DNA of 64,000 bases from Pseudomonas chlororaphis subsp. aurantiaca. Lineage in GTDB: Bacteria > Pseudomonadota > Gammaproteobacteria > Pseudomonadales > Pseudomonadaceae. Position numbers and translations under genes: made by a program. The notes below the pieces were generated by a model, which saw nothing but the letters and a program-made list of their open reading frames with translations, did not search any database and had not been told where the DNA came from. Of this stretch, positions 1 through 64,000 are shown in pieces; position 1 is the first letter of the stretch, and every line of letters begins with the position of its first letter. Location: contig NZ_CP059162.1 in the NCBI RefSeq assembly GCF_013466605.1, forward strand, positions 5,890,001 through 5,954,000. Direction: 5' to 3'.

Positions 1-808
1 AGTGGTAGCGAAAGGCTTGGCGGTGAATCTTGAAGCCTCGACGCTTATACAACTGGAGCACGCCCATGTCAGGCTTGAGCGGGTGATCGGTAATCGCATC
101 TCTGCTCATCTCCAGTAGTGGCGTGAGATTGCGACCACTTCTGGCAGCGATCAGCAAAAGGTAGACCGTCATAGCTGCGGCCTCGCTCCCACCAGGCAAA
201 TTACCGGAGCGGATCATGTCTAAGTCCTTCAGGAGCGCTATCAGCAAGCGCTCGATCTCGCCCTGCGTGAATGCCTGATGACCAACATACGCTCTGTCTG
301 CGTTCGGAAATGGGATTTGGGGAAACACGCCAATCCCGAGTTGCCCAGCGCGAACACGGTTCATCAAGACTGTTTTTGTTGTGTTGTAGATGGCCCGCGC
401 CGATGTGACTGAGATTGTTCCCTTACCTCTTGCTGGCTGTTTCTTCAGCCATTCCGTGTAGCGTTCAACTGTGCGCGGTATTATGTCGGCGAGGCACCCT
501 ATGACGCGCCCCTTACCCGATTCAGCGTCGAGGTACTTGAACCAGTAACGCATACCAGAGGCACAAAGGTTCAGTACGGTCGCTTGGCTGACCCCCGACG
601 ATTGGATTTCGTGGACGGCCTCGTACAACTGACGTGAGAGCAATTGTCTTGTGGCTGGCTCGATCGCTCCCGGCACCGATACCCACTGCGCGAAGTCGAA
701 CACCCTCGTTCCCACGCAAATCGTCATGTCACCAAGTGGTTTTTTTGCTGTTTCAATCGAGATGATGGTTTCTGGCTGCATGCCATAGCTTTTTCTGGGT
801 CTAGCCAT
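1..808 (-). CDS. gmtZ: Second tyrosine recombinase of a mobile island (GmtZ-like), partial, runs off the left edge
   Basis: The minus-strand frame is open from ATG at 808-806 to the window edge, giving the first ~269 residues. It begins MARPRKSYGMQPETI. The N-terminal half looks like a SAM-like core-binding region (an ERYTEWLKK helix near residue 120). The tail reads LLIAARSGRNLTPLLEM, the usual place of the first catalytic Arg in tyrosine recombinases. Its ATG lies inside the stop of the upstream recombinase gene (8-nt overlap), so the two are translationally coupled. Two coupled recombinases of different size at an island end resemble GmtY/GmtZ of gamma-mobile-trio elements. This name rests on recall of the family, and the catalytic C-terminus lies outside the window. 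A Tn554-like or other recombinase set is the alternative. Confidence 0.6.
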   Translation of the reverse strand, partial: MARPRKSYGMQPETIISIETAKKPLGDMTICVGTRVFDFAQWVSVPGAIEPATRQLLSRQLYEAVHEIQSSGVSQATVLNLCASGMRYWFKYLDAESGKGRVIGCLADIIPRTVERYTEWLKKQPARGKGTISVTSARAIYNTTKTVLMNRVRAGQLGIGVFPQIPFPNADRAYVGHQAFTQGEIERLLIALLKDLDMIRSGNLPGGSEAAAMTVYLLLIAARSGRNLTPLLEMSRDAITDHPLKPDMGVLQLYKRRGFKIHRQAFRYH

Positions 809-1994
809 GTGCACTCCCAAGCAAGTCCAACTCTTCCTGATATGTATTCAGTTCCGAGTTTTCCATGAGATCAATACAGTGAAGATAGATGCTAGTCGTT
901 TGGACGCTGCTGTGGCCCAGTCGATCTCGAACCCAGGCAAGCGCTTGCCCCATGGCCGTGCGCTGCGACTGGTGGAGTAGTTCGAAAGTAGCAAAGGTGT
1001 GTCTCAGCATGTGCGGGGTAACCTTGAACATTACGCGAGGTTTTTTTCCCGACCAAAGTCGTCTGTACGCATTGTTCAAGCCTTTTTCACTGAAAGGATG
1101 ACCATCTCTGTTTAAGAAAACGAGTTGAATCCCAGAGCGGCTTGTAGTGCGACCAGCCTTGGCCCTGAATGCTCCCTCAGCGAAGCTCAGATAGTCGAAA
1201 AGCTCCCGCATAACGTGCCAACCGATGAAGACTGTCCTAGGTTTTGAATTCTTCAGCAGCATGTCCGATGGGCTGAGATCAACACGAATGCGCTTCCGTA
1301 CATCGAGCCCTGTCGGGTCAAAAACATACTTGGTAGGAAATGTCCTGCATTCTTCATTGCGAAGGCCAGTTTGAAGCATCAGCACCGTCATCAATCGAAG
1401 CGTTTTATTTGTGCATGCCTGAATCAAGAGCTTGGCTTGTTCAAGCGACAGAAGTTTAGGCGGCTCGCGAAAGACCTTCAGCCGAAGGTCGTCGCCATCT
1501 GTCACCTTGGCTGCGTGTGCATGCCTCAAGAAGCCCTGATTGTTCCCGGCAACAAATTTCGGTGAGGCATCCCAAGGAACGGAGCTAATGCGGCCTTGTT
1601 TATGCGCCCATTGATAGAACCCCATGAGGCATGTCAGGCGCTGATTCACAGTGCTCGGTTTTATGGCCCTCAAGCCCGTTGATGGACTTGTCAGGGAGAT
1701 TGACCAGTTCCGGTACGCGGCAAGATTGCTTACGGCGGATCGAGCGTGCCCCGCGATAGGGACATGAGCCCAATCGAGGGCGTTTGCCTCCAGCCATGAG
1801 AAGTAGTCGTACAGTGCCTCGCCGTGATTTCTCCATGTCTTGGGGCTACGCGTCTTGCCTCGTTCCAGCGCCAGATACATAAGGTAATCGTTTGCCGGCT
1901 CTACCAACTCCATTTGCCCGTCCAGCAGGAAAGGAATTCCAATATAAGGCTGTGTTAGCAGAACGAAACTGTTATCGGTGAACAGTAGCCTCAT
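801..1994 (-). CDS. gmtY: Tyrosine recombinase at island end (GmtY-like)
   Basis: A 397-residue site-specific recombinase. The catalytic set is visible: Arg212 in QTGLRNEE, His328 and Arg331 in HMLRHTFAT, His361 in LGHSS and the nucleophile Tyr370 in TSIYLH. An N-terminal core-binding domain occupies about residues 30-150. The start is ATG at 1994, only ~70 nt from the truncated phuT, so this is the first gene of the mobile element. It overlaps the next recombinase gene by 8 nt. Family and catalytic class are certain from the motifs. The specific gamma-mobile-trio assignment (GmtY) is inference from size, order and coupling. It presumably mediates insertion or excision of the island. Confidence 0.8.
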   Translation of the reverse strand: MRLLFTDNSFVLLTQPYIGIPFLLDGQMELVEPANDYLMYLALERGKTRSPKTWRNHGEALYDYFSWLEANALDWAHVPIAGHARSAVSNLAAYRNWSISLTSPSTGLRAIKPSTVNQRLTCLMGFYQWAHKQGRISSVPWDASPKFVAGNNQGFLRHAHAAKVTDGDDLRLKVFREPPKLLSLEQAKLLIQACTNKTLRLMTVLMLQTGLRNEECRTFPTKYVFDPTGLDVRKRIRVDLSPSDMLLKNSKPRTVFIGWHVMRELFDYLSFAEGAFRAKAGRTTSRSGIQLVFLNRDGHPFSEKGLNNAYRRLWSGKKPRVMFKVTPHMLRHTFATFELLHQSQRTAMGQALAWVRDRLGHSSVQTTSIYLHCIDLMENSELNTYQEELDLLGSAHG

Positions 1995-2039
1995 GGTTCA
2001 TACCACTCATTGAGTACTGAGAGATCCTTTCTCTCTAAG

Positions 2040-2807
2040 CTAATGAATCATAGGCGCTCTGTCTGTAACAGAAATAGGGTTACCCTGCTTGAACAGCGCG
2101 GCGCGGGCCGTCTCACCGCTCAGGCTGCGATCGGCAAACACCAGCACGTCAGGGTTGAGTTCGGCCAACGACTCCGTGGAAAAGGGTTTGTAACCCGTGT
2201 GGGTGGCAAGATTGCGTCCACCCGCCTGCTGCAACAGCCAGTCGGCAGCGGTGTCCTTGCCGGCAATCAGAGGTTTGCCACCCGCATGCCCGAGCAACAG
2301 CAGCACACCCGGCGGCGCCTGCTTTTTCCGGGCCTGGCTGACCCAGGCCTGCTGCTGATCCAGTTGCTGCTTATATTGCTCGAACAGTTGCGTCGCCTTG
2401 TCTTCGCTGCCCAGCAACTTGCCCAGATGCTGCAGGTTGCCCTGCAGGGTCGGCAGGTCGGCCTGGGCCGAGAACAGCTCGACCTGCACCCCGGCGCTGC
2501 GCACCTGCCAGAGCACCGGCGGCGGCCCCATCTCTTCGGTACCCACCAGAATCTGCGGACGCAGGCTGAGAATGCCTTCCGCCGACAGCTGGCGCTGATA
2601 ACCGATACTCGGCAGCTTTTTCAAGGATTCGGGATGCTGGCTGGTGGTGTCCACGCCCACCAGCTTCGACTCGGCGCCCAGCGCGCTCACCCATTCGGAC
2701 AGGGCGCCGCCGGCGCTTACCCAGCGTTGTGGTAACTCGGCCGCCGCAGCGGCATGACTGGCCAGAAGTCCGACACAGAGCGCGATTGCGCGGGCACTCG
2801 AACGCAT
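2040..2807 (-). pseudogene. phuT: Haem ABC-transporter substrate-binding protein, 3' end cut off by island insertion
   Basis: The product is a periplasmic haem-binding protein of the PhuT/HmuT family, feeding the inner-membrane haem importer. The 255-residue frame starts with a signal peptide (about residues 1-23, ending AAAAE). It carries family stretches such as LVGVDTTSQHP, GYQRQLSAEGILSLRP and LAELNPDVLVFADRS. The homologous part stops after ALFKQ (about position 2087). The last ~14 residues are read from island DNA and end at a TAG. Full-length members are roughly 290-300 residues, so about 45 C-terminal residues of the C-lobe are lost. The remainder of phuT and the permease and ATPase genes would lie beyond the island, outside the window. 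Haem uptake through this locus is probably broken. Confidence 0.8.
2062..2086. repeat. Two tandem short palindromes at the island/phuT junction
   Basis: Positions 2062-2072 (TCTGTAACAGA) and 2076-2086 (AGGGTTACCCT) are each an 11-nt inverted repeat around one central base. They are 3 nt apart and share a GTWAC core. They sit exactly where phuT homology stops, next to the recombinase gene. They are candidate recombinase-binding or attachment-site arms. The function is inferred and the exact crossover is unknown. Confidence 0.45.
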
Positions 2808-2915
2808 AAAGGTATTCCTTCAGAGAGTGGGCCCACGGAAGCCGCCGTGCATGTGACATGCCCTGCAACCCAGGCATCGAAATGAGCAAGCGCCCCACGA
2901 GCGAAGAGGCTATTT

Positions 2916-2934
2916 GATAATTGTTTGCATTTGA
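2916..2934. promoter_or_regulatory. Fur-box-like sequence upstream of phuT
   Basis: GATAATTGTTTGCATTTGA is an imperfect inverted repeat resembling the 19-bp Fur box. It lies 108 nt upstream of the phuT start and 85 nt before the Rieske gene on the other strand. Iron repression of haem-uptake genes by Fur is established in Pseudomonas. The site call is by eye. Confidence 0.5.
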
Positions 2935-3019
2935 CCGTCAAGCACAGACATGTTTCATCAAGCGCCCGCAGGAAAACTGTGACAGCCTGAGCCCAGAGCC
3001 GTCGGTTACGAGGATAGAC

Positions 3020-3337
3020 ATGAAGTTTCTTTGCGCCCCCGGCGATCTGCCGGAGGCTTCCAGCCGAGGTTTCAACCTCGAAGGCCAGCCACTTTTCGCG
3101 GTGCGCCGCGATCGACAGGTCTACGTCTACACCAACCGCTGCCCCCATCGTGGGGTCGCCCTGGAGTGGCAGCCCGATCAGTTCCTCGATCCCAGCGCCA
3201 GCCTGATTCAGTGCGCCACCCACGGCGCGCTGTTTCTGATCGAAAACGGCGAATGCGTGGCCGGCCCTTGTGCCGGGCAATCCCTGACGGCCATCCCCTG
3301 CCGGGAAGACAGCCAGGGCGTCTGGGTTCAGATCTAG
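3020..3337 (+). CDS. Small Rieske [2Fe-2S] protein
   Basis: A 105-residue, essentially single-domain Rieske ferredoxin-like protein. Ligand motifs are CPHRGV and, further on, CATHGALF (Cys-X-His and Cys-X-X-His pairs). It lacks a signal peptide and membrane anchor, so it is cytoplasmic. The start at 3020 (MKFLCAPGD) is preferred over the upstream in-frame ATG at 2921, whose extra 33 residues show no family similarity and overlap the Fur-box region. It is convergent with sfsA, whose stop lies at the same place (3334-3337). It may be an electron-transfer partner, but no partner oxygenase is adjacent and the substrate is unknown. Confidence 0.8.
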
Positions 3338-4047
3338 CCGTTGAGCAATACGTCCAGACGACGGTCGATGCACACTTCCTCGGCGGTCAAGCTTACTCCG
3401 TAGGCCAGTACCTCGACCCCGGACGCCACCGCCTCACGCAGCGCTGCGGCATAACCGGGGTCGATCTCTTCGGCCGGTCGCACCGCCTCGACACCCGACA
3501 GGTTGACGCAATACAACTGCACCGCCCGGATACCGTCACGCGCCAGGCAGGCCAACTCCCGCAAATGCTTGGCGCCACGCTGGGTCACCGCGTCCGGAAA
3601 TGCCGCAACCGCGGAGCCGTCGAAGCCCAGGGTGACGCTTTTGACCTCGACAAACGCCGGGACGTCCAGGTAGTCCAGGCGGAAGTCGATACGGCTGTTT
3701 TCCTGGCCGTAGGACACTTCCCGCTTGAGCGCGGTAAAACCATTCAACTCAGTGATCACCCCGGCGCGCAGGGCTTCTTCCACCAGCGTGTTGGCCCGCG
3801 CCGTGTTGACGCAAGCCAGCCGCCCCTGAGGCGTTTCGCTGATTTCCCAGGTCCCGGGCAATTTGCGCTTGGGGTCATTGGAACGGCTGAACCAGACCTG
3901 CCCACCCTCGACCATGCAATTGAACATGGAGCCGGTGTTGGGGCAGTGAATGGTCAGCAACTCGCCGCCAATGGTCTCGATATCGGCGAGAAAACGCTTG
4001 TAACGACGGACCAGGCGACCTTCTTCGAGGGGAGGATGAAAACGCAT
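3334..4047 (-). CDS. sfsA: SfsA DNA-binding/sugar-fermentation-stimulation protein
   Basis: A 237-residue SfsA-family protein, matching the usual ~235. Family segments include [29 protein letters not shown] near residue 40, and FVEVKSVTL, an acidic nuclease-like motif. E. coli SfsA binds DNA and influences maltose genes; its biochemical role is poorly defined. The start at 4047 is chosen because homology begins there and the ATG overlaps the TGA of the aminotransferase gene (ATGA), making a two-gene operon. A longer frame reaching 4212 has no family match. Confidence 0.9.
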
Positions 4048-5219
4048 CAGCCTTGCCAGCTCCGCAGGCCACGGGCAATCCGTTCCACCGCTTCCTGCAG
4101 GCGTGGCAGGCTCTGGGTGTAGGCGAACCGGACGTGGTGCCCGGCCTGATGGCGACCGAAATCCAGCCCCGGGGTAAAGGCAATATGCTCGGTCTCGAGG
4201 AAGTGCCGGCAAAAGGCAAAGGCATCGCCGCCGAAAGCGCTGATATCGGCATACAGATAAAACGCCCCTTCCGGCTCCACGGCGATGCCAAAGCCCAGCT
4301 CGCGAAGGGCTGGCAAGAGGAAATCGCGGCGCCGCTGAAACTCGTTGCGGCGCTCTTCCAGGATGCTGATAGTGTCTGGCTCGAAGCAGGCCAGAGCGGC
4401 GTACTGGGCCATGCTCGGGGCACTGATATAGAGGTTCTGCGCCAGTTTCTCCAACTCGCCGACCGCCGCCTGCGGCGCCACCAGCCAGCCCAGGCGCCAG
4501 CCAGTCATGCCGAAATATTTGGAAAAGCTATTCAGGACAAAGGCGCCGTCATCGACTTCCAGCACGCTGGCGGCATCGCAGCCGTAGGTCAGGCCGTGGT
4601 AGATCTCGTCCACCACCAGATGGCCGTTACGCGCCTTCACCGCGGCCGACAACCCCGCCAGTTCGTCGCGGGTGAGCAGGGTCCCGGTGGGGTTGGCCGG
4701 CGATGCCACCAGGGCGCCGACGCTGTCCTGATCCCAGTAACGCTCCAGCAGATCCGGCGTCAGTTGATAACGCACGTCCGGTCCGACCGGCACCAATTGC
4801 GCCGCGCCTTCCACCAGGCGCAGGAAGTGCCGGTTACAGGGGTAGCCCGGGTCGGCCAGCAGCCAGTGCTTGCCTGGGTCGACCAGCAGGCTACTGGCCA
4901 GCAGTAACGCACCGGAACCACCGGGCGTGATCATGATGCGCTCGGGGTCGATGTCCAGCCCGTAGCGCTGTCGATAGAAACCGGAGATGGCCGTGCGCAG
5001 CTCAGGGATCCCACGGGCGGCGGTGTAGCGGGTCTTGCCCGCCTCCAGGGCGGCCTGCCCGGCCTTGATGATCGGCTCAGCCGTGGTGAAGTCCGGTTCA
5101 CCGATTTCCAGGTGAATCACATCGTGCCCGGCCGCTTGCAGCTCATTGGCGCGGGCCAGCAGGGCCATCACGTGGAAAGGTTCGATAGCGCGACTGCGCG
5201 CACTGTAGGGCTGAGCCAT
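4047..5219 (-). CDS. PLP-dependent class I/II aminotransferase
   Basis: A 390-residue fold-type I aminotransferase. Visible are EIGEPDF near the N-terminus, the ASPANPTGT loop, VDEIYHGL (the PLP-binding Asp) and [16 protein letters not shown], which holds the Schiff-base Lys. FAYTQS near the end carries the substrate-carboxylate-binding Arg region. It is cytoplasmic. The substrate cannot be read from sequence; relatives are annotated as aspartate- or alanine-type aminotransferases. It is the first gene of an operon with sfsA through an ATGA overlap. Confidence 0.9.
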
Positions 5220-5555
5220 TAGCCTTCCTTCATTGAAGTGAGCAAAAAACCGATTCTACCCAACCCCGAAGACAAGGGAGAGCCCAAGGCCTTCGAGCAC
5301 CCGCCATCCCTTCATTAAAGAAGGCCGACAGCAGGCCCAGGCTTGGCTAAAATCATTAATTGACCAGGCCCCCGAACAGACCAGGTCGGGCGGCATCGAC
5401 CTTTGCAAGCGCCGCGGGACGCGGGCTCGACAACCGGGAGTAGCGCCGTCCGATTTGATCTGGTAAGTTCGCCCGCTTGCAGTCGCAGGGCCGGCATGTG
5501 TCGGTGATGGAGCAATCCTGCGCAATGGATTACATGAGTAGAGGCGGTCCATTTC
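5220..5555. other. Intergenic region before dksA
   Basis: 336 nt between the divergent aminotransferase and dksA genes. No gene is seen. It should hold the dksA promoter and leader. AT-rich patches occur near 5347-5362, but no -35/-10 pair could be assigned with confidence. Confidence 0.5.
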
Positions 5556-5996
5556 ATGCCCACCCAAGCAAAGCAACAGAATCAATCGATCAGCGGCTTC
5601 GAGCCCTATGTTGAAACCGCGGGCGAAGAGTACATGGGCAAGCCCATGCGCGAGCACTTCACCAAGATCCTGAACAAGTGGAAACAGGACTTGATGCAGG
5701 AAGTCGACCGCACTGTTGATCACATGAAAGACGAAGCAGCCAACTTCCCCGATCCGGCCGACCGTGCCAGCCAGGAAGAAGAATTCAGCCTGGAACTGCG
5801 CGCCCGCGACCGTGAGCGCAAGCTGATCAAGAAGATCGACAAGACGCTGCAACTGATCGAAGACGAAGAATACGGCTGGTGCGAATCCTGCGGCGTCGAG
5901 ATCGGTATTCGCCGCCTGGAAGCCCGTCCTACCGCCGACATGTGTGTCGACTGCAAGACCCTGGCGGAAATCAAGGAAAAACAAGTCGGCAAGTAA
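5556..5996 (+). CDS. dksA: RNA polymerase-binding transcription factor DksA
   Basis: A 146-residue DksA that works with ppGpp on RNA polymerase in the stringent response, for example to repress stable-RNA promoters. The coiled-coil region carries the tip motif Asp66-X-X-Asp69-X-Ala71, which enters the secondary channel. The zinc finger is intact, with Cys109, Cys112, Cys130 and Cys133. Length and sequence are typical of the canonical zinc-containing form. It is monocistronic, with a strong terminator 15 nt after the stop and gluQ beyond, as in other pseudomonads. The tRNA promoter near 56.9 kb, with its GC-rich discriminator, is the kind of target it controls. Confidence 0.98.
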   Translation: MPTQAKQQNQSISGFEPYVETAGEEYMGKPMREHFTKILNKWKQDLMQEVDRTVDHMKDEAANFPDPADRASQEEEFSLELRARDRERKLIKKIDKTLQLIEDEEYGWCESCGVEIGIRRLEARPTADMCVDCKTLAEIKEKQVGK

Positions 5997-6011
5997 TCGC
6001 CAGCTTGAACG

Positions 6012-6044
6012 AAAAACGGAGCGTGCGAACGCTCCGTTTTTGTT
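6012..6044 (+). terminator. Rho-independent terminator of dksA
   Basis: The stem AACGGAGCG/CGCTCCGTT with a 6-nt loop is flanked by A- and T-runs and followed by TTTTTGTTT. Confidence 0.93.
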
Positions 6045-6121
6045 TCCGCCGTGTAAGCCCCTGAAGTCCTATCGCGAGCAAGCTTCACTCCCAGGGGATC
6101 AGACCAAGTAACATCCTGCCC

Positions 6122-7015
6122 ATGAATACCTCGACCTCTTCCTACATCGGGCGCTTCGCCCCAACCCCCAGCGGGCACCTGCATTTCGGCTCGCTGGTCG
6201 CCGCCCTGGCCTCCTACCTCGATGCCCGCGCCGTTGGCGGCCGCTGGCTGTTGCGCATGGAAGACCTTGATCCGCCTCGGGAAGAGCCCGGCGCCCAGGC
6301 AGCTATCCTCAAGGCCCTGGAAAGCTACGGCTTCGAGTGGGACGGCGAAATGGTCCGTCAAAGCGAGCGGCACGCGGCCTACGCCGAAGTCCTCGACCGC
6401 CTGTTCAACCAGGGCCTGGCTTACGCCTGCACCTGCTCGCGCAAGCAACTGGAGCCCTACCACGGCATTTATCCGGGCCTGTGCCGCAATGCCGGACACA
6501 GCCAGGAAGATGCCGCCATCCGCTTGCGCGTGCCGGAGCTGGAATATCGCTTCACCGACCGGGTCCAGGGCGAATTCCGCCAGCATCTGGGGCGGGATGT
6601 CGGCGACTTCGTGATCCGCCGCCGCGACGGTCTCTACGCCTATCAACTGGCGGTGGTGCTCGACGACGCCTGGCAAGGGGTGACCGATATCGTCCGCGGC
6701 GCCGACCTATTGGACTCCACCCCCCGCCAGCTGTACCTGCAGGAGCTGCTCGGCCTGCCGCAGCCGCGTTACCTGCATGTGCCGCTGATCACCCAGCCGG
6801 ATGGGCATAAACTGGGCAAATCCTACCGTTCCCCGCCGCTGGCCGCGGACCAGGCCACACCACTGCTGCTGCGCGCCTTGCGCGCCCTGGGGCAGAAAAC
6901 CGACAGCGAAATGGTCCATGCCAGCCCTCGGGAAGTGCTGAGTTGGGGCATCGAACACTGGGATGCTTTACTGATCCCACGCACACTGAGCGTGCCCGAG
7001 GCGCAAATACCCTGA
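6122..7015 (+). CDS. gluQ: Glutamyl-Q tRNA(Asp) synthetase
   Basis: A 297-residue paralogue of the glutamyl-tRNA synthetase catalytic domain that attaches glutamate to queuosine-34 of tRNA-Asp. It has the HIGH-like PSGHLHFGSL, zinc-ligand Cys residues in CTCSRKQL and YPGLCRN, and the degenerate KMSKS-like HKLGKSYR. It lacks the C-terminal anticodon-binding domain, as expected. It lies between dksA and the cbr genes, the standard Pseudomonas context. Confidence 0.96.
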   Translation: MNTSTSSYIGRFAPTPSGHLHFGSLVAALASYLDARAVGGRWLLRMEDLDPPREEPGAQAAILKALESYGFEWDGEMVRQSERHAAYAEVLDRLFNQGLAYACTCSRKQLEPYHGIYPGLCRNAGHSQEDAAIRLRVPELEYRFTDRVQGEFRQHLGRDVGDFVIRRRDGLYAYQLAVVLDDAWQGVTDIVRGADLLDSTPRQLYLQELLGLPQPRYLHVPLITQPDGHKLGKSYRSPPLAADQATPLLLRALRALGQKTDSEMVHASPREVLSWGIEHWDALLIPRTLSVPEAQIP

Positions 7016-7092
7016 CGCCCCTTGCAGGTTGGCGCCCATCCGTTACCATCGCCGCACGTTTTCGGGCACGCACACAATAAAGAGAGGCCGAG

Positions 7093-7269
7093 ATGTACAT
7101 CTATCGCTTGGTCCTGCTGCTGGTAGTGGGGATCTATCTGTTCTCCCCCGCCATCATGGATTGGTGGATCGATGCTACGGGCGCCTGGTATCGCCCGTAT
7201 CTGCTCTGGCTGATCCTGATCGTCGTGACCTTCATCCTGCAGAGCCAAAAAGATGCCGATGAGCTTTAG
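7093..7269 (+). CDS. cbrX: CbrX-like small membrane protein overlapping cbrA
   Basis: A 58-residue protein starting MYIYRLVLLLVVG, with two predicted membrane helices (about residues 4-22 and 38-52) around a short WWIDATGAWYRP loop. It was read directly from the sequence. A purine-rich GAGAGGCCGAG precedes the ATG. Its 3' end overlaps the cbrA start by 17 nt in another frame, a sign of translational coupling. A small ORF here is conserved in pseudomonads and has been named cbrX. Its role in CbrA expression is known only as coupling. Confidence 0.85.
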   Translation: MYIYRLVLLLVVGIYLFSPAIMDWWIDATGAWYRPYLLWLILIVVTFILQSQKDADEL

Positions 7270-10207
7270 CCTGACCCAGATGATCCTGATCAGCGCCGCG
7301 TACCTGCTGGTGCTGTTCGGGGTGGCCTGGATCAGCGAACGCGGCATGATCCCGCGCTCGATCATCCGCCACCCGCTGACCTACACCCTGTCCCTCGGGG
7401 TCTACGCCAGCGCCTGGGCCTTTTACGGCACGGTTGGCCTGGCCTATCAGTACGGCTACGGTTTTCTTTCCAGTTATCTTGGGGTTTCCGGCGCCTTCCT
7501 GCTGGCGCCGGTGCTGCTTTACCCGATCCTGAAAATCACCCGCACCTATCAACTGTCGTCGCTGGCCGACCTGTTCGCCTTCCGTTTTCGCAGCACCTGG
7601 GCCGGCGCGCTGACCACGGTGATCATGCTGGTCGGTGTATTGCCCCTTCTGGCCTTGCAGATCCAGGCGGTCGCGGACTCCATCGGCATCCTCACCCGCG
7701 AGCCGGTGCAGCACCGGGTTGCCCTGAGTTTCTGTGCACTGATCACTCTGTTCACCATCTTCTTCGGCTCCCGGCACATCGCCACCCGGGAAAAACACGA
7801 AGGCCTGGTGTTCGCCATCGCCTTCGAGTCGGTGATCAAGCTGATCGCCATCGGCGGTGTCGGCCTCTATGCCCTGTACGGCGTGTTCGATGGCCCGCAA
7901 CAGCTGGAACTCTGGCTGCTGCAGAACCAGACCGCCCTCGCCGCCCTGCATACACCGCTGCAGGAAGGACCGTGGCGCACCCTGCTGCTGGTGTTCTTCG
8001 CCTCGGCGATCGTGATGCCGCACATGTACCACATGACCTTCACCGAGAACCTCAACCCGCGCTCGCTGGTCAGTGCCAGTTGGGGCCTGCCGCTGTTCCT
8101 GTTGCTGATGAGCCTGGCGGTGCCACTGATCCTCTGGGCCGGCCTGAAACTGGGCGCCACCACCAACCCCGAGTACTTCACCCTCGGCATCGGTATCGCC
8201 GCCAACAAGCCGGCATTGGCCTTGATGGCCTACATTGGTGGGCTTTCCGCCGCCAGCGGCCTGATCATCGTCACCACCCTGGCGCTGTCGGGGATGGCCC
8301 TCAACCATCTGGTGCTGCCGCTGTATCAGCCACCGGCCGAAGGCAACATCTACCGCTGGCTGAAATGGACCCGCCGCGCGCTGATCGTGGCCATCATCAT
8401 GGCCGGCTATGCCTTTTACCTGCTGCTGGGGGTCGAGCAGGACCTGGCCAACCTCGGCATCGTGGCCTTTGTCGCGACCCTGCAGTTCCTCCCCGGCGTG
8501 CTCTCGGTGCTGTACTGGCCGACCGCCAACCGACGCGGCTTCATCGCCGGGCTGATGGCCGGGACACTGGTGTGGCTGGTGACCATGCTACTGCCGTTAA
8601 TCGGCAACCTGCAGGGCTTCTATATACCGCTGCTGAACATGATCTACGTGCTGGACGACACCAGTTGGCACATGGCGGCCATCGCCTCGCTGGCCGCCAA
8701 CGTCCTGATGTTCACCCTGATTTCACTGTTCACCAACGCCAGCTCCGAAGAGGCCAGCGCCGCCGAAGCCTGCGCGGTGGACAACGTGCGCCGGCCACAA
8801 CGTCGCGAACTGCATGCCGCCTCGCCCCAGGAGTTCGCCACCCAGCTGGCCAAGCCCCTGGGCGCCAAGGCCGCGCAGAAGGAAGTCGAGCAGGCGCTGC
8901 GCGACCTGTACCTGCCCTTCGACGAGCGTCGCCCCTATGCCCTGCGCCGCTTGCGCGACCGCATCGAAGCCAACCTCTCCGGCCTGATGGGCCCCAGTGT
9001 GGCCCAGGACATGGTGGAAACCTTCCTGCCCTACAAGGCCGGCGGCGAAAACTACGTGACCGAAGACATTCACTTCATCGAAAGCCGGCTCGAGGACTAC
9101 CACTCGCGCCTGACCGGCCTGGCCGCCGAGCTCGATGCCTTGCGCCGCTACCACCGCCAGACCTTGCAAGAACTGCCGATGGGCGTCTGCTCCCTGGCCA
9201 AGGACCAGGAAATCCTCATGTGGAACAAGGCCATGGAAGAGCTGACCAGCATTCCGGCGCAGCATGTGGTCGGTTCGCGCCTGAGCACCATCGCCGATCC
9301 CTGGAGAGAGCTGCTGCAAGGCTTCATCAACGTCCCCGACGAACATCTGCATAAGCAGCACCTGGCCCTCGACGGCCAGACCCGCTGGCTGAACCTGCAC
9401 AAGGCCGCCATCGACGAACCCCTGGCCCCGGGCAACAGCGGCCTGGTGCTGCTGGTGGAAGACCTGACCGAAACCCAGATGCTCGAAGACAAGCTGGTGC
9501 ATTCCGAGCGGTTGGCCAGCATCGGTCGCCTGGCCGCCGGCGTGGCCCACGAAATCGGCAACCCGATCACCGGTATCGCCTGCCTGGCGCAGAACCTGCG
9601 CGAAGAGCGCGAAGAGGACGGCGAACTCACCGAAATCAGTGGCCAGATCCTCGAGCAGACCAAGCGCGTGTCGCGCATCGTCCAGTCGCTGATGAGCTTC
9701 GCCCACGCCGGCAGCCACCAGCACAACGACGAAGCCGTGTGCCTGGCCGAGGTCGCGCAGGATGCCATTGGCCTGCTGGCGCTGAACCGACGAAATTTCG
9801 AAGTGCAGTTCTTTAACCTGTGCGATCCGGACCACTGGGTCGACGGCGACCCGCAGCGGCTCGCCCAGGTACTGATCAACCTGCTATCCAATGCCCGCGA
9901 CGCCTCACCGGCGGGCAGCGCTGTACGGGTCAAGAGCGAGGCCGGCGAACACACGATCGACCTGATCGTCGAAGACGAAGGCAGCGGCATCCCATCGAGC
10001 ATCATGGATCGACTGTTCGAACCCTTCTTCACCACCAAGGATCCGGGCGAAGGCACCGGACTGGGCCTTGCACTGGTCTATTCCATCGTTGAAGAGCATT
10101 ATGGACAAATCACCATCGACAGCCCGGCTGACACCGAAAGCCAACGCGGCACCCGTATCCGGGTGACCTTACCGCGTCATGTCGAAGCGACGTCCGCTGT
10201 GAACTGA
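7253..10207 (+). CDS. cbrA: CbrA sensor histidine kinase with transporter domain
   Basis: A 984-residue membrane sensor of the CbrAB two-component system controlling carbon/nitrogen balance and amino-acid use. The N-terminal ~500 residues are a Na+/solute-symporter-like domain with about 13 membrane helices. A linker and PAS region (about 620-720) follows. The phosphoacceptor is His766 in GVAHEIGNP. The kinase domain has an N-box [17 protein letters not shown] and [10 protein letters not shown]. The start is 7253 or 7259, both inside cbrX. It partners with CbrB, 22 nt downstream. Histidine transport has been shown for CbrA of another Pseudomonas; this is not visible in sequence. Confidence 0.98.
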
Positions 10208-10229
10208 GACCGTCGAGAGAATCGAATCA

Positions 10230-11666
10230 ATGCCGCACATTTTGATCGTCGAAGACGAAACAATTATCCGCTCCGCCTTGCGCCGCCTGCTGGAACGCAA
10301 CCAGTACCAAGTCAGCGAAGCCGGTTCCGTGCAGGAAGCACAAGAGCGTTTCAGCATTCCCACGTTCGACCTGATCGTCAGCGACCTGCGCTTGCCAGGC
10401 GCCCCCGGCACCGAGCTGATCAAGCTCGGCCAGGGCACCCCGGTGCTGATCATGACCAGCTACGCCAGCCTGCGCTCGGCGGTCGACTCGATGAAGATGG
10501 GCGCGGTGGACTACATCGCCAAGCCTTTCGATCACGACGAAATGCTCCAGGCCGTGGCGCGCATCCTGCGCGACCGCCAGACCGCGCAGAGCAGCCCCAA
10601 CGAGCGGCCGGCCACCAAGTCGGGCAACGGCGCGGACAAGGCCGGTGCTAACGCCAGCAACGGCGAAATCGGCATCATCGGTTCCTGCCCACCGATGCAG
10701 GACCTGTACAGCAAGATCCGCAAGGTCGCCCCGACAGACTCCAATGTACTGATCCAAGGCGAATCCGGGACCGGCAAGGAACTGGTGGCCCGCGCCCTGC
10801 ACAACCTGTCCAAGCGCGCCAAGGCGCCGATGATCTCGGTGAACTGCGCGGCCATTCCGGAAACCCTGATCGAGTCCGAGCTGTTCGGCCACGAAAAAGG
10901 CGCCTTCACCGGTGCCAGCGCCGGGCGCGCCGGCCTGGTGGAAGCGGCGGACGGCGGCACCTTGTTCCTCGACGAAATCGGCGAATTGCCGCTCGAAGCC
11001 CAGGCCCGCCTGTTGCGCGTGCTGCAGGAAGGCGAGATCCGCCGGGTCGGCTCGGTGCAGTCGCAGAAGGTCGATGTGCGCCTGATCGCCGCGACCCACC
11101 GCGACCTCAAGAGCTTGGCCAAGATCGGCCAGTTCCGTGAAGACCTGTATTACCGCCTGCACGTGATTGCCCTGAAACTGCCAGCCCTGCGCGAACGCGG
11201 CGCCGACGTCAACGAAATCGCCAATGCCTTCCTCGCCCGCCAGAGCGCACGCGTGGGCCGCACGGACCTGAAGTTCGCCCCGGACGCCGAGCAAGCCATT
11301 CGCCATTACTCTTGGCCGGGTAACGTTCGCGAACTGGAAAACGCCGTCGAGCGCTCGGTCATCCTGTGCGAAAGCCCGGAAATCTCCGCGGATCTGCTGG
11401 GTATCGATATCGAACTGAGCGATCTGGAAGACGATGAATTCATCGGCCTGGCGCCCCAGGCCGCCAACGCCAACAACAGCAGCCACGAGCCGGCCGAAGA
11501 CCTGTCGCTGGAAGACTACTTCCAGCATTTCGTCCTCGAACACCAGGACCACATGACCGAGACCGAACTGGCACGCAAACTGGGCGTCAGCCGCAAATGC
11601 CTGTGGGAACGTCGCCAGCGCCTGGGTATCCCACGACGCAAGACCGGGGTCGCCAGCGAAAGCTGA
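10230..11666 (+). CDS. cbrB: CbrB sigma54-dependent response regulator
   Basis: A 478-residue NtrC-family activator. The receiver domain has the phosphoacceptor Asp52 in IVSDLRLPG. The AAA+ domain has Walker A GESGTGKE (about 177-184), the sigma54-contact loop GAFTGAS (about 223-229) and a Walker B-like [11 protein letters not shown] Fis-type helix-turn-helix lies at the C-terminus ([21 protein letters not shown]). Phosphorylated by CbrA, it activates sigma54 promoters, chiefly crcZ, whose promoter lies 170 nt past the stop. It forms an operon with cbrX-cbrA. Confidence 0.98.
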
Positions 11667-11675
11667 AGCCCGGCG

Positions 11676-11761
11676 GTAACGGGTTGCAGGTAACACGCGA
11701 CCTTGTGAAAAAACTGTTACCTCAGTCATTTCACGTAACAAAAGCCGGGGCTTACGGTAAC
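11676..11761. promoter_or_regulatory. Cluster of GTAAC/GTTAC half-sites (candidate CbrB sites)
   Basis: Five copies occur: 11676-11680, 11690-11694, 11716-11720 (inverted), 11735-11739 and 11757-11761, ending 78 nt upstream of the crcZ sigma54 element. CbrB upstream activating sites reported at crcZ contain repeated GTTAC-type half-sites. The last copy lies in the loop of the cbrB terminator. Binding is inferred. Confidence 0.6.
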
Positions 11762-11779
11762 GAAGCCCCGGCTTTTTTT
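11740..11779 (+). terminator. Terminator of the cbrAB operon
   Basis: A 13-bp perfect stem, AAAGCCGGGGCTT with its complement AAGCCCCGGCTTT, has a 9-nt loop and is followed by a T-run. Confidence 0.93.
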
Positions 11780-11838
11780 CGCCTGGAGAAACCTCCGAAC
11801 CGCGCCTAACCCCTTGTTTTACTGGGCCTCGCAAAAGT

Positions 11839-11854
11839 TGGCACGGCACCTGCT
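11839..11854 (+). promoter_or_regulatory. Sigma54 promoter of crcZ
   Basis: TGGCACGGCACCTGCT fits the -24/-12 consensus, with GG and GC elements at the canonical distance. Transcription should start about 11-13 nt after the GC, near 11865. Confidence 0.88.
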
Positions 11855-11865
11855 ATATGTTTTGG

Positions 11866-12232
11866 TACAAGAACAATAACAAGCAATGCATAAGACAATA
11901 AAAATAAGACGAATCGACTCACGCACAATAAAAACAACACGGCGGAGGCGCAGCTAACTGATTCTTTTGGAGAGGCGTTGTCATTGGGGCTTGCCCCACA
12001 ACCAGGCCGAGAACAACAAAAACTGCCCTAAGGCAGAGCCTGAACTGGTTGGATCATTGATCATCGCAACACAGCGACCAAAGCAATCCGTTTGCTCTTG
12101 GCTCCCGATTGGGAGGGTCACTCTGGGTTAACCAGGTGACAAGGGCGTTAAACAAAAACAAGAAGCCCGAAACCAATAATAAAAATAGAGCACGCAAACA
12201 CTTCTGGGGGAGCTTCGGCTCCCCTTGTGGTT
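11866..12232 (+). ncRNA. crcZ: CrcZ, Hfq/Crc-sequestering small RNA
   Basis: The position (cbrB-crcZ-pcnB), sigma54 promoter and size (~370 nt) match CrcZ, which relieves carbon catabolite repression by titrating Hfq with Crc. At least six A-rich CA motifs of the AAnAAnAA type are visible, near 11870, 11895, 11924, 12011, 12151 and 12171. The 3' end is set by a GGGGAGC/GCTCCCC hairpin with a TTCG loop at 12207-12224. The 5' end is estimated from the promoter, so both ends are approximate. Confidence 0.88.
12207..12232 (+). terminator. CrcZ terminator hairpin
   Basis: A 7-bp GC-rich stem with a stable TTCG tetraloop is followed by TTGTGGTTT. The T-tract is interrupted. Confidence 0.7.
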
Positions 12233-12401
12233 TGCGCGATTACGGTTTTACTCACGCAAAGCCCCGCCAACCCGCGCTCCAAAGCTCCGCGCACGACTCG
12301 CCTCAGCTTCCTACACCATCCCCCGACTAAATGCTAGAATCCCCGCCCATCATGCGGTCATTCTTCGTTATGGCCGAACATTCCTTCAAACAGTGCATCC
12401 C

Positions 12402-13805
12402 ATGCTGAAGAAGTTGTTCCAGTCATTCCGTTCTCCCATGCGTCGTACGCAACACAAACGCAGCACGCCTGAAGTGCTCAACAGCAGCCAACATTCGCTG
12501 CAACGCGCCCAGTTCAGCCGTTATGCGGTGAACATCGTCGAACGCCTGCAGAACGCTGGCTACCAGGCCTACCTGGTCGGCGGTTGCGTGCGCGACATGC
12601 TGCTCAATATCACCCCCAAGGATTTCGACGTCGCCACCAGCGCCACGCCGGAACAGGTGCGGGCCGAATTCCGCAACGCCCGGATCATCGGCCGCCGGTT
12701 CAAGCTGGTGCATATCCACTTCGGACGCGAAATCATCGAGGTCGCGACCTTCCGCGCCAATCATCCGCAAAACGATGAAGAGGAAGACAGCAACCAGTCC
12801 TCGCGCAACGAAAGCGGGCGCATCCTGCGCGACAACGTGTACGGCACCCTCGAAGAGGACGCCCAGCGCCGCGACTTCACCATCAATGCCCTGTATTACG
12901 ATCCGGTCAGCGAGCGCATCCTCGACTACGCCAACGGCGTACACGACATCCGCAATCATCTGGTCCGCCTGATCGGCGATCCACGCCAGCGCTACCAGGA
13001 AGATCCGGTACGCATGCTGCGGGCCGTGCGCTTCGCCGCCAAGCTGGATTTCGGTATCGAGAAACACACCGCCACGCCGATCCGCGACCTGGCCCCTATG
13101 CTGCGGGAAATCCCTTCGGCACGTCTGTTCGAGGAAGTGCTCAAGCTATTCCTGTCCGGCCATGCCGCCGACACCTTCGAGATGCTGGTCGACCTGCAAC
13201 TGTTCGATCCGCTGTTCCCGGCCAGCGCCGAGGCGCTGGAGTACAACCCGACCTACACCCACACGCTGATCAGCGAAGCCCTGATCAATACCGACCTGCG
13301 CATCAAGCAGAACAAGCCGGTCACCCCGGCTTTCCTGTTCGCCGCGCTGCTGTGGCCTGCCCTGCCGGCTCGCGTGCTGCGCCTCCAGGAACGCGGCATG
13401 CCGCCGATTCCGGCGATGCAGGAAGCTGCTCACGAATTGATCAGCGAACAGTGCCAGCGCATTGCCATTCCAAAACGCTTCACCATGCCGATCCGCGAAA
13501 TCTGGGACATGCAGGAACGCCTGCCACGTCGCAGCGGCAAGCGCGCCGACCAGTTGCTGGACAACCCGCGGTTCCGCGCCGGTTATGACTTCCTGCTGCT
13601 GCGCGAAAGCGCAGGCGAGCAGACCGATGGCCTGGGCGAATGGTGGACCGACTATCAGGACGCCAACGACGCCGGTCGCCGCGACATGATTCGCGACCTG
13701 AGCGGCAAGGACGAAGCCGGCACGGGCCCGCGCAAGCGTCGTCGCAGCAGTGGCGCCAAACGCAAGCGCGCCACCGCCGGCGCACCGAGCGCTTCCGGCG
13801 AATAA
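12402..13805 (+). CDS. pcnB: Poly(A) polymerase I
   Basis: A 467-residue class II nucleotidyltransferase that adds 3' poly(A) tails to RNA and promotes decay. The catalytic head has LVGGCVRDMLLN followed by DFDVAT, whose Asp pair binds metal. An RNA-binding helix region follows (about 150-330). The C-terminus is strongly basic (RKRRRS, KRKRA). The start at 12402 (MLKKLFQSF) is chosen because the longer frame from 12225 would begin inside crcZ. It forms an operon with folK, 4 nt downstream. Confidence 0.96.
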   Translation: MLKKLFQSFRSPMRRTQHKRSTPEVLNSSQHSLQRAQFSRYAVNIVERLQNAGYQAYLVGGCVRDMLLNITPKDFDVATSATPEQVRAEFRNARIIGRRFKLVHIHFGREIIEVATFRANHPQNDEEEDSNQSSRNESGRILRDNVYGTLEEDAQRRDFTINALYYDPVSERILDYANGVHDIRNHLVRLIGDPRQRYQEDPVRMLRAVRFAAKLDFGIEKHTATPIRDLAPMLREIPSARLFEEVLKLFLSGHAADTFEMLVDLQLFDPLFPASAEALEYNPTYTHTLISEALINTDLRIKQNKPVTPAFLFAALLWPALPARVLRLQERGMPPIPAMQEAAHELISEQCQRIAIPKRFTMPIREIWDMQERLPRRSGKRADQLLDNPRFRAGYDFLLLRESAGEQTDGLGEWWTDYQDANDAGRRDMIRDLSGKDEAGTGPRKRRRSSGAKRKRATAGAPSASGE

Positions 13806-13809
13806 CCCG

Positions 13810-14289
13810 ATGGAACGCATCTACATCGGCATGGGCAGCAACCTGGCTGCCCCGGCGGAACAATTGCGCAGCGCGATCGACGCGCTGGCACAATTGCCAC
13901 ACAGCCAACTAGCGGGAGTCTCGGCCTTCTATCAAAGCGACTCCCTGCTGCCCGGCCAACCGCGCTACACCAACGCCGTGGCCGCCCTGGACAGCAGCCT
14001 CGCGCCTCTCGAACTGCTGGACGCGCTGCAAGCCATCGAAAACGGCCAAGGCCGCGAGCGCCTCGAGCGCTGGGGGCCGCGCACCCTGGACCTGGATATC
14101 CTGCTGTTCGGCGATCGCCTGATCGACGAACCGCGGCTCAAGGTCCCGCATTACCACATGCAGGCCCGGGCCTTCGTCCTCTATCCCCTGGCCGAACTGG
14201 CCCCCGCCGACCTGCAATTGGCCGACGGCCGCCACCTGCGCGATCTGCTCGCCGCCTGCCCATTTGTCGGCCTGGAACGTCTGGCCTGA
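13810..14289 (+). CDS. folK: HPPK, 6-hydroxymethyl-7,8-dihydropterin pyrophosphokinase
   Basis: A 159-residue folate-pathway enzyme transferring pyrophosphate from ATP to hydroxymethyl-dihydropterin. It starts MERIYIGMGSN, with the family motif RWGPRTLDLDILLFG and the metal-binding Asp pair in LDLDI, followed by VPHYHMQARAFVL. The start at 13810 follows the pcnB stop by 4 nt. Its place upstream of panB is usual in Pseudomonas. Confidence 0.97.
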   Translation: MERIYIGMGSNLAAPAEQLRSAIDALAQLPHSQLAGVSAFYQSDSLLPGQPRYTNAVAALDSSLAPLELLDALQAIENGQGRERLERWGPRTLDLDILLFGDRLIDEPRLKVPHYHMQARAFVLYPLAELAPADLQLADGRHLRDLLAACPFVGLERLA

Positions 14290-14305
14290 CTGCTGAAACG
14301 CATCA

Positions 14306-14344
14306 GTTACGGCGGTAACACTCACGCCGTAACAATGCGGTAAC
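14306..14344. promoter_or_regulatory. Cluster of four GTTAC/GTAAC half-sites upstream of panB
   Basis: Copies lie at 14306-14310 (inverted), 14315-14319, 14329-14333 and 14340-14344, with a further GTTAC at 14408-14412. They resemble the cluster before crcZ. No sigma54 element was found nearby, so a role for CbrB is speculative. Confidence 0.35.
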
Positions 14345-14525
14345 ACATGCAATTGACTTCCCGAGTTCTCCTCACGACTATAGGCGTCCCGTTGCCGCCA
14401 ACACGGCGTTACAGGGCGCAATCCAGGCCTTATAAGCACGACAACAGACCGTGCGCCTGTATAGATAAGAATCACGCGCGTTACTCGCAGCAGTTTCCAG
14501 AGCGCCTGAATGAGGACCCTTTTTC

Positions 14526-15326
14526 ATGCCAGACATCACCCTGACCACCCTGCAAGGCCTCAAGCAGAAAGGTGAAAAAATCACCATGCTGACCTGCTAT
14601 GACGCGACCTTCGCCCACACCTGTTGCCAGGCCGGCGTTGAAGTACTGCTGGTGGGCGACTCCCTCGGCATGGTCTTGCAAGGGCACGACAGCACACTGC
14701 CAGTCACTACCGCCGAGATGGCCTACCACGTCGCCGCGGTCAAACGCGGCAACAGTGGCGCCCTGATCCTCGCCGACCTGCCGTTCATGGCCTATGCCAC
14801 CACCGAGCAGGCCCTGAACAACAGCGCCCAACTGATGCAGGCCGGCGCGCACATGATCAAGGTCGAAGGCGCGCTGTGGCTGGCGGAGTCCATCCGCCTG
14901 CTGGCCGAGCGCGGCATACCGGTCTGCGCCCACATGGGTCTGACCCCGCAATCGGTGAACATCCTCGGCGGCTACAAGGTTCAGGGACGTAACGAAAACC
15001 AGGCCCGGCAGATGCGTGCCGATGCCATCGCCCTGGAAGCGGCCGGCGCGGCGATGCTGCTGCTCGAATGCGTGCCGAGCGAACTGGCGGCGGAAATCAC
15101 CCAGGCGGTGAAGATTCCGGTGATCGGCATCGGTGCCGGCAGCGCCACCGACGGTCAGGTGCTGGTTCTGCACGACATGCTGGGCCTGTCCCTGAGCGGT
15201 CGTGCGCCGAAGTTCGTGAAGAACTTCATGGCCGGCCAGGAAAGCATCCAGGCGGCCTTGAGCGCCTATGTCAGTGAGGTCAAGGCCGTGACCTTCCCAG
15301 GCGCCGAACATGGGTTTTCTGCATGA
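14526..15326 (+). CDS. panB: 3-methyl-2-oxobutanoate hydroxymethyltransferase
   Basis: A 266-residue TIM-barrel enzyme forming ketopantoate from 2-ketoisovalerate and methylene-THF, the first step of pantothenate synthesis. Motifs include [22 protein letters not shown] with a metal-binding Asp, GAHMIKVEG and the catalytic-Glu region [11 protein letters not shown]. The start ATG follows a weak purine stretch. Its 3' end overlaps panC by 4 nt (ATGA). Confidence 0.98.
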
Positions 15327-16177
15327 ATACTGTAAAAACCGTACGTGAACTGCGTGCCGCCGTGGCCCGTGCCCGCAGCGAGGGTAAGCGCATCGGCTTC
15401 GTACCGACCATGGGCAACCTGCACAGCGGTCATGCGGCCCTGGTGACCAAGGCAGCCCAGCGAGTGGATTTCGTGGTGGCGAGCATTTTCGTCAACCCGC
15501 TGCAATTCGGCGCTGGCGAAGACCTCGACAAGTACCCGCGAACCCTGGCCGCTGACCAGGAAAAGCTCCTGCAAGCCGGTTGCCATCTGCTGTTCGCCCC
15601 TAGCGTCGAAGAGATGTACCCCGACGGCATGGACGGCCAGACCCGGGTCAGCGTGCCACAACTCTCCGAAGGCCTGTGCGGCGCCAGCCGCCCCGGGCAT
15701 TTCGAAGGGGTGGCCACGGTGGTCAGCAAGCTGTTCAACATGGTGCAGCCGGACCTTGCGGTCTTCGGCCAGAAGGACTTCCAGCAACTGGCGGTGATCC
15801 GCGCCCTGGTGCATGACCTGAACATGCCGATCCAGATCATCGGCGAGCCCACCGTGCGTGCTGCCGACGGCCTCGCGCTGTCGTCGCGCAACGGCTATCT
15901 GAGCGAAGAACAACGTGCCATCGCCCCGGCGATCTATCGTGGCCTGACTCAGATCGCCCAGGCCATCAGCCAGGGTGAGCGGGACTATCCAAAACTGCTG
16001 GACGAGCAGAAACAAGTGCTCGAAGCCGCCGGCTTCCGCCCGGATTACCTGGAAATCCGCCATGCCCGGACCCTGCGCCCGGCCACTGCGCAAGACCGCG
16101 ACCTGGTGATCCTGGCAGCGGCCTATCTGGGCGCTACCCGCCTGATCGACAACCTGCATCTGGACCTCGACGCCTAG
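15323..16177 (+). CDS. panC: Pantothenate synthetase
   Basis: A 284-residue ligase joining pantoate and beta-alanine with ATP through a pantoyl-adenylate. It has the HIGH-like [11 protein letters not shown], an IFVNPLQFG pocket, VFGQKDFQQ and the KMSKS-region SSRNGYLS. It overlaps panB by 4 nt and precedes panD, so the three pantothenate genes form one cluster. Confidence 0.98.
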
Positions 16178-16191
16178 GTCCCAAAGGCCGA

Positions 16192-16217
16192 TTGCCCGAA
16201 GCCCGACCTTCGGGCAA
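16192..16217. repeat. Perfect 10-bp inverted repeat between panC and panD
   Basis: TTGCCCGAAG and CTTCGGGCAA flank a 6-nt loop just after panC. No T-run follows, so it may attenuate or stabilise the message rather than terminate it. Confidence 0.6.
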
Positions 16218-16286
16218 ACTGCCGCCGCCCGGGGCCTGCTGCGATGCTGCGGGCCCTGTTCGAGGACCTGACCGAGAGAACCACTC

Positions 16287-16667
16287 ATGCACGCCATCAT
16301 GCTCAAGGCCAAGCTGCATCGCGCCGAAGTCACCCACGCTGTGCTCGACTACGAAGGCTCCTGCGCCATCGACGGCGAGTGGCTGGACTTGTCCGGTATC
16401 CGTGAGTACGAACAGATCCAGATCTACAACGTCGACAATGGCGAACGCTTCACCACCTACGCCATTCGTGGCGAGGAAGGCTCGCGCATGATCTCGGTCA
16501 ACGGTGCCGCCGCGCACAAGGCCAAGGTTGGCGACCGGGTGATCATCTGCGCTTACGCTCACTACAGCGAAGCCGAACTGCTCAACTTCAAGCCGCGCAT
16601 GCTCTATATGGCGCCGGGCAACGAGCTGAGCCACACCAGCCACTCCATTCCGGTTCAGGTCGCCTGA
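16287..16667 (+). CDS. panD: Aspartate 1-decarboxylase proenzyme
   Basis: A 126-residue pyruvoyl-dependent enzyme making beta-alanine from aspartate. The self-cleavage site Gly24-Ser25 lies in DYEGSCAID; Ser25 becomes the pyruvoyl group. Later [12 protein letters not shown] and VIICAYAHY are typical. It is separated from panC by 109 nt with a hairpin, so its expression may be partly uncoupled. Confidence 0.97.
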
Positions 16668-16719
16668 GCCCCAGTCATTCTCACCCCTGAAATCCCGCTC
16701 GTTGCGCGGCTCTGAGGCG

Positions 16720-16738
16720 CCGGTATAAAAAGTACCGG
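16720..16738. repeat. Short inverted repeat after panD
   Basis: CCGGTA and TACCGG flank TAAAAAG. This is a weak hairpin in the panD-pgi spacer and its function is unknown. Confidence 0.35.
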
Positions 16739-16905
16739 TCGCAGGTCAGACAAAGCCAAGACAGATCAGCACGCGAGAGTTACTGTAATCGCCCTGCGTG
16801 CTTAATCGTGTCAGCGCAGGTTTGACCGAACGTTATTCTTCAAGCAGGACGTTCCGGGCTTTTCAGTGTCCAACAGGCAGTTCAAGTAAAAGGAAAACCG
16901 CAGCG

Positions 16906-18570
16906 ATGGCGTACTACCGCACTCCTCACGACGTTACCGCTCTGCCCGCCTGGCAAGCGTTGAATGACCACCGCCAAGCCATGCAGGATTTCAGCATGCG
17001 CGAGGCCTTTAATGCCGACCCGCAGCGCTTTCATCAATTCAGCCTCAGCGGCTGTGGGCTTTTTCTCGATTACTCGAAGAACCTGATCACCTCCGAAACC
17101 CGCAACCTGTTGGTGGGCCTGGCCAATGAAGCCGGTCTGCAGGACGCGATCAAGGCGCTGTTCGCCGGTGAGCTGGTCAACTCTTCCGAAGGCCGTCCGG
17201 CCCTGCACACCGCCCTGCGCCGTCCAGTGGGCGACAAGCTGTCGGTCAACGGCGTCAACGTGATGCCGGAAGTGCACAAGGTGCTGAACCAGATCACCGA
17301 ACTGGTCGGGCGTATCCATGACGGCCTGTGGCGTGGCTACACCGAGAAGCCGATCACCGACGTGGTGAACATCGGCATCGGCGGTTCCTTCCTCGGCCCC
17401 GAGCTGGTGTCCGAAGCCCTGTTGTCCTACGCCCAGAAAGGCGTGCGTTGCCATTACCTGGCCAATATCGACGGCAGCGAGTTCCACGAACTGTCGTCGA
17501 AGATCCGCGCCGAAACCACGCTGTTCATCGTCTCGTCGAAATCCTTCAACACCCTGGAAACCCTGAAGAACGCCCAGGCCGCACGCGCCTGGTACCTGGC
17601 TCAGGGCGGTTCCGAGGCCGAGCTGTATCGCCACTTCATCGCGGTATCGAGCAACAACGCCGCGGCCGTGGCCTTCGGCATCCGTGAAGAGAACATTTTC
17701 CCGATGTGGGACTGGGTTGGCGGGCGTTACTCGCTGTGGTCAGCCATCGGCCTGCCGATCGCCCTGGCCATCGGCATGTCCAACTTCAAGGAACTGCTGT
17801 CCGGCGCCTACACCATGGACCAGCACTTCCAGACCGCGCCGTTCGAGCAGAACATGCCGGTCCTCCTGGCCCTGCTGGGCGTGTGGTACGGCAATTTCTG
17901 GGGTGCGCAAAGCCACGCGATCCTGCCGTACGACCACTACCTGCGCAACATCACCAAGCACTTGCAGCAGCTGGACATGGAATCCAACGGCAAGAGCGTG
18001 CGCCAGGACGGCACGCCGGTTTCCACCGACACCGGCCCGGTGATCTGGGGTGGCGTGGGCTGCAACGGTCAGCACGCGTACCACCAGTTGTTGCACCAGG
18101 GCACCCAGCTGATCCCGGCCGACTTCATCGTGCCTATCGTCAGCTTCAACCCGGTGGCCGACCATCACCAGTGGCTGTACGCCAACTGCCTGTCGCAAAG
18201 CCAGGCGCTGATGCTCGGCAAGACCCGCGCCGAGGCCGAGGCCGAGCTGCGTGAAAAAGGCATGAGCGAGGCCGAAGTCCAGAAACTGGCACCGCACAAG
18301 GTGATCCCGGGCAACCGTCCGAGCAACACCCTGGTGGTCGAACGCATCAGTCCGCGCCGCCTGGGCGCGCTGGTGGCGATGTACGAACACAAGGTTTTCG
18401 TGCAGAGCGTGATCTGGGGCATCAACGCCTTCGACCAATGGGGCGTGGAGCTGGGCAAAGAGCTGGGCAAGGGCGTCTACAACCGCCTGGTCGGCAGCGA
18501 AGAAACCCCGGCCGAAGATGCTTCGACCCAGGGCCTGATCAACTACTTCCGCGGTCGCCACCGCGGCTGA
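16906..18570 (+). CDS. pgi: Glucose-6-phosphate isomerase
   Basis: A 554-residue enzyme interconverting glucose-6-P and fructose-6-P. Signature segments are [14 protein letters not shown] and [15 protein letters not shown] with the catalytic His; [12 protein letters not shown] lines the phosphate site. The start at 16906 (MAYYRTPHD) follows AGTAAAAGGAAAACC. The longer frame from 16798 lacks family similarity. In Pseudomonas, which uses Entner-Doudoroff, it serves gluconeogenesis and sugar-nucleotide supply, including mannose precursors for the psl operon downstream. Confidence 0.98.
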
Positions 18571-18590
18571 TAGCCCGCTGAAATCCCCCT

Positions 18591-18652
18591 TCGCGAACCG
18601 GCCCGTTGCTACGCAAACCCCATCCATTGCGTAGCGGCGGGCCGATTCACGA
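18591..18652. repeat. 62-nt imperfect palindrome after pgi
   Basis: Two 26-nt arms around a 10-nt centre differ at four positions. The inner part (18599-18644) pairs GCTACGCAA with TTGCGTAGC and CGGCCCG with CGGGCCG, joined by two G-U wobbles. There is no T-run. It looks like a REP-type palindromic unit or a processed 3' end for pgi. Confidence 0.6.
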
Positions 18653-18742
18653 TCGGTCGCCCAAGACCGCCCTCCCCTTGAACCCCTTCCGATCAAGGCG
18701 CATCTTTATCGCTTGTCGCTAAAACAAGAATAAGGAACCGTC

Positions 18743-20680
<1,938 letters not shown>

Positions 20681-20719
20681 GCGAGGCCTCGGGCCTCAAC
20701 CAAGGAACAGCCAAGCGGT

Positions 20720-21586
20720 ATGGAATTCATTCGCAGTCGTATCGAAACCCAGGTCATGAGCCTGGGTGGCCTGTCGCTGGGTCAGCTCGACCTGGACAAC
20801 CCCAAGGGCGACCCGGGTCTGTTCGGCCCGGACGCTATCTGCTGGCAGGTGCATGGCGATTTCAGCAGCATGCTGATCGGCGGCATCAGCGCCTTGTTGA
20901 TGCAGGCCCTGCATCCGCTGGCCCTGGCCGGGGTCTGGGATCACTCGAATTTCCGGGAAGACATGATCGGACGCCTGCGGCGTACCGCGCAGTTCATTTC
21001 CGGCACCACCTTCGGCTCGCGGCAGGATGCCGAATGGCTGATCGACAAGGTGCGCACCATTCACCTGCAGATCGTCGGCCACGCGCCAGACGGCCGGCCC
21101 TATGCCGCCAGCGATCCGCAGTTGCTGACCTGGGTGCATGTGGCCGAAGTCAGCAGCTTTCTGGCGGCGCATCTGCGCTATCGCAATCCGCAGCTGTCGC
21201 CTGCCGACCAGGACCGTTACTACGGGGAAGTCGCGCTGATCGCCGAGCGCCTTGGCGCCAGCGATGTGCCGCGCTCGCGCCGGGCCGTGGCGGCGTACCT
21301 GGCCGGGATGCGCCCCCAGTTGCTCTGCGATGAACGCAGTCGCGAGGTGCTGCGTTTGCTCTTGGCGGCACCTGCCCCAAGCCGCCTGGCCAAGCCATTT
21401 GGCTCATTGATGATGCAGGCCGGCATCGACCTGCTACCCGACTGGGCCAGCGCCATGCTGGGCGTCAACCAGGGTCTGCTGCAACGCCAGCTGATCCGCG
21501 CCAGCGTCAACCGCAGTGCGCCGATGCTGCGCTGGGCGGTGCGCAACGGCTCGATACATCGCGCACGCCGGCGCATGGGCCTGTAA
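20720..21586 (+). CDS. MpaB-family (DUF2236) oxygenase
   Basis: A 288-residue protein of the DUF2236 / oxygenase MpaB family, with family segments GISALLMQALHPLALAGV (haem-region His) and WVHVAEVSSFLAAH. The family includes haem enzymes such as latex-clearing-protein relatives. The substrate in Pseudomonas is unknown. It begins 39 nt after acsA, so the two may be cotranscribed. The N-terminus has no signal peptide. Confidence 0.85.
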   Translation: MEFIRSRIETQVMSLGGLSLGQLDLDNPKGDPGLFGPDAICWQVHGDFSSMLIGGISALLMQALHPLALAGVWDHSNFREDMIGRLRRTAQFISGTTFGSRQDAEWLIDKVRTIHLQIVGHAPDGRPYAASDPQLLTWVHVAEVSSFLAAHLRYRNPQLSPADQDRYYGEVALIAERLGASDVPRSRRAVAAYLAGMRPQLLCDERSREVLRLLLAAPAPSRLAKPFGSLMMQAGIDLLPDWASAMLGVNQGLLQRQLIRASVNRSAPMLRWAVRNGSIHRARRRMGL

Positions 21587-21736
21587 TACCCGACCGGGCG
21601 AACAGAACGCGACCCACCGGTTCGCGATTGGCAGCGTCGCGACCTTCTATGCAACCATTATTTTCCAAGTTCTCGCGCATCGATCACCTTCCCTAGTCGC
21701 CGACCGATGCCGCCAATGACAATGAGGATTCGCGCC

Positions 21737-22915
<1,179 letters not shown>

Positions 22916-22926
22916 TCTCCTCTCCT

Positions 22927-22957
22927 CTGTAGGAGTGTCGATCGAGCGCTCCTACAG
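22927..22957. repeat. REP-like short palindrome after the thiolase gene
   Basis: CTGTAGGAG and CTCCTACAG flank a 13-nt centre. This sequence style is common in intergenic REP elements of fluorescent pseudomonads. It may also terminate the thiolase transcript. Confidence 0.6.
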
Positions 22958-23010
22958 GGGGTGGGCGAAGCTGGTAGACTGCCCCGCCCAATCATCCGCA
23001 AGGCGCCCGC

Positions 23011-24027
23011 ATGTCTTCCTTGAATCAGGCGCTGCGCGCCGCCCTCGATCATCGCCAGGACCTGCTCGCCGAGCTGCATCAGCAAGGCACCGACTGCTAT
23101 CGGCTGTTCCATGGCAGCCAGGAAGGCGCCGGGGGCCTGACCATCGACCGTTACGGCCCACAGCTGCTGGTGCAGAGCTTTCACCAGACGCTGGAACGCG
23201 AGGCCTTGCTGCAATTGCACGAGATCGCCCAGGAGCAGCTGGGCCTGGACACCCTGCTGGTCTACAACGACCGCTCTCAGGGCAATTCACGCATCGACCG
23301 CGAAGACCCGGTTTACCGCGCCGAAGAACAGGCGCTGCAAGACCTGGTCGGCCACGAATGGGGCTTGAACTATCGGGTACGCGGTCGCCATGCCGGCCAG
23401 GACCCGCTGCTGTTTCTCGACCTGCGCAACGCCCGTGGCTGGGTCAAGGCCCACAGCGCCGGCAAGAGTGTGCTGAACCTGTTCGCCTATACCTGCGGCG
23501 TCGGCCTGAGTGCCGCGGCAGGCGGCGCCCGCGAGGTGTGCAACCTGGACTTCGCCGAGGGCAACCTGGCGGTCGGCCGCGAGAACGGCCAGCTCAATCC
23601 GCAATTGCCGGCCATGCAGTTCGTGCAATCGGATTACTTCCCGGCGATCCGGCAACTGGCCGGCCTGCCCATCACCCAGCGCCGTGGGCAAAAGCTGCCC
23701 AGCTATCCACGCCTGGAACAACGCCAGTACGACCTGGTGCTGCTCGACCCGCCGGCCTGGGCCAAGAGTGCATTCGGCACTGTCGACCTGCTGCGCGACT
23801 ATCAGAGCCTGCTCAAGCCGGCCCTGCTGGCCACCGCCGACAATGGCGTGCTGATCTGCTGCAACAACCTGGCGAAAGTCACGCTGGAGGACTGGCGCGA
23901 ACAGGTGCTGCGCTGTGCCGAAAAGGCCGGGCGCCCGGTACGCGAATGGCAGGTGCTGACACCCGGTCGCGACTTCCCTTCCATGGACCAGCAACCGCCG
24001 CTCAAGACCCTGATCCTGCATCTCTGA
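23011..24027 (+). CDS. Class I SAM-dependent RNA methyltransferase (RlmI/RlmK-like)
   Basis: A 338-residue methyltransferase. The SAM-binding motif I is VLNLFAYTCGVGLSAAAGG, the acidic motif is CNLDFAEGN, and the catalytic-type motif IV is LLDPPAWAKS. The N-terminal part (1-110, including GGLTIDRYG and LVYNDRS) matches the region between the PUA and methylase domains of RlmI-type enzymes, but a clear PUA domain is missing. The likely target is 23S rRNA cytosine; this is not provable from sequence. Confidence 0.82.
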   Translation: MSSLNQALRAALDHRQDLLAELHQQGTDCYRLFHGSQEGAGGLTIDRYGPQLLVQSFHQTLEREALLQLHEIAQEQLGLDTLLVYNDRSQGNSRIDREDPVYRAEEQALQDLVGHEWGLNYRVRGRHAGQDPLLFLDLRNARGWVKAHSAGKSVLNLFAYTCGVGLSAAAGGAREVCNLDFAEGNLAVGRENGQLNPQLPAMQFVQSDYFPAIRQLAGLPITQRRGQKLPSYPRLEQRQYDLVLLDPPAWAKSAFGTVDLLRDYQSLLKPALLATADNGVLICCNNLAKVTLEDWREQVLRCAEKAGRPVREWQVLTPGRDFPSMDQQPPLKTLILHL

Positions 24028-24128
24028 TCTCCCGCGAGGAATCTGAACAATCCTGTTTGCGACAGTCATGGGATTGTTTCGGAACCGGAAACGCATGCCA
24101 TACTCCAACGCACTTCCGATTCAGATAG

Positions 24129-27059
24129 ATGAAGCCTCGCATGTCCAAAGGATTGATCCGCGCTATCGGCGCCTTGTTGACTGCTCTCGCCCTGTACAGC
24201 CTGCTGGGCTTTCTGATTTTGCCGGGCATCGCCCTGCGGGTGGCCAATCAACAGTTGGCCAACTACGCGACGGTACCGGCAAAGATCCAGCGCATCGAAC
24301 TCAACCCGTTCAGTCTCGAACTGACGCTCTGGGGCCTGAACATCGGTGAGCCGGGCAAGGAGCAAGTGGCCTTCGAGCGTCTCTACGCCAACCTGCAACT
24401 GGACAGCCTCTGGACCCGCGCGCTGCACCTGGCCGATATCGAGCTGGACAAACCCAAGAGCGAGATCCTGTTCGCCAAGGACGGCAAGCTCAACCTGCTG
24501 GGCCTGTTCAACCTGCCCGCCAGCGAACCGACTCCGGACGACCCCGAGGCCAAGCCGTTCCCGCTGCGTATCGAGCGCATCAAACTGGCGGGCGGTTATG
24601 TGCACTTCCAGGACGCGCGGCCCAGCGAGCCCATCGATTTCCTCTACGACAAACTCGATCTCGAGCTGAAGAACCTCAGCACCCTGCCCGATGACAGTGC
24701 CGACATGACTCTGGTCGCCGCGGGCCCCGCGGGCGGTCAGATCGATTGGAGCGGCAATTTCAGCCTGACCCCGATCGCCTCCGAAGGCACCCTGAAAGTC
24801 ACCGACGGCCAGATGAAAGCCTGGTGGCCCTATGTCCGCGACGCACTGCCCCTGGTCCTCGAAGACGGCGTACTGAACCTCAACACCCGCTACAAGCTGA
24901 ACCTGTCCAAGGAAACCGAACTGCTGCTCAGCGATGCTTCGGTAAGCATCGCACCCTTTGCCATCAAGGCCCCGGACGGTCGGCCACTGGCCCGCCTGGA
25001 GCGCCTGGACGTCAGTGAGACCACGGTCGACCTGGCCAAGCAGCAAGTGGTGGTCGGCAAGATCCGCAGCCAGAAACTGGAAACCTGGGCAGCCCTGGAA
25101 GCCGATGGCCAACTGGACTGGCAGAAACTGTTCGCCAGCCAGCCGGCCAAACCGGTGGCCAAGCCCGCTCCGGCCGCCGCCGATAGCCCGCAGCCGGCGC
25201 CCCCGGCGCCAAGCAAACCCTGGCAGGTGCTGCTCAAGGACGTGCAACTGCGCAATTACCAGGTGCACCTGGCGGACCGCCAGGCCAAGCCGGCGGTGGC
25301 GCTGGAGGTCGGGCCGCTGAACGTCGACGTGCAGAACTTCGACAGCCTCAACCAGTCGCCTTTCAACCTCAAGCTCGACACCGGGGTGGGCAAGCAGGGC
25401 AAGATCCTCGCCAGCGGTGTGGTCAACCTGCAACCGGTCACCGCCAAGCTGGCGGTGCAGACCAAAGACATCGACCTGCGAATCGCGCAGTCCTACATCA
25501 GCCCGTTCATTCGCCTGGAGCTGCGCAGCGGCATGCTCGGCAGCGACCTGGCGGTGGACCTGAAAAACATCGATCCCCTGACATTCAGTGTGACCGGCCG
25601 CGCCCAGGTCGACCAATTGCATACCCTGGACACCCTGAAAACCCGCGACTTCGTGAAATGGCAGCAACTGGTGCTCGAAGGCCTGAACTATCAGCACGGC
25701 GACAGCCTGACGATCAACAAGGTCAACCTGCTGCAGCCCTATGCGCGCTTCATGATCAACGATGACCGCACCACCAACATCGATGACCTGCTGATCCCGC
25801 AACCGGCCGACAGCGCGCCGAAAAGCGCCGCCAAGCCGGCCGCCAAGGAAAAACCCCTGGGCATCCATATCGGCCAGATCGCCATCAACGACGGTTCGGC
25901 CAACTTCGCCGACTTCAGCCTGACCCCCAACTTCGCCACAGCCGTCCAGCAACTCAACGGCCAGATCGGCACTATCGACAGCCGCCAGGCCAAACCGGCC
26001 AGCGTCGATATCAAGGGCAAGGTCGATCGTTATGCACCGGTCACCATCAAGGGCAGCGTGAACCCCTTCGATCCGATGGCCGCGCTGGACATCGCCACCA
26101 GTTTCAAACGCGTCGAACTGACCACCCTGACCCCCTACTCCGGCAAGTTCGCCGGCTACCGTATCCGCAAGGGCCGGCTCAACCTCGACCTGCACTACGT
26201 CATCACCAACGGCCAGCTCAAGGCCGAAAACAAAGTGGTGGTCGAACAACTGGAACTGGGGGAAAAAGTCGACAGCCCGGATGCCGTGAGCCTGCCCCTG
26301 AAACTGGCGGTCGCCCTGCTCAAGGATGTCGACGGCAAGATCTCCATCGAACTGCCGGTGACCGGCGACCTCAACAACCCGCAATTCAGCGTCATGCCGA
26401 TTGTCTGGCAGACCCTGCGTAACCTGATCGTCAAGGCTGCCGCCGCGCCCTTCAAACTGATTGGCGGGCTGGTCGCGGGCAGTGGTTCGGAAGACCTGGG
26501 CAGCGTCTCGTTCGCCCCGGGCTCGAGCGAGTTGAGCCCGGAATCGGAAGCGGCGCTGGTCAAGCTGTCCAACGCGCTCAAGGAGCGTCCGGCCCTGCGC
26601 CTGGAGATCGAAGGTACCGCCGCGCAGAGCAGCGATGGCCCGCTGATCGCCGAGCAACGCCTGGAGCGGGAATACCAGTACAACTACTACAAGATGCTCC
26701 AGCGTCGCGGCGACAAGGTGCCGGCCCAGGCATCCTTGCTGAAGGTGCCGGAAGGCGAGAAAGGTCCGCTGCTGGAAGGCATCTATCGCACGCGCCTCAA
26801 GACCCAGCCACCGGCCGAATGGAAGGATCTGGGCAAGGAAGAACGCACCGCGAAAATGCGTGAAGGCGTGATCCAGTTCTGGAGTGGCAGTGATGCGCTG
26901 TTGCGCCAGCTGGGCCAGGAACGGGCCAGCAGCATCAAGGACTTCCTGGTGGACAAGGGCCAACTGGCGGACGACCGGGTCTACTTCATCGACGCCAACC
27001 TCGGCCAGGCCGAAAGCGACGGTCGGGTCATTACCCCCATGCACCTGGACGCCGAATAA
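24129..27059 (+). CDS. DUF748 (AsmA-like) envelope protein
   Basis: A 976-residue protein with an N-terminal membrane anchor (about residues 8-33) and a long periplasmic part. That part has many repeats of the type KIQRIELNP, IRIERIKLAGG and INDGSANFADFSL, the DUF748/AsmA-like beta-rich fold. A proline/alanine linker lies at about 335-365. The C-terminal ~190 residues begin with an OmpA-like stretch VSFAPGSSELSPESEAAL. The family is thought to span or organise the envelope, possibly in lipid transport; the exact function is unknown. The start could also be the second Met, at residue 5 (MSKG). Confidence 0.85.
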   Translation: MKPRMSKGLIRAIGALLTALALYSLLGFLILPGIALRVANQQLANYATVPAKIQRIELNPFSLELTLWGLNIGEPGKEQVAFERLYANLQLDSLWTRALHLADIELDKPKSEILFAKDGKLNLLGLFNLPASEPTPDDPEAKPFPLRIERIKLAGGYVHFQDARPSEPIDFLYDKLDLELKNLSTLPDDSADMTLVAAGPAGGQIDWSGNFSLTPIASEGTLKVTDGQMKAWWPYVRDALPLVLEDGVLNLNTRYKLNLSKETELLLSDASVSIAPFAIKAPDGRPLARLERLDVSETTVDLAKQQVVVGKIRSQKLETWAALEADGQLDWQKLFASQPAKPVAKPAPAAADSPQPAPPAPSKPWQVLLKDVQLRNYQVHLADRQAKPAVALEVGPLNVDVQNFDSLNQSPFNLKLDTGVGKQGKILASGVVNLQPVTAKLAVQTKDIDLRIAQSYISPFIRLELRSGMLGSDLAVDLKNIDPLTFSVTGRAQVDQLHTLDTLKTRDFVKWQQLVLEGLNYQHGDSLTINKVNLLQPYARFMINDDRTTNIDDLLIPQPADSAPKSAAKPAAKEKPLGIHIGQIAINDGSANFADFSLTPNFATAVQQLNGQIGTIDSRQAKPASVDIKGKVDRYAPVTIKGSVNPFDPMAALDIATSFKRVELTTLTPYSGKFAGYRIRKGRLNLDLHYVITNGQLKAENKVVVEQLELGEKVDSPDAVSLPLKLAVALLKDVDGKISIELPVTGDLNNPQFSVMPIVWQTLRNLIVKAAAAPFKLIGGLVAGSGSEDLGSVSFAPGSSELSPESEAALVKLSNALKERPALRLEIEGTAAQSSDGPLIAEQRLEREYQYNYYKMLQRRGDKVPAQASLLKVPEGEKGPLLEGIYRTRLKTQPPAEWKDLGKEERTAKMREGVIQFWSGSDALLRQLGQERASSIKDFLVDKGQLADDRVYFIDANLGQAESDGRVITPMHLDAE

Positions 27060-27116
27060 CCACCCTCCCCGCCGACCCGGAAACGGGTCGGCCCTGCGGT
27101 TCTCCCCGCCATAAAT

Positions 27117-27153
27117 AGAACAGGCCCCGACACACTGTGCCGGGGCCTGTTCT
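27117..27153. terminator. Terminator after the DUF748 gene
   Basis: The 13-bp stem AGAACAGGCCCCG with its complement and an 11-nt loop lies 58 nt past the stop. It can serve both this gene and the convergent BON-domain gene. The T-run is short. Confidence 0.75.
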
Positions 27154-27261
27154 GTCTACAAAAGGAGCCACCTCCCTGTGGCCATTCGCATGAACCTTCA
27201 AGGAAGCGGTAGATGAACCATCTACCGCCTCTTCTCCCTGTCCAGGAAAGACGCTTGCGGC

Positions 27262-27618
27262 TTACTCGGTTTTCAAACCGTCAGCCGATACCGCCTTCAC
27301 GCCCTTGATATTCTTGGCGATGTTGACTGCGGTTTCTTTCTGCGCCGCGGTCAGAGCCGTGGTGGAGGACAGGGAAACCACACCCTTGTTGGTTTCGACC
27401 TTGATGTCGGTGCCAGGAATGCCTTTTTCAGTTACGAGATCCGCTTTGACTTTGGTGGTGATCCAGGTGTCGGAAGTGGCTTCCTTGGCCTTGGTCACTT
27501 CACCCGCCGCGAGCACCATTGGCGCCTGAGTAGCTTGAGTGGTCTGGGCAAATGCAACGTTAGCCATGGTCAGGGTCAGAGCGGTAGCAGTTGCAGCAGC
27601 GATAGCGAACTTCTTCAT
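27262..27618 (-). CDS. Periplasmic BON-domain protein
   Basis: A 118-residue secreted protein with a signal peptide ending VAFA-QTT (about residue 24). It has one BON domain (about 47-115), seen as SDTWITTKVKADLV, IPGTDIKVETNKGVVSLSSTTAL and AKNIKGVKAV. OsmY-type proteins with two BON domains are linked to osmotic stress and outer-membrane protein quality; this is a single-domain form. AGGAG stands before the start. It is monocistronic, convergent to the DUF748 gene and downstream of pilA. Confidence 0.88.
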   Translation of the reverse strand: MKKFAIAAATATALTLTMANVAFAQTTQATQAPMVLAAGEVTKAKEATSDTWITTKVKADLVTEKGIPGTDIKVETNKGVVSLSSTTALTAAQKETAVNIAKNIKGVKAVSADGLKTE

Positions 27619-27761
27619 ACGAGTAACTCCTGTTCTTCTGGAAAACCTGCTCCACGTCCTGGCAGCAGGGTTACTTAAGTAGATTGCAGGCGTTATGCCA
27701 AGTTCAGAAAAACAACAAACCCATTAAATATCAATTACTTATAAAAATAACGAAACACTCG

Positions 27762-27784
27762 CGATCATGCAAAATGCATGATCG
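27762..27784. repeat. Perfect 10-bp palindrome between pilA and the BON gene
   Basis: CGATCATGCA and TGCATGATCG flank AAA. It could be the pilA terminator, though no T-run follows on the minus strand, or an operator of the BON gene 144 nt away. Confidence 0.5.
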
Positions 27785-27901
27785 GCAAGTAATCTGCATG
27801 CAAGTTGCATTTCCAGTGGCGAGCTAACCTCCTGAATTTCCGACATTTTCCCAGAAGGCGCCGTGGTTCGTGGCGTTTCACGCGCCGAGCAAGCACCGAC
27901 C

Positions 27902-28318
27902 TCAACTGCCGCTGGCGGTGCAGCCCTTGGGGGAGTAATCGGCGGGGACAGTGGTGGTGCAGACCCAGCCATCGGCCGTGGTGCGAGTCAGGGTAACGGT
28001 CTTGTTCAGCACCGGCGCCGGTGCATTGAGGATGGTGCAGCCAATGCTTCCCGCTCCTGTGGAGGCGGAGCCCGCGGCGGTCATGGTGCAGTTCGACGTC
28101 GCCGCCTTGCCCCCCACCAGCTCCAGGGTCGGGTCGCTGCCCTGGTTCAGCACATCCTCGAAGTTGACCTTCAGCGCCGAGGCTTCGGCCAATGCCGCGG
28201 TGACCTTGGCCCGCGCCTGGTATTTGGAATACAGCGGCATGGCAAAGGTGGCCAGGATGCCAATGATCGCCACGACGACCAGCAACTCGATCAAGGTAAA
28301 ACCTTTCTGATACTTCAT
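27902..28318 (-). CDS. pilA: Type IV major pilin PilA
   Basis: A 138-residue class a prepilin. The short leader MKYQKG is cut before Phe7 in FTLIELLVVVAIIGILA by PilD; Glu at mature position 5 is present. The globular part has several Cys residues (NCTM, GCT, WVC and KGC near the C-terminus), giving the usual C-terminal disulfide loop. It is transcribed divergently from pilC, with a sigma54 promoter 56 nt upstream. Confidence 0.95.
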   Translation of the reverse strand: MKYQKGFTLIELLVVVAIIGILATFAMPLYSKYQARAKVTAALAEASALKVNFEDVLNQGSDPTLELVGGKAATSNCTMTAAGSASTGAGSIGCTILNAPAPVLNKTVTLTRTTADGWVCTTTVPADYSPKGCTASGS

Positions 28319-28683
28319 TTATCTGCTCCAAGCAGGGGATATCCAGGGGTCTGGGCACTCACCAGACAGCCATAGCACAGCCTGTGCCAGCGCCTGCGGC
28401 CCCGGGCGAACGGGGTTTTGGCGGCACCGACCTGCGACAGTGAGCGCCAGAAGTCGCACTATCTGACACTTTTTGTCAGCCAAGTGCCCTGGGCCGGTCG
28501 TCGTGACGGGCTACGCTGTCACTCGACCCTCGATTGCATTCACTGCCCGCCGCCGTCCAAGGAACGTATCGGGCCATTCAAACTCTATGAGCCGGACACC
28601 GCGCCCCGTGCAGCGGTCCACTCGCTAACGCACAGGGCATTGCCGGCCCTGAAGACATCCATCACTACCCGGGACTCGACACC
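28319..28683. other. pilA-pilC intergenic region lacking pilB
   Basis: 365 nt. It holds the pilA sigma54 promoter on the minus strand. No pilB or recognisable pilB fragment is seen here, although pilB stands between pilA and pilC in P. aeruginosa. A small open frame at 28418-28765 looks like chance. Confidence 0.7.
28374..28389 (-). promoter_or_regulatory. Sigma54 promoter of pilA
   Basis: On the minus strand TGGCACAGGCTGTGCT fits the -24/-12 consensus with exact spacing. In P. aeruginosa pilA is RpoN/PilR dependent. The start of transcription should fall near 28362. Confidence 0.85.
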
Positions 28684-29901
28684 ATGGCGGTCAAAGCAGC
28701 AAAAGTCAGTGTTTACCTGTGGGAAGGCACCGACAGGCAAGGCAGCAAACTACGCGGCGAATTGAGCGGCCATACCCCCTCGCTGGTCAGGGCCCAGTTG
28801 CGCAAGCAAGGCATCAGCCCGGCCAGGGTCAGGAAGAAATCCAGCTCGCTGTTCCAGCGCACGCCCCCGATCAAGGCCCGCGACATCAGCCTGTTCACCC
28901 GGCAGTTGGCGACCCTGATCAAGGCCGGCGTACCGCTGCTGCAATCGTTCGACATCATTGCCGAGGGCTTCGATAACCCGAACATGCGCAAACTGCTGGC
29001 CGAGCTGAAACAGGACATCGCCGCCGGCAGCAGTTTCACCAGCGCACTGCGCAAGAGGCCGCGGTATTTCGACGAGCTGTACTGCAGCCTGGTGGATGCC
29101 GGCGAGCAGGCCGGCGCCCTGGAAACCCTGCTGGAGCGAGTGGCGACCTACAAGGAAAAAAGCGAAAACCTCAAGACCCGAATCCGCAAGGCCATGACCT
29201 ATCCCCTGGCGGTGATCTGCGTGGCGCTGGTGGTGACAGGGATCCTGCTGGTCAAGGTGGTGCCGCAATTCCAGTCGATGTTCCAAGGCTTCGGCGCGCA
29301 ACTGCCGATGTTCACCCAACTGGTCATCGCCCTCTCGGAATTCGTGCAGCACTGGTGGTGGCTGCTGGCGGGCGCTCTGTTGCTCAGCGTGTTCGGCCTG
29401 CGTCATGCCCACCGGCGCTCACCGCGCTTTCGCCACTGGCTGGACGCGGGCCTGCTGAAACTGCCGTTGGTAGCGCCGCTGCTGTACAAGTCCGCGGCGG
29501 CCCGCTACGCCCGCACCTTGTCCACCACCTTCGCCGCCGGGGTACCGCTGGTGGAGGCCCTGGGCTCGGTGGCCGGGGCTACCGGCAATCAGGTGTTCAA
29601 GCACGCGGTGAACCGCATCAGGCAGGATGTGGCGACCGGCATGCAGTTGCATTTTTCCATGCGCGCGTCCGGTATTTTTCCCGGCATGGCTATCCAGATG
29701 ACCGCCATCGGCGAAGAATCCGGGGCCCTGGACGGCATGCTGGAAAAAGTCGCGATTCACTACGAGGAAGAGGTCGATACCCTGGTCGACACCCTGAGCA
29801 GTCTCATGGAGCCCGTGATCATGGTAGTTTTGGGCACCCTCGTCGGCGGCCTGGTGGTTGCCATGTACTTACCCATCTTCCAACTCGGCACAGCGATCTG
29901 A
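28684..29901 (+). CDS. pilC: Type IV pilus inner-membrane platform protein PilC
   Basis: A 405-residue GspF/PilC-family protein with two repeated cytoplasmic domains (about 60-185 and 265-390), each followed by membrane helices. Family stretches are FTRQLATLIKAGVPLLQSFDII, GEQAGALETLLERVA and a second-copy GEESGALDGMLEKVA. It would form the platform for the assembly ATPase PilB, whose gene is absent next to it. It is followed 2 nt later by pilD. Confidence 0.96.
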   Translation: MAVKAAKVSVYLWEGTDRQGSKLRGELSGHTPSLVRAQLRKQGISPARVRKKSSSLFQRTPPIKARDISLFTRQLATLIKAGVPLLQSFDIIAEGFDNPNMRKLLAELKQDIAAGSSFTSALRKRPRYFDELYCSLVDAGEQAGALETLLERVATYKEKSENLKTRIRKAMTYPLAVICVALVVTGILLVKVVPQFQSMFQGFGAQLPMFTQLVIALSEFVQHWWWLLAGALLLSVFGLRHAHRRSPRFRHWLDAGLLKLPLVAPLLYKSAAARYARTLSTTFAAGVPLVEALGSVAGATGNQVFKHAVNRIRQDVATGMQLHFSMRASGIFPGMAIQMTAIGEESGALDGMLEKVAIHYEEEVDTLVDTLSSLMEPVIMVVLGTLVGGLVVAMYLPIFQLGTAI

Positions 29902-29903
29902 AC

Positions 29904-30776
29904 ATGTCATTGACTGAGGTCCTGGCCAGCTACCCGCTGGTCTTCGTAGCATCGATGCTGGTCCTGGGCCTGATTGTCGGCAGCTTTCTCAATGTGCTGA
30001 TCTGGCGTCTGCCAAAGATGCTCGAGCGCGACTGGCACGCCCAGGCCCGTGACATCCTGGGGCTGCCCGTCGAACCTGCCGGGCCGACCTATAACCTGTT
30101 GCTCCCGCACTCCCAGTGCCCTCACTGCGCGCATTCGATCCGCCCCTGGGAAAACATCCCGGTGTTCAGCTACCTGCTGCTGCGTGGACGCTGTTCCGCG
30201 TGCCAGGCACCAATCGGCCGGCGCTACCCGCTGGTGGAACTGACCTGCGGCCTGGCCTCGGCGTTCGTGGCCTGGTATTTCGGCTTTGGCTGGCAGGCCG
30301 GCTTGATGCTGCTGCTGAGCTGGGGCCTGTTGGCGATGAGCCTGATCGATGCCGACCATCAACTGTTGCCCGACGTGCTGGTGCTGCCGCTGTTGTGGCT
30401 GGGCCTGATCGTCAATGGCTTCGACCTGTTCGTCAGCCTCCACGATGCGCTGTGGGGCGCCGTGGCCGGCTACCTGTGCCTGTGGTCGGTGTACTGGTTG
30501 TTCAAGCTGCTGACTGGCAAGGAAGGCATGGGGCACGGCGATTTCAAGCTGTTGGCCATGTTCGGCGCCTGGGGCGGCTGGCAGATTCTGCCGATGACCC
30601 TGCTGCTGGCCTCACTGACGGGAGCCCTGGCCGGGATCGCCCTGCTGCGTCGCAACCGTGCGCAAATGTCCACGCCTATCCCTTTCGGTCCCTTTCTGGC
30701 CATTGCCGGCTGGATTGCCTTGCTCTGGGGTGGTCAAATAACCAGCTCCTATTTGCAGTTTGTCGGTTTCAGATGA
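29904..30776 (+). CDS. pilD: Prepilin peptidase/N-methyltransferase
   Basis: A 290-residue integral membrane aspartic protease that cleaves and N-methylates type IV prepilins and type II secretion pseudopilins. It has the zinc motif CPHC...CSAC (about 72-75 and 97-100), with catalytic Asp residues in [11 protein letters not shown] and [10 protein letters not shown], and about eight membrane helices. The start at 29904 (MSLTEVLAS) follows the pilC stop by 2 nt. It overlaps coaE by 4 nt. It may serve a type II secretion system elsewhere. Confidence 0.97.
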
Positions 30777-31396
30777 CCAAGCCTGTTTTCAAACCCTGGA
30801 TCCTCGGCCTTACCGGCGGTATCGGCAGTGGCAAAAGTGCTGCGGCCCAGCACTTCATCGACCTGGGTATCCATGTGGTGGATGCCGATCACGCCGCCCG
30901 CTGGGTGGTGGAACCCGGCCGTCCGGCCCTGGCCCGCATTGCCGAGCATTTCGGCGACAGCGTGCTGCAGGCCGATGGCCAGTTGGACCGCGCCGCGCTG
31001 CGCAAGCTGATCTTCGAGGTGCCGCAACAACGCCTCTGGCTGGAAGCCTTGCTGCATCCGTTGATTGCCGATGAAATCGCCGCGCACCTGGCTCGCGCCG
31101 AGTCGCCCTACGCGATTCTGGTATCACCGCTGTTGATCGAATCCGGGCAATACGCGATGACCCAGCGGATCCTGGTGATCGATGTGCCGCAACAACTGCA
31201 GATCGAGCGGACCCTGCAACGCGACCGGATCAGCGAACAGCAGATCCAGGCGATTCTCAAGGCCCAGGCGACCCGTGAAGATCGCCTGAGCCATGCCGAC
31301 GATGTGCTGGTCAACGACCGCGACCTCGCCTGGCTGCACAGCGAGGTCGAACGCCTGCATCACTTTTACCTTACCTTGCGTGGAGGCCAGTCATGA
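30773..31396 (+). CDS. coaE: Dephospho-CoA kinase
   Basis: A 207-residue P-loop kinase performing the last step of CoA synthesis. The P-loop is [20 protein letters not shown] and SPLLIESG are the further conserved sites. The start at 30773 overlaps the pilD stop, and the stop overlaps yacG by 4 nt. pilD-coaE-yacG is a conserved gammaproteobacterial order. Confidence 0.97.
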
Positions 31397-31596
31397 GCCA
31401 ACCCCTGACCGTGGAATGTCCAACCTGCGGTGCGCCCGTGGAGTGGACCGCGAGCAACGTCAACCGTCCGTTCTGCTCGGACCGCTGCAAACTGATCGAC
31501 CTCGGCGCCTGGGCCGCCGAAGAACACAAGATTCCGGTCAGCCCGGATGCCGAGGACGATCTGTTTTCCGACGACCTGCCGCCTCGCGCCCACTAA
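31393..31596 (+). CDS. yacG: DNA gyrase inhibitor YacG (zinc protein)
   Basis: A 67-residue protein with four zinc Cys ligands in [10 protein letters not shown] and [15 protein letters not shown]. coli YacG binds GyrB and inhibits gyrase. It is the last gene of the pilC-pilD-coaE-yacG series, overlapping coaE by 4 nt, and has an acidic C-terminal tail. Confidence 0.95.
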
Positions 31597-31600
31597 AGCC

Positions 31601-31816
31601 TCAAGGCCGCATGAAAGCGTAGTCCTGCGTATCGTCGAGGTTCTCCGCGAGAAACTGCAACTCGTCGGCCAGATCCTCGGCGCTGCGCACCCGCCGACTC
31701 TCCTGCACCACCGCGCTGAGCAGGGCGCGCAGGCTCAAGCCTGGTTCGAAACCCTCTTCCTGCGCAGTATCCAGACTCCTGCGTATTTCCTGCCGCGCCC
31801 ATTCATACACACTCAT
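31601..31816 (-). CDS. Conserved small protein of unknown function
   Basis: A 71-residue, acidic, helical protein, MSVYEWARQEIRRSLDT to the C-terminus. No recognised domain. The start at 31816 has GGGAG about 10 nt upstream; a longer frame to 31885 has no such site. It is convergent with yacG, with 4 nt between the stops. A gene of this kind follows yacG in other pseudomonads. Confidence 0.7.
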   Translation of the reverse strand: MSVYEWARQEIRRSLDTAQEEGFEPGLSLRALLSAVVQESRRVRSAEDLADELQFLAENLDDTQDYAFMRP

Positions 31817-31881
31817 GACCCTGCTCCCGAACGGTTTTTGCCGAGCATGGGACCGCGTCTGCCGAATGTGTTTGATATGGA

Positions 31882-32571
31882 TCAAGAACGCGGATCGTCA
31901 TCCTTCCAGGGCGCCGAGAGGTAACGGGTGCGGTTGAAGGTTTCCAGCCATTCGGGGCAGAACACCACCAGGGCGCTGATCACCATGCCGTTGATGAAGG
32001 CCTCGGGAAAGATGATCAGCCACAGGTAGCCGATGAAGTCTTCCAGCCATTCCGGCATGGCAAAACGCCCGTCGAACCACAGCAGTCCCAAGCCAACCAG
32101 CAGGCACAGCAAGGCCGACAGCGCGGCGGCAAAAAAACCGGAACAGAAGATATACACAAAGGGATTACGCGGCTGCGCGCGCTCCACCAGGAGCGCGCAG
32201 CATTCGGTGACCAGCACCGGCAGCAGGATCAGCAAGGCGCCGTTGATGCCGACCGCCGCCAGGTCCTGGCGGCCCAGCGCGACCAGGCCCACCTGGGCAA
32301 TCAGCCCGCCGACGATCGCCAGCGGCCAGTCCAGCAACAGGGTCACCGCCGTCATGCCGATGAAGTGATAGGACACGCCGGTATCGAAATCCCGGCGCAC
32401 CAACCACAGCAGGAACAAGGCGAACACCGTACCGAACAGCAGATGCTGACGCCGGCTGTCGCTGAACAGTTCGACCCAGGGCGCGCGCCAGGCGGCCCAG
32501 AGCAGTACCGACACATAGATCAGCCAGCCGACGCCGAGGGTGAGCGGCGACAGCAGCGCGGCGCTGATCAT
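31882..32571 (-). CDS. CbiM-like energy-coupling-factor permease
   Basis: A 229-residue integral membrane protein with about six helices. FDTGVSYHFIGMTAVTLLLDWPLAIVGG with its His resembles CbiM/ECF S-component permeases for cobalt or nickel. The usual ATPase and T-component genes are not adjacent, so the substrate and mode are uncertain. The start at 32571 overlaps the stop of the upstream gene (ATGA). The longer frame to 32661 is not supported. Confidence 0.7.
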   Translation of the reverse strand: MISAALLSPLTLGVGWLIYVSVLLWAAWRAPWVELFSDSRRQHLLFGTVFALFLLWLVRRDFDTGVSYHFIGMTAVTLLLDWPLAIVGGLIAQVGLVALGRQDLAAVGINGALLILLPVLVTECCALLVERAQPRNPFVYIFCSGFFAAALSALLCLLVGLGLLWFDGRFAMPEWLEDFIGYLWLIIFPEAFINGMVISALVVFCPEWLETFNRTRYLSAPWKDDDPRS

Positions 32572-33035
32572 GGCTGCGCCTGCTCCAGCGCTGCGCGCAG
32601 TTCGGCGGCCGTGCCGTACTCCCGTTGAGCAACCAGCCGGCCATTGTCGAGCTGCAGCCACAGGACTTTATCCACCGCCCCGGCGTAGCGCGGCGCTACC
32701 CGCCCGTCACGGTCTAGCATGATGCGATAGCCATAATCACGCATCGCCGGCACCGCGAACATCCTGGCGATCACCGCCGGCATGCGCTGGATGTCCGCGA
32801 CAAATACCGTGTGTCGCGCTTCCAGATAACCCGCAGGACGGTCCTGCAAGGCGGTGTTGACCAGCTTGGCGCCGTCCATGCTGCGCGCCACCAGCAGGGT
32901 CCGGGTCTGCCCGTCGAGGCTATAGGCCCGGTCGAATTGATCGAGCAAGGTCCAGGGCGCCAGACGCTCGCCGACTTCCACCGCATGCGTCAGCAAGGGC
33001 ATGCAACCCAGCAACAGCAATGACCAATACCTCAC
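32568..33035 (-). CDS. Putative periplasmic protein, thioredoxin-like fold possible
   Basis: A 155-residue protein with a signal peptide (about 1-18, ending LTHA-VEV). The body, GERLAPWTLLDQFDRAYSL...VARSMDGAKLV, recalls redoxin-type folds, but there is no CxxC. Its function is not known. It is cotranscribed with the CbiM-like permease by a 4-nt overlap, so a shared role such as metal handling is possible. Confidence 0.65.
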   Translation of the reverse strand: MRYWSLLLLGCMPLLTHAVEVGERLAPWTLLDQFDRAYSLDGQTRTLLVARSMDGAKLVNTALQDRPAGYLEARHTVFVADIQRMPAVIARMFAVPAMRDYGYRIMLDRDGRVAPRYAGAVDKVLWLQLDNGRLVAQREYGTAAELRAALEQAQP

Positions 33036-33329
33036 AGTTTTCTCCCCTTCCTTTGGTTAGTCCGCAAGCGTTCAGTCTACACCGCCAGAGCATCCGCCCG
33101 AGGGCTGCGCCAGCTAGCAAGACCCCAGCGATCGCGGGCGAAAAAGGAATAAATCGCCACGGGTTGGACAAGAGTCCCCCCCTGAACAACACTCCATTTT
33201 ATCCGTCACGCCTCGCTCACGAATGAGCCAACTTCGTGACACATGCCCAGGCTGTCATTCGTCCTGGATGCGCAAAACCGTCAAAAAACCGATAAATAAT
33301 GCAAAAAAAGGGTTAATCTGCCAGAATTA

Positions 33330-33343
33330 GTCAATTCATTGAC
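33330..33343. promoter_or_regulatory. FleQ-type box upstream of pslA
   Basis: GTCAATTCATTGAC is a perfect inverted repeat (6-bp arms, 2-nt centre) matching the GTCAATNNATTGAC pattern bound by the c-di-GMP-responsive regulator FleQ at psl, pel and cdr promoters of P. aeruginosa. It lies 149 nt before the pslA start. Confidence 0.75.
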
Positions 33344-33370
33344 CATCAAAGCAGAAAAATAGTATTGTCT

Positions 33371-33384
33371 GGCCATCAAAGGCC
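33371..33384. promoter_or_regulatory. AmrZ-like site upstream of pslA
   Basis: GGCCATCAAAGGCC matches 10 of 14 positions of an AmrZ-binding sequence as recalled (GGCCATTACCAGCC). Its CCATCAAAG core repeats a copy at 33343-33351, start to start exactly 30 bp. AmrZ represses psl in P. aeruginosa. The site is inferred. Confidence 0.4.
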
Positions 33385-33491
33385 GCCAAAAAACAGACTT
33401 TTTTGCAGTAAGCCTTAGTTTTTTCAGCCTGCCTCTGTAGTGGCTTTACCCTTAACAGAGCTGGGTTTTTACCTGGCAGCGACGGGATTCG

Positions 33492-34928
33492 ATGCTTACG
33501 AAATCGATTGATAGCAGGTTTCTGACCCGAACCGGATTCATGGAACTCTTCATTTCGGGGGTGAAACTGACGCATGCCTTGTCCGCCGCCCTGCCTGGAA
33601 TCCTGCTGCTCCTGAGTCTTGAATCCGCCAGTGCGGATGTCTGGCCAACCGTCCTTGGCCTGCTGCTGTTCTTTGCCGTAATCACCGTCATCCTGTTCCA
33701 GGCCCAGGGGGTCTACTCCGAAGAATTCTTCAGCAATCGCCTGCGCCTGCGCACGATGCTGGTGGCCTGGACCTCCGCCTTCTGCATCCTGCTGGTCATG
33801 TACCTGGGGCTGCATCTGCTGCCGGTCTTCAGCCTGCAGGACCTGGCTGTCTGGTTCATCGCCAGCCTCGTGCTGTTTGGCATCGAGCGCCTGTTTCTGC
33901 TGCGCCTGTTCCACTCGTGGATGGCCAGTGGCAAATACCTGCAACGCACGGTGATCCTCGGTTTCAGCGAGAGCGCGCTGTTCCTTGCCGAACACATGCA
34001 GCGTCACGGCGATATCCGCTCCGGCCTGATCGGTTTCATCGATGATCGCAGCGACCGCGTGCCCAAGGCCTTCTGCGACCTGCCCTTTCTGGGCAACACC
34101 CAGAACCTGGAAGAGCTGATCCGTTCCGAGCAAGTCAACCAGGTCCTGATCGCCCTGCCCTGGGCCGCGCACGCGCGCATCGGCGGGCTGGTGCAGCGGC
34201 TGCGGCAGTTGTCGGTGAATGTCGCCCTGGTGCCCGACATCACCACCCTGCGCTTCGGCCACAACCGCATGACCGATGTCGGCGGCATCCTGATGTTCAA
34301 CACCTCGGAGCTGCCGTTGCGCGGCTGGGCGCCGCTGATCAAGCGCTGCGAGGACATCATTCTCGCCCTGCTGGGCCTGGTCCTGTTGTCCCCTGTGCTG
34401 CTGGCCACCGCCGTGGCGGTGAAACTCGATTCCAAGGGCCCCGTGCTGTTCCGGCAAAAGCGCTACGGCTATAACGACCGGCTGATCCGCGTGTTCAAGT
34501 TCCGCTCGATGTATGTCGAGCAGGCGGACCTCAATGCCGAACGGCAGACCACCCGCGAAGACCCTCGCATCACCCGGGTCGGACGCTTCATTCGCAAGAC
34601 CAGCATCGATGAGCTGCCCCAGCTGTTCAATGTGCTGATGGGCAACATGTCGATTGTCGGGCCTCGCCCACATGCCACCGCCACCAAGGCGGCGGGAGTG
34701 CCGTTCGAACAGGCGGTGCGCGAATACAGCTCGCGCCATCGGGTCAAGCCCGGTATCACCGGCTGGGCGCAGATCAATGGCTACCGGGGAGAAACCGACA
34801 CCCTGCAGAAAATCCAGAAACGAGTGGAGTACGACCTCGATTACATCTCCAAGTGGTCGGTCTGGCTGGATCTGTACATCGTTTTCATGACGGTTCCGGC
34901 CGTCCTTTCGACGAAGGAAGTCTACTGA
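33492..34928 (+). CDS. pslA: PslA undecaprenyl-phosphate sugar-1-phosphate transferase
   Basis: A 478-residue polyisoprenyl-phosphate hexose-1-phosphate transferase that starts the Psl repeat unit on the lipid carrier. The N-terminus has about four membrane helices and a CoA-binding-like domain ([10 protein letters not shown]). The C-terminal transferase domain (about 290-478) has [46 protein letters not shown] and the final [15 protein letters not shown]. It is the first gene of the operon, overlapping pslB (ATGA). GGGAT precedes the ATG and could be an Rsm target; this is a guess. Confidence 0.93.
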
Positions 34929-36388
34929 TGAGCGCATTCACTGGATTGATCCCTTGCATTGTTTCCGGCGGCTCGGGTTCGCGCCTGTGGCCTGTCTCTC
35001 GGCAGAACATGCCCAAGCCGTTCATACGCATGCGCGATGGGCAGAGCCTGCTGCAAAAAACCTTCGTCCGCGCCAGCAGCCTGGCGGACGTCAGCTGCGT
35101 GGTCACGGTGACCAACCGCGACCTGCTGTTCCGCTCGCTGGACGAGTACCGCAACGTCAATCAGGGCAAGCTGGGCCTCGACCTGCTGCTCGAGCCGTTC
35201 GGGCGCAATACCGCCGTGGCCATTGCCGTGGCGGCCCTGCATGTGCGCGAGTACTGGGGCGACGAGGCGCAGCTGCTGATTCTTCCGGCCGACCACCTGA
35301 TCCTCGACCAGGATGCCTTCGCCGCAGCCGTGGACAAGGCGCGCAGCCTCGCCGCAGCCGGTTACCTGGCGACCTTCGGCATTCAGCCCGACAAACCCGA
35401 GACCGGTTTCGGCTACATCGAACAGGGCCCGGCGCTGAAGGAGGGTTTCCAGGTCGCGCGTTTCGTCGAAAAGCCCAACCTGGCCACCGCCCAGGCCTAC
35501 GTCGACAGCGGCAACTACCTGTGGAACGCTGGGATGTTCTGCTTCCGTGCCGATACCCTGCTGCAGGAACTGACCCTGCACGCTCCCGAGGTGCTGAGCG
35601 CCGCCCAGGCCTGCCTGGAACAAGGCATGACCCTGGACAACAAGCACTGCCGCCAGCGTGAACTCGACGCCGACAGTCTGGCCCGCGCCCCGGACGTTTC
35701 GATCGACGTGGCCCTGATGGAACGCTCCGAGCGGGTCGCCGTGGTGCCCTGTGACCTGGGCTGGAGCGACATCGGTTCCTGGGATGCGCTGCGCCAGCTG
35801 ACCCCGAGCGACGCCGCCGGCAACCAGGTCAACGGCGAAGCCATCCTGCATGACGTGAGCAATTGCTATATCGACTCGCCCAAGCGTGTGCTCGGCGCCG
35901 TTGGCGTCAGCGACCTGATCATCGTCGACACCCCGGACGCGCTGCTGGTGGCCGATGCCTCGCGGACCCAGGACGTGCGCCATATCGTCACCGAACTCAA
36001 GCGCCTGGGCCACAGCGCCTACAGCCTGCACCGCACGGTCACCCGGCCATGGGGGACCTACACCGTGCTGGAGGAAAGCAGCCGCTTCAAGATCAAGCGC
36101 ATCATGGTCAAGCCCAAGGAGTCGCTGTCGCTGCAGATGCACCATCACCGCAGCGAGCACTGGATCGTGGTCAGCGGCGCCGCCCTGATCACCAATGGCG
36201 ACCTGGAGGTCCTGCTCAACAGCAACGAATCCACCTATATCCCCGCCGGCCATAAACACCGCCTGAGCAACCCCGGGATCATCGACCTGGTGATGATCGA
36301 AGTGCAAAGCGGCGAGTACCTGGGCGAAGACGACATCGTGCGTTTCGAAGACGTCTACGGCCGTGCCCCGGCGCAGGTAAAACCATGA
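34928..36388 (+). CDS. pslB: PslB mannose-1-phosphate guanylyltransferase/mannose-6-phosphate isomerase
   Basis: A 486-residue bifunctional enzyme making GDP-mannose. The N-terminal pyrophosphorylase (about 1-280) has VSGGSGSRLWPVSRQNMPKPF, FGRNTAVA, ILPADHLI, FVEKPN and WNAGMF. The C-terminal cupin isomerase (about 370-480) has RPWGTYTVLEESSRFKIKRI, MHHHRSEHW and YIPAGHKHRLSNPG. Its ATG overlaps the pslA stop, and its stop overlaps pslC. A 25-residue longer frame is not needed. Confidence 0.95.
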   Translation: MSAFTGLIPCIVSGGSGSRLWPVSRQNMPKPFIRMRDGQSLLQKTFVRASSLADVSCVVTVTNRDLLFRSLDEYRNVNQGKLGLDLLLEPFGRNTAVAIAVAALHVREYWGDEAQLLILPADHLILDQDAFAAAVDKARSLAAAGYLATFGIQPDKPETGFGYIEQGPALKEGFQVARFVEKPNLATAQAYVDSGNYLWNAGMFCFRADTLLQELTLHAPEVLSAAQACLEQGMTLDNKHCRQRELDADSLARAPDVSIDVALMERSERVAVVPCDLGWSDIGSWDALRQLTPSDAAGNQVNGEAILHDVSNCYIDSPKRVLGAVGVSDLIIVDTPDALLVADASRTQDVRHIVTELKRLGHSAYSLHRTVTRPWGTYTVLEESSRFKIKRIMVKPKESLSLQMHHHRSEHWIVVSGAALITNGDLEVLLNSNESTYIPAGHKHRLSNPGIIDLVMIEVQSGEYLGEDDIVRFEDVYGRAPAQVKP

Positions 36389-37299
36389 TGAAGGTGGCGC
36401 TGATCATTCCCGCCCGCAACGCCGGAGCGCACCTCGATCGGTTGCTGCCGGCGCTGGCCGCCCAGACGCTGCAACCGGACACCGTGCTGGTGGTCGACAG
36501 CAGCTCGACGGACGACACCGTCAGCCGCTTCCGGCAGTTCGGTGCCCGGGTGGAGGTCATCGCCGCCCAGCAGTTCAATCATGGCGGCACCCGCCGCTGG
36601 GCGAGCGAACAGGTGGACGCCGATGCACTGATCCTGCTGACCCAGGATGCGATTCCGGCCACCCCCCAGACCTTCGCCAACCTGATCCAGGAGCTGGAAG
36701 AAGACCCGAGGATCGGCCTCGCCTACGGTCGTCAGCTGCCGCACCCCGGGGCCGGGATTCTCGAGGCGCAGTCGCGCCACTTCAACTACAGCCCCCAGAG
36801 CCGCAGCAAAAGCCTGGCCGACGCCGGGGAGCTGGGGATCAAGACCTGCTTCAGTTCGGACTCGTTTTCCGTCTACCGGCGCAGTGCCCTGCAAGCGGTG
36901 GGCGGCTTTCCCGAGGACGTCATCGGCAGCGAGGACGCCCACGTCGCCGCGCGCATGCTGCTCAACGGTTATCTGGTGCGCTACGCCGCCAGTGCGTGCG
37001 TGCAGCATTCGCACAGCTACAGTCTGATGCAGGAGTTCCGCCGTTATTTCGATATCGGCGTGTTTTATGGCCGCGAGCCCTGGATCCGCGAAGCCTTCGG
37101 CAGCGCGGGGGGAGAAGGCAAGCGTTACGTCCAGGCCGAGTTGCGCGCCTTGCGTGACGCCGGCCAGTTGCAACGTGTACCCGAAGTGCTGCTGCGCAGC
37201 GCGCTGAAGCTGTTGGGCTATCGCCTCGGCCACGCCGAACAGCATCTGCCGACACCGCTCAAGCGTCGCTTGAGTATGTTCTCAAACTACTGGACCTGA
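36385..37299 (+). CDS. pslC: PslC family 2 glycosyltransferase
   Basis: A 304-residue GT-A fold glycosyltransferase. It has ALIIPARNAGAHLDRLLPAL, VDSSSTDDT (nucleotide-binding Asp), a hydrophilic acceptor region and CFSSDSFSVYRRSALQAVGGFPED followed by GSEDAHVAARML. It lacks transmembrane segments. It probably adds one sugar of the Psl repeat on the cytoplasmic side. It starts in overlap with pslB. Confidence 0.9.
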   Translation: MMKVALIIPARNAGAHLDRLLPALAAQTLQPDTVLVVDSSSTDDTVSRFRQFGARVEVIAAQQFNHGGTRRWASEQVDADALILLTQDAIPATPQTFANLIQELEEDPRIGLAYGRQLPHPGAGILEAQSRHFNYSPQSRSKSLADAGELGIKTCFSSDSFSVYRRSALQAVGGFPEDVIGSEDAHVAARMLLNGYLVRYAASACVQHSHSYSLMQEFRRYFDIGVFYGREPWIREAFGSAGGEGKRYVQAELRALRDAGQLQRVPEVLLRSALKLLGYRLGHAEQHLPTPLKRRLSMFSNYWT

Positions 37300-37305
37300 G
37301 CTGTC

Positions 37306-38130
37306 ATGATGACTATTAACCGACCTTCCCGGCTTTGTCTGTTGAGCATCCTGACCGCCTCCCTGTGGCTGGGCGGCTGCTCGACCCCCGCCCATGTCGC
37401 GCTCCCTGACAGCGACACCCTCAAGGCCCGCCACGCGGCGGCACTGACCCTGGCCGACCTGCCGCCCGCCCAGGTGCTGATCCAGAGCGGCGACACCCTG
37501 CGCATCGTGCGCGATGCCCAGGAGCCGGCCGCCACCGACGACATGACGCTGTTCGTGGTGCGCCCGGACGGTTTCATCTCGATGCCCAACATCGGCCGGA
37601 TCAAGGCCGCGCTGCTGACCCCGGAAGACCTGGGCAAGGAAATCACCAAACGCTACACCCGTGTCTACCGCGAGCCCGAAGTGACCGTGAACATCGCCAT
37701 TGCCCCGAGCAACCGGGTGTTCATCGGCGGCGCGGTGGCCAACCCGTCGTTCTTCAACCTGGCCGGCACCGTGTCGGTGGAGCAGGCCCTGCTCAGCTCC
37801 GGCGGCGTCCTGCCGTCGGCCGACAGCTCCAACATCGCCCTGCTCAGGACCGGCCCCGACGGCAAGTACAAGATGTACTTCGTCGACCTCAGCAGCATGC
37901 TCAGCAACCCCAACCATCCGCTGGTCGCCCTGCAGCGCGGCGACCTGATCTACGTGCCGCAATCGACCATCGGCAGCACGGTGGAAGCGGTGGACATGTA
38001 CTTCACCAAGCTGTTCCCGGTTAACAAGGGGATCGGCCTGGGCTTCAACTACGACTTGAACGACCAGGATGTAAGAAACAGCGGCAACAGCACGACCAAC
38101 ATCGAAAACGTCAATAACATTTCTCAGTAG
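37306..38130 (+). CDS. pslD: PslD outer-membrane polysaccharide export lipoprotein
   Basis: A 274-residue Wza-type protein. The signal peptide ends in lipobox LGGC with Cys25. A poly-export domain (QSGDTLRIVRDAQEP, VRPDGFISMPNIGRIKAALLTPEDLGKEI) is followed by a SLBB-like domain (NRVFIGGAVANPSFFNL). It would form the outer-membrane export channel with PslE. It lies 6 nt after pslC. Confidence 0.93.
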   Translation: MMTINRPSRLCLLSILTASLWLGGCSTPAHVALPDSDTLKARHAAALTLADLPPAQVLIQSGDTLRIVRDAQEPAATDDMTLFVVRPDGFISMPNIGRIKAALLTPEDLGKEITKRYTRVYREPEVTVNIAIAPSNRVFIGGAVANPSFFNLAGTVSVEQALLSSGGVLPSADSSNIALLRTGPDGKYKMYFVDLSSMLSNPNHPLVALQRGDLIYVPQSTIGSTVEAVDMYFTKLFPVNKGIGLGFNYDLNDQDVRNSGNSTTNIENVNNISQ

Positions 38131-38197
38131 ACCGGAGTGATGCGTTTGATCGGCCTCCATCAGCCACTGCTACAAGTACTTTCAACGGAGTGATCCC

Positions 38198-40180
38198 GTG
38201 ATCGAAATACGCTCTCTACGCGACCTGTTGCGCCTGTTCTTCATATTCCGCCGCGAGTTCAAGCTGGCGGTCATCACCACTATCGTGGTCGCGGTGCTGG
38301 GCGCCTTCCTGCTGCCGACGCGCTACGAGTCGGACGCGCGCCTGCTGGTCAAGCCCGGGCGCGACAGCACCACGGTGCCGATCGAGGCCGGCAATCGCCA
38401 GACGCTGATCTCGCCCAGCACCCAGCACGACCCGATCGTCGATGAGGAGAAGATGCTCACCGGCCGGCCGATCGTGCACATCGTCGCCCAGCGCTACCTG
38501 GAACTGAGCGCGGCCGCCGAACCCCAGGGTTTCTGGAAGACCCTCAAGTTCTACGCCAAGAAGGCCATGGGCACGGCCATCGATGCGCTGCGCAGCCTGC
38601 TGCAACTGGTCGGCCTGTCGGAGCCGCAGAGCCCGCTGGACCGCCTGGCGACCCGCCTGGAAAAGAACTTCCAGGCCAGCCATGAACCGGGCTCGTCGGT
38701 GATCGATATCAGCTTTACCTGGGACGACCCGGAAGTCGCGCAGCAGGTGGTGAAGATCTGGGTCGACACCTTCCTCGAGGAACGCGCCCGGGTGCTCGGT
38801 CGCAAGAGCCTCTATGCCTTCTATGAAGGCGAAGGCAACAAGGTGGCCGCGCAGATCCTCAGCCTCAAGGAACAGTTGCAGGGCCGCCTGAAGCAGATCG
38901 ATTCGATCAGCGTCGATGCCCGCCTGGAAAACCTCACCAGCCAGATCGACCGGCTGACCGATGCCCGGGTCAATGCGCAGAACCAGCTGTCCGGGATCAG
39001 CAGCTTCCTGATCAACGCCCGCCAGCAGATCCAGGATCAGCCCGTCGAAGTGGTGACCAGCCGCGAGACCAGCCTCAACCCGACCCAGCTCGACCTCAAG
39101 CGCCAGCTCAACACCCTGCAAGTGGAACGCGCGCGCTTGCTGCGCACCTATTTGCCCGAGGCGCCGGCGGTCAAGCAGATCGAACAGAACATCCACGACC
39201 TGCAGGCCCTCAGCGAACAGGAAGAGACCCGCCTGGAACGCTCGAAGAACATTGCGCCCAATAGCCTGGTGACCAACGTCAAGCAGCAGGTCATCGATGC
39301 CCAGCTGCAACAACGCCGGCTGACCGGACAGATCGAGAACTACGACAAGACCCTGGCCACCCTGCGTGCCGAGCGTGACCGGGTACTGACCGACGAGCCC
39401 GAACTCAACCGCCTGACCCAGCAGTTGCGTACCGCTGAAAAGAGCTACGCGCTGTACTCGGAAAACCTGGAACAGGCGCGTATCGACCACGAACTCGACA
39501 GTAGCCAGATCAGCAACATCGCAATCATCGAGCACGCCACCTTCAACCCGGCGCGGGTCTTCCCCAAGAGCTTGCTGATCCTGCTGTTCGCCATTCCCGC
39601 GGGGATCGCCGTGGGTCTTTTGACCATCTATGTCTGCTACCTGCTGGACCAGCGCATCCACGACGGCTCGCGCCTGCCGGAGCTGTTCCAGGTGCAGCTG
39701 TGGGGCAGCGTGCCGGACCTCGAGGACGCCACGCCCGCGGCGATGACCGCGAGCATCTACCGGCTCTACAGCCTGTTGCCCATGGATCGCATCGAAAGCC
39801 AGGGCCTGACCCTGGGCCTGACCTCGGCGCGCCATGGCGAAGGTGTGAGTTTCATCCTGGAACGCCTGCGCCGCCTGCTGGAAGAACGCGGCCATCGCGT
39901 GCGGGTCAACGACAGCGCGCCGGCCCAGCCCGGTGAAGTGCTGCTACTGGATGCCTCGGCCCTGTTGTCGAACCAGGAGGCGTTCCTGATCCTGCGCCGC
40001 GCCGACCTGATCGCCCTGGTGATCGAGGCCCGGACCAGCACCGTGCCGATGATCGAGAATGCGATGTCGCTGCTGACCACCGCCTTCGGCAAGGTCGACG
40101 GGCTGATCCTCAACCGTCGCCGCTTCGAAGTACCGTCCAGGGTGCTGGAGCGGATCAACAGCTGGCGCGGTGCCGCCTGA
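38198..40180 (+). CDS. pslE: PslE polysaccharide co-polymerase (Wzz/Wzc-type)
   Basis: A 660-residue inner-membrane protein. The first membrane helix is at about residues 22-40 and the second at about 460-482, with a long periplasmic coiled-coil between (LKEQLQGRLKQIDS, LRTYLPEAPAVKQIEQNIHDLQ). The C-terminal cytoplasmic domain keeps a kinase-like shape, but its P-loop is degenerate (SARHGEGVS, without GK[ST]) and the tyrosine-rich tail is absent, so kinase activity is unlikely. It controls chain length and export with PslD. It overlaps pslF by 1 nt. Confidence 0.92.
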   Translation: MIEIRSLRDLLRLFFIFRREFKLAVITTIVVAVLGAFLLPTRYESDARLLVKPGRDSTTVPIEAGNRQTLISPSTQHDPIVDEEKMLTGRPIVHIVAQRYLELSAAAEPQGFWKTLKFYAKKAMGTAIDALRSLLQLVGLSEPQSPLDRLATRLEKNFQASHEPGSSVIDISFTWDDPEVAQQVVKIWVDTFLEERARVLGRKSLYAFYEGEGNKVAAQILSLKEQLQGRLKQIDSISVDARLENLTSQIDRLTDARVNAQNQLSGISSFLINARQQIQDQPVEVVTSRETSLNPTQLDLKRQLNTLQVERARLLRTYLPEAPAVKQIEQNIHDLQALSEQEETRLERSKNIAPNSLVTNVKQQVIDAQLQQRRLTGQIENYDKTLATLRAERDRVLTDEPELNRLTQQLRTAEKSYALYSENLEQARIDHELDSSQISNIAIIEHATFNPARVFPKSLLILLFAIPAGIAVGLLTIYVCYLLDQRIHDGSRLPELFQVQLWGSVPDLEDATPAAMTASIYRLYSLLPMDRIESQGLTLGLTSARHGEGVSFILERLRRLLEERGHRVRVNDSAPAQPGEVLLLDASALLSNQEAFLILRRADLIALVIEARTSTVPMIENAMSLLTTAFGKVDGLILNRRRFEVPSRVLERINSWRGAA

Positions 40181-41361
40181 TGCGTATCGCCTTGCTGGCC
40201 CCGCTGCCGCCGGAACAGACCGGTATCGCCGACTACGCAGCGCATTTCAGCAATGCGCTGCGCGGCCTTGGCATCGAAGTGCTGACGCCGCTGGCCGGCT
40301 GTCACGATCCCGCGGAACAGCTGACGCGCCTGCGCGCCTTCGACTGGACGGGCGTCGACCTGGTGCACGCCGAACTCGGGGGTGGCCGCTTCGGCGAATT
40401 CCAGGCGCTCGACTACCTGAGCGCCGAACAACCGCGGATCCCGCGCACGGCCACCGTGCATGACCCGGAACGCCTGATCTGGCGACGCGCCCGGCTGTTC
40501 TGGCCACTGACCCTGCTCGAACGCCTGCCGCACCCGCTGCCGCAAGCGGCGGCGCTGCTCGCCGACCCGCTGACCCTGCGTGAAGAACGGCGCCTGGCCC
40601 GTGGCATGCGCCGGCTGATTACCCTGACCCGGCTGGGCGGCGACTGCCTGCGCCAGCGCATGGGCCTGCAACCGCAGCAGGTGGCGGTGATCGCCCATGG
40701 CAACCTGCCGATCCCTGCGGCCGAACTGCCGCCGCTGGTGCCGTTGCGCCTGCTGTACTTCGGTTTCATCTACCGCGGCAAGGGCATCGAGGACCTGATC
40801 GAAGCCCTGGCCCGTACCCTGGCGGCCAACCCACAGTGCCGAGGCCAGGTACGCCTGACCCTGGCCGGCGGCACTGCCCCGGAAATGACCTTCGACCCGG
40901 CCGGCAACTACCTCGACGGCCTGCGCCAGCGCATTCGCGAACTGCAACTGGACGATGTGGTGGACTGGCAACTGGACCTGCCGTCCGCCGAGATCGCCCG
41001 CACCATCCAGGCCCACCACGTGATGGTGCTGCCGTACCGGGAATCGAAAAAGCTCGCCTGGCTCGGCCAGATGCGTGGCACCAGCGGCGCCCTGTCCTGG
41101 GCCAATGCCTGCGGTCGCGGGGTCGTCACCTCCAATGCCCGGGCCTTTGCCGAGGAGGTTGCCGGCGGCAATGGCGTGACCTATCAGCAAGGCGATGTCG
41201 AAGCGCTGAGCCAGCACCTGAGCCGCCTGGTGCTGGAGCCCGAACTGGCCCGCCAGTGGGCCGCGCGGGCCAGCGAGGCCGGACATCAGCGCGAGTGGAG
41301 CGCGACCGCGCGCCGCTTCGCCGAACTGTTCAATGAAGTGTGCAAGGAGCGATCGAAATGA
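40180..41361 (+). CDS. pslF: PslF glycosyltransferase (GT4)
   Basis: A 393-residue GT-B fold glycosyltransferase. The N-terminus starts MRIALLAPLPPEQTGIADYA. The C-terminal Rossmann half has LYFGFIYRGKGIEDLIEAL and a late FAEEVAGGNGVTYQQGDVEAL. No signal peptide. It acts in the cytoplasm on the lipid-linked Psl repeat. Its ATG shares a base with the pslE stop, and its stop overlaps pslG. Confidence 0.88.
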   Translation: MRIALLAPLPPEQTGIADYAAHFSNALRGLGIEVLTPLAGCHDPAEQLTRLRAFDWTGVDLVHAELGGGRFGEFQALDYLSAEQPRIPRTATVHDPERLIWRRARLFWPLTLLERLPHPLPQAAALLADPLTLREERRLARGMRRLITLTRLGGDCLRQRMGLQPQQVAVIAHGNLPIPAAELPPLVPLRLLYFGFIYRGKGIEDLIEALARTLAANPQCRGQVRLTLAGGTAPEMTFDPAGNYLDGLRQRIRELQLDDVVDWQLDLPSAEIARTIQAHHVMVLPYRESKKLAWLGQMRGTSGALSWANACGRGVVTSNARAFAEEVAGGNGVTYQQGDVEALSQHLSRLVLEPELARQWAARASEAGHQREWSATARRFAELFNEVCKERSK

Positions 41362-42707
41362 AGACCCGACCTGGCCTTGAACGTCGCCCGCTATTGCGCT
41401 ATCTGCCGCTGGTGGCCGCGCTGGCGGTAGGCGGCGCCCTGCTGCTCAGCGAACAGGTCGATGCCACGCCGATCAACCTGGCTCCCGATCGCACCCTGGT
41501 GTGGAAGGACTACTTGGGGGTCAACGCGCATTTCCTGTGGTTCACCCCGCAGCAATACCGCAAACAGATCGCCGCCTATAAAAAGCTCGGCCTGCAATGG
41601 GTGCGGGTCGACCTGCACTGGGACCGGCTCGAGCCTACCGAAGAGGGTTACCAGCTCAGCACCCTCGACGAACTGGACCGGACCCTGAGCGACGCGAAAC
41701 TCAAGTCGCTGTTCTACCTCGTCGGCTCGGCGCCCTTCGTGACCACCGCTCCCAAGGGCGGGCCCTTCCAGGATCAGTACCCGCCGCGGGATCCGAAAGT
41801 CTTCGCCACGCGCATGGCGATGCTGGCCCAGCGTTATCCGAACATCGACGCCTGGCAGGTGTGGAACGAACAGAACATACCCAACAACTGGCGGCCGAAA
41901 CCCGATGCCAAGGGCTACGGCGAGCTGTTGCTGACGACTCACCAGGCGCTGAACCAGGTAGCACCGGACAAGACCCAGGTCATGGGCGGCATGGCCTACT
42001 ACAGCCAGATGCCGACCCATCGCAACGCGCTGATGTTCGAAAAGCTCGGCGAACTGGGCGTACAGAGCCTGGGCATGGTCGCCGCCTATCACCCGTATTC
42101 GGAAACCCCGGAAAGCGATGAGCCCGGCAAGAACGAAGTGCTGCTGCGCGGCAAGCAGCTCAACGACATGCTGCACGGCGCCGGCCTGAAGAGGATCTGG
42201 GCCACTGAATGGGGCTGGTCGAGCTACGCCGGGCCCAAGGAGATGCAGCGGCTGATCGGCGTCGACGGCCAGGCCGACTACACCCTGCGCCGCCTGGCGT
42301 TGATGAGCGATCAGGACTACGAGCGGATCTTCCTGTTCGCCCTTTCCGATCTCGACTCGCGCGCCTCGGCCCGCGACCAGCATTACGGCCTGCTCGACCT
42401 CAACGGCGAACCCAAGCCGGTGTACAAAGCGCTCGCGCGGTTTCTCGAGATCACCGGCGCGCGCCTCACACCCGGCAAGACGCCCGTGCTGGAAAACCTG
42501 CCCGACACCTTCTACAGCGTGTCCTGGACCCGCGACGACGGTAAGCGCCTGCTGATGTTCTGGAGCGCCAAGGGCGGCACCATCCGCTTGCCCCAGGTGC
42601 ACCAGGCCGAGCTCTACGATCCGCTCAGCGGAACCCGGGCCAGTCTCGACGCCGCGGACGGCATCCAGCCGGCCGTGAAATCGTCCCTGCAGATTCTCGT
42701 GTGGTAA
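41358..42707 (+). CDS. pslG: PslG glycoside hydrolase (GH39-type)
   Basis: A 449-residue glycoside hydrolase with an N-terminal signal/anchor (about 12-32) and a TIM barrel with a C-terminal beta domain. The general acid/base is Glu171 in VWNEQN and the nucleophile Glu284 in ATEWGW, at the spacing of P. aeruginosa PslG, which cleaves Psl and disperses biofilm. The start at 41358 (MKTRPGLERR) overlaps the pslF stop and is preferred to an upstream in-frame start at 41340. Confidence 0.93.
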   Translation: MKTRPGLERRPLLRYLPLVAALAVGGALLLSEQVDATPINLAPDRTLVWKDYLGVNAHFLWFTPQQYRKQIAAYKKLGLQWVRVDLHWDRLEPTEEGYQLSTLDELDRTLSDAKLKSLFYLVGSAPFVTTAPKGGPFQDQYPPRDPKVFATRMAMLAQRYPNIDAWQVWNEQNIPNNWRPKPDAKGYGELLLTTHQALNQVAPDKTQVMGGMAYYSQMPTHRNALMFEKLGELGVQSLGMVAAYHPYSETPESDEPGKNEVLLRGKQLNDMLHGAGLKRIWATEWGWSSYAGPKEMQRLIGVDGQADYTLRRLALMSDQDYERIFLFALSDLDSRASARDQHYGLLDLNGEPKPVYKALARFLEITGARLTPGKTPVLENLPDTFYSVSWTRDDGKRLLMFWSAKGGTIRLPQVHQAELYDPLSGTRASLDAADGIQPAVKSSLQILVW

Positions 42708-42732
42708 TCGATCTCGACTTGGAGTGCCGTAC

Positions 42733-43947
42733 GTGAAGATTCTCTGGATTCTCCCCTACCTGCCCTGGCCCATGACCAGCGGAGGCAAGACTCGCCAGTT
42801 TCACTTGCTGCGGACCTTGAGCGAGCGGGGTCACCGCATCACCTTGCTGGTGCAGTCGAAGACCGAGGCCGATGCCGCCACCCGCGCCGCCCTCGAGCCC
42901 TGGCTGGAGCGCCTGATCGTGGAGCCCCGACGCCCACTGAAACACCCGGTCACGCTGCTGGCCGGGCTGTTCGCGCCCTGGCCGCTGCTGACCACGGTCA
43001 ACGGCGTGTCGCGCCCGTTGCGCGAGCGCTTCGACAGCCTGCTGCAGGAGCCCTGGGATGTGATCCAGGTCGAACACAGCTACAGCCTGCAACCCTATCT
43101 GCAACCACTGCGGCGGGCCGGCCGGGACTTCGTGCTCACCGAGCACAACCTCGAGTCCAGCCTGGGCGGCGCGACCTATGACCGCTTCCCGGCCTGGGCC
43201 AGCCTCTTCGTGCGCTACGACCAATGGCGCTGCCGGCAGTGGGAACGCAAGGCGTTCGATTCGGCCCGTCAGGTGGTCGCGGTGACCGAAAGCGACGCCC
43301 AGTCCATGCGCCAGCTGACCCGTACCCCGGTCGAGGTGGTGGTCAACGGCGTCGACAGCCGCAGCTTTGCCGAGGTCTCGGCCGACCCGCAGAGCCAGCG
43401 GGTGCTGTTTGTCGGCAACTACGAATACGCGCCGAACCTGGACGCCGTGCAGTGGATGCTCGACGAGATCTTCCCGCGGGTCTGGAGCCACTGCCCCGAG
43501 GCGCACCTGGCGGTGGCCGGGTATGCCTTGCCTGCCAACTGGCCCGAACGCTGGACCGACAGCCGCATCGAGTGGGTCGGCTTCGTGCCGGACCTGCCTG
43601 ATCTGCAACGACGTTGCGCGCTGTTCATCGCGCCGTTGCGCCAGGGCGGCGGCTCCAAGCTCAAGGTGCTCGAAGCCATGGCCGCCGGCCTGCCGCTGGT
43701 CAGCACCGCGCAAGGCGCCTCGGGTCTGGCCATCCGCCCCGAGGAACATTACCTGGCAGGCGACAATGCCCAGGCCCTGGCCGATGCCGTGATTCGCCTG
43801 TTGAGCGAGCCGACCCTGGCCGCCCAACTGGCCGGCGGCGCCCGCCTGTATGCCCGCCAGCATCACGACTGGGCCGTGGCCGGCGACGAGCTGGAACAGA
43901 TCTACCGGACTCTGCCCTCCACACAGGAGCATCCCGCATGCGTGTAG
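42733..43947 (+). CDS. pslH: PslH glycosyltransferase (GT4)
   Basis: A 404-residue GT-B transferase starting with KILWILPYLPWPMTSGGKTRQ. The donor half has VLFVGNYEYAPNLDAVQWML and PLRQGGGSKLKVLEAMAAGLPLVST. The GTG start at 42733 is chosen for the GGAG 8 nt upstream; another GTG at 42724 overlaps that ribosome site. It overlaps pslI by 10 nt. Confidence 0.9.
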   Translation: MKILWILPYLPWPMTSGGKTRQFHLLRTLSERGHRITLLVQSKTEADAATRAALEPWLERLIVEPRRPLKHPVTLLAGLFAPWPLLTTVNGVSRPLRERFDSLLQEPWDVIQVEHSYSLQPYLQPLRRAGRDFVLTEHNLESSLGGATYDRFPAWASLFVRYDQWRCRQWERKAFDSARQVVAVTESDAQSMRQLTRTPVEVVVNGVDSRSFAEVSADPQSQRVLFVGNYEYAPNLDAVQWMLDEIFPRVWSHCPEAHLAVAGYALPANWPERWTDSRIEWVGFVPDLPDLQRRCALFIAPLRQGGGSKLKVLEAMAAGLPLVSTAQGASGLAIRPEEHYLAGDNAQALADAVIRLLSEPTLAAQLAGGARLYARQHHDWAVAGDELEQIYRTLPSTQEHPACV

Positions 43948-45041
43948 CCCTCGATTATCGTCCGGCCACGGCCGCTCCCTCCTCCGGTATCGCCCGTCAG
44001 GTCAAGGCACTGGAACAGGCCTTGCGCGCCCGTGAAGACATCGAATTGCTGCTGGTGAGCGAAGCGCCACTGGAGCATGAGCAACGCCAGACCGCCTTCT
44101 GTCCGGCCTGGCCAAGCCCCCTCGATGGCGTGCAACGCCCCGGCGTGCGCCTGCGCTTCGAACGCAAATTCTTGCCGGCGACCATTCGCGAGCAGTCGGT
44201 CGACCTGTACATCGCCACCGCCAACATGGGCCTGCCCATCGGCCACAAGCCGGCGGGTACCCGTTATGTGCTGATCCTGCATGACCTGTTCCAGCTGACC
44301 CAGCGTAACTTCCACCGCTCGCCGATCAAGGCCATGGTCTATCGGCTGATCGATGCCGTATCGATCGCCTGGTCGATCTGGATCGCCGATGAAGTCTGGT
44401 GCCCTTCGCGGTTTTCCTGCAGCGAAGCGGCCCGGCTGTTTCCCTGGGCACGGCCGAAGTTCCGCGTGCTGAACAACCTGGTGCCGGAGTTCCAGGGCGT
44501 CGTCGGCCCGCTGCCGGCGGGCCTGCCCGAGCGTTACTGGCTGGCCGTCGGGACGCGGGAGCCGCGCAAGAACATGCCGTTCTTCATCGAGCAGTGGCAG
44601 CGCTGCCGCCAGGAAAACCCGCAAGTACCGGAGCTGGTCCTGGTCGGCCACGCCAGCGACCTGCCGGCGAACCTGAACCAGTTGCCCGGCCTGCATTGGG
44701 TCAGTGGTGTCAGCGACGAGCAGCTGCAGGCGCTGTACCAGCATGCCGACTGCCTGTGGCAACCCTCCTACGCCGAAGGCTTCGGCCTGCCGGTGGTCGA
44801 GGCGCTGTGGCAGGGTACGCCGGTCGCGGTGGCCAGGGGTTCGGCCCTCGACGAAGTCTCTCCGCCCAGCGCGCGACGCTTCAATGCCCGCGATCGCGCC
44901 AGCCTGCGCAACGCACTGATCGAACAGGCCCAGGACAGCAACAGACCGGATCCGGACACCCTGCGCGACTGGGCCCGGCAATTTGCCGAACCGACCTACC
45001 GCCAGCGCCTCGACACCTTGCTCACAGGGCTCTTTCACTGA
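43938..45041 (+). CDS. pslI: PslI glycosyltransferase (GT4)
   Basis: A 367-residue GT4 enzyme. MRVALDYRPATAAPSSGIARQ begins the acceptor half; LAVGTREPRKNMPFFIEQW and QPSYAEGFGLPVVEALWQGTPVAVA are the conserved donor-site segments. The start at 43938 lies inside the pslH end, and the stop overlaps pslJ by 1 nt. Confidence 0.92.
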   Translation: MRVALDYRPATAAPSSGIARQVKALEQALRAREDIELLLVSEAPLEHEQRQTAFCPAWPSPLDGVQRPGVRLRFERKFLPATIREQSVDLYIATANMGLPIGHKPAGTRYVLILHDLFQLTQRNFHRSPIKAMVYRLIDAVSIAWSIWIADEVWCPSRFSCSEAARLFPWARPKFRVLNNLVPEFQGVVGPLPAGLPERYWLAVGTREPRKNMPFFIEQWQRCRQENPQVPELVLVGHASDLPANLNQLPGLHWVSGVSDEQLQALYQHADCLWQPSYAEGFGLPVVEALWQGTPVAVARGSALDEVSPPSARRFNARDRASLRNALIEQAQDSNRPDPDTLRDWARQFAEPTYRQRLDTLLTGLFH

Positions 45042-46438
45042 TGCTGCCAGGAAAATCCATTGGCCTGACCCTGGGGTTGATCTTCGGGATTCTGTTGTGG
45101 GCCCTGCCACCGGCAAAAGTCATCTTCGTGGTGATCGGCCTGGCCGTAGCCCTGACGCTGATCCGCAAGCCGCTGTGGGGCCTGCTGATCTTCGCCGTGC
45201 TGGCCACCTGCATTCCTTACACCACGCTGCAACTGGGGATTCGCACCACGGTCAGTGAAGCGGTGCTGGGCCTGACGTGGGTCGGACTGTTCTGGCAATC
45301 ATTCATCGGCAAGACCCGCAACCTCATGCTCTGGCGCCCCACCGAACGGGCCATGGCCTGGCTGATGCTGTTCAGCGCCATTCCCTTTGTCTGGGGCATG
45401 CTGATCATTCATGCCGAGGGCAACGGCCCGGTGAATTGGGTGCGCTGGCTGATGAACCTGTCGCTGCTGTTCATGGTGCCGCTGCTGCTGCGTACCGATG
45501 CCGACCGCGACAAAGTGGTGATCGCCCTGCTGCTGGGCACTCTGCTGATGCTGCTGTTGTCGATCGGCATGTTCATCAAGTCGCGCAACGCGATGTCGAT
45601 GATCCCGATCCTCACCGACCTCAAGTACGCCCACCCGGAAGCGGTGAAGGACATCTTCTCCGCCAACTACCAGCGCATGGCATCGCCCTGGGTTCACCCC
45701 AACCTCACGGGCGGCGTGCTGGTGCTGTTCATTCCCCTGGCGCTGCTCTATGGCTGGACCCGCACCGGCGCGCGCCGGGCCCTGGGGCTGGCGGTGGCGA
45801 TCCTCGGTTGCGCCGGGCTGCTGCTGAGTATTTCCCGCGGGGCGATCCTGGCCCTGGCCCTGGTGCTGATCTGGCTGACCTACAAACGCGTGCCATACAG
45901 CGGCCGGATCATTGGCCTCGGGGCGGCTTTCGCGGTGGCCCTGGTGATGTTCTATCCGCCGCTGCAGGAACGCCTGATGACCATGTTCTCGGCGACCAAC
46001 GCCAGTACCGAAGTGCGTTTCGATGAGTACGCGAAATTCCCCGAGGCGATGATGCGCTACCCGCTGGGCATCGGCTTCAAGGTCGATCCGCCGGTGCCGG
46101 GCACCGACCTGCCGGGCATCTCCAACCTGTGGCTGAACTTCATCTACAAGATCGGCATTCCGGGGATGCTGCTGTTCATCGCCGTCACCCTATTGTGGTG
46201 GCGCGAGGTGCGCCCGCTGGCGCCGATCCGTCAGGTGACCGCTGACAACGCGCTGTGGCTGGGCTGCATTTCCGGCCTGCTGGCAGCGTTGCTGACGGGT
46301 TTGTTCGACCACTACTTCAGCTTCACTTTCGTGCTGATCGGTCTGTTCTGGCTGTTGATGGGCATAAGCCTGCAACAGGTCCGGTTACGCCCGGCCATCA
46401 CCCTCCCCCTCATCAACCCCAAGGATCGCCAAGCATGA
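45041..46438 (+). CDS. pslJ: PslJ Wzy-like membrane polymerase/ligase
   Basis: A 465-residue integral membrane protein with about 12 helices and a large periplasmic loop near ASPWVHPNLTGG, typical of the O-antigen ligase/polymerase (Wzy/WaaL) class. LLLSISRGAILALAL is a family signature. It would polymerise Psl repeat units in the periplasm. It overlaps the next gene by 4 nt. Confidence 0.9.
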   Translation: MLPGKSIGLTLGLIFGILLWALPPAKVIFVVIGLAVALTLIRKPLWGLLIFAVLATCIPYTTLQLGIRTTVSEAVLGLTWVGLFWQSFIGKTRNLMLWRPTERAMAWLMLFSAIPFVWGMLIIHAEGNGPVNWVRWLMNLSLLFMVPLLLRTDADRDKVVIALLLGTLLMLLLSIGMFIKSRNAMSMIPILTDLKYAHPEAVKDIFSANYQRMASPWVHPNLTGGVLVLFIPLALLYGWTRTGARRALGLAVAILGCAGLLLSISRGAILALALVLIWLTYKRVPYSGRIIGLGAAFAVALVMFYPPLQERLMTMFSATNASTEVRFDEYAKFPEAMMRYPLGIGFKVDPPVPGTDLPGISNLWLNFIYKIGIPGMLLFIAVTLLWWREVRPLAPIRQVTADNALWLGCISGLLAALLTGLFDHYFSFTFVLIGLFWLLMGISLQQVRLRPAITLPLINPKDRQA

Positions 46439-47256
46439 AACACCGTATTTTCCATTCTGCGGATCTGCCGGAACGCCTGCCTGCCCTGGCCTCGGAGCTG
46501 GGCGTCAGCCACGATGAACTGCTCGAGGCCTACAGCTGGGGGCTGAACAACGACGTGCTGTTCGTCGAGGGCGACGGCGAGCAGGCGCGCTACAGTGTCT
46601 GCTCGGTGGACATCGAACAGATCATCGAACATCCCCTGACACGGCGCCTGTATGGTCGTTTGAAGCAGGACATCCCCACCACCCTGGTGCCGCGCTACGG
46701 CAAGAACCTGGCCACCCTCAAGGACCGCTGGTTGCGGGCCTGGGAACAGGCCTACAACATCCTGATCAACAAGATCCCCAGCCATCACGTGCGCATCGCC
46801 TGGCTGCGCCTGGGCGGCGCGAAAATCGGCAAGGGCTCGACCATCTGGCGCAACACCGAGGTGCTGGGTGTGGAAAACCTGGTGATCGGCGATGACAGCG
46901 TGATCGCCTGGCATTGTCAGGTCGACGCCCGGGCCGGGCTGATCATCGGCGATCATGTAACGATCGCCTCTCACGTGCTGATTCTCGCCGGCGGCCATGA
47001 CCCGATGAGCCCCGAGTTCTGGTCGGTGTCCGCGCCCATCTATATCGATGACTACGCCTGGATCGCCACCCGGGCGCTGCTCGCCCATGGCTCGCATATC
47101 GGTCGCGGGGCGGTAGTGACCGCCAACACCCTCGTGTCCAAGGCTGTTCCCCCCTACAAGATCATCGGTGGCAGCGGTGCCAAACCCATGGGTGAGCGCC
47201 CTCACGACCTGAACTACAAGGTGGGTGGCAAAGGCCTGTTCACCCTGTTCTATTGA
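46435..47256 (+). CDS. Left-handed beta-helix (hexapeptide) acyltransferase in the psl operon
   Basis: A 273-residue protein with an N-terminal ~125-residue helical region (LGVSHDELLEAYSWGLNNDVLF) and a C-terminal hexapeptide-repeat domain resembling WcaF/WcaB acetyltransferases: GGAKIGKGSTIWRN, VIGDDSVIAWHCQVDARAG, IIGDHVTIASHVLIL, then HIGRGAVVTANTLVSKAVPP. It lies between pslJ and pslK with 4-nt and 1-nt overlaps, so it is part of the operon. It most likely O-acetylates a Psl sugar. P. aeruginosa has a different acyltransferase, pslL, at the operon end. Confidence 0.85.
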   Translation: MKHRIFHSADLPERLPALASELGVSHDELLEAYSWGLNNDVLFVEGDGEQARYSVCSVDIEQIIEHPLTRRLYGRLKQDIPTTLVPRYGKNLATLKDRWLRAWEQAYNILINKIPSHHVRIAWLRLGGAKIGKGSTIWRNTEVLGVENLVIGDDSVIAWHCQVDARAGLIIGDHVTIASHVLILAGGHDPMSPEFWSVSAPIYIDDYAWIATRALLAHGSHIGRGAVVTANTLVSKAVPPYKIIGGSGAKPMGERPHDLNYKVGGKGLFTLFY

Positions 47257-48662
47257 TGCTCGGCAGCACCCTGCTACTGACCCTGGCGACCCTCGCCGGG
47301 CTGCTCGCCGGTTTTGCCCGCGAATGGCTGCTGGTGGCGGCCTGGGGCGCGGGCAGCCGCAGCGATGCGTTCCTGGTCGCAGTGTTCATTCCCGAAGCCC
47401 TGCGCATGACCCTGGCGGCCGGTATCCTGGCGGCCGCGGCCCTGCCGCTCTATCAGGAGCGCGACGCCCAGCGCCAGCACACCTGGCTGGCGGGCCTGAG
47501 TCCGCGCCTGCTGGGCCTGGGCCTGGGGCTGTATGCCCTGCTGGCCTTGAGCGCGCCACTGTGGATCCGCCTGATCGGTCCCGGGCTCGACAGCGCAGCC
47601 CAGGCCGAAGCCGCCGTCAACCTGCGCAGCCTGGCCGCCTGTATCCCCGGCCTGCTCCTGCATGCGCTGTTCAGCATTCCGCTGCATGCCCGGCAACGTT
47701 TTGTCCTGCCGGGGCTGGGTTCGCTGCTGTTCAACCTGCCACCGGTGCTTTATCTGTTTTTCTACGGCCAGGCGAGCCTGGGCTCCGGCCTTTCGCTGGC
47801 GTTTTTTCTCGGCAGCCTGCTGATGTGCCTGTCGCTGGTACCGGCGATCTGGCAAACCGGCTGGCGCCCCTGGCAGGTCCGCGGGGACGCCGGGGCCAGC
47901 CGGGAGTTGCTGGTCCGTCTCGGCCCGCTGCTGACCAGCAACCTGGCCAGCCAGGGCCTGGCGCTGGTGGAACGGGTGGTCGCCAGCTACCTGGGCGAAG
48001 GCGCGGTGACCTGGGTCAACCTGGCGCGCAAGCTGATCAACCTGCCGTTGATTGCCTTGATGAGCCTGAACCAGGTCCTGCTCGGCCTGATGAGCGGCAA
48101 GTCCGGCGATCAACGCCTGGGGCTGCTGCATCGCGGGCTGGACGCCGCGACCCTGCTGAGCCTGCCAGCAGCCCTCGGCCTGGTGGGCGCCAGCCCGGCG
48201 CTGATCCACTGGTTGCTGCCCGCCCAGAGCGCCGACGGGCCGCTGCCGGCGCTGCTGGGCTGGTTCGCCGTGTCCCTGGTGTTCGGCGCCTGGAACGCCA
48301 TGCTCGCGCGCTACGCCTATGCCGCTGGCGATACCCGAACGCCGCTGTACTGCGAACTGCTCGGCAGCCTGCTCAACGCCTTGCTGCTGGCGGGCTTGCC
48401 GCTGATTGCGGGGCTGAATGCGATTCCCCTGGCCGCCCTCGGCGGCGTGATCCTGACCAACCTGTTGCTGATGCAGCGCCAACAATTGCTCAGCCTTATC
48501 AGCTGGCCGGTGCGCTGGGCCGTCAGCGCCGCTCTGCTGAGTGCCGCAGCGCTGCTGTTGCATCCGCTGCCGAATGCCTGGCTGCAACTGGGGCTCAGCA
48601 CTGTGGCCGGGCTGCTCCTGCTGATCGCCCTGGGCCTCTGGCTGAAACCCTGGCGGGCGTGA
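47256..48662 (+). CDS. pslK: PslK MviN/MurJ-like flippase
   Basis: A 468-residue polytopic protein of the MviN/MurJ/Wzx (MOP) superfamily, with about 12-14 helices: GFAREWLLVAAWGAGSRSDAFLVAV at the start and VERVVASYLGEGAVTWVNLARKL in the middle. It would flip the lipid-linked Psl unit across the inner membrane. The start at 47256 shares a base with the preceding stop; an in-frame TTG at 47253 is less likely. Last gene of the operon; pslL does not follow. Confidence 0.88.
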   Translation: MLGSTLLLTLATLAGLLAGFAREWLLVAAWGAGSRSDAFLVAVFIPEALRMTLAAGILAAAALPLYQERDAQRQHTWLAGLSPRLLGLGLGLYALLALSAPLWIRLIGPGLDSAAQAEAAVNLRSLAACIPGLLLHALFSIPLHARQRFVLPGLGSLLFNLPPVLYLFFYGQASLGSGLSLAFFLGSLLMCLSLVPAIWQTGWRPWQVRGDAGASRELLVRLGPLLTSNLASQGLALVERVVASYLGEGAVTWVNLARKLINLPLIALMSLNQVLLGLMSGKSGDQRLGLLHRGLDAATLLSLPAALGLVGASPALIHWLLPAQSADGPLPALLGWFAVSLVFGAWNAMLARYAYAAGDTRTPLYCELLGSLLNALLLAGLPLIAGLNAIPLAALGGVILTNLLLMQRQQLLSLISWPVRWAVSAALLSAAALLLHPLPNAWLQLGLSTVAGLLLLIALGLWLKPWRA

Positions 48663-48691
48663 ACGAGCGGCAGAGGGTTGACCTGATGTCA

Positions 48692-48710
48692 CACTTATCC
48701 GTTATAAGTG
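48692..48710. repeat. 7-bp inverted repeat after pslK
   Basis: CACTTAT and ATAAGTG flank CCGTT. It is AT-rich with no T-tract, so it is more like an operator for the DUF1780 gene 70 nt away than a terminator. Confidence 0.4.
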
Positions 48711-48780
48711 CAGTCAGCCCCCGCCGCCGACCCGGCAGAGTGTATTTCTTGGATCAGCGTTTGGACGCTAAGCTTGGACT

Positions 48781-49410
48781 ATGGATGACTCAGATTACCT
48801 GCGCCTGCTCACCATTCAGGCCGAACAAGCCAACGCGTTCCTGTCCAATGCGCGCAAATGGGAGCGTGAGCGTTGGGTCTGCCAGCGCCTGCTGCAAGGC
48901 TTGAACATCCCCTACCGTGCCGACGAATTCACGCCCGCCGGGCAGGAGCCGCCGGACGTACTGTTTCGCGAAGCCTGTTTCGAGGTGTTCTTCGTGCTGG
49001 ACGAAGGCCGCCGCCTCAACGACGAATGGCGCGACGAGTTGCAACGGCGCCGTAGCGCCTTTTCTCTCAGCCAACTGGTGCGGCGCGAGGCCAAGCCCAA
49101 GCGCATTCCGGCCAACGAACTGTTGCTCAGGCTGGCACCGACCCTGCGCAAGAAAGCCCACAACTACAAAGAACGCGGCATGGACCTGGGGGAACTGGAC
49201 ATCATCGCCTTCGCCAGCCTCAAGCGCGAAGTGCTCGACCTCAACAGCCATTTCCCGCCGCCGACCGAGTATCTGCGTCAGGGTTGGCGCTCGTTGTCGC
49301 TGGTCGGGCCGACCTTCGCCCGCGTGCTGTTCGCCCATCCCGATGCGCCGGACTTCCTGCGTGGCAACCTGGGGCGCAGCATCCTCTTCGACGTCGGGAT
49401 CAGCCTGTAG
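48781..49410 (+). CDS. DUF1780 protein
   Basis: A 209-residue protein of the DUF1780 family, found in Pseudomonas and relatives. PPDVLFREACFEVFFVLDEGRR recalls a nuclease-like core (Asp and Glu spaced as in PD-(D/E)XK enzymes), which fits databases that label the family as putative endonucleases; activity is unproven. No signal peptide. Confidence 0.8.
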   Translation: MDDSDYLRLLTIQAEQANAFLSNARKWERERWVCQRLLQGLNIPYRADEFTPAGQEPPDVLFREACFEVFFVLDEGRRLNDEWRDELQRRRSAFSLSQLVRREAKPKRIPANELLLRLAPTLRKKAHNYKERGMDLGELDIIAFASLKREVLDLNSHFPPPTEYLRQGWRSLSLVGPTFARVLFAHPDAPDFLRGNLGRSILFDVGISL

Positions 49411-49620
49411 GCCGCCTGGAGCGGAATTTCCCGGGCCTCTTCAGGCCATTCGTGGCATGGCGCAAACATCGCGTGAGTGTTACAAAGCGCAATCACTCGC
49501 GCGATGACAAGGCCCGCATCCGCGAGCAGCTATGCTCCGTTCCATGCCGCATAGCCCGACAAGATGGCACTGCGCTGTAACCTTCATACTTTTCGCAACG
49601 TCTAGCTGACGAGGCTTTTT

Positions 49621-49794
49621 ATGACCAGCCGCCTGAACCCCGACGACCAACGCCATGTCGAAGAATACCTGCAACTGGCCCAGCACCGAGTCGAGCGCCG
49701 GCCCTTCCGGCCGTGGATGCTCCTCGTAATAGTCGTGGCCATCACCATTGGCCTGGGCCTGCTGAGCCGACTTATCAGTTACCTGACGCTATGA
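49621..49794 (+). CDS. DUF3094-type small membrane protein
   Basis: A 57-residue protein read directly: MTSRLNPDDQRHVEEYLQ... with one C-terminal membrane helix (about 33-54). Soluble, charged N-terminus. The start is preceded by a GACGAGG-type site. It resembles DUF3094 proteins of pseudomonads; the function is unknown. It stands 60 nt before the ndh-like gene and may be cotranscribed with it. Confidence 0.75.
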   Translation: MTSRLNPDDQRHVEEYLQLAQHRVERRPFRPWMLLVIVVAITIGLGLLSRLISYLTL

Positions 49795-49854
49795 GCTGCA
49801 TCGCGCTCGCTCGGGTAACCGTACCGATTTCTTTTAGCCTTGCGAGATATCCCC

Positions 49855-51153
49855 ATGACTCATCGTATTGTCATCGTTGGCGGCGGCGCCGGCGGTCTGG
49901 AGTTGGCTACCCGTCTGGGTAAGACTCTGGGCAAGCGCGGCACCGCCAGTGTGATGCTGGTCGACGCGAACCTGACCCACATCTGGAAGCCCTTACTGCA
50001 TGAAGTGGCCGCCGGCTCGCTGAACTCTTCCGAAGACGAACTCAACTATGTCGCCCAAGCCAAATGGAACCACTTCGAGTTCCAGCTGGGCCGCATGAGC
50101 GGGCTCGATCGTCAGCAGAAGAAAATCCAGCTGGCCGCCACCTACGACGAAAATGGCGTGGAGCTGCTGCCGGCCCGCGAGCTGGGGTACGACACCCTGG
50201 TGATCGCCGTGGGCAGCACCACCAACGACTTCGGCACCCAGGGCGCCGCCCAGCATTGCCTGTTCCTCGACACCCGCAAGCAGGCCGAACGCTTCCATCA
50301 GCAACTACTCAACCACTACCTGCGTGCCCACGCCGGGCAGACCGATGTGGTCGAGCAGATCAGCGTGGCTATCGTCGGAGCCGGCGCCACGGGCGTCGAA
50401 CTGGCCGCCGAGCTGCACAATGCCGCTCACGAACTGGCGGCTTACGGCCTGGACCGGATCAAGCCGGAAAACATGCACATCACCCTGATCGAGGCCGGCC
50501 CACGGGTACTGCCGGCCCTGCCGGAGCGGATTGGCGGACCGGTACACAAGACCCTGGAAAAACTCGGGGTCAAGGTGATGACCAATGCCGCGGTCAGCGA
50601 AGTGACCGCCGACAGCCTGATCACCGCCGATGGCCAGGTGATTGCCGCCAGCCTGAAAGTCTGGGCCGCCGGGATTCGCGCACCGGGTTTCCTCAAGGAC
50701 ATCGACGGCCTGGAAACCAACCGCATCAACCAGCTGCAAGTCCTGCCGACCCTGCAGACCACTCGCGATGAAAATATCTTCGCCTTTGGCGACTGCGCCG
50801 CCTGCCCGCAACCGGGCACCGATCGCAACGTTCCACCGCGGGCCCAGGCGGCTCACCAGCAGGCATCGCTGCTGACCAAGTCGCTGAAACTGCGCATCGA
50901 AGGCAAGGCCCTGCCGGAGTACAAATACACCGACTACGGTTCGCTGATCTCGCTGTCGCGTTTTTCCGCCGTGGGCAACCTGATGGGCAACCTGACCGGC
51001 AGTGTGATGCTCGAAGGCTGGCTGGCGCGGATGTTCTATGTGTCGCTGTACCGCATGCACCAGATGGCGCTCTACGGCCCGTTCCGGACCGCCATGCTGA
51101 TGCTCGGCAGCCGGATCGGCCGTGGTACCGAGCCACGACTCAAGCTGCACTGA
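49855..51153 (+). CDS. Type II NADH dehydrogenase-like flavoprotein
   Basis: A 432-residue FAD/NAD(P)-binding oxidoreductase resembling Ndh. The FAD dinucleotide fold is IVIVGGGAGGLELATRLG, the NAD fold VAIVGAGATGVELAAELH, and the FAD C-terminal motif IFAFGDCAACPQ. An amphipathic C-terminal stretch (MARMFYVSLYRMHQMALYG-type) would bind the membrane. The start at 49855 (MTHRIVIVGG) is preferred over a GTG-like upstream frame. It likely passes electrons from NADH to quinone without pumping protons. Confidence 0.9.
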   Translation: MTHRIVIVGGGAGGLELATRLGKTLGKRGTASVMLVDANLTHIWKPLLHEVAAGSLNSSEDELNYVAQAKWNHFEFQLGRMSGLDRQQKKIQLAATYDENGVELLPARELGYDTLVIAVGSTTNDFGTQGAAQHCLFLDTRKQAERFHQQLLNHYLRAHAGQTDVVEQISVAIVGAGATGVELAAELHNAAHELAAYGLDRIKPENMHITLIEAGPRVLPALPERIGGPVHKTLEKLGVKVMTNAAVSEVTADSLITADGQVIAASLKVWAAGIRAPGFLKDIDGLETNRINQLQVLPTLQTTRDENIFAFGDCAACPQPGTDRNVPPRAQAAHQQASLLTKSLKLRIEGKALPEYKYTDYGSLISLSRFSAVGNLMGNLTGSVMLEGWLARMFYVSLYRMHQMALYGPFRTAMLMLGSRIGRGTEPRLKLH

Positions 51154-51172
51154 GTCAGTCGTTCAAGACAGG

Positions 51173-51201
51173 AATGCCCCGAGCGATCGGGGCATTTTTT
51201 T
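51173..51201 (+). terminator. Terminator of the NADH dehydrogenase-like gene
   Basis: AATGCCCCGA and TCGGGGCATT with a 4-nt loop are followed by a run of T. Confidence 0.93.
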
Positions 51202-51805
51202 GCATCCTGTGCAAGGTTGGTTCAGGCCTTTGCCCAACTCGGGACCCACAGGGGAATTGCTGGAGATCGAAGAAAAGAAACTTCCCTTAGTTGAGATCAG
51301 ACTTTTCCGAGCAGTACACAGCCAGCCTCACAGCCAAACTAAAAGACCTGCCCTACTTCATCCTCAGCACTCAAAAGCCCCCCATCTAGTTCGAGCAATG
51401 CATATCCATGCTTCTAGTGGCGCCTTTTAAAGCAACATATAGAGAGTTGATCAAATAAGTATTCAAGGTAACAGTCGTGTTCCATCTATTTGTAGATGGC
51501 AGTTAGTTTAATCCTCCTCTAGACTCGCCCACCACCCAATGAACTGGCCTTCCTGGGTGCCTCCCCCAAAACGATCGAAGGCGATACAAATCGCTCCCCT
51601 GCTTACCAGGCCAGACGGACAATTCTCTTCAAGAAAACCCTAACAGGGCAACATTTTAAGAATCTTCCTATTGAAACCCCACCAACAAACAAAGTATTAG
51701 CAGCCATTCAAACCCATAGACTAATCAACAGTTTAAGAATGGTCTTATTGTAACGACCGGAGTGAAGACACAAGATTGCACCTCCCACTTTAGCAGGTAC
51801 ATGAA
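51202..51805. other. Long AT-rich region before the fimbrial operon
   Basis: About 600 nt without a gene, clearly more AT-rich than its surroundings. It holds one perfect palindrome, CCATCTA-TTTG-TAGATGG at 51482-51499, a possible operator or hairpin. The fimbrial promoter must lie here but was not pinned down. Confidence 0.6.
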
Positions 51806-52399
51806 ATGTCCAAACTTCTCAAAAGCATCGTCTCCATGGCCATCGCTGGCGCAGTCAGCACTTCCGCTGTCGCGGCAGACGGTACCATCAACTTCACCGG
51901 CGAAATCATCGCCGCATCCTGTGCCATCACCGGCGGTGCCGGCACCAGCGTTGGTGGCAACAAAGGCGGACAGACCATCGATATCGGCCTCGGCAAGGTC
52001 AGCAGCGACTCGCTCACCGGCACTGCCGCTGGTGGCATCGTCGGCGGTAAGAGCATCAACCTGAACCTGGATTGCGGCGGTACCGCGGCCGGCCTGAAGT
52101 CCGTCAAGCTGCAGTTCGACCCGAACAGTGGCTCCGGCGTCGACAGCAAGAACGTCTCGTTGCTGAAAGTCACCGGTGGTGCAGAAGGCGTGGGCATCGG
52201 TCTTTACAACAGCAGCAACAAGCTGGTGAACCTCGGTGCGAACGAAACCATCGATGGCGCGCTGGTATCAACCACCGAAGGTCAAAACACCACCTACACC
52301 GCCAATCTGAACCTGCGTGCAGGTTATGTGGCAAACGGCGCACCGATCAAAGCTGGTTCTGCGAACGGCACCCTGCCGTTTACCTTGACCTACGAGTAA
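51806..52399 (+). CDS. Chaperone-usher major fimbrial subunit
   Basis: A 197-residue secreted pilin. The signal peptide ends VAA-DGT (about residue 24). The Cys pair in AASCAITG and NLDCGG forms the conserved disulfide. A C-terminal beta strand (LPFTLTYE) with penultimate Tyr is the chaperone-binding signature. Gly/Ala/Ser-rich. First gene of a subunit-chaperone-usher operon. Confidence 0.9.
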   Translation: MSKLLKSIVSMAIAGAVSTSAVAADGTINFTGEIIAASCAITGGAGTSVGGNKGGQTIDIGLGKVSSDSLTGTAAGGIVGGKSINLNLDCGGTAAGLKSVKLQFDPNSGSGVDSKNVSLLKVTGGAEGVGIGLYNSSNKLVNLGANETIDGALVSTTEGQNTTYTANLNLRAGYVANGAPIKAGSANGTLPFTLTYE

Positions 52400-52449
52400 C
52401 CCGCGCCAAAGGGAGGGGCATGCGCCCTTCCCACCGACCTGGAGCCGCT

Positions 52450-53175
52450 ATGAAAACCTCACTATTGACACGTCTTGCCCTCACCAGTGCCATGACGCTC
52501 TTTGCGTCGATGGCCAATGCCGGCATTACGCTGGATGGCACCCGCGTCGTCTTTGCCGCGCCAGCCAAGGAAACATCCGTCATCGTCAGGAACCAAGGCT
52601 CGGATGACATCATGGTCCAGTCCTGGGTCGAGCCAGATCGCAATGGCCCCTCTGCTGAAGTCCCATTTGTCGTTACTCCTCCTCTCGTTCGTCTTGGAGG
52701 CAACAAGCAGCAAACACTGCGCATCCTCTATCAAGGCCAAGGGCTGCCGACCGATAAGGAGTCCGTGCTCTGGCTCGCCGTGCAAGAGATTCCGCAAAAA
52801 GCCAAGGACCAGAACACCCTGCAGATCGCCATACGCCAACGCATAAAACTGTTCTACCGCCCGGCCAATCTGCCGGACACCTCGGCCAATGCAGCCAAGA
52901 ACCTGCAATGGAAGCTGGTGGAACAAGGCGGTAAAACCGCGCTTTCAGTGACCAACCCTTCCGCGTACCACGTGTCCTTTTCCGGTAGCACCGTGAAGCT
53001 GCGCAACGGCGCGGACACGGGCAGCGCCACCGCGGAAATGCTGGCGCCAGGGGCGACTCGCGTCGTCGCGATCAAAGGCTCGGCTGGCGTGAGGTCCGGA
53101 GCTGCAACGGTGGAATTCGACAGCATCAACGATTACGGCGGGCTGGATCGAATCACCAGCAAACTTTCCAACTAA
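52450..53175 (+). CDS. Periplasmic fimbrial chaperone
   Basis: A 241-residue PapD-like chaperone with signal peptide (about 1-23, ending ASMANA). Two Ig-like domains. Pilin-binding Arg in SVIVRNQG and Lys in QRIKLFYRP are conserved. The start at 52450 follows GGAGCCGCT, about 50 nt after the pilin stop. It donates a strand to fold the subunits and delivers them to the usher. Confidence 0.95.
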   Translation: MKTSLLTRLALTSAMTLFASMANAGITLDGTRVVFAAPAKETSVIVRNQGSDDIMVQSWVEPDRNGPSAEVPFVVTPPLVRLGGNKQQTLRILYQGQGLPTDKESVLWLAVQEIPQKAKDQNTLQIAIRQRIKLFYRPANLPDTSANAAKNLQWKLVEQGGKTALSVTNPSAYHVSFSGSTVKLRNGADTGSATAEMLAPGATRVVAIKGSAGVRSGAATVEFDSINDYGGLDRITSKLSN

Positions 53176-53287
53176 CGAAAGCACAACCGTCATTCGCGCC
53201 GCTCGCCAGAGCGCAAAGCTTTACCTATCCGACTTTTTACTCAGGTCAGTGCCTCGGGCATCCGATGCATGATCGAAAGGATTTCGC

Positions 53288-55780
53288 ATGCCCATTTTTC
53301 AGAGAGAGCTCAGTTTCAGGATCGCCCGACGGGCGTGCGCGACTTGCCTCATGGCAGTGGGACTGACCTCGAAGCTGTCCGCCGCAGAGGTCGAGTTCAG
53401 CGACTCCTTTTTGAAAATGGAGGGTGCTCCGGTGGACCTCAAGTATTTCGAGAAAGGCAGCGCCATTCCGCCAGGCACCTACAGCGTCGACCTCTACTTG
53501 AACAACGTGCTGATCAAGCGCCAGGAGATCACCTTCAGTGCCGACGCATCCGGGCAGGCCAAACCCGTCCTCTCGCTCGGGCTGTTCAAAGAGCTCGGGC
53601 TCAACGCGGGCAAAGCCCAGCAGGACGGGCTTATCGCCGCCGACGCCAAGGATGAGCTGCCGTTCGACGTCAGCGCCCAGATCGCTGGCGCCGCGGTGGA
53701 CTTCGACATCACCAACCTGGCCTTGCAGGTCAGCATTCCGCAGGCCTACGTCCAGCGCTATTCCCGTGGTTACGTCGACCCGTCGGTTTGGGACGAAGGC
53801 ATCACCGCCTTCTACAGCGACTACCAGGCCAACTTCAACCGCAACACCAACCAAGGAACGAAGAGCGACTACCACAACCTGAACCTGCGCAACGGTTTTA
53901 ACATCGCCGGCTGGCGCTTTCGTAACGAATCCGCCCTGACCGGTGGCACCGGTACAAAAAGCGAGTTCAAGAGCAACCGCACCTATCTGGAACGCGATGT
54001 TCGGCGCCTGAAAGGCAAGTTTTCCCTGGGCGAGCTGTACACCCCCGGCGAGATCTTCGACAGCGTGCGTTTTCGCGGCGCCCAGATCGCTTCGGACCTC
54101 GGCATGCTGCCTGACAACGAGGTCGGCTACGCACCTGTGATCCGCGGTATCGCTGAAACCAACGCCACCGTCGAAGTACGGCAAAACGGCTACGTGATCT
54201 ATTCCGCGTCGGTGCCGCCTGGCGCCTTCGAGTTCACTGACATCTATCCCAGCGGCTCCAACGGCGACTTGCAGATCAAGATCATCGAAGCGGACGGTCG
54301 TGTGCGCGAATACCAGCAGTCCTATGCCTACCAGCCGGTCATGACCCGCCGCGGCAACCTTCGCTACAGCGTCACTGCCGGTGAATATCGTTCCGCCGAC
54401 CAGCCATCGCCATCATTCACCCAGGGCACCGCAGTCTACGGTGTGACCGACAACCTGACCGGCTACGGTGGTGCGCTGCTCGCCCAGGACTATCGCGCCG
54501 TCAACCTTGGCGCGGGCGTGAACTCCAGCATCGGCGGCATTTCCTTCGACGTCACCAGCAGTGAATCGAAAACCCCGAACGGCAGGAGCAACAAGGGGCA
54601 CAGTGCACGCTTCCTGTACTCCAAGACGCTGAACGCCACCGATACCACCTTCACCATGGCCGGCTACCGCTACTCCACCGAAGGCTATCGCAGCTTCAGC
54701 CAGCATGTGGACGACCTCATGTATCAGGAGCGTGCCGGCTTCAGTGCACAAAAGAGCCGGATCAACCTCCGGGTGAACCAGAACCTGTCGCAACGAGGGT
54801 CGCTGTATCTGAGCATGGATGAAACCAGCTACTGGAAACAGCAGGGCCGCACGCGCAACTGGCAATTGGGTTATGGCAGCAGCATCGCCGATGTCAGCTA
54901 CAGCCTGGCGGTGTCACGCACCCAGAGCGATCCCATGAACGGTGGTTCGGATACACAACTCACCGCCAGCGTCAGCCTACCGCTGGGTGGGAGAGGCAGT
55001 TCTCATCGCCTCTCCAGCAACGCCATCAGCTCGAGCAAGGGCGACTCCTCGCTGCAGTCGAACGTATCCGGCTACCTGGACGACCAGGCCACCCTCAGCT
55101 ACTCGGCACAGGCCGGCCATAGCAAAACAAACGGCAGCACAGCCGGCGCCGGCCTGGACTGGGACACCCCCGTCGCCAAGCTGCGTGGTGGCTATAGCCA
55201 GGGGCGCGATGACAAGCATATCGACCTGGGTGCTTCTGGCTCCCTGCTGGTACACAGCGGCGGCATCACCCTTGGCCAGCCGCTTGGCGAGACCTTTGGC
55301 TTGCTGGAAGTTCCGGATGTCGATGGCGTCGGGGTATCCGGCTGGAACGGCGTGCGCACCAATGGCAAGGGTTACGCGGTGGTGCCCTATATGCAGCCTT
55401 ATCGTTACAACTGGCTGAACCTGGACACCCAGACCCTGGGGACCGATACCGAGATCAACGAAACCTCCAAGGTGCTGGTGCCGACCCGTGGCGCCATCGT
55501 CAAGACCACCTACGCCGCACAGACCGGTCGCCGCCTGCAGTTCGTCCTGCGTGCGGAGAAAGGCGGCACCATCCCCTTCGGCGCCCAAGGCTACGACGAG
55601 CAAGACAAGCCCCTGGGTATGGTCGACAACCTGTCGCGCCTGCTGGTCTTCGGCGTTGCCGACAAGGGCCGACTGGAGATTCGCTGGGCCGAAGGCAGCT
55701 GTTTCGTGGATTACACGCTACCGGCAGCCAACAAGGAATTGGCATATGAACGTGTGGATGGCCTTTGCCGGGCCTTGTGA
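53288..55780 (+). CDS. Fimbrial outer-membrane usher
   Basis: An 830-residue usher. Signal peptide about 1-33. N-terminal periplasmic domain VEFSDSFLKMEG..., beta-barrel with GELYTPGEIFDSVRFRGAQIASDLGMLPDN, plug and C-terminal domains ending CFVDYTLPAAN. Length is normal for FimD/PapC-type ushers. It ends the operon. No tip-adhesin gene follows, so any adhesin must be the major subunit itself or encoded elsewhere. Confidence 0.95.
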   Translation: MPIFQRELSFRIARRACATCLMAVGLTSKLSAAEVEFSDSFLKMEGAPVDLKYFEKGSAIPPGTYSVDLYLNNVLIKRQEITFSADASGQAKPVLSLGLFKELGLNAGKAQQDGLIAADAKDELPFDVSAQIAGAAVDFDITNLALQVSIPQAYVQRYSRGYVDPSVWDEGITAFYSDYQANFNRNTNQGTKSDYHNLNLRNGFNIAGWRFRNESALTGGTGTKSEFKSNRTYLERDVRRLKGKFSLGELYTPGEIFDSVRFRGAQIASDLGMLPDNEVGYAPVIRGIAETNATVEVRQNGYVIYSASVPPGAFEFTDIYPSGSNGDLQIKIIEADGRVREYQQSYAYQPVMTRRGNLRYSVTAGEYRSADQPSPSFTQGTAVYGVTDNLTGYGGALLAQDYRAVNLGAGVNSSIGGISFDVTSSESKTPNGRSNKGHSARFLYSKTLNATDTTFTMAGYRYSTEGYRSFSQHVDDLMYQERAGFSAQKSRINLRVNQNLSQRGSLYLSMDETSYWKQQGRTRNWQLGYGSSIADVSYSLAVSRTQSDPMNGGSDTQLTASVSLPLGGRGSSHRLSSNAISSSKGDSSLQSNVSGYLDDQATLSYSAQAGHSKTNGSTAGAGLDWDTPVAKLRGGYSQGRDDKHIDLGASGSLLVHSGGITLGQPLGETFGLLEVPDVDGVGVSGWNGVRTNGKGYAVVPYMQPYRYNWLNLDTQTLGTDTEINETSKVLVPTRGAIVKTTYAAQTGRRLQFVLRAEKGGTIPFGAQGYDEQDKPLGMVDNLSRLLVFGVADKGRLEIRWAEGSCFVDYTLPAANKELAYERVDGLCRAL

Positions 55781-56344
55781 GCACCGTAAACGCCCCTCGC
55801 AACGAGGGGCTGGTCACACAGAAACATAAGCCAATCACTCCCACATTGCGTTTATCGGCATGAGCCTGGTCAACCCAGCGGCCAGTACATCCCCCCTACT
55901 CACCTCATCTATATCGAATATGCCCGCTAGACAGTGAATGGCAGCGAAACGGGGGCCGGAAAAGGGATATGCACAGAACGACAATGGACAACCCAAATCC
56001 CCCCAAAAAAAGCCCCGAATTATCGGGGCTTTTTTTGCTTCACGCCAAAGGAATGAAACTATCTTCGGCGAGCCAGTATGTCCGCCTGCGCTCCAATCCT
56101 GCCGACCATGCTTTGTATACAGCCACATCAGAACGGTCGTCTTGCCTTGAATGCTGTAGCGCGCCTGAGCCTCTTTATGACTCAGCTCGCCTTTTCAACA
56201 TGGTCGACGACCGACAATTTAAAAGTCAGCGTGTAGCCTCACTGACTGCGCCTTTTCCCGCTTCCATCACGCCCTCCTGAGAAGAGATCAGAAGGTGTAA
56301 ACCTTATTCAGGAAGAGACAGACACAACCGACGCCGAATTCCGG
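55781..56344. other. Gene-free stretch between the usher and the tRNA cluster
   Basis: 564 nt. A GCCCCTCG/CGAGGGGC hairpin (55792-55810) follows the usher, without a T-run. A terminator lies at 56005-56036. The other short frames here look like chance. It separates the fimbrial operon from the convergent tRNA transcript. Confidence 0.6.
56005..56036. terminator. Bidirectional terminator
   Basis: A-run, AGCCCCGA-ATTA-TCGGGGCT, T-run: symmetrical and usable in both directions. No adjacent gene of known transcript ends here, so it may stop read-through from the usher operon. Confidence 0.85.
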
Positions 56345-56346
56345 GC

Positions 56347-56383
56347 AAAAAAAATCCCCGTATCTTTCGATACGAGGATTTTC
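56347..56383 (-). terminator. Terminator of the tRNA operon
   Basis: On the minus strand AAAATCCTCGTATC pairs with GATACGGGGATTTT (one mismatch) around a 4-nt loop, followed by T residues. It lies just past the last tRNA-Pro. Confidence 0.8.
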
Positions 56384-56387
56384 AGTA

Positions 56388-56464
56388 TGGTCGGGGTAAG
56401 GGGATTCGAACTCCTGACATCCTGCTCCCAAAGCAGGCGCGCTACCGGACTGCGCTATACCCCG
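56388..56464 (-). tRNA. tRNA-Pro (TGG), copy 1
   Basis: A 77-nt cloverleaf with encoded CCA. Acceptor CGGGGTA/TACCCCG, anticodon loop TTTGGGA giving anticodon TGG (reads CCA). It is identical to the other proline copy at 56639-56715. A terminator-like hairpin separates it from the tRNA-Lys upstream in the transcript. Confidence 0.97.
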
Positions 56465-56465
56465 G

Positions 56466-56492
56466 TAAAAAAAAGGCACCTTTTAAAGGCGC
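56466..56492 (-). terminator. Terminator-like hairpin between tRNA-Lys and the last tRNA-Pro
   Basis: On the minus strand AAGGCGCC and GGTGCCTT pair, with one G-U, around TTTAAAA, and are followed by eight T residues. It would cut the operon after tRNA-Lys. Confidence 0.7.
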
Positions 56493-56557
56493 CTTCTGCG
56501 AACAGAGCTTTTGGCGTCTGATCTTAAGATTCGATTCCAGCGAACTGGTCTCAAAAA

Positions 56558-56633
56558 TGGTGGGTCGTGTGGGATTCGAACCTACGACCAATTGGTTAAA
56601 AGCCAACTGCTCTACCAACTGAGCTAACGACCC
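56558..56633 (-). tRNA. tRNA-Lys (TTT)
   Basis: A 76-nt cloverleaf with CCA. Acceptor GGGTCGT, D-arm TAGCTCAGTTGGTAGAGCA, anticodon loop CTTTTAA with anticodon TTT. It lies between the two proline tRNA copies. Confidence 0.97.
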
Positions 56634-56638
56634 AAATA

Positions 56639-56715
56639 TGGTCGGGGTAAGGGGATTCGAACTCCTGACATCCTGCTCCCAAAGCAGGCGCGCTACCGGA
56701 CTGCGCTATACCCCG
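56639..56715 (-). tRNA. tRNA-Pro (TGG), copy 2
   Basis: A 77-nt gene identical to the copy at 56388-56464, including encoded CCA. It lies 9 nt downstream of tRNA-Asn on the minus strand, so it belongs to the same primary transcript. Confidence 0.97.
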
Positions 56716-56724
56716 GTTTGAAAT

Positions 56725-56800
56725 TGGCTCCGTGACCAGGACTCGAACCTGGGACCCAATGATTAACAGTCATTTGCTCTACCGACTGAGCTATCACGGA
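56725..56800 (-). tRNA. tRNA-Asn (GTT)
   Basis: A 76-nt cloverleaf with CCA. Acceptor TCCGTGA/TCACGGA, anticodon loop CTGTTAA with anticodon GTT. First tRNA of the minus-strand operon, about 90 nt from the promoter. Confidence 0.97.
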
Positions 56801-56894
56801 ACTGAACATTTCAAGTTTACAACAGGCTTTTATTTCTAGAAGCCTCCTCGTCGACCTGGTCCGTATCGCTACGTTCATGTCTCTGAGGCGCGCT

Positions 56895-56922
56895 ATTCTA
56901 CAATCTTAAAAACCTCTGTCAA
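56895..56922 (-). promoter_or_regulatory. Strong sigma70 promoter of the tRNA operon
   Basis: On the minus strand TTGACA, a 16-bp spacer, TAGAAT, then a GC-rich discriminator AGCGCGCC. This is the layout of growth-rate-controlled stable-RNA promoters inhibited by ppGpp and DksA. Confidence 0.88.
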
Positions 56923-57053
56923 CCCCCTAAATTGCTTTCAAGACAATGATTTGCAACTTATTTCAGTTTTTTCCTCAGGGAGGAAAAACCCTTGGGGTGA
57001 CGTACTGCGGGGCGCACTTTACAAGCCTTTGCCTTACAGTTCAACGCCCTATG

Positions 57054-57081
57054 CAAAAAAAGGCCTCGCAATGCGAGGCCT
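57054..57081 (-). terminator. Terminator of clpB
   Basis: A perfect AGGCCTCGCA/TGCGAGGCCT stem around a single central base, with T residues on the minus strand, 25 nt after the clpB stop. Confidence 0.9.
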
Positions 57082-57106
57082 CCTTCACAACGACGCCCTA
57101 TCCGGC

Positions 57107-59671
57107 TCAGACGAAGACGATTTCGTCGTTTTCCACCTTGGCCGTCACAGTGGCTCCCGGCAGGAAACTGCCAGACAGAATCAACTGCGCCAGCGGGTTC
57201 TCGATCCAGCGCTGGATCGCTCGTTTGAGCGGACGCGCGCCATAGACCGGGTCGTAGCCCACGGCAATCAGTTTGTCCAAGGCCTCGCCACTCAGCTCCA
57301 GCTTGAGCTCTCGCTCGGCCAGGCGGGCGCGCAGGCGTCCCAGTTGGATCTCGGTGATGCCGGCGATCTGGTCCCGGGCCAATGGCTCGAAGATCACCAC
57401 TTCGTCGATCCGGTTGATGAACTCCGGACGGAAATGGCTCGACACCGCATCCATCACCGCCGCCCGCTGTGCTTCGCGATCCCCCACCAGCTCCTGGATC
57501 TGCACCGAACCCAGGTTGGAGGTCATGACGATCACCGTATTACGGAAATCCACGGTACGCCCGTGGCTGTCCGTCAGGCGGCCGTCTTCCAGCACCTGCA
57601 GCAGGATGTTGAACACGTCTGGATGGGCCTTCTCGACCTCGTCCAGCAGGATCACCGAATAAGGCTTACGGCGCACCGCCTCGGTCAGGTAACCGCCCTC
57701 CTCGTAGCCGACGTAGCCTGGAGGCGCACCGATCAACCGAGCCACGGAATGTTTCTCCATGAATTCGGACATATCGATCCGTACCATCGCCTCTTCGGTA
57801 TCGAAAAGGAATTCGGCCAGCGCCTTGCACAGCTCGGTTTTACCCACACCGGTCGGGCCGAGGAACATGAACGAGCCACTTGGCCGGTTCGGATCGGACA
57901 ATCCAGCACGGGAACGCCGCACGGCATTGGCTACCGCCACCACGGCTTCGTTCTGGCCGATGACACGCTGGTGCAGCAGGCTTTCCATCTTCAGCAGCTT
58001 GTCGCGCTCACCTTCGAGCATCTTCGACACCGGAATACCGGTCCACTTGGACACGACTTCGGCGATTTCCTCTTCAGTCACCTTGCTGCGCAACAGCTGG
58101 TTCTCGCTTTGGCCATGCTGGTCGACCATCTGCAGGCTGCGCTCCAGGTCCGGGATCACCCCGTACTGCAACTCGGCCATGCGGTTCAGGTCGCCTTTGC
58201 GGCGCGCGGCTTCCAGTTCCTGGCGGGACTGCTCGATCTTCTGCTGAATCTGCGCCGAGCCTTGCACCTCGGCCTTCTCCGAAGTCCAGACTTCTTCCAG
58301 GTCAGCGTATTCGCGCTCCAGGCGGGTGATTTCCTCCTGGAGTTTCTCCAGGCGCTTGATCGCCGCTTCGTCGTCTTCCTTCTTCAGGGCCTGGGACTCA
58401 ACCTTCAGTTGAATCAGGCGCCGTTCCAGACGGTCCAGCACTTCCGGCTTGGAGTCGATCTCCATGCGGATACGGCTGGCGGCTTCGTCGATCAGGTCGA
58501 TCGCCTTGTCCGGCAACTGTCGGTCGGTAATGTAGCGATGGCTGAGCTTGGCCGCGGCAATGATCGCGCCGTCGGTGATCGCCACCTTGTGGTGCACCTC
58601 ATAACGCTCTTTCAGGCCACGCAGGATGGCGATGGTGTCTTCTTCGCTCGGCTCATCCACCAGGACTTTCTGGAAGCGCCGCTCGAGGGCCGCGTCTTTC
58701 TCTATATATTGACGGTACTCGTTGAGCGTGGTGGCGCCGACGCAATGCAACTCGCCCCGGGCCAGGGCCGGCTTGAGCATGTTGCCCGCATCCATCGAGC
58801 CTTCGCCCTTGCCGGCGCCAACCATGGTGTGCAGTTCGTCGATGAACAGAATGATCTGCCCTTCCTGCTTGGAGAGCTCGTTGAGCAGGGATTTCAGGCG
58901 TTCTTCGAACTCGCCGCGGTACTTGGCGCCCGCGATCAGCGCGCCCATGTCCAGGGACAGCAGGCGCTTGCCTTTCAGGCCGTCCGGCACTTCGCCATTG
59001 ATGATGCGCTGGGCCAGGCCTTCGGCAATCGCGGTTTTACCCACGCCAGGCTCACCGATCAGCACCGGGTTGTTCTTGGTCCGGCGTTGCAGCACCTGGA
59101 TGGTCCGGCGAATTTCGTCGTCACGACCGATCACCGGGTCGAGCTTGCCGTCCTCGGCACGCTTGGTCAGGTCGACGGTGTATTTATCCAGGGCCTGGCG
59201 CGACTCCTCGACGTTGGCGTCATTCACCGCCTCGCCGCCACGCAGGTTATTGATGGCGTTTTCCAGCGCTTTCTTGCTGACGCCCTGGCCCAGCAGCAAT
59301 TTGCCGAGCTTGCTGTTTTCGTCCATGGCCGCCAGCAGCACCAGCTCGCTGGAGATGAACTGGTCGCCCTTCTGTTGCGCCAGGCGATCGGCCTGGTTCA
59401 GCAGGCGCGCCAGATCCTGCGACATGTTCACGTCGCCGGTGGGGTTCTGGATTTTCGGCAAGTGATCAAGCTCTTTGCTCAACTCCTTGCGCAGGCTGTT
59501 CACGTCGAAGCCCACTTGCATCAGCAGCGGCTTGATCGAACCGCCCTGCTGTTCGAGCAGGGCCTGCATCAAGTGCGCCGGCTCGATGGCCGGATGGTCG
59601 AGGCCGACCGCCAGGGATTGAGAATCGGATAATGCCAGCTGCAGCTTGCTGGTTAATCGGTCTATACGCAT
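57107..59671 (-). CDS. clpB: ATP-dependent disaggregase ClpB
   Basis: An 854-residue Hsp100 chaperone that extracts proteins from aggregates with DnaK. N-domain 1-145; NBD1 Walker A GEPGVGKT (206-213); middle coiled-coil domain about 410-525; NBD2 Walker A GPTGVGKT (about 605); C-terminal [22 protein letters not shown]. The start is backed by AAGGAAGG. It has its own terminator and a sigma32-like promoter, so it is probably monocistronic and heat-induced. Confidence 0.98.
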
Positions 59672-59742
59672 TAGTCACCTTCCTTTTGAGCAGGTCGGAG
59701 CGATGGACACACCTAAATAGAGAAACCTGCCAGATACCCCTG

Positions 59743-59771
59743 TAGATGCGGTCGATTCTGGAAGATTCAAG
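59743..59771 (-). promoter_or_regulatory. Sigma32 (heat-shock) promoter of clpB
   Basis: On the minus strand CTTGAA, 14 bp, then CCGCATCTA. This is close to the RpoH consensus CTTGAAA/CCCCATNTA and 72 nt before the clpB start. Confidence 0.75.
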
Positions 59772-59801
59772 CCTGTCGAGCTTGACACAGGTCAGAAAAG
59801 T

Positions 59802-60527
59802 CTAGCGTTCGAGCCAGATCAGGGAGGCGAAACGCCCGGTGCGCGGGCTGCGGCGGTAGGAATAGAAACGCGGATCGCTCACGGTGCAGAAACCACCGCC
59901 ATACACGGCCGTGACGCCGCATGCCGCCAGGCGCAGGCGGGCCAGTGTATAGATGTCAGCCATGAGCTTGCCGGGATTGTGGCTCGGCACAAAGGCCTGC
60001 TCGGTTTGCGGCAAGTGGCGGACGAGCGCCTCACGGACTTCCGGCCCGACCTCGAAGGCTTGCGGACCGATGGCCGGCCCCAGCCAGACCAGTACATCCT
60101 CAGGCACAACCTTCAGGCTATCGAGTGTCGCCTCCAGCACTCCGGCCGCCAGCCCGCGCCAACCGGCATGGGCCGCTGCCACACGAGTACCGGCGCGGTC
60201 GCAGAACAGCGCTGGCAGGCAGTCGGCGGTCATGGCACTACAGGCGATGCCGGGCGTGGCCGTCCAGCTGGCATCGGCGGTGACGACGACGGACGGATCC
60301 GCCTCGACCACATCAATACCGTGGACCTGCTTCAGCCAGGCCGGTTGTATGGAGAAACGATCGGTCAGGCGCCGGCGATTTTCGGCTACCGCCTGCGGAT
60401 CGTCGTCGACATGATCGCCCAGGTTGAGGCTGTCGAACGGCGCCAGACTGACGCCGCCCGCACGGGTGGTGACGCAGGCTTTGACCCCGGCCGGCGCAGG
60501 CCAGTCAGGAATCAGCCAGTCATTCAT
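59802..60527 (-). CDS. pgeF: Peptidoglycan editing factor PgeF (laccase-domain)
   Basis: A 241-residue YfiH-family enzyme, the PgeF type, which removes misincorporated L-Ser from UDP-MurNAc precursors. The metal site is formed by QVHG, TADCLP and HAGWRG, all present. Its start overlaps the rluD stop (4 nt), so it is cotranscribed with rluD. Polyphenol oxidase was an older name. Confidence 0.93.
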   Translation of the reverse strand: MNDWLIPDWPAPAGVKACVTTRAGGVSLAPFDSLNLGDHVDDDPQAVAENRRRLTDRFSIQPAWLKQVHGIDVVEADPSVVVTADASWTATPGIACSAMTADCLPALFCDRAGTRVAAAHAGWRGLAAGVLEATLDSLKVVPEDVLVWLGPAIGPQAFEVGPEVREALVRHLPQTEQAFVPSHNPGKLMADIYTLARLRLAACGVTAVYGGGFCTVSDPRFYSYRRSPRTGRFASLIWLER

Positions 60528-61486
60528 CCGACGAAGGCCTCGCGGTCCTGCTTGAGCAGGGTCAGCAGCCAGACGAAGTCTTCCGGCAGCGGCGATTCCC
60601 AGCTCATGCGTTCACCGGTGGTCGGATGATCCAGCTCCAGGAAACGCGCATGCAACGCCTGACGCGGGAAGTGTTTCAGGGATTCGACCATGGTCGGGCT
60701 CGCCGCCGGCGGAATACGGAAGCGGCCGCCGTAGGCCGGATCGCCAACCAACGGGAAGTTGATGTGTGCCATGTGCACGCGAATCTGGTGGGTACGACCG
60801 GTTTCCAGCTTGACCCGCACATGGGTGTGGGAACGGAAACGCTCGAGCACGCGGTAATGGCTGACGGCCTGCTTGCCACCTTCCATCACGGCCATGCGTT
60901 GGCGCTGCTGGCCATGCCGGCCGATCGGCGCATTGATCTTGCCACCGGCGGTGACCACACCGATCACGATGCATTCATAGATGCGGCTGACGCTGCGGCT
61001 CTGCAACTGGGCGACCAGCTGGGTCTGCGCCTGGATGGTCTTGGCCACCACCATCAGACCGGTGGTGTCCTTGTCCAGGCGATGGACGATGCCGGCGCGC
61101 GGCACGTTGATGATGTCCGGGACATGGTGCAGCAGGGCATTGAGCAGCGTGCCATCGGCGTGACCGGCGGCGGGGTGGACCACCAGGCCGGCAGGCTTGT
61201 TGATGACCAGGATATCGTCGTCTTCATAGACGATATCCAGCTCGATGTCCTGAGCGATCCATTCTCCCTGAGCTTCCTGCTCGGCGGTCAGCTCAAGAAC
61301 CGCGCCGCCATGGACGATGTCTCGCGGGCGGATAACCGCTCCATCCACAGTCAGGCGGCCGTCTTTGATCCAGGCGGAAAGGCGCGAGCGCGAGTGCTCA
61401 GCGAATAATTGGGCGGCGACTTGATCGAGGCGTTGGCCGCCCAGTTCGGACGGCACCTCTGCGCGAAGTTCAATTTTATCGGACAT
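60524..61486 (-). CDS. rluD: 23S rRNA pseudouridine(1911/1915/1917) synthase
   Basis: A 320-residue RluD. N-terminal S4 domain (about 18-75); catalytic Asp138 in HRLDKDTTG; KLETGRTHQIRVHMAHINFPLVGD near the C-terminus. The start at 61486 (MSDKIELRA) is preferred to the frame from 61507. It is divergent from bamD, the usual arrangement, with 152 nt between. Confidence 0.96.
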   Translation of the reverse strand: MSDKIELRAEVPSELGGQRLDQVAAQLFAEHSRSRLSAWIKDGRLTVDGAVIRPRDIVHGGAVLELTAEQEAQGEWIAQDIELDIVYEDDDILVINKPAGLVVHPAAGHADGTLLNALLHHVPDIINVPRAGIVHRLDKDTTGLMVVAKTIQAQTQLVAQLQSRSVSRIYECIVIGVVTAGGKINAPIGRHGQQRQRMAVMEGGKQAVSHYRVLERFRSHTHVRVKLETGRTHQIRVHMAHINFPLVGDPAYGGRFRIPPAASPTMVESLKHFPRQALHARFLELDHPTTGERMSWESPLPEDFVWLLTLLKQDREAFVG

Positions 61487-61638
61487 GCTCAGACTAGGCG
61501 TCGGCACAGCCTTTGGTTTCGGCTGCGCGCTTGTGGTTAAATACGGCGTCTTTTGCCCCGAGGCTTTTTCAACGGGGCGCTCATCATAACAGGACGGCCC
61601 CGCCCAAGACAGCGGCCGTCATAGGGACGCAAGCCGCC

Positions 61639-62661
61639 ATGCAAGTGAAACACCTGCTGCTGATCGCCATCCTCGCACTGACCGCTGCTTGCTCATCGAA
61701 GGAAGTCGTTGACGAAAACCTGAGCGAGGTCGAGCTGTACCAGCAGGCGCAGACCGACCTGGACAACAACAGCTATACCAGCGCCACAGCCAAGCTCAAG
61801 GCCCTGGAGTCGCGCTATCCGTTCGGCCGCTACGCGGATCAGGCACAACTCGAACTGATCTATGCCAACTACAAGAACGCCGAGCCGGAGGCTGCCAAGT
61901 CCGCCGCCGAGCGTTTCATCCGCCTGCATCCACAACACCCGAACGTGGACTACGCCTACTACCTCAAGGGCCTGACCTCCTTCGACCAGGACGTCGGCCT
62001 GCTGGCGCGCTTCCTGCCGCTGGACATGACCAAGCGTGACCCGGGTGCCGCGCGCGACTCCTACAACGAGTTCGCCCAGCTCACCAGCCGCTTCCCGAAC
62101 AGCCGCTACGCGCCGGACGCCAAGCAGCGCATGATCTACCTGCGCAACCTGCTGGCCTCCTACGAGATCCACGTGGCCGATTACTACCTGACCCGTCAGG
62201 CCTATGTAGCCGCCGCCAACCGTGGCCGTTACGTGGTGGAAAACTTCCAGGAAACCCCGTCGGTGGCCGATGGCCTGGCGGTGATGACCGAGGCTTACCA
62301 GCGTCTGCACCTGGACGAACTGGCCGCCACCAGCCTGGAAACCCTGAAGCTCAACTACCCCGATCACCCAAGCCTGGTCGACGGCCAGTTCGTGCCACGG
62401 GTCGCCGAGGCGGACAACCGCTCCTGGCTGAGCAAGGCCACCCTGGGCCTGATCGAGTCCCGTCCACCGCTGCCGCCGGGAGAAACCCGCGCCAACCAGG
62501 ACGTGATGAAGCAATACCAGGACGCCAAGGACGCAATTCCGGCCGAGCTCAAGCCTAAAGACGCCAATGGCGACGCTGTCGAAGAAGAACAGCACGAAGC
62601 CGAAGGCAACAACAGCGACCGCTCGTGGTTCAGCTACATGACCTTCGGCGTGTTCGACTGA
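61639..62661 (+). CDS. bamD: Outer-membrane assembly lipoprotein BamD
   Basis: A 340-residue lipoprotein (formerly ComL) of the BAM complex. Lipobox LTAAC with Cys18; TPR-like helices ([59 protein letters not shown]). The acidic tail after about 285 ([11 protein letters not shown]) is longer than in E. coli, as in other pseudomonads. The start at 61639 is chosen for the signal peptide; a longer frame from 61513 would lose it. Confidence 0.96.
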
Positions 62662-62678
62662 CACCGCCGCGGTTAGCC

Positions 62679-62708
62679 AAAAGGGAGACTTTCGAGTCTC
62701 CCTTTTTT
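62679..62708 (+). terminator. Terminator of bamD
   Basis: AAAAGGGAGACT-TTCG-AGTCTCCCTTTTTT, 17 nt after the stop. Confidence 0.94.
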
Positions 62709-62794
62709 GTCCGCGGATTTCAGCGCTGATTGCACTGTGCGCCTGGCATGACCTTGGCTAAACTGCCGGTTCCTCACTCACATAGCTGGCTACC

Positions 62795-63028
62795 ATGCTT
62801 CGTTTACTGTTCTGGATCGCCCTGATTGCCGCTGCGGTATGGCTCTGGCGCAAATTCAAGCAGCCCGCCTCCGGCACCGCTGCTCCCCGCGAACCCAGCA
62901 CCACGCCCATGGTGCGCTGTGCCCATTGCGGCGTGCACCTGCCCCGTGACCGGGCGCTGAGCCTCGAGCAACAGTGGTATTGCAGCCAGGCCCACCTGGA
63001 GCAAGGCCCGATCTCCCGAGATCGCTGA
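62795..63028 (+). CDS. PP0621-family small zinc-ribbon-like protein
   Basis: A 77-residue protein with an N-terminal membrane helix (about 3-18), basic WRKFKQ, and a soluble part with CAHCGVHLP and WYCSQAHLEQ (two Cys pairs and a His, probable metal site). Such a protein stands between bamD and pilS/pilR in many pseudomonads; its function is unknown. Confidence 0.82.
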   Translation: MLRLLFWIALIAAAVWLWRKFKQPASGTAAPREPSTTPMVRCAHCGVHLPRDRALSLEQQWYCSQAHLEQGPISRDR

Positions 63029-63067
63029 GCCTCAACCGACAGCGGTGCAGATGACGTCGAAAGCGCG

Positions 63068-63298
63068 TTGTTTGCACCGCTGAATAATTCGCTACAAAAA
63101 AGCCTCCAGCCCACTCTCGTCTCGCATCCGGGCGGCAACCCTCGGCAAACCGGGGATATCACCCTGCGCGTCACCTTGAATCCGACCAACAGCCCTGCCC
63201 CGCCCGGCTCTGAACGGGGTCAACGATCTCAAGCCTGCCTAGACTTCACGACACGCCAGGATGGCGGGTGCTCTTGCACCTCTTTCGCTCACGGATGA
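63068..63298 (+). pseudogene. Possible decayed 3' remnant of pilS
   Basis: The short frame ends ERGQRSQACLDFTTRQDGG followed by CSCTSFAHG and a stop, 13 nt before pilR. This resembles the last segment of PilS-type kinases (ELCESNQA-LD-...-GG-CFRI-FAH) with several changes, and pilS normally ends just before pilR. No phosphoacceptor or ATP-binding boxes remain. The match is from memory, so a chance frame is possible. Confidence 0.42.
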
Positions 63299-63311
63299 AG
63301 CAGTAAGCAGC

Positions 63312-64000
63312 ATGGGCCCACGGCAAAAAATCCTGATCGTCGATGACGATCCAGGCATTCGCGAATATCTGGAAATCAGCCTCGGCCGGATGCAACGCCA
63401 TACCCGCAGCGCCCGTACCCTGGGCGAAGCGCGTCACTGGCTGGCCCGGGAAGGTTTCGACCTGTGCCTGAGCGACCTGCATCTGCCCGACGGCACGGGT
63501 CTGGAATTACTCGAGCATATACAGCGCCATCGGCTGCGAATGCCGCTGGCCATCCTCAGCACCTGCCCCCACCAGGAAACCGCGGTCCAAGCCCTGAAGG
63601 CCGGCGCCATCGACTTCCTGAGCAAACCCGTGGCCCTGGCGCGCCTGCGTGAGCTGTTGAATGGCGCCCTGCCCGGATCGGCACCAGCGAACCCTGCTAC
63701 CGGCCCACTGCTCGGCGATTCGACCTCCATGCATAAACTGCGCGTGCAGATCGGTAAGCTGGCCCAGAGTCAGGCCTCGGTCTATATCAGCGGAGAGTCC
63801 GGCAGCGGCAAGGAGCTGGTCGCTCGCGCGATCCACGACCAGGGACCACGGGCCAGCCGGGCCTTCGTGCCGATCAACTGCGGGGCCATTCCACCGGAAC
63901 TGATGGAGAGCGAGTTTTTCGGCCATCGCAAAGGCAGCTTCAGCGGCGCCATCGAAGACAAGCCCGGCCTGTTCCAGGCAGCGCATGGCGGCACGCTGTT
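63312..64000 (+). CDS. pilR: PilR-like sigma54-dependent response regulator, partial, runs off right edge
   Basis: The first ~229 residues are present. Receiver domain: KILIVDDDPGIREYLEISLGRM, phosphoacceptor Asp in LCLSDLHLPDG, Lys in FLSKPV. AAA+ domain: Walker [16 protein letters not shown]. The sigma54-contact loop reads GSFSGA instead of G[AS]FTGA. NCGAIPPELMESEFFGH is PilR-like. Weak ribosome site. In P. aeruginosa PilR activates pilA; here the pilA promoter is 35 kb away in this window. A genuine intact pilS is not upstream. Confidence 0.88.
   Translation, partial: MGPRQKILIVDDDPGIREYLEISLGRMQRHTRSARTLGEARHWLAREGFDLCLSDLHLPDGTGLELLEHIQRHRLRMPLAILSTCPHQETAVQALKAGAIDFLSKPVALARLRELLNGALPGSAPANPATGPLLGDSTSMHKLRVQIGKLAQSQASVYISGESGSGKELVARAIHDQGPRASRAFVPINCGAIPPELMESEFFGHRKGSFSGAIEDKPGLFQAAHGGTL

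Follow-up and report, generated by a model that had tools for sequence, protein, structure and literature searches.

A probable SE with a biosynthetic cluster as cargo in phuT of Pseudomonas chlororaphis subsp. aurantiaca

SEs share a plan in which genes for two active recombinases (intA, intB) lie around one for a degenerate Tfp and are followed by srap (PMC10214605), and their insertion leaves a host hexamer beside the intA end and a hexamer carried by the element beside the other end (PMC9345347). SE-6945 and SE-6283 have 20.5–26.6% in common (PMC9345347). According to PMC10214605, SEs include one separate Pseudomonas clade, and for most chromosomal SEs of Pseudomonas it was not possible to place the ends exactly; the parts of that paper drawn on here report no SE outside Gammaproteobacteria. 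GInts (ginABCD islands), a sister class that also carries biosynthetic clusters (e.g. that of phaseolotoxin), fall apart from SEs in published sequence networks (PMC10214605). Tn554-type transposons likewise have two active recombinases, a 6-bp footprint and a small accessory protein (PMC10214605), but are without a Tfp counterpart. The element described here, ~38.86 kb long, appears to be a mobile island of this little-known four-gene class, carrying an uncharacterised natural-product cluster.

Island anatomy and the insertion site in phuT

The DNA analysed (the window, 64,000 nucleotides) corresponds to positions 5,890,001–5,954,000 of a closed 6.95-Mb genome, and its left edge falls inside the element. 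Coordinates are given as genome position minus 5890000, positive values being window coordinates (Table 1). Read right to left on the minus strand, the order is phuT (cut at ~2087), intA, tfp, intB, srap, cargo, the distal end, the 3′ end of phuT and phuU. The truncated phuT frame comprises ~241 native residues and a 14-residue foreign tail, the last codons and stop of this fusion being provided by the intA-proximal end of the element; an intact homologue (locus L078) has 295 residues and the same start. The missing end of phuT, followed by phuU (FecCD, E 1.1e-89), was found 38.9 kb leftward on the same closed chromosome, and empty phuT sites in relatives confirm that these are two halves of one gene. 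With ~54 C-terminal residues missing, PhuT function has probably been lost through the insertion. The element has a G+C content of 56.0%, compared with 62.3% across the window; the four core genes stand at 50.9%.

The first-pass annotation had taken this part of the window for the terminus of a recombinase-driven island that interrupts a haem-uptake gene, with two overlapping recombinase-type genes adjoining a truncated phuT and cargo just beyond the left edge. This reading holds: the two frames (801–1994 and 1–820) adjoin the cut gene, cargo lies between srap and the distal end, and leftward extension recovered the phuT remnant, so that the contrary result named there, a flank without one, was not obtained.

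Table 1 Features of the element and its insertion site (genome position minus 5890000).
Feature	Position	Strand	Details
phuT, truncated	2040..2807	-	255-aa frame; Peripla_BP_2 E 1.5e-24
attL hexamer TTCAAG	2088..2093	-	matches all empty sites examined (24/24); exact register set by symmetry
intA-proximal element end	1995..2087	-	terminal repeat GGTAACCCTATTTCTGTTACA at 2064-2084
intA	801..1994	-	397 aa (408 in SE-6945); Phage_integrase PF00589 E 7.8e-16
tfp	-880 to 820	-	566 aa (581 in SE-6945); 5′ part at 1..820, 3′ part left of window
intB	-2958 to -877	-	693 aa (720 in SE-6945)
srap	-3415 to -2960	-	151 aa (135 in SE-6945)
Second module	-10.8 to -6.7 kb (L004:9177-13290)		ferredoxin reductase, TIM-barrel protein, isopropylmalate-synthase-like protein, AzlC exporter
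Biosynthetic cluster	-33.4 to -13.0 kb (L003:6608 to L004:6972)		17 genes
Distal element end	~-36769		

Of the 32 phuT loci fetched, two come from the same genome; the site was inspected in 24, and the other six (L065, L072–L076) were left out. In the 24 empty sites TTCAAG is followed by GA (23) or CA (one). At the insertion, the intA side reads TTCAAG then CAGGGTAACCC and the distal side TTCACG then GAAAACCCG, the latter being the right arm of the empty site, so both parts of a split attB are retained at attL and attR. An inverted repeat, GGTAA-C/T-C-C/A-TATTT(A)CTGTTACA, is present at both ends (alignment score 30, reached by 5 of 5000 random interior pairs). From the symmetric register we infer that the hexamers are TTCAAG at attL and TTCACG at attR. 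As in SEs, imperfect inverted repeats would thus lie about a 6-bp spacer placed in this register, with the attL hexamer derived from attB and the attR hexamer foreign, the pre-insertion site being taken from the 24 relatives. The terminal repeats and hexamers, so placed, appear to fit the SE rule.

A second insertion gives the same picture. Among 398 genomes of the genus, 37 (the host included) matched Tfp at E≤0.001, some weakly; P. migulae NBRC 103157 alone has a close match (92%), and among full-length matches the next best lie at 34–38%. In P. migulae (NZ_BDAG01000047.1) a 9.14-kb element occupies the same phuT site with the same ends, including TTCACG at attR (terminal repeat score 26, reached by 41/5000), and carries a different cargo, encoding a SulP-type transporter and a universal-stress-type protein. 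DNA identity between the two strains is 89–99% in the core, 76–80% in phuT, phuU and phuV and 83–92% in other neighbours; since the core is closer than phuT, phuU and phuV, the element and its site have probably had separate histories of transfer. With copies at one site in two species, the element's ends are defined, empty sites are available for comparison and a version of only 9 kb is known, so that copy-out movement becomes testable in soil strains.

Core genes and comparison with tested SEs

The window contributes two open minus-strand frames to the core, listed as 801–1994 and 2–820, the second of which runs off the window; they overlap by 20 bases as listed, or by about 8 if translation begins at an inner ATG. 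None of the four core frames is interrupted. IntA has a complete set of catalytic residues, R-K-H-R-H-Y (R212, K248, H328, R331, H361 and Y370), and in alignments of 20 rows R, H, R, H and Y are complete in every row of both gene 1 (intA) and gene 3 (intB). In gene 2 (tfp), by comparison, the His of HxxR is absent from all 20 rows, the second His is replaced by Asn in 17 and kept in three, and the place of the first Arg, located by eye, holds G-x-N throughout (GRN in 17, GIN in three). R365 and Y398 are nevertheless retained in 20/20 rows, so Tfp is degenerate rather than empty of the motif.

At E≤0.001 the part of tfp in the window had no match in either Pfam or NCBIfam, the full-length protein matched none in Pfam, and a profile search of PDB sequences with the 20 Tfp rows gave nothing at E≤1. 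A model of the P. migulae homologue (mean pLDDT 62.2, pTM 0.42) matched XerH (5jk0) with E 9.9e-7 and TM 0.32/0.49 (0.32 by query), and all 17 matches at E≤0.001 were XerH or Cre-type recombinases; XerH, as entry 5JJV, is also named for the SE-6945 Tfp (PMC10214605). The model suggests that Tfp is a recombinase-fold protein with a degenerate catalytic motif, giving the SE combination of IntA and IntB with RHRY and a Tfp without it. Gene 4 (srap) has a predicted helix-turn-helix stretch and, likely, a coiled coil; one sibling is annotated TetR/AcrR.

The four core genes show one-to-one collinear matches, in the same order and orientation, to two SEs that have been studied by experiment, the element on pAQU1 (SE-Pda04Ya311) and SE-6945 on pSEA1 (Vibrio). 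The matches are strong for intA and intB, at the level of profiles for tfp and mixed for srap. In blastp against four-sequence databases, E-values for intA, tfp, intB and srap were 8e-7, 0.13, 2.8e-16 and 3.6e-4 (pAQU1) and 1.1e-12, 0.002, 1.8e-13 and 0.052 (SE-6945), and the tfp–SE-6945 edge would come to ~0.3 at the published network size. Corresponding hhalign values were 97.5, 94.3, 98.5 and 55.7% (pAQU1) and 98.9, 92.5, 99.2 and 91.0% (SE-6945), with off-diagonal matches of 5.3% at most. As the blastp match to the pAQU1 Tfp is not significant and the SE-6945 edge would weaken at network size, the tfp link to SEs rests on profiles, and the relationship to the tested Tfps, as judged from sequence, is distant; many gene 2 rows have TGRNTTPLL where the pAQU1 Tfp has TGQNTTPLL. 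Terminal inverted repeats and the attL/attR hexamer pattern are further features in common with SE-6945 and SE-Pda04Ya311. The differences are identities of 20–37% over blastp-aligned stretches (26–33 residues for tfp), the phuT target, and a biosynthetic cluster here versus a beta-lactamase there as cargo.

A search of pAQU1 with IntA gave no match, though an SE is present in that record. By tblastn, the pAQU1 Tfp matched 50 plasmid records, with no Pseudomonas among the matches listed, and the Tfp studied here matched 230, Pseudomonas being the leading genus with 87, and also had partial matches (22–31%) in three alphaproteobacterial genera beyond the SE range (Agrobacterium, Sphingobium and Rhizobium). 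This difference between plasmid sets is not decisive, because the SE survey describes its Pseudomonas clade as separate.

Cargo and IS-associated rearrangement

The 17-gene cluster encodes two AMP ligases, a carrier protein, an AurF-type N-oxygenase, two weakly KASIII-like proteins, a PLP decarboxylase, an acyl-CoA dehydrogenase/citrate-synthase fusion, a methyltransferase, a TauD-type oxygenase, an ABC exporter, an FAD oxidase, a SnoaL-like protein and three proteins without family. No recognised match to its product was found in the literature listings and abstract openings searched. The AurF-type gene is present in 6 of 398 genus genomes, including this one, at 83–87% identity in the other five, where the surrounding stretches of 16.8–19 kb contain 11–16 of the 17 cluster genes in the same order; these stretches cut the cluster, with the SnoaL gene beyond their reach, and hold none of the core genes.

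Two 1328-base repeats (99.8% identical), by reading putative IS copies, flank the cluster. The right copy has GTCAG on both sides and the left copy has no duplication, nor do the outer ends of the pair carry a target duplication; a clean composite transposon was therefore rejected as the origin of the cluster. Next to the distal end of the element is the N-terminal portion (~310 residues) of a TrlF-type protein (Ppl only in padloc, 0.0005), its gene being cut short by an IS copy, and the remaining part of trlF was not found in 70 kb of the locus. In another genome (G231), an intact 998-residue TrlF relative (NF045780, 701.8 bits; L129:5904-8900), a TrlF-family ATPase, lies ~2 kb from a core quartet and runs towards it, as does the remnant here. 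According to the first-pass annotation, the class that the arrangement resembles carries defence and antagonism cargo; here the truncated trlF is the sole defence-like piece, and the cargo is otherwise mostly a biosynthetic cluster.

Class assignment, rival readings and host range

Taken together, core genes, motif placement and ends make it probable that the element is an SE, a new member of a known but recent class, with GInts judged here by their published descriptions. New to the class, most likely, are its phuT target, the kind of cargo and its lineage, through which the host range of the class may prove wider. If it is an SE, its cargo would be a biosynthetic cluster; no cargo of this kind is mentioned in the titles or abstract openings of the papers naming SEs that were surveyed, although an example may have been published. 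Assignment to the GInts was made initially, from the four-gene plan and biosynthetic cargo, and was dropped on motif placement and the comparison with SE proteins. The element has the same number of core genes, is near the GInt median size of 34.9 kb (SE median, 15.7 kb) and resembles GInts in its biosynthetic cargo and short imperfect repeats (PMC5385486, PMC10214605), and Pht-PAI (PMC5385486) is likewise a four-gene island with biosynthetic cargo in Pseudomonas. GInts, but in the available text of PMC10214605 not SEs, are also known from Betaproteobacteria, and the nearest relatives of this element include Burkholderiales. The difference lies in the position of the degenerate protein among the three recombinase-like ones: GinA and GinB are described as carrying RHRY and the third protein, GinC, as lacking it (PMC5385486), whereas in this element the degenerate protein comes second and the third has the full motif, in 20/20 rows. 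Moreover, no blastp match between SE and GInt genes is reported in PMC10214605, as far as its text was available, yet the proteins of this element match those of SEs. A GInt is, on balance, improbable.

Far more remote still is a gamma-mobile-trio island, the class that the first-pass annotation had proposed and that we consider effectively discarded. Overlapping recombinase genes at an island end and the remnant of a defence-like gene would suit it, but the core has four genes, not three, and no Gmt model matched any of the four proteins at E≤10, a search in which HMMER filters drop most matches above ~0.1 and for which the GmtY model (NF040693) was confirmed in NCBIfam; the accessions NF040692 and NF040694 belong to other families. 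Across the whole genome GmtY gave one match, below cut-off, at 1213129, and likewise in 11 of 14 control genomes. A different question, compatible with the SE assignment, is whether IS-driven rearrangement and gain of the cluster have left a fixed island that is immobile as a unit. The cut in trlF and the target duplication at one IS copy and not the other are in keeping with this, but the open core frames and two recognisable ends speak against it, and we think immobility rather doubtful.

What can be read directly from the DNA is the anatomy, the ends and the use of one site in two species. For an SE, by analogy with tested members, IntA and IntB would carry out a single-strand exchange between attL and attR, assisted by two non-catalytic proteins, Tfp as a DNA-binding partner and Srap as an accessory factor. 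A circle with the left hexamer would be copied out, the original staying in place, and could insert at the TTCAAG of phuT; attL would then have the host hexamer and attR the one brought in by the circle.

Eighteen wide loci, drawn from the 29 other loci matched in the genus search, all contain the four genes in order, with gene 3 only partly found in L056 and a 1.4-kb gap after gene 1 in L055. By reading, their insertion points appear to differ, several lying in umuC-like and kguT-like genes, and umuD or umuC is annotated beside two plasmid copies. SulP and universal stress protein genes are found near both the P. migulae copy (G211:C47:30017-32397) and the quartet on P. aeruginosa plasmid pPUV-5 (L119:18401-20754), the proteins being 88% and 64% identical, respectively.

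A scan of species genomes yielded seven loci. The complete quartet is present in six of them, one from P. migulae and five from Burkholderiales (L090–L093 and L095; Duganella, two Caballeronia, Burkholderia sp. Leaf177 and Paraburkholderia lacunae). The P. profundi locus is cut at a contig end. In an IntB tree of 27 rows, with some deeper forks open and long branches flagged, the element, P. migulae and Duganella group at 100/99 and four Burkholderiaceae join at 85/93; beyond P. migulae, the nearest intB rows are thus Burkholderiales, and the best plasmid matches of IntA and Tfp are in Paraburkholderia. L093 matches SE-6945 in intA (4.1e-12), tfp (2.9e-4) and intB (7.1e-18) and the pAQU1 srap (2e-4). 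For L090, all four proteins match those of pAQU1 (tfp 0.011), and just two, IntA and IntB, match those of SE-6945. The host of the present element would fit a restriction of SEs to Gammaproteobacteria; five Burkholderiales loci, outside that range, also hold four such genes. Either the published SE search missed a Burkholderiales branch, or such elements were counted as GInts. We give even weight for and against the view that SEs extend beyond Gammaproteobacteria, as one lineage across Burkholderiales and Pseudomonas that has a phuT target in the latter and carries entire natural-product pathways from one species to another. Less closely related four-gene cores, in which the second protein is larger (648 and 836 aa), are present in L109 and L111; L109 matches both the present set and the SE proteins, and L111 does so only in part.
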